A stretch of DNA of 45,037 nt from Candidatus Altimarinota bacterium. Its GTDB lineage: Bacteria; Patescibacteriota; Gracilibacteria; BD1-5; UBA6164. Made by a program: the position numbers and the translations under genes. The stretch spans positions 1 through 45,037 of the forward strand of contig JAQVFO010000009.1 in the NCBI GenBank assembly GCA_028697205.1, given 5' to 3'. The notes under the pieces are model-generated. The model did no database searches. It was not told the DNA's origin and saw only the letters and a program-made list of their open reading frames with translations. This document shows positions 1 to 45,037 of this stretch, piece by piece (position 1 is the stretch's first letter; every line of letters starts with the position of its first letter).

Positions 1-535
1 ATACATATAGTATAACAAACTTAAAGACAGAATACCAAATCTGAGCAATACTAGAATGATGAAGTATACTATGATACAATGTTCTACCACAAACATATGC
101 AGCCACACCACTAAAGAAAGCAACAGCCATGGTAGTGTGAACATACAATGAAAAGATACTAAAAACAAGTACATGATGACTAGACTATATACTAGCAGTA
201 CCAAGTATAATCAATTGAGATATCCAAGATGTAGACTTGATGAGTATAATAACAAAGAAACAACTAGTATACAATAACTATACAAACCTACCAGATTCAT
301 ACAAGAACCTATGATATAGTATGACATGATGATTTGATTTCATACCAAATAAACTAGTAGTATATAGTTGAAGTACACAAGACCTACTACAAGATTCAAA
401 TAAACTAATATTTATAGGAAATCTTAAACAAGCATATAGTGGAACGATAATACAAAATAATCCAACATACAAAGAAATCATAAATACAGATACAACAATA
501 AATCAAGTTTGAGCGATAACACTAGTAAATGATTA
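1..535 (+). repeat. Pilin N-terminal module, copy 1 (3' part)
   Basis: Near-identical to 1886-2420 with a constant offset of 1885 bases and no indels. Similarity fades after about 535, where the two proteins acquire different C-terminal domains. Confidence 0.9.
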
Positions 536-1526
536 TTTAATTAGTTGAGTTTGATGACTCCCTAAAATAACACAAGAACAAATAGGTAATACTACTCAAC
601 CAAATTCCTGTGAAGCACAACCATCATATACAAATGCTACATTTACAGAATGAACACCAACACTAATAAATCAAGCATGGCAAAACACAAACAATGCTAA
701 TCCATGTTATTATACATGTATAAATTGATATACTTGAAGTGATTGTAGTACACCACCACCATCATTTTTACAAAATTGTACTGCCAATTGACAAATAATC
801 TATGAAGATGCAAACGGACTAGAATTATGAAGAGTAAATAATGCTTGAACAGTATTGTCATGAACTCCATGATTGCTTACTTGTGCATGACATATAGCAG
901 TATGTAGCTGAAATTGAATTTGATATATTATTCAACCATGTAATTTATGAACAAATGTAATTTGAACATCAGGTTCAAGTTTTTGAAATTATTATCAATG
1001 GTGAAGAAATAAATGATTTCCATATTGAGATACAAGTCATCAAGCTACTCAAATTAATTGAACTATATGATTAAATGCTGCTACAGATACATACTGATTT
1101 GTTTGGGACTGAGCTTTACCTTGACAAGCATGGCCTACAACTGCAATAGACAATAACTGGTGATGAAGTACAACAAGTACTACATTAACATATTGGGATG
1201 TTTCAGAAGCAAATAAAATACTTATGCAAGGACCATGTTCAAATGGGTATCATGTTCCAACTCAGAAGGAGTTGAACCAAGTTGTAATAGCATGGTGATG
1301 ATGAAGTAATTGAATTAATTTATCAAACTCGTTAAAATTACCAATAGCAGGTAACCGTCTTGCTTCAGATTGATCTATGGAATGACCATTCATATTGTGA
1401 CGTTACTGGATGTCTTCTCGTTCTGGTGGATGGGGATTTTTCTTAAATTTTACTTCTTCTGCAGTAGAACCTTCAAATACTTCAAGTTCAGCTAGGGGAA
1501 ATACTATTAGATGTTTTAAAAACTAA
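1..1526 (+). CDS. Type IV pilin-like protein with C-terminal FISUMP-like domain (5' partial)
   Basis: The frame enters at base 3 and ends at TAA 1524-1526, with UGA as Gly. It lacks the pilin N-terminus, which lies beyond the left edge. Its first ~530 bases match 1886-2415 of the next gene without an indel, so the missing part is probably the same FTLVE prepilin start. After the shared module come a Cys-rich stretch (CYYTCINGYTGSDC) and a region with YYQWGRNKGFPYGD and SNGYHVPTQKEL, ending in IRCFKN. That pattern resembles the Fibrobacter-type FISUMP paralogous domain with a C-type-lectin-like fold. I infer a surface-displayed minor pilin or adhesin. The last ~50 residues use GGT, GGA and CGT codons that are scarce elsewhere in the window. 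The ligand is unknown. Family assignment is from motif memory only. Confidence 0.8.
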
Positions 1527-1554
1527 AAATAATATATTATTAAAAAATCAATAA

Positions 1555-2420
1555 ATGCAACAAAGCTCGAAAAAAGCCTTCACCCTAGTAGAATTAATAG
1601 TAGTAATAACAATACTAGTAATACTGTGAAGTATAGCCTTTATATCACTACAATCATACACAAAAAATGCAAGAGACGGACAAAGACTGTCAGATATAAA
1701 TAATATAAGAAAAAACCTAGAACTATTCCTAACAGAGAAATGATTCTACCCAACACCAGATAATTGAGTAAATATAACATATAGCTGAGCAACAGCATGG
1801 ATCCAATGAACAGTGTGAGACAATGTAATAAAGAACCTACAGAAACTAAACAAGAAACCAACAGACCCACTAACACAAAATGAATATACATACAGTATAA
1901 CAAACCTAAAGACAGAATACCAAATCTGAGCAATACTAGAATGATGAAGTATACTATGATACAATGTTCTACCACAAACATATGCAGCCACACCACTAAA
2001 GAAAGCAACAGCCATGGTAGTATGAACATATAATGAAAAGATACTAAAAACAAGTACATGATGACTAGACTATATACTAGCAGTACCAAGTATAATCAAT
2101 TGAGATATCCAAGATGTAGACTTGATGAGTATAATAAACAAGAAACAACTAGTATACAATAACTATACAAACCTACCAGACTCATACAATAACCAATGAT
2201 ATAGTATGACATGATGATTTGATTTCATACCAAATAAACTAGTAGTATATAGTTGAAGTACACAAGACCTACTACAAGATTCAAATAAATTAATACTGAT
2301 AAATAACCTTAAACAAGCATATATAAATACAATCGTACAATGAGAACCAACATATAAAGAAATCATAAACACAGATACAACAACAAACCAAGTTTGAGCT
2401 ATAACATTAGTAAATAATTA
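1555..2420 (+). repeat. Pilin N-terminal module, copy 2 (complete)
   Basis: The only complete copy in the window. Bases 1555-1905 align with 44687-45037 (offset 43132), and 1886-2420 align with 1-535. Differences are scattered single-base changes. Confidence 0.9.
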
Positions 2421-3213
2421 CTTATCTAATTGACTTTGAGGTTTACCTAAAGTAAATAATCAAAGTACTTCTTCATTAACTTGTAATCAATGAGAAAATT
2501 TAAGTACATGAGTATGTAAAGATCCTTATTGGAATAATGTAGTATTATTGATGCATATGGATTGAACTAATAGTTGAACAGTATTTACAGATGTTAAATG
2601 AAAAACTATTAATAGATATGGAAATGTTGTAACAAATACAAGTAATAAAAAATTTTGAACTGCCTCAAGTTACTTTTGATGAGCATCAAATTATTTGACA
2701 TTACTAGATAGTGAAGATTGGAATTTTATAGGTGATTTTACTATTGAAGCATGGATTTATCCTACAAATTATTGAAAGAGTCATTGAAGTTATGCTTCGA
2801 GTGTTATTTTTAGTCAAGTTCCATCTTCATCAAATAGATCATTTGAATGTTTTATATTATGAAGTAATACTTCATCTTTTAAAACAGTATGAATAAATGT
2901 TTTTGATGCTTGAGGTTCTATATATTCTTCATCAAGTTCAGGAGCTCTATTTTTTACAAATAGTTGGTATCATGTAGCTTTTGTTCGTTCTTGAAATGTA
3001 TTAAAAACGTTTTTAAATGGGAAAGATTATGTGAATTATACTTTTAATTGAACAATTAGAAATTCAACAGCTAGTGTTTTTATATGAAAAAATGAACGGG
3101 CTGCATATGATGATCCATTTATATGATATATTGATGAATTAAGAGTAACTAAGTGAGTTGCTCGTTATACAACAAACTTTACTCCTCCAAATCAAAGTTT
3201 TGCTAATCAATAA
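1555..3213 (+). CDS. Type IV pilin-like protein with C-terminal LamG-like domain
   Basis: 552 residues. The N-terminus MQQSSKKAFTLVELIVVI is a class III signal: prepilin peptidase would cut between Ala8 and Phe9, leaving Phe +1 and Glu +5, followed by a ~20-residue hydrophobic helix. Residues 1 to ~290 are the module shared with the gene upstream and the gene at 44687. The C-terminal ~190 residues carry FTIEAWIYP, WYHVAFVR, TFLNGKD and GYIDELRVTKGVARYTTNF, the signature of a LamG/concanavalin-like jellyroll that binds glycans or proteins. It starts 28 bases after the previous stop, so the two are probably co-transcribed. Codon use changes from C/A-ending to T-ending codons near 2400. Codon 515 is CGG, rare here. 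I infer a pilus-associated adhesin; the ligand is unknown. Confidence 0.85.
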
Positions 3214-3221
3214 TATTTGAC

Positions 3222-5321
3222 TTATTCTACATAAATTTTACTTTTTTCTTCTTTTAATATTTTTCCATCTTTATCATATAAAATTATTTTAATTAGCTTA
3301 TATCAACTATCAATAGATAAAAAATTATCTTTAATTTCTTTATCATTAACAAACCATTTGTAATTATCATAAGTTAGATTAGTAGAAAAATCTAACTTTA
3401 TTTTTTGAGTATTTTTTGGTTTTAGAAAATCAATTTTATATTTACTATTATTTAAAGGTGATGTAATTTCTAAGTAAGATATCGGATTTTTTTCTATTTT
3501 ATCAATAGGACTTTCATAATTATCTTTCTCAAGATAATCAACAATCCCTTTAAATATTTCTCATGCTCAACTTGCTCAGCTTACTCACTTCATCTCACTT
3601 CAATCCTTATTTCCTGCCCAGACTCAAATTATATAGTTTGATGTATATCAGATTGTCCAATTATCTTTGAAATTTCTAGATGTTCAAGTTTTTAGAAAAA
3701 CCTCTTTATTAGGAAAATCTAGGTTTCAATTTATTGGGAATTCTTCAAGTTTATAATATCTGTTTGTGAGTATTTTTTTTATCATATCTGTATACTTTTT
3801 ATCTATTATTTGTTTACAATTATTTTGTCATTCATTATTGTTTTCTATATTATTAATAATTTTTATATCACATAATTCTCAATTATAAGCAAATAATGTA
3901 TAAGCTTTTGTAAGTTCTAAAAGGTTAATTTCTCAAACTCATAAAGTAAGTGCTAATCAATAATAATCAGCATCTTTATTTAAACTTGTGATTCATAGTT
4001 CTTTTAAAAAATTAAGTAGATTTTGAACTCATACTTTTTCAGCGACTTTTAAAGCTGGAATATTAATACTTTGACTAAGAGATTCAGCAATACTTACTTC
4101 TCATTTATAATCAAGAGAATAATTTTTTGGATCATAAGCATATCATAGATTTGTTTGAAATTGAGTTGGTAAATCAAGAATTGTAGTTTCAGGAGTATAT
4201 CATAAATTTTTAAAGGCTAATAAATATGTAAAAGGTTTTAGAGTAGATCATACTTGTCTAGGAGATGTTAACATACTTACTTGTCAGTTTTCACCATTAT
4301 AATTTATTCATCAAATCATAACTTTTAATTCTTTAGTATTTTTATCAATAATTATAATAGAATAATCTTTTACATTTTTCCACATAAGAGGGAGTATGTT
4401 GTTTTTTGCTATTTCATCTATTTTCTGAGTTAAGTTATAATCAATTGTAGTATTTATTTTAAAATTTCATCAACTTTCATAATCTTCTGATTTCGTAGGA
4501 ATTATATAATTTTTAATATAATCTATAACATAAGGTAATTTATTTTCATGATTTTCATTAAATACTAATTTTTCATTTAATATTTCATTATAGTCTATTT
4601 CATTTATTATTTTATCTTTTAATAATGTGTTACATATTTCTTTAAATCTATTTCTAAATTCTAGTCTGTTTATGTAAGGATTATATTTCTTTGGGTTTTT
4701 AGGAAGTGATAAAAGTGTTATTTGTTCAGCCTTTGTTAAATTTTGTAGATCTTTTCAGAAGTAGTAATTTGATGCTGATTTAATTCAATAATTTAAATAT
4801 CAAAAATATATATTTCACAAATAATTTGATAGAATTTCTTCTTTAGAATAATGTTTATTTAATGCTAAACTTAGATAAAATTCTTTAAATTTTTTTAATA
4901 TTGTTCTGTTTTCATTTAGCCAATAATTGTTTCTAATAACTTGTGAACTTATAGTTGAAGCTCATTCAATTATACTTCAAGCTTTTATATTATTTAACGT
5001 TGCTCTAATTAATGCTAAATAATCAATTCAACTATTTTTGAAAAAACTTTTATCTTCTAAATCTATAATTACACTTTTAGTAAATTCTGGGATTTCATTA
5101 AATTCTAATTTTTGGTGTCTATATTTATTGTTTATAATTATTTCTCATATCTTTATATTTTTTGAATCATAGACTATATTTGAATAAGGAATTTGATTAA
5201 TATTTGGAGTAATAATAAAAGTAAATAAATAGGAAAGAAAAAAGACAATAAAAATAAATAAACTAATATTTAATTTATTAATTCTAAATTTGAAATTTTT
5301 AAATTGTATTTTTTTTAGCAT
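3222..5321 (-). CDS. pbpC: Penicillin-binding protein 1C-type glycosyltransferase/transpeptidase
   Basis: 699 residues. It polymerises lipid II and cross-links peptidoglycan outside the membrane. After a short basic N-terminus there is one membrane helix (about residues 20-37). A GT51 glycosyltransferase domain follows, with EDKSFF and GASTISSQ motifs. The transpeptidase domain has SxxK as STLK (PRQVGSTLKPF), SxN as SIN and KTG as KTGTS. The C-terminal ~75 residues look like the beta-rich PBP1C tail (ITSPLNNSKY). It is divergent from the alpha-2-macroglobulin gene with 67 bases between the starts. The same pairing occurs as pbpC-yfhM in enterobacteria, where it is thought to link wall repair with protease trapping. 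It ends 8 bases from the convergent pilin gene, with no hairpin between them. The length is close to the family norm. Confidence 0.9.
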
Positions 5322-5388
5322 AAATAATATTGTATTTTTCTTTTTAAATATATAATTAATAAGATTATTTTATTAATTTATTATCACT

Positions 5389-8300
5389 ATGCAATTCAAT
5401 TTAGTTTTAGAAAAAATAAAGTTATATAGAAAGCATATTTTATCATTTTTCTTAGTTTTTCTTATAGCTATTTTATGAGTATTTACTTATAATTATTTTA
5501 ATGATTCATCATTTAAAGTTATTGCATGAAACTTTGATTTTAATTATAGAAAAATTCCTTTTGATGTTTGATATATTGATTTTACATTATCTCAAGATTT
5601 AGATGAAAAAACAATAACGAAAGAAAATTTTATAGTAAACCCAAAAATTGATTGAGAATTATCATTAGTTTTTCCAAATACAATTAGATATAAATTTTTA
5701 CAAAAATTAAATATATGAGATGATATATCTATTACCTTGAAACAAGGAATTAAATCAAATAAATGAAAAAATTTATGAAATGATTTTAATTATATAGTTT
5801 CAGTTATAGACTCTCCACATGTATTAAAAATTACTCCTAGCTGAAAACTTGATAATTTATGACAAAATATAGCGGTATTTTTTAATATTCCTATGGTTCC
5901 TTTAGCAAGTTTAAGCGAAAAAGATAAGCTACCTTGTCCTTTAGATATAGAACCAAAACTTGATTGAGTTTGTAAATGGACAACTTCATCAGTTTTGGAA
6001 TTTATTCCAAAAAATTGATTTCTATGAGCTACAAAATATAAATTATCAGTTTCTGATAAAGAATGACTTTTATATAAATTAGCGACATGAAGCACAAGTG
6101 AAATAATAACTCCAAGTTTGAAATATTTTGTTGATAGAAACTTTAGTGCAAGTCAAAAAATAAAAATATGATTTAATTTTGCTCCAGATTTAGATAGTGT
6201 AAAAGATAAAATTATATTGTTTGAGTGATATGTAAAAAAAGATGCTTATTTTACATATGATTGAACAAATGAGTCAGTTATTCTTGTAAATATAAATTGA
6301 TGAAATTATAAGTTTGATACATCTTATTCTTTAAAATTTAAAGAGTGAATTAAGCCAAAATATTGAAATTTACCAACTGAAGTTGAAGAGACAAAAACTA
6401 TTACTTCTTTTCCATTTTTAAATCAAGTTATGGTTTATCAAAATATATTTTCATGATCTAGTGTAGTTGATACAAGAGACTTTACTAGTAATAGTTTCAT
6501 TCCTTCAAAAAATACTTTTTTTAAATTATATTTTGAAAATGAAATTAATTTACTTGATAAAAATTTATTTTCTTTTGAAAGTGATAAATGAGATAAAATT
6601 GATTTTAATTTATCATATGTAAAGGAAGAAAATAGTGAAACTAAAATAATAGAAGAAAATAAAAAGGAAATAAAACTAAGTTTAGCAAAGACTTTACAAC
6701 CTAATACAAAATATAAATTAATTGTAAAAAAAGGAATAAATATAAATTTAGAAAATGATATTATAAGAGAATTTATTACTGCTCCAAAATTTGAGGTTAA
6801 AGATTATAAATTTGTATCATATTCTAAATCTTGTCTATATCTAAACAATAGAATTTTAGATATATGGTCAAAGTCTAATGATTTTATAGATACCATTCCA
6901 TCTTCAAAAGTTAATAGTATAAGTGATTATGAATATGTTGATTATCAGGATAGAGTTGCTATGTGAATAGAAAATCAATATTATTCTGGTGAAGCTATTA
7001 TAAAACAAGTTAATGATAATAAATATATTGAAAGAGGATATTGTCCCCCTGCAAAGTGATGAGATACTTTGTATGTTATAAATACTAGGTTAAATCCAAA
7101 TACTGCATATAAGTTAAGCACTAAACAAACTTTAGAAGATGAATATTGAAATACTATACAATCTCCATTTGAAACTAGTATAAAAACATGAAATATTCAA
7201 GATAAAGATAAATATCTGTATACATCATTATCAAAAGAAGTGAATTTAATTCCTACATCACTACCTCTTGTAGTAAATTTACAAACAATTAATTTAGACA
7301 ATGTTGATATAGATGTTTGTATTATGGACAATAATTGATATATAGATTATTCTCAAAATAAATGGAATCAATGATTCTATCCAAAATGTATAAAAACTTA
7401 TAATAAATCTTTAAAGGTAAAAAATAATTATTGGAATCTTACAAATAATAAGTTTGATGTAGAACAAGATATAGTTGGATGAAAAATAAATGCAAATTTT
7501 ATATTATTAAAATGAAGTGCTTGAGGAAGAAACCAATTTTCAAATGTGTTTATAAGATCTGATTTAAATGTAACACTTGAATCAGGTGAAAATAAAAAGT
7601 TACTTTTTATTACTGATTTTAAATGAAATCAGATTTCAGATTTAAAACTTGATTTTATAAAGTACAATTATGCTAAATATTCTACTGAAATAGTATCTCC
7701 AAAATATTCATATAATAAACTTACTTGAGTTTATGAAATTGAAGGTGGAAATAATGATTATAATTATGTAATTGTTTCAAATGATAAATATTTTTGAATT
7801 GTAGATTTAAATTACAATATGTTTTCTGATTATGATTTTAAATATGTTTGATGAACTCCAACTTATGATACAAATTATTTATATTTATATACTGAAAGAC
7901 CAATTTATAAACCATGAGATACTGTTTATTTAAAATGATTGCTTAGAAAATTTGAATTTAATTGATATAAAAAATCTGATATAAAAAAATGAAAACTTGA
8001 AGTTCTTGATTCAAATTATCAAGTTATTTCAACTATGAATATTAATCTAGATAAGAATTCAAACTTTAATTCTAGTTTTGTAATTCCTAATGAAAGTCCT
8101 CTTTGAGAATTTAGTTTTAGATTTACGACTGCAAATCAAGATTATTATAAAAATGATGCACATTTTTATATTGAAGAGTATAGAAAACCAGATTTTAAAA
8201 TAGATACTTCAACAATAAATACAAATTATAATTTATGAGATAAATTGTCTTTTGATGTATTACCAAAATATTATTTTTGATGAAATCTAGTTAGCACAAA

Positions 8301-11300
8301 TGGCCAATATAGTGTTTTAACTCAAAATTATTTCTTTGATGCAAAAGATTATAACAATTATCAATTTGGTGAATGATATGAATATTTTGATTGTGTTTAT
8401 TGGGGGTATTGTTCTTATAATGATAATCTATCTGATGTTAAAGATTTTGTTGTGGATTCAAATTGAAAATGAATAATAAATTATGATTTTTGAACTGATA
8501 CAGGTTCATCTGAAAAAATTTATACTTTCAATATAGAAGTAACTGATAAAGATACAAAAAAAACTGTTAATAAATCAGTTTCAACTATTTTACATGATAC
8601 AGATGCTTATGTATGATTACAGACTCCATATTGGAATGATAAAAAAGTATGAATAAAATCTGAATTTGTAGTTTTGGATTATGATGCTAAACCATTGGAA
8701 TGAAAAAATATAAAAGTTGAAATAATTAAAAGAGATTGGAAACAAGTAAAAAAAGAGTGAGTTGATTGAGTATTTTATAATGATTATTCACTTGAAGAAA
8801 ACAAAGAATCAGAATTTACTCTTACTTCTGATTTAAGATGAGTAGCTTCAAAAATAATTAATACAAAAGATTCTGGAGAATATATGATTAAAGCTAGTTA
8901 TACATGAAAAAATGGAAAAACTTTTGTTTCATCTAGTATTGTTTATGTATCAAGTGATGATTATGTTTCTTGGTATACACCAAATAATGATACAACAGAA
9001 ATTGTTCCAGAAAAAACACAGGTTTTGGTTTGAGATAAAGCAATATATACACTTAAATCTCCTATTAATAATTGAAAAGCGCTTATAGTTGTAGAAAAAG
9101 ATAATTGAATATTAGATTATTTTATTCATGATATAAAATCATATTGAGACAAGATAACAATAAATGTAAAAGATTCATATTATCCAAATTATTATGTAAG
9201 AGCATTTTTGATATGAAGTGAGAAGTGAAATGATTTACCTATTTACAAAAGAGCATTAACTGCAACAAAAGTTTCTACAGAATATAAAAAATTAAATGTT
9301 TCTATATTAACAGATAAAAAATCATATAAACCATGAGAAAAAGTTTGAGTTTGACTAGTAGTTAATGATAGTAAATGAAATCCAGTTCCATGAGCAAATA
9401 TATCTGTTTCAATTGTTGATGAAAGTTTGCTTGCATTGGTTTGAAATCCAAAGAAAAATCCTTATGCATTTTTCTATGATATGAAGAGATATCTTTGAAC
9501 TTTGATGTATAGTTCCATGATAAATTTAATTGATAAACTTGAAGTAAAAGATATAGCAAATTGAGAAAAATGAGGAGCATGAGAACAAATTAAATGATGA
9601 GATAGTAAGAAAAAAAGATGAGTATTTAAAGATACTGCATTTTGGCAGGCTGATGTTGTAACAGGACAAGATTGAAAAGTTTATATACAAAGTGATAGTC
9701 TTCCTGATAATTTAACAACATGGGTTATAGAAGCTGTTGTGAATACACCTGAAGATAATAAAGTATGAGTAGCATACGAATCTGTTACTACTACAAAAGA
9801 ACTTATAATAAATGATAATTTACCAAACTTCCTATGAGTTTGAGATAGAGTTATTTTGTCACCAGTTGTGTTTAATAAAACATGAAAAGATTGAGATTTC
9901 GAATTAAAAATTGATGCTACGAATTTAGATGTTGTTTGATGAAATATTAGAAAATTATTTATTAAAAATTGAGAATCTAAGACAATTAAATTTGAAGCAA
10001 AAATAAAAGAGAGGAGTTTATTTACAGATATGTATATAGCTTCTTCAAAAATAGATTTTAAAGTAAGTGAGCTTTGTGATAATAATTGTAATAATGTTTT
10101 ATCAGATGAAATAGAAAAAACTATTCAAATAAAAGATAGTTCCACAAAAGAAAGTGTTGCTACTGTTTGAAGCACAAAAGATGTTTCATTTGATGAAAAG
10201 ATAAGTCTTTGAGATTTAAAAGATAAAATATGACAAGTAAAAGTAAATTATAGTGCAACGTTATTTAGTAATTTAACTGATTCAATTGATTATTTAAATA
10301 ATTATCCTTATGGTTGTAGTGAACAAAAAACATCAAGTATAATGCCAAATGTATATATAAAAAATTTATACAATAGTATTTGAGCAGATTTTGATTTAAA
10401 TACAAAATTTATAGATTATTATGATAGTGAAGAAAAGATTTTTAAGAAAAAAAGTTTATTTCAGGTTATAAGTGAATATATAGTAGATATTAGAAAATAT
10501 CAAAAAAATGATTGAGGGTTTGTTTATTGGTATGATGTGGATTCTAAGTATCCAAATTATTCAGATTATAGATTAACTTCATATATAATAAAATCATTAG
10601 CAGAACTTGAAAAAATTTGATATAAGCAGGAATGAAAAGTTATGCTTGATGGTATAGGGTATTTGAAAAATAGGTTCTATATGAATTACATAGAATGATG
10701 TGTAAAAACTAGAGATTATAATTGTAAATATAATGAATCTGATAGGTTAGATGCTATTGAATCTATACTAAGTTACAATTCAAATGACTATGAAGCGTAC
10801 AAAATGTATAAATTACTTGATCTAAAAAATGAGGATACTTCAAGTCAACTTAAAAAATCTATTGTTATAGCAAATTTATTGAAAATTAAATCATTAAATG
10901 AAACAGAAAAAAATACATTAAAAAGTGAAATTGATAAAAGTATAAATAAAGTTATAAATGATGATTTAGTTTACAATCCAAGATGAGCTTATATTGGTAA
11001 ATCTAGTTCATATTCAAGAATTGAAAATACATCTATGTTATTAAAAATTTTATCTATTTTATGAAAGAATGAAATTAGTAATTCAGCATATATAATTGAA
11101 AATTTAAATAGGTGGATAATTTCTCAAAAAAAGAATTGAAGTTTTGGTTCTACACAAGACAATATATATGTACTTGATTGAATAACTAATTATATGATAT
11201 CAAGTGATGAATTAAAAAATATTAATGAAGATGTTAAGTTGAAATTGAATTGAAATAATATTGATGAAAAAATATATAATGATAAAAATAAGTTAGAAGT

Positions 11301-11952
11301 TAGTTCTAAAAGTATAGATTTAAATTCACTTAAAAATAACAATACTTTAAATATATCAAAAACTTGAAATTGAAGTGTTTATTATGATTTGAGTATGGAT
11401 TATTTTTTAACTGGTAAAGATATAGAAGCTAGAGATGAGTGATTTGCTGTTATTAAAGAGTATTATGATTACAATGAATATAAAAAAATTGATTCATTAA
11501 AGAAAAGTGAGTGGCAACAATATATAAAATGAAAAATATCATATGATGATTTAAAATATAAAAAATCAGTTTATGCATACTTAACTAAATTGAATGAATT
11601 TAGTGTTTGACAATTAGTAGTTGTAAGAAACGAAATAATAACACCAGAAACAAGAGATAAGGTTGCTTTTGAAGGATATATTCCATCTTGAGCAGAACTT
11701 ATAAATCCAAATTTAGAAACATCATCAAAAGCTGCATTTAATTTATGAAATGATATTTTTGAAAGAAGTGAATATAGAATGGATAGGTTTTTTGGATATG
11801 TAACAACTCTAGATTCTTGAATTTATGATATATCATATTTAATTAGATTTACTCATGCTTGAGATTTCTATGTTAAACCTAGTTATATAAGTGAATTTTA
11901 TAATGCTGAAGTTTTTGGTAGAAGTGATGGGGAAGTTATAAGTGTAAAATAA
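5389..11952 (+). CDS. Bacterial alpha-2-macroglobulin (thioester protease inhibitor)
   Basis: 2187 residues, longer than typical bacterial A2M (about 1,500-1,900). An N-terminal uncleaved-anchor helix (FFLVFLIAILGVF, about residues 24-37) replaces the usual lipobox, so it is probably held in the membrane with the body outside. Many beta-sandwich macroglobulin domains follow, including RPIYKPGDTVYLKG near the middle. The thioester motif is YGCSEQ with Cys1643, equivalent to the CLEQ/CXEQ of the family. The thiol-ester-domain helices and the receptor-binding-like domain complete the C-terminus. The family traps attacking proteases through a conformational change and covalent capture. Divergent partner of pbpC. 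It is read through a great many UGA-Gly codons and ends just before a strong hairpin terminator. In a cell that lives against another cell it may guard against host or prey proteases (inference). Confidence 0.9.
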
Positions 11953-11959
11953 TAAAAAG

Positions 11960-11983
11960 TCCTTGAGCAATCAAGGATTTTTT
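11960..11983 (+). terminator. Rho-independent terminator after A2M
   Basis: Stem TCCTTGA/TCAAGGA with loop GCAA, followed by a run of six T; 7 bases after the A2M stop. Confidence 0.85.
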
Positions 11984-12065
11984 ATTATAATAACTATTCT
12001 CATTTTAATTTGATTTTAATATAAAAATAATTATAATAAATGGAAATATATTTTACCTTATATTT

Positions 12066-12413
12066 ATGAAACTACATTATTATATAGAAGATATAATTGA
12101 GATATGTGATGATACACATCTTACTGCAGAGGAAGTGTTTTTAAAAGTAAAAGAAAAGTATAAGGACGCAGGGAAATCTTCTATATACAGAAATTTAGAG
12201 GATTTATCAAAAAAATGAATATTAAAAAAAGTAGAATGACTTTGAAAAAAAACATATTTTGAAAAAGATAAATGAAACCACGTTCATTTGGTTGATACAA
12301 ATACTTGAGAAATTATTGATTTTTGTCCACTTAAATTTGATACCTCATTTTTACCTCCAAACTTTTCTTTGGAAAGTATGGACCTAAAATTTTTTGGTAA
12401 AATAAAAAGCTAG
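12066..12413 (+). CDS. Small Fur-family transcriptional regulator
   Basis: 115 residues, shorter than the usual ~140-150. The winged helix shows HLTAEEVFLKVKEKY and SSIYRNLEDLSKKGILKKV, the Fur-family recognition-helix region. It is followed by GNHVHLVDTNTGEIIDF, equivalent to the HHHLxCxxCG segment, but with both Cys of the structural zinc site replaced, so that zinc site is probably absent. The C-terminal dimerisation part is cut short. It is a monocistronic gene between two hairpins. It probably regulates metal or oxidative-stress genes; the target cannot be read from context. No conventional Fur box was identified. Confidence 0.75.
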
Positions 12414-12434
12414 AATTTATTCTAGCTTTTTATT
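12406..12434. terminator. Bidirectional terminator between fur-like gene and 12448 gene
   Basis: Stem AAAGCTAGAA/TTCTAGCTTT with loop TTTA and T-runs on both sides. It overlaps the Fur-like stop codon and serves both convergent genes. Confidence 0.8.
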
Positions 12435-12447
12435 TTTAACTAAGTTA

Positions 12448-12909
12448 TTAATCTTCTAAATCTTCTCAGTCTACTCATAATCATAAAGGTGTTAAATCTG
12501 CTCATTCTTCGATATCTAAATCCGGAGGAGTATCAAGTAATTCTAAAAATGGATTAAAAAATTCTCATTCTTTTCATAAATCATCACTATTTGTAATAGG
12601 TCACTCTTTGATATTTGTTCATCAAAATTGAAAATCTAATTTTAACTCATTTTCTCTTCATTCTGCATTTTTCTCTCTAAATCAATCAATTCAATGTGTA
12701 AGTATAGATGTGATAATTTCTTTAGTGTCATTTCAAAAAGGAAGTTCTAATCATTTATTAAATACTTCTTCTAAACTTGCTTTTACTCAAGCAATCTTTT
12801 CAGCAATTTTTCTATAACTATCAGTATTATCTGGATTTTTTGCTGATTTTACTCTAAAGTATTCACGTGCTATATCTTCGTTTGATATTTTATTTTTTTC
12901 TCAAGACAT
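12448..12909 (-). CDS. Acidic hypothetical protein
   Basis: 153 residues, starting MSGEKNKISNEDIAREYFRV and ending in a very acidic tail (DGEDLED). No family is recognised. The N-terminal ~60 residues look helical (KIAEKIAGVKASLEEVF). The rest is rich in Asp, Glu, Gly and Pro (LLDTPPDLDIEEGADL) and is probably extended. There is no signal peptide or membrane segment, so it is likely cytoplasmic. It lies 56 bases downstream of the GlmU-like gene on the same strand and may be co-transcribed with it. The frame is supported by ATG start, shared terminator and UGA positions read as Gly. Confidence 0.7.
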
Positions 12910-12965
12910 ATAAAAAAGTTAAAATCTAATATATGTATTATACAACTTATTATATATTGTCAATA

Positions 12966-14144
12966 TTATTTTATTATTTCTCAAGGAGCTGTAAAACTTG
13001 ATGATTTTATCACTCTTCCAGGATATGTTGAAGTATTTATTCAAGTTTTTGTATTGTCTCAAATAATACATCAAAATTTCCTAAGTCCACTGTCAACTAA
13101 TTCTCACTTTATAGGAATTTTTATATTTGTTCAATCATGTCTCAGGTTTGCGCTTATAAATCAACCTCATATATTTACGTGATTTCAGATTACTGAATCT
13201 CAAACATAGCTTAAATGCGCTATATTTGTATAATCTCAAATAGAACTATTTTTTATTTCGTTACCATTTCATAACCTACAATTATCTCAAATTACTGTAT
13301 TTCATCTTATGTAAATATTTGGTCAAATTACTGAGTTTTCTCAGATAAATACATTTCATTCAATATATGTTCCTGATTTTAAAATACTTCATTTTCAAAG
13401 TATAATTTTTCAATTAATTGTTACATTTTTTTCTATTTTTCATTTCTTTTTTGATTTTTTTAAATTATTTAGAAAATATGTATTTGCTTTTAATATATCC
13501 CAAGGATATCAAATATCAATAAATTCTCATTTCATTTCTTTTAATTCAAATGGAAAATTTTTTAAAAAAATATTTAATCCACAAGTTAATTCTATTTCTC
13601 ATCTTTTAGATAATTTTACATCTTTTAGGTAGTCAATTATTTTTGAGTTAACTTTGTAAACTCACATATTTGCTAAATCTCAAATAAATTTTTCAGGTTT
13701 TTCTACTACTTCAACAACTTCATTTTTTTTATTTACCTTAAAAATTCAATATTTTTCTGGATTACTAACTTTTTTTACTAAACAACCAAATCATTTTAAT
13801 TTTGCTATTTTTTCTAAATCTTTCTTATCAAAAATTGAATCTCAATTCAAAACTATAAAATCTCATTTAATATTAATTCATTTTATAGCAGCACCAGTTC
13901 ATTTTTCTTCTCATTGTTCAACATAAGTAATTTTTACTTTTTTATATTTATCTTTAAAAGTTTCTCTAAATAATCACTGTTTGTATTTCACAATTATTAT
14001 AAATTCATCTACATATTTATGAAGTGAGTCAAGAGTATGTTCTAATATAGATTTTCCAAATACTTTAATTAATGGCTTTGGTGTTGTATCGGTAAGAGGT
14101 CTAAGTCTAGATCATTCACCAGCTGCTAGAATAATTGCCTTCAT
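12966..14144 (-). CDS. Bifunctional sugar-1-phosphate nucleotidylyltransferase/acetyltransferase (archaeal GlmU type)
   Basis: 392 residues. The N-terminal Rossmann nucleotidyltransferase domain starts MKAIILAAGEGSRLRPLT with the PKPLIKVFGK loop, a GTGAA substrate segment and LNGDSIF metal-binding Asp. The C-terminal half is a left-handed beta-helix of hexapeptide repeats (YVGDSVIGNHVNIGGG). It then reads ANLRHD and IGDNTKTGINTSTYPG, resembling the archaeal GlmU-like enzymes (MJ1101/ST0452 group) rather than standard bacterial GlmU. The likely product is UDP-N-acetylglucosamine or a related nucleotide sugar for peptidoglycan or surface glycans. Substrate specificity is not settled by sequence reading. 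The length suits that group (~400). Confidence 0.8.
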
Positions 14145-14314
14145 AAATATTATAATTAATTGATAGTTTATATTACATATTGGTATTTTAGCTTTTTTAT
14201 AAAAATTTCAAATAATTTAAGAAAATAAAAAAATTAGCTTTATTTTTACACTTTAGCTTGAAAAATAAGGAAAAGTAGATAAAATCTAGCAAATTATTTT
14301 TTTAATATATTTTA

Positions 14315-16918
<2,604 letters not shown>

Positions 16919-16930
16919 TAAATAAATTTT

Positions 16931-16968
16931 AAAAAGCCAAAATCATTTCGATTTTGGCTTTTTTTTTA
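16931..16968. terminator. Bidirectional terminator between gyrA and 16966 gene
   Basis: A 14-bp stem AAAAAGCCAAAATC/GATTTTGGCTTTTT with loop ATTTC and a T-run; A-run on the other side. It serves both convergent genes. Confidence 0.9.
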
Positions 16969-18903
16969 GGATAATGCTTTATCAAATTTTTGCCAATTCA
17001 ACATATCATTTCAATCTTGTCATTGTCATTTTATAAATTTTTTATAAAATTCATTTTCTAATACGTACATTCATTTAATTGAATTTCATGCAATGTAAGT
17101 TCATTTATGTTTGTAATTTGTAGTATTTATAAAAATAATTATTTGATTTAGTGTTTTATTTAGAAATCATTCTTTTGTTCCTTTTCATATTGAAGTTAAA
17201 ATTCAAATTAAGAATATTCTAACTTCATTTTTATCTAAGTAATTATCTCTTTCATTAAAAAATCAAACAAATTTTTTTTCTAATACTCTAAATATACTTT
17301 CTCTGTAACTCCATAAACTTCATAGATTTAAGTCTTCTAAAGTTTTTTTAAAAAATATAAGTTTTTCTAATCATTCTTTTGTTTTTGTGAATCACTTTTC
17401 TTCTAAAGAAAGTTCATCTATTTTTATTTTAGTTAATTTTCAATCTTCTTGATAATCTATACTTACTAATTCTCAAGATGAGTTTTTATTTAATATAGTA
17501 TTTTTTAAATCTAAGTTTTTTGAATTATTTCACTTAAACTCTACATTATTTTGTTCTTTTTCAAGTTTTGTTAATTCTTGATCTAGTTCTTTATTTTGAA
17601 TTCTTAATTCTTTTAATATTTCTTCTTCATTTTCTCATTTTGATATTATTTCAATAGATTTTTCATCTAGATGTTTTTCTATTATTTTTGATTTTTTTAT
17701 TTCAAATTCTTGTTTTTCTATTTTATTTTGTTTTTCTTCAATCTTTTTTAATTTTTCAATATTTTTTCATGCATCTCTTTTTGCGATTTCTATATCAACT
17801 TTTTCTTTTTGAATTTCTATTTCTTTAATTCAAAGTACTAATCAAATTAATTCTTTGATTGATCAAACTTTTATAACTGGTTTAAGTATTTTTACCATTT
17901 GTATTGCACTGTTTGTATTTTCTAGTTTAGAGTAAATTTCATCAGATTTTTCTTTTGATAGTTTATATTTTACAGATAAATTGTTTAAAATTACTTCTTT
18001 TTTAGCTTTAATTTCTACTCATAATCAATATGATAGAAGTTCTAAACTTGGTGTTTCAGTTTCTACTATATCTTGTTTTCATGCTTCTTCTAGATATTTT
18101 TCACGTGTAACTTTTTCATTTAATCATTGTTTAAATTTATCTAAACTTTCCGTATTTGTGAAATTATTTATTAGAGTTTCTGAAAGTTTGAAATTTGATT
18201 CAAGTATTTCTCTAAATCAAACATTTATTACTCAATCAACTATATATCAAAGTCATTTTTTCCTAAGTATATTTTCAGATGCTGAGTATTTTTTTCATCA
18301 CCATATTTTTTGCAATTCTTTTAACTTCTTGGCTCATATTTCTATATCTCATTTTCATAGCACATAAAGCAATCTTTCAGCAATTTCTAAATCTTTTAAT
18401 TGTAAGTCTTTAGCTAAGTATTGTATATATGATGCTAAAGCTACTGAGTTTATTTTATTAATATTTAAATCTCATAAATCTTTTTCAAAATTTGTAACAG
18501 AAATCTCAAATTTTTTTCATTTTCTTTTTCATTCGATAGTTTTATTTGTAGATTCATCTAATTTATCTAATCATTTATTTATTCTTGTATCTATCCAATT
18601 TGGATTTTTTAGTTTTTCTATATCTGAAAATTCACTATATATTCTTACTAATCAATTTCATGTATTTTTTTGGATATAGTTCTTATTTTCATTTATTTCT
18701 TTAAGTAAATCAATATATTCTTTTTTTGCATGATTAAATTCTTTTGAGTTTTCTCAATATCTTTCTTTTAACTCTTTAAAAATTGAAAATGATTCTTTGA
18801 TATATGATATGATTAAATCATCTGTTAATCATCAAATAATTTCGTTTGTTTTAATTTCAATAGACTCAAATGAATCATTTAGTATAACTTTTTGTGTTTG
18901 CAT
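16966..18903 (-). CDS. Large hypothetical coiled-coil protein, paralog of 18909 gene
   Basis: 645 residues, start MQTQKVILNDSF. Not assigned to a known family. The N-terminal motif RYGENSKEFNHAKKEY is echoed in the adjacent gene (DFGETSDLYKNALVEY). A long charged coiled coil rich in Lys, Glu and Ile covers about residues 345-450. The C-terminal ~130 residues (LGSLWSYRESIFRVLEKK) align by eye with the C-terminus of the neighbour (LLNLWKYRERIFKAIAEK). No signal peptide or clear membrane segment, so probably cytoplasmic. It starts 5 bases after the stop of the 18909-21707 gene and is therefore second in a two-gene operon. The pair probably arose by duplication and may form a hetero-oligomer (inference). 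Confidence 0.8.
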
Positions 18904-18908
18904 ATACT

Positions 18909-21707
18909 TTAAATATATTGTTTAAATTTATCTTGTAAGAATTGTCATTTATTATTTTTATCTGTAAATTTTTCTATAAAGCTTTTTTCAATAGGTGAGT
19001 ATCAAGTTTGAGTATCTTTTCATTGTCATATAACATTTATTTTCTTTATATCATTTTTTAATTCAGCAAAATTCTTGTTTATAAAACTTATCTTTGAATC
19101 ATTATTTATTGATTTAATTATACTGCCTAAAAATAATTTTATTTCTTCCTCTTTTAAAAAATCGTCATTTGCATTAAAAGAAATTCATCTTTTTTCAGCA
19201 ATAGCTTTAAATATTCATTCTCTGTATTTCCATAAATTTAATAAATTTAGTTCACTTAGAGTTTCAGTAAAATTTTTAAAATTCTCTTTTGTTTTTTCAC
19301 TTCATTTTATAAGAGTAGCCTCATAATTTGTTATAGGAAGATTTATTATTTCTCATGTATTACTAGTTGTTGTAAAACTATACTCTCAATTATTTCATGA
19401 TACTTTTGATGTTTCAGTATTTTGTGAGTTTATTATTTCATGGTTATTTTGGTTTTGAGATTTAATTCACTCTTCTTCTAATTCTTTTTTCTTTTGATAT
19501 TCATCAACTTCTTTTAGATAATCAGATTCTTTAATTTCTCATTTTAAAAACTTAAAATATGAGTCTTTAGTTGCTATGTCTTGTTCTATTTTTTTATCCA
19601 AGAACTCAATTTTAGTAATGTTTAATAAGATATCTTTTATTCTTGCTTCATCATTTGTTAACTGCTTAGATTTAAATCAAAGATATTCTATAAATTTATT
19701 TCTTATTTCCCATTGATATTTATTTTCATTTTCACCTTTTGGTTTAGGATTATTTTTTACAAATTTTTTAAATTCCGATAATACAAAATTTAAATCTAAT
19801 TCTTTTCAAATAAAAAAATCTTTAATTTTTGGTTTTGTCTTACTAATATCATCTATATTAATTCATTGTAATAATGAATTAATATCATATTTTATTTTTC
19901 AATCTCTATCAGATAAATAGAATTGTTGTTCATTTAAGATGGCTAACCATATTTTTTTTATTTTCTCACCACTTCATTTTCATCAAGCTATTTCTAACAA
20001 TTCTGGATATGCTGATTTTGCATTATCTAATGATAAAGTAGCTTCTAAAAATTTTTGATAAAATTTTTCTACATTTTCTTTTTGTATTCAGTTGTTTATT
20101 ATTATTTTTAAAATTTCTTCTTTATTAAATTGTAATGCAATTGTATTTATATGAGATAGGTATGATCATATGAATTCTTTATTTCAGAAGAATCATTTCT
20201 CTAATTCATAAGTGTTTACTCAATTTTTATCATTTAATTTTAAGTATGTTTCAGTGTATTCACTGAAATTTGGATTTAAAAATATTTCATTTGCAGTAAA
20301 ATTTTTTCAGATTAGCTTTGAATAAATAAAATCTAAATGTTTTAAATCATTTATTTTAAAAGATGATAAATATTTTAAATTAAAATAAGGAGAATCTATT
20401 ATTGTTTTTAATAATGATTCATCATTGAACATCTCAGGGGGAATAAGGTTTATTATTTTCTCAATTCAATTAAAACTACTTGTCTTTAATATTTCCTTTG
20501 TGAAATTTATATCGTTGTGTATCGTATATAATTGAGAATAATATCAATTTTGAATAAGTTTTAGTAGACTAGTGCTTATGTCTCAGTTGTTATTTATTCA
20601 ATTATTTAAAATGTAATCGTTTAAAGTATTTATTAATGTATCTGTAATATTTTTAGAATTTAATATTTCTATTACATCTTTGGCAGTTTTTGCTTTAATT
20701 TCAGAATGAATATTTATTAATTCAATTAATCATATAGCATCTTGTTCACTTATATCTTTTATAGAATTTGAATCTAAAATTATATTACTTAGTAATTTAA
20801 AATTATCTGATTTAGTATTTAAAAGAACAGTTCTATTTATTGCAGTATTTATATCAATTTCAGCGTTTGCTTTTATTTTTGAATTAATTAAAGATATGTC
20901 TTTATTTACTGGAAAATAAGTATATATTTTTGTTCATTCATCTTTTATACAATAGTCTATAAGGAAATCTAAAGCGCTTGGGTTGTCAATTTTTAAAAAT
21001 AATTGTTTGTAAAATAATTCTTTATTAAATAATCAATTATTAAATGCAACATTAAAATAAATATTATTTTCAATTAAGTTTTTTAAATTAACAGCATCAT
21101 TTATAAATTTATTTGATATATAAGAAATATTTTTACTATATGCTATAAAATATTTATTGATTTCAAGTCTTTGCTTCATTACAGGATTTAATTTGTTGTA
21201 TAGATTAGAATAATCAATATCCACAAATATATTGTTATTAAAAGAATAACGTAAGAACTTTTCAATAAATTCATTATTAGTTATAAATGTTAATTCATTT
21301 CAAGTAGAATGAATATAGTAATTAAATAATGCATTTAATTTATCTTCTTGAATAGATTGTATAGATATTGAATTTATTGTTTCAGGCTTTAATTTTATCA
21401 TTTCTATGAACATAGTTTGAAATTTTGTAAATTCATTTTCCACATTTTTTATATTATTATCTGAAATATCATCTTTAAGTTCAATAATCTGTTCATTTGT
21501 TTTTGAAGTAATTTCTTTTTTTAAAACATTTATTTTTTCTTTTATATTATTATATTCAACTAATGCATTTTTATATAGATCTGACGTTTCTCAAAAATCG
21601 GATTTGAAAGCATTTAAAATAATATTAGATTGATTTAATAGGTCTTCAATCTTCTCATTTTTATCAAATTGTGTATTATTAGAATTTATTTCTATATTTT
21701 CACTCAT
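18909..21707 (-). CDS. Very large hypothetical protein, paralog of 16966 gene
   Basis: 932 residues, start MSENIEINSNNTQFDKNEKI, first gene of a two-gene operon. No known family recognised. The N-terminal ~110 residues are helical and coiled-coil-like. A long middle region rich in Asn, Ile, Leu and Lys has helix-helix periodicity suggesting an alpha-solenoid. A short low-complexity segment (QKKKELEEEG, SQNQNNHE) leads to a C-terminal domain shared with the next gene (ELNLLNLWKYRERIF). No signal peptide or membrane helices. Asn and Ile are abundant, as expected for an AT-rich genome. Size and architecture suggest a scaffold or cytoskeletal role, but nothing in the sequence proves function. Confidence 0.8.
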
Positions 21708-21867
21708 TTTCCGAATTAATTTTTATTAATATTCTTCTAAATTTTAGCATAATTTCTACTTTTTATCAAAAAAACAAAGCTTTTCTTGAAAAAAAAAGAA
21801 TTTGTTTATAATATATCGACAAAACTAAAGAAAAATCGTTTAATTTTTAAAAATATAATCAAATTTT

Positions 21868-23691
21868 ATGAATATTACTAGTAATGAAATAAGACAAAAA
21901 TTTATAGAATTTTTTAAAGAACATTGACATAGTCAAATTCCTAGTGCATCTGTAGTTCCAGAAAATGATCCAACAGTTTTATTTACAACAGCTGGTATGC
22001 ATCCTCTTGTACCATATTTACTAGGGGAAAGACACCCACTTGGACAAAGACTTGTAAATTACCAAAAATGTATAAGAACAGGTGATATAGATGATGTTTG
22101 AGATAATAGTCATCTTACATTTTTTGAAATGCTTTGAAACTGGTCTTTGTGAGATTTTTTTAAAAAAGAGTCAATAAAATTTTCATTTGAATTGTTAACT
22201 TGAAAACAATATTTATGAATAGATAAAAATAAATTGTGTGTTACTGTTTTTGCTGGAGATGAAAATGCTCCAAGAGATGAGGAATCAGCGATTATTTGGC
22301 AAGAAATGTGAATGCCAAAAACAAGGATTTCATATATGTCAAAAAAGGATAATTGGTGGGGGCCAGCAGGGATTACTTGACCTTGTGGACCAGATACTGA
22401 GATTTTTTATCGGGTATGAAAAGAAGAATTTCCACCGATTGGAAGCAATGTAGAAACAGATGAAAAAAATTGGATGGAAATTTGGAATAATGTATTTATG
22501 GAATACTTAAAGGATGAAAATGGAAAGTTTAACTTAGCTTCAATGCAAAATGTAGATACTGGTATGGGACTTGAGAGAATTACAGCAGTTTTAAACTGAA
22601 AAATAACAGTTTATGATACTGATATATTTGTTGATATACTTGAAGTTATAGAAAAAACTCTTTGAAAAGATTATAATGATGAAACTAAAAAATCTATGAG
22701 AATAATTGCAGATCATACAAGAACATCTGTTATAATGATAAGTGATTGAATAGTTCCATCAAATGTGGATCAAGGTTATGTACTTAGAAGACTTTTAAGA
22801 AGAGCTATAAGAGAGTGATATAAATTAGGAAATAAATGACAATTTTTAAAATCAATAGCAGACAAGGTAATTTCAAAATTTGAGGGAATTTATGAAAGTG
22901 TAGCAAAAAATAAGAAAAATATAATTGAAGAAATAGAAAGAGAAGAAAAACAATTTTTATCAACACTTGAAAATTGATTAAAAGAGTTTGATAAACTTTT
23001 AAAATGATTTGAAATAGCTTTTGAAAAAACTTGAAAAAAAATTGAAGTTATTTCATGAGATAAAGCCTTTAAACTTTATGATACTTATGGTTTTCCTCTT
23101 GAAATGACAATTGAACTTGCAAATGAAAAATGATTAAAAGTAGATGAAAATTGATTTAAAGAATCCTTTAAAAAACATCAAGAACTATCAAGAGCTGGAG
23201 CTGAACAAAAATTTAAATGAGGGTTAGCGGATCATTCAGAACTTACAACTGCTCTTCATTCTGCAACTCATATGATGCTAGCTTGACTTAGAAAAGTTCT
23301 TTGAACTCATGTTCATCAAGCTTGATCAAATATAACTGCTGAAAGACTTAGATTTGATTTTACACATCCTGATAAAGTTACACCAGAACAATTAAAACAA
23401 GTAGAAGATTATGTAAATGAAGCTATTTCAAAAGAATGTGTTATGTCTTTAGATGAAGTAAAAAAAGAAGACGCAAAAAATGATCCAAATATAGAGGGAA
23501 GTTTTTGGGAAAAGTATCCTGATGTAGTAAAAGTGTATACTTTAAAATCTCCACTTTGAGAAGTTTATAGTAAGGAACTTTGTTGATGACCTCATGTAAC
23601 TACTACTTGTGGTATGTGAAAATTTAGAATTGTAAAAGAAGAAGCTAGTTCTAGGTGAGTAAGAAGAATAAAAGCAGTTTTAGAAAAGTAA
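21868..23691 (+). CDS. alaS: Alanyl-tRNA synthetase, short form without C-Ala domain
   Basis: 607 residues versus about 870 in E. coli. It charges tRNA-Ala. The class II aminoacylation core has [28 protein letters not shown] and [13 protein letters not shown]. The editing domain is present with its zinc ligands HSATH (His464, His468) and CGGPH (Cys572, His576), and the protein ends just after [17 protein letters not shown]. The C-terminal dimerisation/tRNA-elbow (C-Ala, DHHA1) domain is missing altogether and the downstream gene does not supply it. Similar miniature AlaRSs are known in candidate-phyla bacteria. Codon 182 is CGG in EIFY-x-VGK, a site where I recall Trp in relatives. A TATAAT at 21807-21812 could be its -10 box (weak). 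Confidence 0.95.
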
Positions 23692-23701
23692 AATACAAAA
23701 A

Positions 23702-24265
23702 ATGAAAAATAAAGTTATTAAAATAGTTTCAGTTTTTTTTATTTTTACATTGTTGTATCTTGTAAATAATTTTATTTGGTATTGAAATCTTTTTAATAGA
23801 TGTCAGTATACAGATAAAGAGTTAAATATTCCTGATTTAAAAAATTTAAAATTAATTTATTGATCTTGATTATTAGTATGAGATAGTGATGAAAATGCTT
23901 GATATGATTGTAATAAATCATTTAAAGATGTTTCAAAATATATATTAAATCCTGATGGTTTGGTAATGGATTTTAGTAATTATAAGCCAATTCCAGAAAA
24001 TTCTATATTTTTTATTTACAAAATTGTATCTATTGAAAAACATTGAATTACAACTATAGATTCTTGATGATGACCAAGTGTATTTTTTTTACTTAAAGAT
24101 TTACATTGAGAAATTTATGCAATACCAAAAGTTTTTTTAAATAATATAAATAATAAACAAAAATATTATTTTACTACTGATTTTGGAAGTTGAATTGTTA
24201 CACCAGTATATTATGAATATCCAAATATATTAAAAATATGAGACAAAGTTTTACAAATAAAATAA
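23702..24265 (+). CDS. Membrane-anchored hypothetical protein
   Basis: 187 residues, starting 10 bases after alaS and so probably co-transcribed. Residues 4-25 form a hydrophobic signal-anchor (VIKIVSVFFIFTLLYLVNNF). The rest is hydrophilic with alternating short strands (IPENSIFFIYKIVSIEKHGI) and no recognised catalytic motif; two Cys occur (CQYTD, YDCNK). It is probably an extracytoplasmic single-pass protein. There is no lipobox. No homolog is recognised from memory, and the link to alanylation is probably only positional. Confidence 0.7.
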
Positions 24266-24347
24266 TGTGATTAACTTAGAAATTATAAAACTTTCTTTTA
24301 AAAGTATAATTTCCATATAGATATTGGATTAATTTAAACAAAAATTT

Positions 24348-25340
24348 ATGAAAAAAATAAACATAACAGTTATAGGTTGATGATCAGGAACTTTTAATGT
24401 ACTTTATTGACTTAAAAAAATATTTACAGAGGAAGAAAGAAATCTTTCGGTAATTGTAACTATGACTGACTCTGGTTGAACTACTTGAGAAATAAGAGAT
24501 AAATATGGAGTATTACCACCAGGCGATATAAGAAGAGCAATAGCTGCATTAGCTAGAGATACTTGATTTGTAAGAAAATTATTTGAGTATAAATTTGTAG
24601 ATGAAGTTTGAGTAATTGGGTGAAATAAAATTTGAAATATACTTTTAACAGTTTTATCTGAGATAAAATGATGATTTGAAAGTGGATTGGAAGAAGCTTG
24701 TAAGATGTTTGACACAGAGTGACAAGTAATTCCTGTTACTCTTGAAGACGTTCATTTATGAGCTATATTTGATGATGGAACAAAGATAATTTGAGAAAAA
24801 TATATAGATGTGTCTGATAAAAATGTATTTGAAAGAACTCATAATTTAGATCAAAATGTTAAAGAAGCATTTTTAGTTTGAGAAAAGCTAGATTTAAATC
24901 CAAAAGCTTATGATGCAGTTATGAATGCGGATATAGTTATACTTTGACCTGGAGATTTTTATACAAGTCTTGTACCAAATTTACTTTTTAATGGGATGAA
25001 AGAAGCTTTAACAAAGACAAAAGCAAAAGTAGTTTATGTCTCAAATATAATGACAAAAAAATGAGAAACAACTCATTATGAATTACCTGATTTTATAGAT
25101 AATATAGAAAAATATGCAGGTAAAAATCTTGATTATGTGATAGTCAATAATGGACATATAAGTGATGAACTTGTAGAAAAGTATAAAGAAGAAGAATGAA
25201 AAAAACCAGTTAAAATGAAAGATACTTATGATTTTTCTTGAAAAAGTTATAAAATAATTGAAACCGATTTAGTAAATGAGAGTGATGTAGTTAGGCATGA
25301 CCCAGTTAAGTTAGGGAAAGTGATAAGAAGTTTAGTCTAA
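24348..25340 (+). CDS. YvcK/CofD-like gluconeogenesis and cell-wall regulator
   Basis: 330 residues. The N-terminus ITVIGGGSGTFNVLYGLKK is the family nucleotide-binding loop. VTMTDSGGTTGEIRDKYG, LPPGDIRRAIAAL and ADIVILGPGDFYTSLVPNLL are all hallmark YvcK segments. YvcK proteins bind UDP-sugars and are needed for growth on gluconeogenic carbon and for correct placement of penicillin-binding proteins; CofD homologs transfer a 2-phospholactate group. The absence of coenzyme F420 genes nearby favours YvcK. Length matches the family (~320). It begins 82 bases after the preceding gene and ends at a hairpin terminator. Several hallmark glycines are UGA codons. Confidence 0.9.
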
Positions 25341-25366
25341 AAAAATGGGAATTACCCATTTTTTTA
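25341..25366. terminator. Terminator after yvcK-like gene
   Basis: Stem AAATGGG/CCCATTT with loop AATTA and a T-run, directly after the stop codon; A-rich on the other side, so it may also serve the convergent small gene. Confidence 0.8.
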
Positions 25367-25370
25367 TTTA

Positions 25371-25550
25371 TTAAAAAACATCATCTAATTTTTTTTCTAT
25401 TTCTTCATCTAATCATGCCTTTTCAGCTTCTTCAATAATCTCAAATTTCTTTGATTTTATTCAAGCTTTTTTATAGTTTTCTTGGATTTCTTTAAGTTGT
25501 TTTTTTGTAACTCTAACTTTTGGTGGTGGTGGGGCAAATTCTTGAGACAT
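25371..25550 (-). CDS. Small hypothetical protein
   Basis: 59 residues, MSQEFAPPPPKVRVTKKQL then a charged helix (KKFEIIEEAEKAGLDEEIEK). A Pro-rich N-terminus followed by a Lys/Glu helix suggests a small soluble protein. It starts 30 bases downstream of recR and is probably its operon partner. Family unknown. The in-frame UGA codons fall at two glycine-compatible positions (KKAGIK, KAGLD), which supports real coding. Confidence 0.6.
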
Positions 25551-25580
25551 AATAAAAAGTCTTAAAAATTAATAATTATT

Positions 25581-26189
25581 TTAAATTTCTTTTCTTTCTT
25601 TTATTGCATTAAGAATTGTTATGTTGTCAGCATACTCTATATAACCAGAACTTAATCATCTACTTAGTCTTGTCATATTTACTTTATATTTAAGTCAAAG
25701 TCTTTCGATTTCTTCTTTTATATACATAGTTGTAGCTTCTCATTCTATATTTGGGTTTGTCGCTATAATTAGTTCAACTCTTTTGTTACTTTCACTTATT
25801 CTTTCCCATAGTTTTTTGAAGTTTAGATCAGCAACAAAAACTCAATTAATAGGAGAAATAGCTCATCAAAGTACATGGTAAACTCATGAGTATCAACCAG
25901 TTTGTTCAATTGTAAGTAAATCTAAGTATTCTTCAATTATACATATAGTATTTTGTTCTCTATTTTTTGAGGAACATATTTTACATATATCATCTTCTAT
26001 ATCTGTTAGAGCTCAGCAAATAGAGCATTTTGATACCTTGTGTTTTAAATCATTTAAGTTTTTTTTAAATTCCTCAATATAGTTTAAATTAGTATTTAGT
26101 AAAAAAAAGGCAAGTTTAGTTGCTGATTTTTCTCAGATTCATGGAAGTAGGCTTATTGTATTTATTATTTTTTTTAGAGCTTCTGGCAT
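25581..26189 (-). CDS. recR: Recombination mediator protein RecR
   Basis: 202 residues, the usual size. RecR with RecO helps load RecA at gaps. Visible features: N-terminal helix-hairpin-helix (SLLPGIGEKSATKLAFFLL), a C4 zinc finger (CSICGALTDIEDDICKICS), then the Toprim domain with CIIEEYLDLL and a C-terminal Walker-like GLSSGYIEYAD segment. The usual DnaX-RecR gene pairing is absent. Upstream is a heptad-repeat leader and the terminator of the rsmH operon, so recR probably has its own promoter. Confidence 0.95.
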
Positions 26190-26196
26190 AAAGTAT

Positions 26197-26231
26197 TGAA
26201 TAGTGTATAGTTAATAGTGAATAGTATATGG
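26197..26231. repeat. Heptanucleotide tandem repeat upstream of recR
   Basis: Five units of a 7-base degenerate repeat (TGAATAG, TGTATAG, TTAATAG, TGAATAG, TATATGG) placed immediately 5' of the recR start on the minus strand. Confidence 0.7.
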
Positions 26232-26240
26232 AGAAAAAAT

Positions 26241-26276
26241 AAAAAATCAAAAAAAGCTTCGTTGGTACAAAGCCTT
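26241..26276 (-). terminator. Terminator after the rsmH-ftsL operon
   Basis: On the minus strand AAGGCTTTG pairs with CGAAGCTTT (two wobbles) around loop TACCAA and is followed by TTTTGATTTTTT. Confidence 0.7.
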
Positions 26277-26343
26277 AATTTAATAAAATAGAATTTTTTA
26301 GATATTCAAAGGTATATTTTATTGAAATCTAATGGATAAAATT

Positions 26344-26772
26344 CTAATTGTTATAAACATAATTAACTCCTTCTTTAATTACAAGGTAGTCAGGATTTTC
26401 TACCTTCTCCATATCTTGAGTATCTTCTTCTTTTATACTTCCTAGACTTTCTAGTTCAGCTATTTTTACATCAAGTTGCTCTTTTTCAATTAATAAATTT
26501 TTCTTTTCTATTTCAAGTTGTCTGATGCTAAATCATTTTGTAGCATTCACATTTATTATCCAGATATAGTAGATAAGTAAAAGGCAAATAAAACCAACCA
26601 TAATAATATATGTAGAATTTATATCAAATTTGATGTTTTGTTTTTCTTTCCATCTTTTTGACACAAACGGTGATTTATCTTCGCTTAATACTATCTTTGG
26701 ATACATCACGGGAAATAAATTATGGATTAAATATTTGTATTTATAGTTTTTCTGCACTTCTAGCTTTTGCAC
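26344..26772 (-). CDS. FtsL-like cell-division membrane protein
   Basis: 142 residues. A ~50-residue basic cytoplasmic tail is followed by one membrane helix ([20 protein letters not shown], about 54-73) and then a coiled coil ([20 protein letters not shown]) typical of FtsL/DivIC-type septal proteins. Identification rests on topology and on synteny: it overlaps the 3' end of rsmH by 32 bases, the classic mraW-ftsL order of the dcw cluster. Sequence similarity in this family is always weak. One Gly codon just after the helix is UGA, so a standard-code reading would truncate it there. No other dcw genes are adjacent. Confidence 0.75.
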
Positions 26773-27667
26773 TTCTAGATCTTGGATTTGTTTTTTCTTC
26801 TTCAGGGGTTGGAATAATTGGTTTTTTTGTTAGTATTTTTATTTGTTTTTTATGTTTACAAGTACAGATTAAATCTGTGCATATACAATCTCTACTTTCA
26901 TCTTTAAATATATTCTTTACAATTCTATCTTCCAAAGAGTGAAAACTTATTACAAATATTGTTCATCAAGGGCTTAGTAAGTTTATTGCATCTTTTAAAG
27001 ATTTTTCTAGTGTCTCCATTTCTTTATTGGTCTCAATCCTTAAGCTTTGGAATATACGATTTTTTGCTTTTGGAAATTTTATACATTCATCTATTAAGTT
27101 TGCTAATTCTTTTGTAGTTTTAAACTTAAATCAAGATTTTCTTTTTTCTATTATATTTTGAGCTATTTTTCTACTTGCTGGTTCTTCTCAATATTCTCTA
27201 AAAATTCTTATTAATTCATCTTCTTTGTAAGTATTTACTATATGTGATGCGGGGAATCAGATGCTAGTATCAAATCTCATATCTAAAGGTCAATCAAGTT
27301 TGAAACTAAATCATCTTTCAGCTTCATCTACATGTAAACTAGATATTCCTAAATCGTAATAGATTCAAGTAATATTTTTTATTCAAACTTTTTCAAGTTC
27401 ACTTTTTAAGTTTACAAAGTTGGAATTTATAAGAACAATTTTTATATCACTTCTAATATTTTCTAAAACTTTTTTTGCTAATTCCAAGTTCCTAATATCT
27501 GCATCAAATCATACAAATATGTCTCAAGGATTTAGTTTTTCTATTATCTTTTTAGCATGTCAAGCTAATCATAACGTACAATCAACTATTATATTTTGCT
27601 TGTTTTTCTCTATTTTAATGGAAGAAACAAGTTCTTCTAGAAGGACAGATATATGTAATCATTCCAT
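26741..27667 (-). CDS. rsmH: 16S rRNA (cytosine1402-N4)-methyltransferase
   Basis: 308 residues, family-typical length. It methylates C1402 in the ribosomal P site using S-adenosylmethionine. Start [14 protein letters not shown] (family: H-x-P/S-V-L). The SAM site is [20 protein letters not shown] with GFDAD, and hallmark motifs [30 protein letters not shown] and [14 protein letters not shown] are intact. An inserted Cys-rich bit ([11 protein letters not shown]) near the end is usual for the family and may bind a metal. It is first in an operon with the FtsL-like gene. Confidence 0.96.
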
Positions 27668-27843
27668 TTTTATAGACTTTTTGTTAAAAAGATGTTAATA
27701 AGTTATTTTTCTTCTCTCTAAATAACTACTTTTCTTATATATTTATATACTTTTTTAATTGTCTGTCAAAATAAAGTAAAAAAAAGACTAGACAAATTTA
27801 TAAAAATATACATTAGCTTTAAATTAACTTTAAAATTAAGTTT

Positions 27844-27858
27844 TTAACAATTTGTTAA
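27844..27858. promoter_or_regulatory. Inverted repeat 1 upstream of sufC
   Basis: TTAACAA-T-TTGTTAA, a 7-1-7 perfect palindrome; a candidate operator. Confidence 0.4.
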
Positions 27859-27899
27859 CTAAGAGAAATTTTACAAATAAATCTTGCTTTTTTTAAAAT

Positions 27900-27916
27900 A
27901 TTACTAAAATAGTAAT
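27900..27916. promoter_or_regulatory. Inverted repeat 2 upstream of sufC
   Basis: ATTACTA-AAA-TAGTAAT, a 7-3-7 perfect inverted repeat. Confidence 0.4.
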
Positions 27917-27922
27917 GATTAC

Positions 27923-27941
27923 GAAATTTTGAAAAAATTTC
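27923..27941. promoter_or_regulatory. Inverted repeat 3 upstream of sufC
   Basis: GAAATTTT-GAA-AAAATTTC, an 8-3-8 perfect inverted repeat 6 bases after repeat 2. It could be an operator or leader hairpin; no long T-run follows, so it is not an obvious terminator. Confidence 0.4.
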
Positions 27942-28036
27942 TAGCTAAAAACCTGAAGGAATATGAGAAAAAATTAAAATACTTTAAAAAAGTCTCTATA
28001 CTTTCTATTCTTAGCTTTATTCTTTAATGATAATTT

Positions 28037-28771
28037 ATGATAAAAATAAAAGATTTAAAAGTTAAAATCCAAGATAAAGAAATTCTTTCTTGAGTAAATT
28101 TAGATTTTGAAATCGGAAAAAATTATTGTTTACTTGGAAAAAATTGAAGTGGTAAATCAACCTTATCATCAGTTTTAGCTTGATCTCCAAAATATGAAGT
28201 TGTTGGTTGAAGTATAGAAATAAACTGAAAAAATTTATTTTTATTATCTCCTGAAGAGAGAAGTTGAGAATGAATATTTTTGTCTTTTCAAAATGTTCCT
28301 GAGATTCATGGTATAAGATTAAGTGAATATTTAAGAACAATTTACAATATACATATAAAAAATATTAATTTAGATGTTAAACCATTGAGCCCATTTTTAT
28401 TTAAAAGATTTGTAAAAAAATATTTAGATGAATTGTGAATTAAAGAAGAGTTTTTAGATAGAGACTTAAATGTATGATTTAGTTGATGAGAGAAAAGAAA
28501 GATAGAAATTCTACAAATGAAGCTTATTAATCCTAAATATATTATTTTAGATGAAATAGATAGTTGACTTGATTTAGATGCGTTTAAGACTGTTGCAAGT
28601 TTGTTAAAATCTTTAAATAGTAAGGATAATTGTATAATTATTATTACACATTATTTTAAGATTTTAGATTATATAGATGTTGATAAGGTTTATGTTATGA
28701 AAGATTGAATAGTTGAGAGGGAGTGATGAAATGATTTAGTTAAGGAAGTTATGGAAAAAGGGTTTGAATAA
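28037..28771 (+). CDS. sufC: Fe-S cluster assembly ATPase SufC
   Basis: 244 residues, normal length. ABC-type ATPase of the SufBCD scaffold; ATP hydrolysis drives cluster assembly on SufB/SufD. Walker A is GKNGSGKST, followed by LLSPEERSGEGIFLSFQNVPEI (the SufC Q-loop region), signature FSGGEKRK and Walker B YIILDEIDSGLD, then ITHYF (H-loop). The ATG at 28037 is chosen because the ABC fold begins at once (MIKIKDLKV); an ATG at 28027 is out of frame. First gene of the suf locus, but separated from sufB by an oppositely oriented insert, so sufB may need its own promoter. Confidence 0.96.
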
Positions 28772-28795
28772 AAATAACCGGGCCTTAGCCCGGTT
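28770..28795 (-). terminator. GC-rich terminator of the small reverse gene
   Basis: Perfect 8-bp stem AACCGGGC/GCCCGGTT. On the minus strand it is followed by ATTTTTATT, so it terminates the reverse gene; on the plus strand there is no T-run. It is unusually GC-rich for this genome. Confidence 0.75.
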
Positions 28796-28994
28796 AAGTA
28801 TCGCAACTTCATGATTTATTTTTTTCTTTCTTTCTTCTTTCCCATATATAGTACAGCATCATTGAATCTCCTACGAGTAGTCCGGACAATAAAGGAACTA
28901 CTACCCATGATATAGGAGAATTCATATTGTTACTTATGTATATATATAGGAGGGTGGCAGATGTTAATAAGATTTTAATGATAGAATAAACCAT
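28794..28994 (-). CDS. Small two-helix membrane protein of atypical composition
   Basis: 66 residues reading UGA as Gly, or 61 if the UGA at 28809-28811 is a true stop. Two hydrophobic segments (about 4-21 and 30-49) are followed by a strongly basic tail (WERRKKEKNK). No family recognised. It sits between sufC and sufB in reverse orientation, with its own Shine-Dalgarno site and a GC-rich terminator. Its codons are unlike its neighbours: ATC, GCC, ACC, CTC, TCC and CTG occur, and both internal glycines are GGA rather than UGA. These features suggest recent acquisition, perhaps from a phage or a standard-code donor (inference). Confidence 0.65.
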
Positions 28995-29000
28995 GATTTT

Positions 29001-29006
29001 CTCCTA
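29001..29006 (-). promoter_or_regulatory. Shine-Dalgarno site of the small membrane gene
   Basis: AGGAG on the minus strand, 6 bases before the ATG at 28994. Notable because the other genes in the window generally lack such a motif. Confidence 0.65.
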
Positions 29007-29117
29007 CTTTCACAGCGGTTAGCCATATGCTTTTGTGTTTTAGAATACCTAAAACAACTAATCGGGAAAGTTTAAGTAAAATTATAATAATTAGTATAAT
29101 AATAATGTCAAGAAAAT

Positions 29118-30515
29118 ATGAAAAATACAATTACAACATCATGAACTTGGGATTATTCAGATGAGATAAGTTATAAACATGAACTTGTTTCATGAATTAA
29201 TGAACAAGTAGTTAGACAAATTTCAGAATCAAACAAAGAGCCAGAATGGATGCTTGAACTTAGACTTAAGGCATTAAATATTTATAACTCTAAGTCTTTA
29301 CCTTCTTGGTGACCTGATTTATCTAAACTTGATTTAGATAGTATTTATTATTTTGCTAAACCTGTTTGAGCTTGAGATAATAAAACTTGGGATGATGTTC
29401 CAGAAAATATTAAAAAAACTTTTGATAAATTAGGAATTCCTGAAGCAGAAAAGAAAGTACTTGCTTGAGTTTGAGCACAGTATGATAGTGAAGTTGTTTA
29501 TCATAATTTAAAAGATGAATTAAAAGATATGTGAGTTATATTTGATGATATGACAAATGCTTTACAAAATCCAAAATATGAAGAAATTATTAAAAAATAT
29601 TTTGCAAAATCTATTCCATTATCTGATCATAAATTTGCAAGTTTACATTATGCTGTTTGGAGTTGAGGGACCTTTTTATATATTCCTTCTTGAGTAAAAG
29701 TAAAAGAACCATTACAGTCATATTTTCGTATGAATGTAAAAAGTTGATGACAATTTGAACATACTATGATTATTTTAGAAGATGATAGTGAAGCACATTA
29801 TATAGAAGGGTGTTCTGCTCCAAAGTATGATAAGAACTCACTTCATGCTGGATGAGTTGAAATATTTGTCTGAAAGAATTCCCATATGAGATATAGTTCA
29901 GTAGAAAATTGGAGTTTAGATACTTTTAATTTAAATACTAAAAGAGCTATTGTTGATACTAATTGATTTATGGAATGGGTTTGATGAAATATGTGAAGTA
30001 ACACTACTATGCTTTATCCTTGCAGTATTTTAAAATGAGATAATTCTCGTGCAGATCATTTATGAATTGCATTAGCAGGTACTTGACAAAATCAAGATAC
30101 TTGAGCGAAAGTTATACATATAGGGAAAAATACAACAAGTAATATAATAACAAAATCTATTTCAAAATGAGGATGAATTAATACTTATAGATGATTAGTT
30201 GATATAAAAAAAACTGCGACTTGAAGTGTATCAAAGATTGATTGTGATGCTTTATTGATTGATGCTGATTCAAAATCTTATACTATTCCAGTAATAAAAA
30301 CAGATAATTCAGATTCAACTGTTGCTCACGAAGCAAGTGCTGGGAGAATAAATCCTGAGTATTTATTTTATTTACAGTCTAGGGGGATTTCTGAGGATGA
30401 AGCAAAAGTTATGATAGTAAATGGTTTTATAAGTCCAGTAGTTAAAGAATTACCTCTTGAATATGCAAGTGAAATGAATGTGCTTATAGGGATGGAAATG
30501 GAAGGAGGATTTTAA
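29118..30515 (+). CDS. sufB: Fe-S cluster assembly scaffold SufB
   Basis: 465 residues, family-typical. With SufC and SufD it builds Fe-S clusters. The whole length follows Suf[23 protein letters not shown], then [87 protein letters not shown] and the C-terminal [20 protein letters not shown] and [15 protein letters not shown]. The Cys in EGCSAP and the conserved C-terminal Glu are present. The upstream ATG at 29105 is out of frame. It starts a tight plus-strand run of six genes to 33703. Gly is mostly UGA. Confidence 0.97.
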
Positions 30516-30532
30516 TAATAATGTAATAATAT

Positions 30533-30913
30533 ATGTTAAAATTAAGTAAAAATATAATAGAAGATTTAAAATCAAGATGAGTTCAAAAAGTGAAATTGTA
30601 CTTTTATAATTCTTGATGTAGTGGTACAAAATTAGATATACATGAAGATGATTTTGAAACTTTTTGATTGATTCAAGTAGATTTAAAATTAGACTTTAAA
30701 GTTTTTATTGAAGAAAAAGATGAAGATAAATTTAAAAATGCTATTATAACAAAAGTTGAAGTAGCAGACCATACTTGAAATAAAAAAACAAGATATCTTT
30801 ATAATTCTGAAGTGGTTAAGGATAGGTGTGGTTGTGGATCAAGTTTTTCTTTTGAGAAAAAAACTCCAAAGTTAAATCTTGAAAAACTAAAATGATTAAA
30901 AAATAACTTTTAA
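30533..30913 (+). CDS. A-type Fe-S carrier protein (IscA/SufA-like)
   Basis: 126 residues, usual size ~110-125. It probably receives clusters from SufBCD and delivers them to apo-proteins. The three conserved cysteines are Cys29 (SGCSGTKL) and the C-terminal Cys99-Gly-Cys101 (DRCGCGSSFSF), spaced nearly as in E. coli IscA (35, 99, 101). The overall sequence is divergent and the usual GGCSGFxY segment is altered, but pattern and position in the suf operon support the call. It lies 17 bases after sufB and 19 before sufD. Confidence 0.8.
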
Positions 30914-30932
30914 ACATTATAATTATTTACAT

Positions 30933-31604
30933 ATGTACATTATAAAAAATGGATTTTATAAAAATATTGAATCTGATGAAATAGTTATCTGAGATAATTT
31001 AATTGTGGCTATTTTTGGTAATAATAATATTTTGAGAAATGTAATTATTTGAAAAAACTCAAAACTTGAGTATTTCTGATTCTATACTGATGAAGGGGAT
31101 TATGATAAAACTTTTACTTTGAATTGAGAAAAATCAGAATGTACAGTAAATTCTTTAATATATTCAAAGAATAATAAATTAAATGTAAGAATTTTATGAG
31201 AATCTAACTCAAATAATACAAAAATAAAAGTTCATATTTTATCTTTTGTATGAGAACAATGAGATATAAAAGTAGATTGAAATATAAAGATTAGTTCTTG
31301 ATTATCAAAAGTAATATGAACCTTGAAAGAAGAAAATATATATTTATGAAATACTTGAAAAATTGCTTGAATACCTACGCTTTTGATTGAGTCTAATGAT
31401 GTTGAAGCAAGTCATTCATGTAATATTGAAAGAATAAGTGATGAAAAATTATTTTATTTAAGGAGTAGATGAATTTGAAAAGAAAATGCTTTAAGAATGA
31501 TAATAGAAGCTAAAATAAAAGATTTATATAGATGTATTTTTGCTTATGATAATAAATTTGAAAAAGAAATGCTTGAAAATATAATTGATATGATTGGTGA
31601 ATAA
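30933..31604 (+). CDS. sufD: SufD-like scaffold subunit, short
   Basis: 223 residues, much shorter than the typical SufD (~400). It is mostly the parallel beta-helix core of the SufB/SufD family, rich in short Gly-turn strands. The diagnostic part is the C-terminal EASHSCNIERISDEKLFYLRSRGIGKENALRMIIEA, corresponding to the SufD VKCSHGATVGQLDxxxLFYLRSRGI region. The N-terminal helical domain of longer SufDs is missing. It would pair with SufB and SufC; position in the operon supports this. Alternatively a second, degenerate SufB-like subunit. Confidence 0.85.
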
Positions 31605-31629
31605 ATTATTTAGTACTTAATATAAACAA

Positions 31630-32856
31630 ATGTCTCTTAAAAATGATTTTCCTATACTAAAAAATAATAATAATCTTGTTTACCTTGATAGTACAGCATC
31701 AAGTCAAAAACCTTATTATGTTATTGATTGAATAAAAAATTATCTTGAAAATGATTATAGCAATATACATAGATGAGCTTATAGTTTAGCTGAAAAATCA
31801 GAAAATTTCTATGAAGAAAGTAAGAAAAAAGTAGCTGAATTTATAGCTTGTGATAATTGGAGAGAGATAATTTACACTTATAATGCAAATTATGCTCTTA
31901 ATTTTATTGCCTGAAGTCTTAGAAAATCAGATATGTTGAAGAAATGAGATAAAGTTTTATTAAGTATTGTTGAACATCATTCAAACATAGTTCCTTGGTT
32001 AATTTTAAAAGATGAAATTTGAATTGAAATTGAATACATAAATATAGATAAAGACTATAATTTAGATTTAGAAGATTTAAAAAACAAACTTGATGAAAAA
32101 GTAAAAATTGTTTCTATAACGCAGGTTTCAAATGTAACAGGGCAAATTTTTGATTTAGAAGAAGTATGAAAAATAATAAAAAGTTTTAATCATAATGTGC
32201 TTTTTATAGTTGATGCTAGTCAAAGTTTTCCACATTTTAAAGTTGATATCAAAAAATTGAATTGTGATATGATGTTTTTTACAGCACACAAAGTTATGGC
32301 AGATAGCTGACTTGGAGTTTGGTGGGCTAAAAAAGAATTACTTGAGACAATGAAACCAATTTTTTCTGGAGGTTGAGCTATATCATGGGTAAAGAAATTA
32401 GAATACAAAGAAAATAATTCTTTGCCAGAGAAGTTTGAGCTTGGAACTCCAAATGTAACTTGAGCAGTATCTTTACTTAAAGCACTTGAATACATAGAAC
32501 AAATTTGAGGATATAGAAAAATAGAGGAAATTGAGAAAGAATTAGTAGCTTATACTATAAAAAAATGGAAAGAATTTATTAAAAAATATGAAGTTAAAAT
32601 ATTATGAAGTTTAGAAAAAGACAATAGAGTAGGAGTTTTTAGTTTTGTAATTCCATGAATTCATAGTCATGATATTGCAGATTTTCTTGCAGAAGAGTGA
32701 ATTTGTATAAGAGCATGACAACATTGTGCCGAACCATTTTTAGAAAGTAAAAGTTGTACTCATACTTGCAGAATGAGTTTATATATCTATAATGATAAAA
32801 GTGATATCGATAGATTTTTTGAAGTGCTTGAAAAGGCAATTAATGACTTAAAATAA
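31630..32856 (+). CDS. sufS: Cysteine desulfurase SufS
   Basis: 408 residues, family length. PLP enzyme that takes sulfur from cysteine as a persulfide. Visible: VYLDSTASSQKP, EHHSNIVPW, ITQVSNVTGQ, PLP Lys221 in TAHKV, and the catalytic Cys366 in RAGQHCAEPFL, the SufS (group II) type. The glycine-rich substrate segment (FSGGGAISWV) and ELGTPNVTGAVSL are present. It precedes sufU by 3 bases, a classic sufS-sufU pair in which SufU activates SufS. Confidence 0.96.
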
Positions 32857-32859
32857 TTT

Positions 32860-33261
32860 ATGTATAACGAAATAATTACATTTTATAGTAAAAATCCTCC
32901 AAATAAGTGAGTATTGGAAGATTACAATGTGGAGTTTTGGGAGGAGAATAGAACATGTTGAGATGATTTAAAAGTTTATATACAAATTGAAGATAATAAG
33001 ATAAAAGATTGGTCATTTACTTGAGATACTGCTATCATAACAACTGCTTGTGCTTCTGTTTTTTGAGAAAGCATTATTGATATGGATATTACTGAAATAT
33101 TGAATAAGGATTATAACTATATAGAGGAATTAGTATGAATGCCTATTTCTGATAGAAGAAAACAAGCATCTGTACTTGGGCTTTTAACAACTAGAAATGC
33201 AATTCATAAGTATTTATGAGATTGAAAAAAAGATACCTTTGATGATTTAATTAAAGGATAA
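32860..33261 (+). CDS. sufU: SufU/IscU-like sulfur acceptor
   Basis: 133 residues. In Gram-positive bacteria SufU is a zinc-dependent sulfurtransferase that accepts sulfur from SufS. Cys33-Gly-Asp35 (RTCGDDL) and Cys64 (TTACAS) are present, but the third ligand Cys, expected in a segment like R-x-K-C-A-T-L, is Gln102 here (RRKQASVLGLL). The SufU insertion characteristic of Firmicutes is not obvious. Start ATG 3 bases after the sufS stop implies translational coupling. Confidence 0.88.
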
Positions 33262-33304
33262 GTTTAGAACATATTATTTTTATTATTTATTTTTATCTTA
33301 TTTT

Positions 33305-33703
33305 ATGATTAAACTTTCAAATTCTTGAAGTTATGCCCTTAAATCAGTGCTTTATATAGCAAACAATTCTCCAAATTTGATAAAGATAAAAAATATATCA
33401 CTTAGTCAAGATATAAGTGAATCTTTACTTAGAAGAATTATTTCTGATCTTGAAAAATCTTGAATTCTTGAGACAATCAGGTGAAGAGATGGAGGAGTAA
33501 AAATTGCTAAAGATATAGATAAAATATCTGTATATGATGTACTTAATGCTGTTTGAGAGGAGCTTGGAATAAGAGATTGTACAAAATGAATAAAATGTTG
33601 TAATTCTGATACCTGCAGTACAACTGAACTTTTATGATGATTACAAAAGTGATTTAATAGTTTACTTAAAATGTATACTTTGGATAAAATAATAAAAAAA
33701 TAA
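33305..33703 (+). CDS. Rrf2-family Fe-S-sensing regulator (IscR-like)
   Basis: 132 residues versus ~160 for IscR. The winged helix starts MIKLSNSGSYALKSVLYIA, with SLSQDISESLLRRIISDLEKSGILET as the recognition region and GRDGGVKIAK as the wing. Cys92, Cys98 (plus Cys99) and Cys104 match the [2Fe-2S] ligand positions of E. coli IscR. It closes the suf operon, so autoregulation of Fe-S biogenesis is likely. Candidate operators are the inverted repeats upstream of sufC. A strong hairpin follows. Confidence 0.9.
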
Positions 33704-33731
33704 ACGACTCCTATGAGTCGTTTATTTTTTT
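33702..33731. terminator. Bidirectional terminator between the suf operon and rplA
   Basis: 9-bp stem AAACGACTC/GAGTCGTTT with loop CTAT and a T-run on each strand. Confidence 0.9.
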
Positions 33732-34422
33732 ATCTTTGAGTTATATCTAGTTTTATACCAGGTCCCATACAGTTACATATGTACACACTGTTAATATATT
33801 TTCATTTAGACCCACTTGGTCTTACTTCCATAATTGTATCTAAAAATTTATTTAGGTTGTCTTTTAATTTAGCATTACCAAAAGATAATTTACCAAATAT
33901 AGAGTGAACGTTACCTTGTTTATCAGTTTTAAATTCAAATTTTCAAGCAGCTATTTCTTTTACAATTGATACTAAATCATCTCATACAGTTCCAGTTTTT
34001 GGATTTGGCATAAGTCATTTAGGACCAAGAATTCTAGCAACTTTACCTAAGTGTCTCATCATTGAAGGAGTAGCAACACAAACATCAAAGTTTGGTAATA
34101 CTTTTCCTGTTGATATTTCTTCTATAAGATCTTCTCATCAAACCATTTCAGCTCATAATTTTTTTATTTCATCATTGTTAGCTTTATCACTGAATACACA
34201 TATTTTAGGTACTTTACCAGTTCCATGAGGAAGAGTTAGAGTACTTCTAATCATTTGATCTTGATATTTTGGATCTAATGCTAAGTTGAAATGAATTTCA
34301 ACAGTAGGATCAAAAGTAACAGTATTAGTTTTTTCAAGTAATTCTATTGCTTCGTCAACTCAGTAAGCTAAGTCTTTATTTACAAGCTCTGCAGCTTTTG
34401 TATATTTTTTACCTCTTTTCAT
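33730..34422 (-). CDS. rplA: 50S ribosomal protein L1
   Basis: 230 residues, normal length. It binds 23S rRNA at the L1 stalk. Motifs: [71 protein letters not shown] and [24 protein letters not shown]. rplK, its usual upstream partner, is not adjacent. The gene lies alone between hairpins. In many bacteria L1 represses its own mRNA; no such site was identified here. Confidence 0.97.
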
Positions 34423-34504
34423 ATATATAGTTTTAAAAAATAAAAGGTAGTATCGGATTATTAATCCTTCCTTTTTAAGGCGTGAGAATTATAGGTAAAA
34501 AAAT

Positions 34505-34535
34505 AAAAAAGTAAAATTTATTTTACTTTTTTATT
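34505..34535. terminator. Terminator at the end of yidD
   Basis: A/T-only stem AAAAAAGTAAAA/TTTTACTTTTTT with loop TTTA, overlapping the yidD stop; T-runs on both strands. Confidence 0.7.
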
Positions 34536-34746
34536 TTCTCAACTGGATCATATCATCATTTGCTCCAAGGCATACACCTTAAAATTCTTCATAATCACTT
34601 AAATCATCAAATTATAACTCATTTTTTTTCTATTGCTTCTTTTGTGTATTCACTACAACTAGGGATATGCTTGCAATAAGGTGGTTTATTCATAGCTTTT
34701 GCCCAGATACTATGGTCTGGAGACAAAAACTTTTGATATAGTTCTA

Positions 34747-34771
<25 letters not shown>
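34523..34771 (-). CDS. yidD: Membrane protein insertion efficiency factor YidD
   Basis: 82 residues, typical. It assists YidC-dependent insertion. Motifs: LFIFIIELYQKFLSP, CKHIPSCSEYTKEAI (the family CRYxPSCSxYxxEAI) and WRILRCMPWSKGGYDPVEK. The gene normally sits in the rnpA-yidC cluster; here it overlaps pyrB by 25 bases instead. Start chosen at the ATG preceding KKLFIF. Confidence 0.95.
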
Positions 34772-35703
<932 letters not shown>

Positions 35704-35729
35704 AGGGAAAAAGAATTAAAAAATAAAAT

Positions 35730-36284
35730 CTAACACTTGTTTAAAATCTCTAATAATTTGGTATTTGTTTGTTTTTTTGCTTTATCAGTTCATTTTATTA
35801 AGTTTATTAACCACATAATTCTTTCTGTTTCAGGTAATCATTCTAAATCTTTAATTACAAAGGTCTGGTCAGATAATTTTGTTTTTAATAATGTAAAGTA
35901 ATTTTTTAGGATAGTAATAATTTTTTGAATATCTGCTCATTCAATATTATCATCATTATATAAAATATCATTATTTATAAAAAATAATTTAATTCAATTT
36001 ATCATTTTTGGTAGTATGCTTTTCAATATATCTAAATCTCATATTGGTATAATATGAATAATTTTTAATCTTGAATATTTTTCAACTCATTCTTTTCATA
36101 TTGTTTGTGAATCAAAAACTCATATATTTCATCAATAGGATTCTTCAAATATTCATAAATCCCATTCAGATAGTAATACATCAAATTCTCAACTTTCTAA
36201 TAATGATAATAGGTTTTGTAAATTTAGTTTCTGACTTTGTTTTATCATCATTTCATGAAACTCTATAAAATTATCATTTCACAT
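35730..36284 (-). CDS. Hypothetical protein
   Basis: 184 residues starting MGNDNFIEFHEMMIKQSQKL (second codon UGA). No family recognised. The N-terminal half is helical; the middle has two hydrophobic strand-like segments (LKIIHIIPIGDLDIL and IKLFFINNDILY), the C-terminal half is helical with EGLPETERIMWLINLIKG. No signal peptide. It precedes pyrB by 26 bases on the same strand and may be co-transcribed with pyrB-yidD. Confidence 0.7.
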
Positions 36285-36299
36285 AATAGAAAATTAAGT

Positions 36300-36326
36300 A
36301 ATAAAAAAGAACCAAAACTGGTTCTT
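36300..36326 (-). terminator. Terminator after infC-rpmI-rplT
   Basis: Minus-strand stem AAGAACCA/TGGTTCTT, loop GTTT, then TTTTTATTA; overlaps the rplT stop codon. Confidence 0.8.
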
Positions 36327-36672
36327 ATTTTTTAACAAATTCAACAACTTTTCCAAATACTTCTGGATTTGTTATTGCTAGATTTGATAAAACTTTTCTG
36401 TTTAATTTTACTTTAGCTTTGTAAAGCATATTTATAAAAGTTGAATAGTTTAATCCTAATTCTTTTACTGCATTTCAGATTCTTATTGTCCAAAGTCTTC
36501 TAAAATCTCTTTTTTTAAGTCTTCTACTTTTATATGCATTTGTTCCTGCTTTCATTAAAGCATTTTTTGCTCTAGAGAAAACATTTCAATTCATCATTTT
36601 AAATCATTTAGCTGCAGCTATTACTTTTTTATGTCTTTTTTTAGTCATTAGACCTCTTTTTACTCTAACCAT
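36325..36672 (-). CDS. rplT: 50S ribosomal protein L20
   Basis: 115 residues, normal. It organises 23S rRNA early in 50S assembly. [56 protein letters not shown] and [27 protein letters not shown] are diagnostic. Third gene in the conserved infC-rpmI-rplT cluster; 40 bases after rpmI. Confidence 0.97.
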
Positions 36673-36712
36673 TTTTGAAATTTTAAATGTTAAATTTTAA
36701 ATATATTTAATA

Positions 36713-36904
36713 TTAAGCAAAAGGTAATTGTGCTTTAATCTTATTTTTTTCAACTCAAGATAAAACTAAACCATATTTATTTCTTCATTTAGCTTTTTTA
36801 CTTTTGTTTGATAAAAGGTGTTTTTTGAAAGATTGAGCTACTTTGAATTTACCAGTTCAAGTAACTTTTACTCTTTTTTTAACTCAACTTCTTGTTTTTA
36901 ACAT
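36713..36904 (-). CDS. rpmI: 50S ribosomal protein L35
   Basis: 63 residues, normal. MLKTRSGVKKRVKVTGTGKF and SFKKHLLSNKSKKAKGRNKY fit L35, although the internal sequence is more divergent than L20. Located between infC and rplT as in most bacteria. Confidence 0.95.
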
Positions 36905-36925
36905 AATCTTTTAATTAAATTATAA

Positions 36926-37438
36926 TTATTTTATTGTTTTTAAACTTACTGTTATTGTATTTCAAGTATGCATTATATCTTTTTCTATTTTATAGATATC
37001 TTCTAAGCTTTTTACAAAATTTATCATCTTTGTTTTTGCTAAGTCAGCATATTGATTTTCTCTTCATTTCATCATCAAAGAAACTTTTAAAGGATTTCCA
37101 TCTTCTGCGAAACCATAAGCTTGTTTCTTTCTTATATCCAAATCATGATCACTTATATTGAAAGTTATTCTTATAGTTTTTAATTCAGGAGCTTTTGTTC
37201 TTTGTTTATTCTTTTGTTCTTGTTTTTTCAATTTGTATAAATACTTTCAATAATCAAGTATTTTTACTATTGCTATATCATCTTTTCTTCAAATTTCCAT
37301 AAGGTCTAATCAACTTTCAGAAGCTTTTTCACGAGCTTCTCTAAGTGATATAGTCCCTAAATTTTCTCAATCTTCTGTAATTAATTGGACATTTTTTGCT
37401 CTAATCTCATCGTTTAGAGGTCTTTTTGATTCCTTCAT
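36926..37438 (-). CDS. infC: Translation initiation factor IF-3
   Basis: 170 residues. It controls start-codon selection on the 30S subunit. The N-domain (RPLNDEIRAKNVQLITEDGENLGTISLREA), linker and C-domain (LKTIRITFNISDHDLDIRKKQA, KVSLMMKGRENQYADLA) are complete. It uses ATG rather than the AUU start found in E. coli, so classical IF-3 autoregulation by start codon is not expected. First gene of infC-rpmI-rplT, 21 bases after rpsT, so rpsT probably leads the same transcript. Confidence 0.97.
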
Positions 37439-37459
37439 TAATAAAGTTAATTGTTAAAA

Positions 37460-37768
37460 TTATTTAGCAGATAATTCAAGAGTTTTAAGCATTTTAGAAT
37501 ATTTTGATTTTCTTCTAGATGCTGTGTTCTCATGCATTATATTCTTTTTAACTAATTTATCAAGTATAGCTTGAAGTCCTGCTTTTGTAGTTTTTCAATC
37601 TTTTTTCTCATTGAAAAAAACTTTTTTTGCAGTTTCTGCATCAGAAGCTTTTATTGCTTTTTCAAAAGAAATTCTTGCTTCTCTATATATAGCTTTAAAA
37701 TAGTCATTTTTTGACTTTCTTTTTAAACTTTGTCTACTAGCTTTTTTTGCTGATTGTGTTATTGGCAT
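37460..37768 (-). CDS. rpsT: 30S ribosomal protein S20
   Basis: 102 residues, slightly longer than usual (~87). A basic all-helical 16S rRNA-binding protein. MPITQSAKKASRQSLKRKSKNDYFKA, then KKVFFNEKKDGKTTKAGLQAILDKLVKKNIMHENTASRRKSKYSKML, matching S20. Starts with MPI and precedes infC closely. Confidence 0.95.
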
Positions 37769-37857
37769 TGTTATAATTTTTACAAACTAAAAACGGGGCT
37801 TTGTTTAAAGTGAGGAGATTATATAATTAAATCAAAAATAGTCAAAAGAAAATTAAA

Positions 37858-37881
37858 AAATCTTTTTGCATAAAAAGATTT
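37858..37881. terminator. Hairpin between AAA+ gene and rpsT
   Basis: 10-bp stem AAATCTTTTT/AAAAAGATTT with loop GCAT; T-run on the minus strand (TTTTTTAATTTT). Possibly a second, back-up terminator for the AAA+ operon. Confidence 0.5.
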
Positions 37882-37895
37882 GAAAAAATCAAAAA

Positions 37896-37929
37896 TTTAA
37901 AAGTCTAATGGTTAGCTTAGACTTTTAAA
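37896..37929 (-). terminator. Terminator of the AAA+/VWA operon
   Basis: 13-bp stem TTTAAAAGTCTAA/TTAGACTTTTAAA around an 8-base loop, 13 bases past the AAA+ stop; the minus strand continues TTTTTGA. Confidence 0.75.
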
Positions 37930-37942
37930 AAATTATATATTC

Positions 37943-40900
37943 CTAAAATATTTTTTCAACAATTTTTCTTACTATTTTTTCTTGAGTATCTTTATCTTCA
38001 TTTTCATAAACTACTTTTCTTGCTTTTGGAACAACAACATCTAAAACTATGTTTTTAAATGATACTCATTCTTGATGAATAAATAAATCAAATATATCTG
38101 ATGCATCTCTATATGAAATCTCATATATAAATTTTTCATCATAATCATCACTTGATTGTTTTGTTCTAAGTTCATTAAAAAATGCAACTAAATTTTTAAT
38201 TCTATCTAAATTATCATAAATAGTTTTCATAGATTTATCTATTATATTATTTTTATTTCATCATTTTTGATCTCATATATTTTCCCATAGCACTTTAAAA
38301 TCATTGAAAGAAAGTTTATTAAAGAAATCAATTCAAGTATATTTTGAAACTTTATAAGCTTCATTTAGTTCTCAAGGATATTTTATTTTGTTGATTCTAG
38401 ACCTACTAACTAATGGACTAGATAATTTTTCATAACTATTACAAGTTCAAATAAACAGACAATCAGAATTTGCTTTTATTTCTCATATTTGAGGGTTGTG
38501 AACAGATCTTCATGTGTCAAATAATCTATGTAAAGTTTGTAAAACTTGAGGACTTAATAAATCTATTTCATCAAAAATTATCATTGTTCAAGGTTTTTGC
38601 ATAAGTTTTACCCAGTCTGCAATCTCTTTTCTAGTTTCTCATGCTTTTAAACTATCTGCGAATAATAAATCTGTAATTTCCATTCATTTATGACATTGAA
38701 CTCTTATTACTTCTCTATTTGTTGCTGCTGCAAAGTATTCACACATAACTGTTTTTCAAAGTCATGGAGGTCATTCAAGTATATCTATTCATCTTCTAGC
38801 ATTTTTTTGTATTTTAAATCATATACTTATTTTTTTAAATATTTCTTTTTCTTCTTCAAGTACTATAAAGTTTGGATTTATTTGTTTTAAATTTGTTCTA
38901 GGATTTAAATTTAACTTTCTAGCAAGATTCTCAGCAAAAAAGTCAAATTTTCTTACATTTAGATATTTTTTCTTTAGATTATGTATATTTTCAATAATTT
39001 TTCTTTTTTTGTCAGCATAACTTTTTTCTTCATCTATTGTTAATTCTTTTCTTCAAATTAATTCATTTAATCACCCTAATTCGGTCTTAAGTGCATTAAA
39101 TCTATCTATTCAATATCTTTGCCAAGATGATATTTCAGATTGTAATTTTATAAAATCATTTTGGCTTGTTTCTCATTCTATTTCGTCAAATGCCATTGCA
39201 TGAGCAAATCTACTAGGGTCATGTAAATAAGAATCTATATTAAATTTTATTCATCCATCATATTCTATTTCAAGTCTTATATTTCAATTTGCAGTTCTAT
39301 GTCATCATAATTTAAATCATATTTTATTTCTAGTAACTTCAGTATAATAAAGTGAAGTATCAATTCAGTATTCATTTAATGAACTTTTTACTCATACAGA
39401 AACTAATTGTTTCATTTTTATTATTCACTTTCTAGAATTAAATAAATTATCAATTGTTAAACTTAATCTTTCTGCTTCACTTTTTGGTAGTTCATTTAAT
39501 TGTCATTTAATCATTATTACTAAAGGATCTGAATTACTCATTGAATCTAAAACTGTTCCATCAGTTATACTATCTATTACTTCTGATAGTCAAAGTATTA
39601 GATCTTCTATTTCTTCAACTTTTTCTCTTAATTTTGTTTCTTTATCTTTTTCTTTGATTTTTTCTAAATTTCATATCTCAGTAATTCTTGAAGAAATAGT
39701 ATTTTTTAATTCATCTTTAAATTTATCTTTTTCATCATCTTGTAAAAGTTCAATTAGATTTTCAGTTTGTAAATAAATATCAGTAGAATAAATTTGAGTT
39801 AGTTGACTTAAATATTCAATATTTGATATAATGTCTTTAATTTTTAAAATATTTTCTGAAATTGTTGTTTTTACTACTTCACTATTTTTTATTCTGAAGC
39901 TCAAAATCTGAGTTTCTACTTTATTAGATAATTCTTTTATATTTATATCAAGTTCATTATCAATTATAGGTAGTTGAGATCTTGATTTTTTTAATTCTTC
40001 TATATTTGTTTTTAATGTAAGCAAAATAGGAAAACTAGAATAGTCTCCTCAATTTAATTCTTCTATTACTTGTTCATACATATCATTTAAGTCTAATAAA
40101 CTTTCTTTTATTTCTTGTAGTTTTATAGTAAATCTTTTAAAATTTATAGCTTTTTCTATACTATCTGTTATTCAAGAAACTCAAATTATTAATGGATTTG
40201 ACTTAATTTGAAGTAAAATACTATAAACCAGCTCTATTTTTTCATTACTATTAGCTTCATCAAATAATTCTTTTAAAGTGCTTTCTCAAACTTTTGTCTG
40301 CCAAATTTTATCTAATATATCTTGGTGTGATTTATCTATAGTCGTATGTTTATTATGATTTCATTGTAATCAGTTTATATCTACTTGTAGTCATCAGTTT
40401 CACAATGTTTCTAGTAATGCCTCTTTTGCAGCGTCTTTTCTCTCTATGACTTTTTTTTCTATTATTTCTCATCAATTATCTACATATCATATTTCAAATT
40501 GATCGAAGTTAGTATCAACACTTGCAACTTTTCAATCTGAAGTTAAACATGTTAAATCATCTTTATTATCAATTTGTATGATATCTGATATATCATCAAA
40601 AGTTTTTATTTCATGTAATGTTTTTCTATTTACTATATGTAGCTTTGTTTCTCATCAATCATATTCTGAAATTAAAAGTAAGAAGTTATAATGGTTATCA
40701 ATTCTCATTTTTTTGATAGTTCAATAATGAGTTGCAAAAGGATTTCAATCAGTTTGTTTTCAGTCTGAATCTATATTTATATATTCTATATGATTATCAT
40801 TTACTACAATCACATCTCACTTTTTATTATCAACTACAACAATTAAGTCTCATACTAAGGTAGAAACTACTTTATTGTTTTTAATCAGGTTTATAGAAGT

Positions 40901-41449
40901 TTGAGTATTGTCAATTGTAAATCAAGATACTATGTTACTAGTAGTATTTAAAGGAGGTTTTCATAGTTTTAATGAATCTGATTGAATTCAATTTTTATTA
41001 AAATCACTTATATTAGCATGAAAAAAATTTCAATCTGAATCTTCAAATATATAAAAATCATCTTGAGTATAAACTTGTTTTATTTCAAATAAAGGAGTTC
41101 ATGAAATAAAATTAATACCTAATATAGATTCTTGTCAGTTGTAAAAGTTTCAAATTCTAGAATTTTTTTTATGTACTTGAATTAATTTATGAAGATTATT
41201 TTTATGTAAAGTATTAATACATAGATGTCAATCATTGTTCCGAGTAGTTCAATTTGAAAAATTATAAGCATTGATTTTATTAAAAAAAGGAATATTACTA
41301 GTCTTACCAATGTTTAACTTTGTTTGCAATCACTTAATAAAATTTTCTCCTAAAAGAGTTAATTTAGTTTTTACGACTTTTGATTGAGTAGTTTTTTCTA
41401 CTCAATTAGTTGTTTGATCTAATGTTCAAGTAATAGGATTTTTTGTCAT
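37943..41449 (-). CDS. Giant AAA+ ATPase with propeller-like N-terminal region (MoxR/midasin type)
   Basis: 1168 residues. Residues 1 to ~380 show short beta-strand repeats (FLLLISEYDGGETKLHIVN, LTCLTSDGKVASVDTNF) suggesting a beta-propeller; about 380-760 is a long helical coiled-coil region. The C-terminal AAA+ module has Walker A GPPGLGKT (893-900), Walker B MIIFDEIDLL (Asp960-Glu961), sensor-like GTCNSYEKLSSPL and an arginine-finger segment VSRSRIN. It resembles AAA_5/MoxR proteins, which partner with VWA-domain proteins in metal-chaperone or complex-remodelling roles. It lies 23 bases downstream of a transglutaminase-VWA gene in one operon. Codon 70 is CGG. No membrane helix or signal peptide; substrate unknown. 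Confidence 0.88.
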
Positions 41450-41472
41450 TTTTTACAAATTAAAAATATAAA

Positions 41473-44016
41473 TTAGTTTTTGTTTGAATATCTTTTTATT
41501 ATCTTTCTTAGATTTTCATTATATGCTCATATAAGTTTTTCTGTTAATTCACTCACATTTCTAACAACAACAGTTCATCAACTTGTTTCGTCTCAGAAAT
41601 ATTCTTGAAGTCCGGAAATGTTTTGAGAACTTCAGTTTATATAGTATGCTGTTAGTCAGAAATTTTGTCATCTAATCTGTTTTATAAGAGCTTTTAGTAC
41701 ACTATCTTTTAATCAATTAGTAGGCTCTCAATCTCATAGGAAACTTATATTTCAAAAAGACTTTTGTCAGTTTTTTCTAGCATACCTTTTCATAGATTCA
41801 AATACATAACTTAGTGGTTGTCATATATCTGTTCATCAACTTTTCATAATTGCTCTCATGAGTCTTGAAGGAATATTATTTTTTCTTTTATCACTAAACT
41901 TTTCTCAAAATTCCATAATTTCTTCCATTTCAGTATCAAATATAACTATGCTAAAATTTACTTTAAAGTATTCTAGTACTTTTGCTCTTATAATTGCGGC
42001 TTTTATTGCTTCTCTTAAAGGAGAGTTTGGTGTTTCAAAATTTCACATACTTCAAGACCTATCTATGATTATTGTCTCAAACATATTTATTTCATTTATT
42101 TCAGCTATTTCTTTATTTCTTCTAAAGATTCTTTCATCTCAAGTAACCGCATAATTCACAAGTTTTCAACTATTTCATATTTTTGTTCAGGATTTATGAT
42201 GATTATCTCTATCTTCTTCTATTCTAAAAACTGGGGGGAGTATTTTTTCTAAAGCTTTAATTTGTTTTTTTACTTCTGGCTCTAACTCTTTTTCTAGTTC
42301 TTTGTAAAGTTTGTAAAGTCTTAGCTCTTCTTCACTAAATCACATTTTTTCCATTTCAGATTTCATTTTAATTTTTTGTTCTTGAATATCTTTTTTTATC
42401 TCTCTTGCATAGTCTTGCAGTTTACTTTTGAAATCTTCATCAAGTAAACTATTTTCAAGAGCATTATCTACTGATTTTTCATCATCTATATTTTTAAGAT
42501 TTTCTTTTTCTTGTTTTAATATTTCTTCATTTCAAACTTTGTCAACCATATCTTTTGCAAAGTCTGTTAGTCAAGATTTATCAAGAATATCTCTTATTTC
42601 TTCTTTTTTTGAGGCTTTTTCAAGTTTTTCAATAGTTTTTTTAAGATTTTCAGCTTGTTTAGTTAAGTTATCATCTTTTGCTTTTTTTATAAGTTCTTCT
42701 AGTACTTCAGATGTGGATTTTCATCATCATTGTTGTCAATCTCATCAACTTTGATTTCAATTTCCAGTTTGTGATCATTGTTCTCAAGATTTTTCCTCAG
42801 AAGCTTGTGAATTTCATTGACTTTGACATCAAGGTTGATTTCAACTTTGTCATTGTCAATTTTGATCTATATTTGAATCAGTTGCTTTATCTTGTCAGCT
42901 TTGATTTTGATCTAAATTTTCATTACTTTCACTTCAATCTTCTTTTGTTGTAGGAGTTGCATCGATTCTTTCCCATTTTCATATTTTTTCATTCCATATT
43001 TCACTCCATGCATGTCAGTTATTTGATGATAGAAGACTTTTTCAATCTTTGTCTAGAGATTGAACCATATGTCATACAACAAGTCTAGCAGGAATTCATA
43101 CTTCTCTTGCAAGTCATACAAATAAGCTATTGGCAGAAAAACATTCTAATACATCTGATTTATCAAGATTTGATATATAGTTTTTACTTGATGATTTATC
43201 TCTTAAAGTTCATTGTAGACGAGTAGAATATTTTTTAGTTTTTAATATGTATTCTTTTATTTTTAATGCCTTTGTTTTTGAGTCATTATTTTTTATAAAT
43301 TCAAGAAAATCTTTTGTGTTATTAGTTAATTTATCAAATACTATTTTTTTACTATCTTCTTGGATTGGTCAATTTAGTTGTAGAGATTGATTTATATAAA
43401 ATTTAAAACTTATATATTGTTTTTCTTGAGATGTAATATATAAACAATTGTTTTGGTCGATTTGGAATATAGGAGTTGTTTTTCATGTAAAGTGAATAGA
43501 ATTTATATCTGGTAAACTTCATTCTGGAAGTGGAATAGAAGTAGTTCATTTTGGTAAAGTTCATGCATAGGAATATGATCTTTTAGTTGTATCAATCTGA
43601 TGATTTAAAGGATTTAGATTTTTCTTTTTTGACCAAAGATTTGTTATATTATCAAAATAAGATTTTTTTCAACTTGTAAAATATCAAATAAATCATGGAC
43701 TAATTTCTGCAAATCTTGACTCTTCATCTAAATTTTCTCAAAATTCCATATCATGAGGAATATACTCATCTTGATCTTCTAAATGAGATTCATATTTATC
43801 TAGTTTCCTTTTTTGATTATTATTTCATCAAAAAAGTCCTTTTAATTTTTCAATAAAAGAAGGTTCTTCATTTTTTAAAATTTCCTCAACTTTATCTTTA
43901 ACTGGATTAGTTGTTTTTTCTACTTTTCATTTTAAAAGCATTTCTATGTAAGTTTTTATAACTTCAAGATTTTCTTTAAATGAATTTCCCGTTGATACTC
44001 TATCTAATTTAGACAA
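41473..44016 (-). CDS. Transglutaminase-like/VWA fusion protein
   Basis: 847 residues from TTG 44016; an in-frame ATG lies at 43941, but the 25 residues before it (SKLDRVSTGNSFKENLEVI) look coding. The middle is a transglutaminase-like domain: Cys292 (LECFSANSLFVGLAREVGI), His335 (NGHAWSEIW) and Asp352 (ERIDATPT) form the Cys-His-Asp triad. A Gln/Gly/Ser/Asn-rich linker (about 360-425) and a charged coiled coil follow. The C-terminal ~200 residues are a von Willebrand A domain with MIDAS residues DRSGS (652-656), SGGTDIG and LGDGEPTNG. No signal peptide. First gene of an operon with the AAA+ ATPase. MoxR-AAA+, VWA and transglutaminase proteins are commonly encoded together in bacteria; here two are fused. 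Confidence 0.85.
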
Positions 44017-44155
44017 TTTCTTATAATTATGTATTAATTATTAATTAATTTATAATTATATATATAAAAAAGTCAAGAAAATAATTAAACTATTTGCATT
44101 GCAAAAAAATATATTATTTGTAAACTTATTAAAATTATTATTAAATATACTTTTT

Positions 44156-44596
44156 ATGTTTTCATATGAGATTTTTAAGTTTCCAATTTTTAAAATAGAT
44201 GAGGGAATAGTTAAAAAAATTTTTCAGTTAGTTGATTTAGAAGTAAATAAATCACAAAAGTGAACTTTAAATATAGTTTTTGTTTCATCTCTAGAAATTA
44301 AAGAATTAAATAAGAATTATAGAAAAAAAGATTATGTAACAGATGTTTTAAGTTTTCATTATTTTGATGATTTTTTAAATCTAAAAGATGAAGAAGTTGC
44401 ATGAGAACTTATTTTTTGTGAAGAAAAAATAATAGAACAAGCAAAAGAATATGGCTTATGAGAAGAAAAAGAGTTTTATAAATTACTTATTCATTCTGTT
44501 TTACATATACTTTGATATGATCATGAAAATGACAATGATTATGCGCTTATGAAAGAAAAAGAAGAAGAACTTTGGAAAAAATTATTTATTAAATAG
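44156..44596 (+). CDS. ybeY: Endoribonuclease YbeY
   Basis: 146 residues, normal. Metal-dependent RNase involved in 16S rRNA 3' maturation and ribosome quality control. NKNYRKKDYVTDVLSFHY is the family signature preceding the active site, and HSVLHILGYDHEND supplies the H-x3-H-x5-H zinc site (His113, His117, His123). Single gene between the VWA operon (divergent) and a pilin copy; followed by a hairpin. Confidence 0.95.
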
Positions 44597-44632
44597 AAAT
44601 TCTTATTAAAAAAGTCAACCTAAAATCCTTGC

Positions 44633-44668
44633 AAAACACCACGAATTCTATAGAATTAGTGGTGTTTT
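44633..44668 (+). terminator. Hairpin terminator after ybeY
   Basis: Long near-perfect palindrome: AAAACACCAC/GTGGTGTTTT outer stem with inner AATTCTA/TAGAATT, ending in TTTT; 37 bases after the ybeY stop and 19 before the pilin start. Confidence 0.75.
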
Positions 44669-44686
44669 AAAATTAAAAAATAACAT

Positions 44687-45037
44687 ATGCAACAAAACTC
44701 AAAAAAAGCCTTTACTTTAGTAGAATTAATAGTAGTAATAACAATACTAGCAATACTGTGAAGTATAGCCTTCATATCACTGCAATCATACACAAAAAAT
44801 GCAAGAGACGGACAAAGACTGTCAGATATAAATAATATAAGAAAAAACCTAGAACTATTCCTAACAGAGAAATGATTCTACCCAACACCAGATAATTGAG
44901 TAAATATAACATATAGCTGAGCAACAGCATGGATCCAATGAACAGTGTGAGACAATGTAATAAAGAACCTACAGAAACTAAATAAGAAACCAACAGACCC
45001 ACTAACACAAAATGAATATACATATAGTATAACAAAC
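44687..45037 (+). CDS. Type IV pilin-like protein (3' partial)
   Basis: 117 codons, open to the right edge. MQQNSKKAFTLVELIVVI is a prepilin peptidase signal (cleavage before Phe9, Glu at +5) followed by the hydrophobic helix. The visible part is the same module as 1555-1905 with only scattered substitutions. The last 20 bases equal bases 1-20 of the window, and continuing there keeps the frame, so this may be the 5' end of the gene at 1-1526 (joined length 618 residues) if the contig is circular or the repeat was collapsed in assembly. Confidence 0.9.
44687..45037 (+). repeat. Pilin N-terminal module, copy 3 (5' part)
   Basis: Matches 1555-1905 at a constant offset of 43132 with only scattered substitutions. 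Confidence 0.9.

Follow-up and report, generated by a model that had tools for sequence, protein, structure and literature searches.

The window analyzed here, a stretch of DNA of 45,037 nucleotides, belongs to a genome of the Gracilibacteria type in which TGA is read as glycine (code 25); this genome, designated G000, comprises 1.27 Mb in 19 contigs. Two genes of the suf operon, sufC and sufB, lie on the plus strand of the window, and a compact minus-strand unit spanning 28775-29111 is placed between them (Table 1). As proposed in an initial annotation made from the sequence, this is a reverse-oriented unit containing a small ORF with its own Shine-Dalgarno (SD) sequence and its own G+C-rich terminator.

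Table 1. Features of the sufC-sufB region, with positions in the window.
Feature	Position	Strand	Basis
sufC, 244 aa, code 25	28037-28771	+	synteny and ABC_tran Pfam match
G+C-rich intrinsic terminator	28775-28796	-	terminator scan
Code 25 frame end: G-S-C-D-T (G = TGA at 28811-28809), then TAA	28794-28808	-	code 25 ORF
61-aa ORF, ATG start, TGA stop, two predicted membrane helices, basic tail	28809-28994	-	
Predicted transcript leader	28995-29075	-	sequence between promoter-like element and ORF; start site by prediction
Shine-Dalgarno AGGAG	29001-29005	-	sequence
Promoter-like element: TTGACA 29111-29106 with TATTAT (spacer 16) or TATAAT (spacer 19)	29081-29111	-	consensus scan, 11/12
sufB, 465 aa, 26 in-frame TGA	29118-30515	+	SUFBD_core E 5e-78

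The AGGAG sequence is separated from the ATG of the 61-aa ORF by six bases. When code 25 is applied, this ORF is lengthened by five codons and the TAA that then ends it touches the terminator stem. The stem is formed by nine pairs, six of them G-C, and is followed by TTTTTATT. Two terminators were observed in the scanned 5 kb, where 0.8 were expected, and strict G+C-rich terminators were found at only seven distinct sites (eight output lines) in the whole G000 genome, all of them adjoining such units or RNA genes as judged from their contexts. The promoter-like boxes fall outside the interval 28772-29060 to which the unit had originally been assigned; the TTGACA/TATTAT pair (29111-29084) is a close match to the consensus, in a region where promoter matches are as frequent as expected by chance (33 vs. 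34.4). Its -35 box sits 7-12 bases ahead of the sufB start in G000, and in several relatives it overlaps the ATG-TCA of sufB.

All of the code 25 features tested were present in G000. TGA accounted for 19,696 of its 23,941 glycine codons (82%), a tRNA-Gly(UCA) gene (anticodon tca) was located on contig C6, and RF1 was detected above its cut-off while no RF2 exceeded its own; TGA should therefore not terminate proteins in this genome. A strong SD (AGGAG or GGAGG in place) was found in just 2 of 868 long ORFs, and any of three four-base SD cores in 14 of the 868 long native ORFs. A scarcity of SD sequences is reported for Absconditabacteria in PMC10783764. The 3′ end of the 16S rRNA of G000 retains CUCCUU, which pairs with AAGGAG, and hence SD-led starts are still possible.

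The higher G+C content attributed to the unit held for the interval 28772-29060 taken as a whole, with 33.9% vs. 23.9% genome-wide, a value reached by 433 of 25,432 sliding genome windows, rRNA and tRNA windows included. It did not single out the 61-aa ORF, the base composition of which (30.6% G+C, equalled by 21 of 870 native long ORFs) is only mildly odd on its own. The bias towards C-ending codons was confirmed, as 10 of the 60 codons end in C, around four times the native rate of 4.3% (binomial 2e-4), and a share as high was reached by one of 870 native genes. The reported use of GGA glycines was correct in that neither is TGA, in a sample of just two codons. The start signal was a stronger sign of foreignness than the base composition. 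The unit and the host genome are written in different “dialects”, because of the use of TGA for glycine, the rarity of strong SD sequences and the presence of RF1 without RF2 in the latter.

The 61-aa ORF is an orphan, present in one genome. The two helices and basic tail initially predicted were recovered by hydropathy (segments 2-20 and 28-46, pI 9.6) and by AlphaFold2 on the single sequence, which gave helices at 2-22 and 27-60 (mean pLDDT 83.7, pTM 0.37). These predictions point to a two-helix micro-protein that may reside in the membrane. The result that would have spoken against the initial annotation, the presence of the gene at this position throughout the phylum with host-like codon bias, was not obtained: no convincing homolog of the protein appeared in the 60 relatives searched, the best match having an E value of 0.004 and three internal stops. 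The search of phage and plasmid collections suggested in the initial annotation gave no convincing homolog either, and neither did the viral and genome contigs searched, so that no donor of the 61-aa protein was identified in these sets. With regard to the holin-like or toxin-like roles initially suggested, PADLOC gave no match, and those in PHROGs were weak and to families of unknown function (best E 0.17). Thus, the assignment to a known phage or defence family was discarded, since nothing convincing came from any of these searches. Membership of DUF6404 (PF19942) was also ruled out, since residues 12-56 match it weakly, with 17.3 bits (E 0.006) vs. a gathering cut-off of 27.6 bits.

The suf locus of the relatives was then retrieved using sufB as the query, and 41 of the 48 family genomes were usable (G003, G019, G031, G034, G061, and G068 had no sufB match, and G062 had a partial one). 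The claim that the gene breaks the suf operon was borne out by this comparison, as sufC and sufB were contiguous or nearly so (less than 100 bp apart) in 15 of the 41 genomes. The gap measured at least 100 bp in another 24, and sufC was not adjacent to sufB in the remaining two. When a unit was defined by an SD five-mer or close variant leading a standard-code ORF of at least 20 aa, such an ORF was present on the minus strand in 15 of the 24 wide gaps and on the plus strand in three, and nine had none by this rule. Four different states were found at the four readable sites within the genus of G000: the 61-aa gene in G000 itself, an A+T-rich ORF without SD in G001, a gap of 18 bp in G002, and a different gene, of 79 aa, in G004. 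The contiguous arrangement to be looked for in close relatives was therefore present even within the genus. Among the 59 unit proteins compared, including the suf ones added by hand, only the pair from G026 and G033 matched each other, and paralogy among the units was otherwise rejected.

The 11 suf-site units ending in TAA or TAG contained 34 GGN glycine codons and no TGA, whereas the sufB genes of the 15 unit-bearing genomes contained 319 TGA and 259 GGN glycines. The suf-site protein of G006 belongs to DUF7352/phrog_3848 (E 2e-26 and 1e-21), with matches in 52 phage records, all below 60% identity. The richest relative has 28 units in 800 kb, about one every 29 kb; if units were evenly spread at such a density, a single gap would be occupied far less often than the 15 times observed among the 39 genomes in which sufC and sufB are adjacent, this being a rough comparison between different genomes. 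Hence, the sufC-sufB gap is a recurrent insertion site, and relatives bear different genes there that are built alike, which suggests that foreign genes are captured at this position.

Some gaps had other contents. Other inserts, with G+C-rich repeats (CCCCTCCTTAGTAAGGAGGGG), occupied those of G020, G011, G035, and G015; the G011 and G015 gaps also contained ORFs on the plus strand (121 and 126 aa) that look DUF559-like by eye. The gap of G027 contained a minus-strand frame that, by eye, apparently uses TGA codons.

The matching pair of proteins comes from genus g5, where both G033 and G026 carry two tandem units in the suf gap; a peptide like the second one is also found in G008. The 63-aa proteins of G033 and G026 are 62% identical, with a dN/dS of 0.13 at saturated dS, and in both genomes the ORF is TGA-free and preceded by an SD core. 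In sufB, which is 93% identical between these genomes, TGA is used in one or both at 30 of the 36 shared glycine columns; the 63-aa unit has just two shared glycine columns, neither of them with TGA. This is suggestive, although not proof, that the g5 units have been kept in the standard code. Both G033 units end in TGA, whereas the stop at that position is TAA in the counterparts from G026 or G008. If the change went from TGA to TAA, it would fit a slow adaptation to the carrier; the reverse direction would fit reading in a standard-code cell. Together with the lack of an RF2 above cut-off in G000, these swaps between homologous units lend support to the earlier suggestion that the TGA of the 61-aa ORF may be a real stop from a standard-code donor. 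In addition, the two genes of a unit in another relative, G021, overlap by ATGA, and TGA is therefore the natural stop of that unit.

Units of this kind were also searched for outside the suf locus, in the whole of G000, 800 kb of the single 1,343,103-base contig of G021 and 400 kb of G004. The final detector, requiring an SD-led standard-code ORF plus a terminator in non-native DNA and controlled with reversed sequence, gave 10, 28, and 1 units, respectively, vs. 0, 2, and 0 in the controls. The detector had been changed twice, and the counts of the other versions were less favourable: 4, 1, and 1 vs. 0, 0, and 0 with a strict version (G000 and 400 kb each of G021 and G004), and 12, 11, and 0 vs. 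5, 6, and 1 when no terminator was required. One of the G000 matches (C4:28927-28989, plus strand) is antisense within the focal unit and another (C3:90739) was assigned a terminator that falls in the next gene, so that eight is a fairer count than ten; several short G021 matches also look doubtful, and G004 had almost no units in its 400 kb. The ORFs were cut at the first TGA, so that the absence of TGA from the units is in part a matter of definition; a fairer figure comes from the 22 of the 28 G021 units that end in TAA or TAG, which have 68 GGN glycines and no TGA by hand count (native TGA 58%). Their arginine codons were CGN in 42% of cases, vs. 13% in native genes.

The link between absence of TGA and presence of SD was tested separately with ORFs defined by code 25. 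An SD was present in 18 of 57 TGA-free ORFs vs. 9 of 649 others in G021 (p 4e-15), in 1 of 25 vs. 4 of 1,092 in G000 (p 0.11, not significant), and in 0 of 5 vs. 1 of 333 in G004. The TGA-free genes of G021 include purB, purC-purE, purM-like, purL, and dapD-like genes. Gene acquisition from standard-code donors is likely in this genome, and it is the simplest reading there because the set includes ordinary enzymes. The search of viral contigs for donors of five other unit proteins gave no match.

Several particular regions emerged from these scans. The TGA-free enzyme genes of G021 lie on C1 at 115833, 255263, 307107, 312059, and 532039, and several lipoprotein-like TGA-free ORFs were also seen in this genome. 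Three consecutive SD-led small ORFs (23, 29, and 73 aa) are found in G000 at C6:3902-4496, two of them with the same terminator stem (GCCGCA/TGCGGC). Contig C2 of G000 (12,365 bases) may be a misbinned contig or a recent mobile element: its checked long ORFs are TGA-free, with 22-28% G+C, and a DNA methylase and an IS transposase were recognized by eye. The leader words GTGAAAG and GGCTAAC were rejected as a feature common to the units, their short forms being frequent in the genome and the long form single.

The initial annotation is thus supported as regards a foreign, standard-code-type gene interrupting the suf operon; the larger result, which goes beyond it, is the existence of a recurrent docking site and of a genome-wide class of genes in a foreign dialect. 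Phage “moron” genes, for instance in lambdoid phages, are single small genes of different composition, with their own promoter and terminator, inserted between the genes of an operon. The suf unit resembles them in being a single small gene of different composition, inserted in an operon with its own terminator, absent from the junction in close relatives and replaced by other content at the same site; its promoter-like boxes match the consensus closely, in a region where such matches are at chance level. Unlike morons, it sits in a bacterial suf operon, and its genetic code and start signal, not its composition alone, set it apart from the neighbouring DNA. Since it is flanked by sufC and sufB and not located in a prophage, it can be said to work like a moron, not to be one. 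Integron cassettes likewise bring single genes, often orphans, to one capture site; however, the suf units bear promoter-like boxes and a terminator of their own, and no integrase gene lies beside suf. No attC-like fold was apparent in the single 60-nt leader stretch folded, on the 5′ side (z -0.8). The integron integrase model TIGR02249 was over its cut-off in none of 47 genomes when TGA was not read as glycine; in code 25, a recombinase on C13 of G000, a contig other than that of suf, scored 208.9 vs. 265, and 220.1 vs. 220 for the XerA/integron integrase NF040815.

The region around this recombinase (C13:21041-25015) is possibly integron-like. It contains a TGA-free ORF of 118 aa bordered by a folded element (z -7.3) and by a second one rich in G+C; next come a PtuA-like ATPase with one TGA and then the tyrosine recombinase.

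Our favoured reading, held with moderate confidence, is that a complete foreign-type unit originated in a standard-code bacterium or phage, from which it was captured, and lies backwards at a recurrent insertion site upstream of sufB, as a member of a scattered class comparable to morons. Transcription would start near 29075, from the TTGACA box beside the sufB start, run against sufC and stop at the terminator beside the sufC end. A ribosome with the retained CUCCUU tail would initiate at AGGAG, and UGA would be read as glycine, adding a harmless tail of five residues to the 61-aa protein, which could insert in the membrane as a helical hairpin. The micro-protein is probably made in the recoded bacterium itself, and our guess is that it could act there as a membrane micro-protein of the phage type, in exclusion or like a toxin. 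The code-11-compatible phages of Gracilibacteria described by Liu et al. (2023; PMC10746230) are a plausible donor pool. As in those phages, standard-code genes without in-frame TGA are here tied to bacteria with TGA as glycine; the difference is that the present ones are single units in a bacterial chromosome and that TGA is the stop in some. No paper on standard-code gene units in these chromosomes was found among the titles and abstract openings of the open-licence literature. Gene finders that apply code 25 and expect no SD may fail to call such genes or call them wrongly, and a layer of these genomes has perhaps been overlooked. Moreover, the dialect makes foreign genes countable, and gene flow into host-dependent bacteria measurable.

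A rather unlikely alternative is that the units are passengers, i.e., functionless prey or phage DNA inserted by chance where it is harmless. The orphan proteins and the gap content that differs from genome to genome agree with this, as does the A+T drift of some gaps, such as those of G001 and G070 (16-20% G+C, no SD-led ORF). What argues against mere passengers is the recurrence of an intact promoter-SD-ORF-terminator layout, the purifying selection in the g5 pair, and the strong strand bias (15 minus vs. 3 plus).

It is improbable, although of wider consequence, that the units are genes for a partner cell, whose standard code, SD and terminator are kept so that they can be expressed by the prey or host once DNA or RNA has passed into it, the recoded bacterium being the carrier only. 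The T-DNA of Agrobacterium, for example, bears plant-type signals. The persistence of two tandem units in G033 and G026, the 63-aa one TGA-free and SD-led in both, next to a sufB that uses TGA at most shared glycine columns, would be in agreement with this, and so would the TGA ends of the G033 units, the ATGA overlap of G021, and an RNA in which the anti-SD GUCUCCUCC is unpaired, found in G000, a genome whose genes lack SD. Nevertheless, large metabolic genes of G021 (purL and others) show the same dialect, which fits plain acquisition, and the 16S tail still pairs with AAGGAG, so that SD can function at home; besides, the g5 glycine sample is tiny and RF02278, the family that this RNA resembles, also weakly matches 4 of 14 control genomes. 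Activity of the units in a partner cell, if proven, would add a novel means by which one bacterium acts on another. Cultivated Absconditabacteria kill and consume their hosts, according to the summary in PMC11452946. A doubtful and more far-reaching version is that recoded Gracilibacteria keep rotating small genes, and perhaps anti-SD RNAs, in standard-code language so as to have them expressed by the cell on which they live, with the loss of SD and the reading of UGA as glycine shielding the carrier from its own weapons and the sufC-sufB gap as one docking site.

A native, fast-evolving gene of the lineage, with an SD and few glycines by chance, is very unlikely: the same place and strand in many genomes and the several small membrane proteins would suit it, but the unit proteins are unrelated to each other and, at the suf site, spell glycine without the TGA so common in sufB. 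Finally, a regulatory RNA with an incidental 61-aa ORF is hardly credible and the non-coding reading was rejected. Although folding of the predicted transcript is better than that of shuffled sequences (z -3.3), no Rfam match up to E 1 was obtained in 26000-31000, and the SD, the start and the codon bias are in keeping with a coding gene.

Additionally, two RNA elements were noticed on contig C3 of G000. The first one (C3:96863-96973) is an RNA unit with a promoter, the unpaired GUCUCCUCC and a strong terminator, with a fold z of -3.9; it is a candidate anti-SD RNA, even though SD sequences are nearly absent from this genome. It resembles RF02278 (37.5 bits, below the gathering value of 50), and a similar RNA of G001 (31.5 bits) looks homologous in sequence by eye. 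The second (C3:97028-97320) has tRNA-like ends (GGGAATA...TATTCCCACCA), its anticodon loop is interrupted by a long insert, and CCUCC hairpins lie downstream; no tRNA or tmRNA was called there by ARAGORN, and the matching place in G001 holds a tRNA with a GGC-looking anticodon.

What the first reader, a model, noticed from the sequence alone, without database searches (positions are those of the whole stretch)
37943..44016. Operon of a transglutaminase-VWA fusion and a propeller-AAA+ giant
One protein carries an intact Cys-His-Asp transglutaminase triad (292/335/352), a Q/G/S-rich linker and a C-terminal MIDAS VWA domain. The other has a propeller-like front, a long coiled coil and a MoxR/midasin-type AAA+ engine. 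MoxR, VWA and transglutaminase genes often cluster, but this fusion with a 1168-residue AAA+ partner is, to my knowledge, unusual. Neither has a signal peptide, so a cytoplasmic cross-linking, proteolytic or remodelling machine is possible. Midasin works by AAA+ and MIDAS domains in one complex, which offers a mechanistic parallel.
Basis: partly seen in the sequence, partly recalled or inferred. Interest (0 to 1): 0.75.

Follow-up and report, generated by a model that had tools for sequence, protein, structure and literature searches.

The report
Candidate AAA+ machine with transglutaminase-like head
Two neighbouring bacterial genes, conserved as a pair across many Patescibacteria, encode an energy-using ring protein and a partner carrying an enzyme head, and they probably form a machine that cuts or modifies other proteins; relatives of the partner carry a different, metal-type enzyme head in the same place.

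Summary
Two genes 23 nt apart encode an 847-aa transglutaminase-like/VWA fusion (triad C292/H335/D352; complete MIDAS) and a 1168-aa protein with a NorQ/CbbQ-type AAA+ domain. Pfam, AlphaFold2 and structure comparison agree: TgpA-like TGase, midasin/NorD-type MIDAS, CbbQ/NorQ AAA+. The propeller front is only weakly supported.

It is a conserved two-gene cassette. All 19 related loci with both genes readable keep them adjacent, in scattered Patescibacteria; the fusion is not unique. In this genome it is a ~6.2-kb insertion between rpsT and ybeY; a congener has the empty site.

(1) All six relatives whose MIDAS partner lacks the TGase carry an HExxH/ED zincin-like head in its place. This favours a hydrolase over a cross-linker. 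(2) In related ATPases the Mg2+-site acid has moved: GKD with NE (16 sequences), against GKT/GKN with DE. The window keeps GKT/DE.

Best model: an ATP-driven, MIDAS-docked hydrolase that works like NorQ-NorD; accessory, role unknown (regulated proteolysis or conflict). Peptidase activity, docking and substrate are inferred. New variant of a known kind.

The parts
41473..44016 (-). TGase-like/VWA fusion gene, 847 aa, TTG start, code 25
   Evidence: N-terminal residues 10-28 align with L101, so the upstream start is plausible
42922..43719 (-). beta domain + transglutaminase-like core (residues 100-365); C292 at 43141-43143, H335 at 43012-43014, D352 at 42961-42963
   Evidence: Pfam PF01841 E 1.2e-11; TgpA periplasmic domain Foldseek E 2e-9, VIA Z 20.2 over 248 residues
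42715..42921 (-). Q/G/S/N-rich linker (residues 366-434), predicted disordered
   Evidence: pLDDT 23-33 over most of it, composition
42247..42714 (-). helical region (residues 435-590)
   Evidence: AF2 helices
41482..42246 (-). pre-VWA finger-like segment + MIDAS VWA (residues 591-845; D652/S654/S656, T729, D762)
   Evidence: Pfam VWA_2; Rea1/MDN1-MIDAS Z 24, NorD VWA Z 18, generic VWA Z about 17
37943..41449 (-). giant AAA+ protein gene, 1168 aa, code 25
40490..41098 (-). all-beta, propeller-like front (residues 118-320), most variable part of the pair
   Evidence: AF2 strands; weak propeller matches; mean pairwise identity 28-38%
38870..40465 (-). long helical / coiled-coil region (residues 329-860)
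   Evidence: AF2 secondary structure
37946..38866 (-). NorQ/CbbQ-type AAA+ module (862-1168): Walker A 893-900, Walker B D960/E961, sensor 1 N1004, Arg finger R1016, helix-2-insert hairpin 930-943, pre-sensor-1 hairpin 982-992
   Evidence: Pfam AAA_5 E 9e-19; CbbQ2 Z 21.8, NorQ Z 21.2; invariant columns; strands
37896..37929 (-). operon 3' hairpin, terminator-like
   Evidence: 13-bp stem, -12.8 kcal/mol, z -2.97; inside the inserted segment
37888..44098 (.). inserted segment carrying the whole transcription unit
   Evidence: empty site in congener G254, rpsT and ybeY 115 bp apart

Best explanation
The pair forms an AAA+/MIDAS machine built like NorQ-NorD. The 1168-aa protein assembles as a ring through its C-terminal NorQ/CbbQ-type domain, with the propeller-like front and long helices as variable recognition arms. 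The 847-aa protein docks by its finger and MIDAS domain in the ring pore. ATP-driven turning or pulling of that domain positions a flexibly tethered transglutaminase-like cysteine hydrolase, which cleaves (less likely deamidates or cross-links) a target bound by the arms. Shown here by sequence and model: the domains, the catalytic residues, the conserved pairing, the lineage-specific insertion, and a zincin-like head in place of the TGase in relatives. Inferred: ring assembly, docking, peptidase activity, substrate. The cassette is an accessory cytoplasmic system, probably for regulated proteolysis or conflict.
For: Pairing: adjacent in 19 of 19 related loci with both genes present, gaps -38 to 81 nt, in both gene orders. 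Fold matches: CbbQ2/NorQ Z 21-22, MDN1/Rea1 MIDAS Z 24, NorD VWA Z 18, TgpA Z 20. NorQ-NorD docks finger-in-pore, which its authors presume general for AAA+/VWA pairs (PMC13036017). Head swap: six TGase-less VWA partners carry HExxH followed by an E-D motif; the window's own C-terminal half matches the profile of that family at E 2e-34. The front is the least conserved region.
Against: No complex was modelled; single-chain pTM is 0.39-0.41. The zincin-like head rests on motifs only: no Pfam or PDB match. The head swap does not prove that the TGase is a peptidase. Propeller evidence is weak. The neighbourhood is housekeeping, so a conflict role has only patchy distribution and variability behind it.
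Confidence: 0.5

Rival explanations
1. A NorQD/CbbQO-type maturation chaperone: the TGase-like head is a binding domain or a specific modifying enzyme, and the machine remodels or matures one dedicated client rather than processing targets.
For: The closest solved relatives are chaperone/activase pairs.
Against: The triad is invariant in 23 of 23 TGase-bearing members, and the alternative head also carries a catalytic-type motif. Flanking genes differ from locus to locus, so no client gene travels with the pair.
Confidence: 0.22
2. A defence or conflict system in which a sensor front activates a proteolytic effector, related in logic to the MoxR-vWA ternary systems. This concerns the role and can be true together with the best explanation.
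For: Patchy distribution and lineage-specific insertion; variable front; MoxR-vWA conflict systems with peptidase domains are described (PMC7159879); one relative locus (L091) has an AAA+ that matches PF20030 bpMoxR beside separate TGase and VWA genes.
Against: Flanks look like housekeeping genes; no relatives in the phage, plasmid and viral collections searched; PADLOC gives only an ATPase-level hit.
Confidence: 0.3
3. A protein cross-linking (true transglutaminase) machine.
For: Transglutaminase-like fold and triad.
Against: The superfamily includes thiol peptidases (PMC7159879); relatives carry a zincin-like head in its place.
Confidence: 0.1

Closest known systems
NorQ-NorD and CbbQ-CbbO (MoxR AAA+/VWA pairs)
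   Same: AAA+ fold, helix-2 insert, MIDAS VWA partner with pre-VWA segment, two-gene pairing
   Different: AAA+ subunit has about 860 extra N-terminal residues; partner has a TGase-like head and a low-complexity linker
Midasin (Rea1/MDN1)
   Same: Its MIDAS domain is the best structural match (Z 24)
   Different: Midasin has six AAA domains and the MIDAS in one chain; here one AAA domain per chain and the MIDAS on a partner
TgpA transglutaminase with MoxR/DUF58 clusters
   Same: TGase-like fold, linkage to a MoxR-type ATPase
   Different: No membrane segment, no neighbouring DUF58 gene, VWA fused to the TGase
MoxR-vWA ternary conflict systems (Kaur et al. 2020, PMC7159879)
   Same: MoxR AAA+ with vWA, propeller-like and peptidase-type elements
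   Different: No VMAP component, no propeller C-terminal to the vWA, ordinary P-loop, two genes only

Membership tests
MoxR/NorQ-CbbQ AAA+ | AAA_5 domain with Walker A, Walker B, sensor 1 and Arg finger | tested here: met
   Pfam E 9e-19; invariant K899, E961, N1004, R1016
MoxR/NorQ-CbbQ AAA+ | fold including helix-2 insert and pre-sensor-1 hairpin | tested here: met
   Z 21-22 to CbbQ2/NorQ; hairpins at 930-943 and 982-992 in the model
NorD/midasin-type MIDAS partner | complete MIDAS (DxSxS, T, D) and fold with pre-VWA extension | tested here: met
   D652/S654/S656/T729/D762; MDN1/Rea1 MIDAS Z 24 over 216-222 residues
NorD/midasin-type MIDAS partner | docking of the finger into the AAA+ pore | not testable with these tools
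   no complex prediction offered
Midasin | six AAA domains and MIDAS in one polypeptide | tested here: not met
   one AAA domain in P0001, MIDAS in P0002
Transglutaminase-like superfamily | Cys-His-Asp triad in the PF01841 fold | tested here: met
   23 of 23 family members match PF01841
Transglutaminase (cross-linking enzyme) | transamidation activity | not testable with these tools
   needs an enzyme assay
TgpA family | transmembrane segments | tested here: not met
   maximum hydrophobicity 1.22 against 2.5-3.3 in the membrane-type proteins L148, L151, L153, L154
MoxR-vWA-beta-propeller ternary systems | bpMoxR PF20030 match | tested here: not met
   no match for P0001 at E 1, nor in the 20 family members at E 0.01
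MoxR-vWA-beta-propeller ternary systems | propeller C-terminal to the vWA; P-loop GXXXTAKS often seen | tested here: not met
   the VWA ends the protein; P-loop is GPPGLGKT
VMAP ternary systems | VMAP component encoded with MoxR and vWA | tested here: not met
   no such Pfam match in the two proteins and no third gene in the inserted segment
Zincin metallopeptidases (for the head of TGase-less relatives) | relationship to a known HExxH metallopeptidase family | tested here: inconclusive
   motifs in six proteins; no Pfam or PDB match

The most novel reading that the evidence does not exclude
A Patescibacterial class of AAA+/MIDAS machines whose partner carries interchangeable catalytic heads (cysteine-type or zinc-type), with, in one clade, the Mg2+-binding acid relocated from Walker B to the P-loop (GKD with NE).
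Probability: 0.45. Interest if true: 0.8.

Novelty: new variant of a known kind. Interest (0 to 1): 0.6.

Why it matters
It would show MoxR-type ring ATPases driving enzyme heads tethered to a MIDAS partner, a use not described in the papers found here, in uncultured bacteria with small genomes. The head swap and the moved Mg2+ ligand are natural experiments that make both the head's chemistry and the ATPase site testable.

Tried and rejected
Reading under table 11, TAG=Q or TAA/TAG=Q: not coherent. Scan of viral contigs with a 117-aa fragment (one weak hit) and of genome contigs with P0002 alone (none) before the alignment scan worked. Phages, plasmids and viral contigs: no relatives. Shared direct repeats at the insertion ends were not tested properly: the two end regions were searched separately. 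One origin of the TGase-bearing AAA+ genes is not rejected (p-AU 0.35), so the number of head swaps (2 on the tree) is uncertain. The Mg2+-site states need only 2 changes on the tree, so the co-variation rests on few events. Propeller matches, E 0.063 and scattered E 0.006-0.06, are too weak to settle; the structure search was filled by the AAA+ part. Membership of known MoxR-vWA conflict systems: tested and not met.

Full report
Observation. The two ORFs exist only when TGA is read as glycine (table 25). The window is the whole contig C4 of a 1.27-Mb genome in 19 contigs. The 847-aa protein has Transglut_core (E 1e-11) and VWA_2 (E 6e-6), the 1168-aa protein AAA_5 (E 9e-19). Triad and MIDAS residues are conserved in relatives. 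The genes are on one strand, 23 nt apart.

Structure. AF2 models (mean pLDDT 71 and 70, pTM 0.41 and 0.39) were built from alignments of the window and of genome contigs relatives. Foldseek and VIA-align: the TGase part matches the TgpA periplasmic domain (Z 20); the VWA part is best with Rea1/MDN1 MIDAS (Z 24), then NorD (Z 18) and generic VWA (about 17); the AAA+ part is best with CbbQ2 and NorQ (Z 21-22), then midasin and dynein rings (14-16). The beta-rich front at 118-320 was not covered by these matches.

Relatives. A scan of genome contigs with an alignment gave 58 loci. Those whose titles name a lineage are Patescibacteria, apart from seven Clostridia-, Ilumatobacteraceae- and Acetatifactor-type loci that match only in the TGase part. 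In 19 loci both genes can be read and are adjacent: TGase first in the three code-25 relatives, AAA+ first in the sixteen others. A second group has a TGase-VWA gene followed, where the contig allows, by a smaller AAA+ gene, often with a canonical Walker A. In sampled genomes, TGase-VWA profile matches occur in 15 of 380 of the phylum and giant-AAA+ profile matches in 2 of 380, each count including the window's own genome; with the single sequences, 29 and 25 of 288 of the class have a match at E 0.001, many of them partial. None of four congeners has either gene.

Insertion. Window DNA matches congener G254 over 36386-37887 (84%) and again from 44099 (79%), and rpsT and ybeY lie 115 bp apart in G254. 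The intervening 6.2 kb holds the two genes and a terminator-like hairpin. Gain is the simpler reading; loss in G254 is not excluded. rpsT, infC, rplT and ybeY were named by eye from sequence.

Head swap. VWA partners of six related AAA+ genes lack the TGase. All six have HExxH at residues 119-173 followed by an E-D motif: L086, L099, L177, L178, L179, L181. The spacing is 38 residues in L086, L178 and L179. Five were aligned; H119, E120, H123, N154, E157 and D158 of L086 are invariant there. Several also have a Q/G-rich linker. No known metallopeptidase family was matched. Caveats: for the genome of L099 the AAA+ is split over two contigs, and L181 is cut before the VWA, with a matching VWA end on another contig of that genome.

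Mg2+ site. Across 27 AAA+ modules the P-loop residue after Lys and the first Walker B acid are T/D (window and L102), N/D (nine) or D/N (sixteen), each clustered on the tree, two changes in all. A literature search found no paper on it; that is no proof of novelty.

Partner discordance. In the four code-25 systems the TGase-VWA proteins are 46-61% identical by region, but the AAA+ modules fall in two types, window/L102 (49%) and L100/L101 (56%), with 24-29% across; the TGase-VWA tree instead joins L101 with L102. Partner or domain exchange would explain it; unequal rates are possible. The propeller-like front is the most variable part in both groups.

Mechanism. By analogy with NorQ-NorD, whose finger-in-pore docking is described in PMC13036017, the VWA partner would dock in the ring and be turned by ATP hydrolysis, and the TGase head on its disordered linker would act on targets. 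This is inference. The head swap makes a hydrolase the better guess than a cross-linker.

Comparison. Membership in the MoxR-vWA ternary conflict systems (PMC7159879) and in the TgpA family was tested and not met. The AAA+ is a MoxR/NorQ-CbbQ-type ATPase by domain and fold, and the pair works, as far as anatomy tells, like NorQ-NorD.

Noticed in passing
L177:5245-11317, L178:3006-8925, L180:2451-3784, L181:1873-3198: AAA+ systems with zincin-head partners, or cut before the partner, are accompanied by several proteins of 130-440 aa, similar to each other at the start and without clear Pfam match; possible substrates or adaptors.
   Followed up: partly
L091:7757-16066: Unfused TGase (702 aa), separate VWA (809 aa) and an AAA+ (1246 aa) matching PF20030 bpMoxR: a possible bridge to known ternary systems.
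   Followed up: partly
window 1-20 and 45018-45037; 1539-1905 and 44671-45037: The contig ends share 20 exact bases and a 367-nt, 96% repeat of a pilin-like gene: assembly break in a repeat, or a circular join.
   Followed up: no
window 5389-11952 and 3222-5321: Giant bacterial alpha-2-macroglobulin-like gene (2187 aa) beside a transglycosylase/transpeptidase penicillin-binding protein.
   Followed up: no
window 16966-18903 and 18909-21707: Two tandem proteins of 645 and 932 aa without Pfam match at E 0.001.
   Followed up: no
L108:1914-3206, L111:7207-8307: In two Levybacteria-type genomes the pair lies beside genes that look by eye like ftsA and ftsZ.
   Followed up: no
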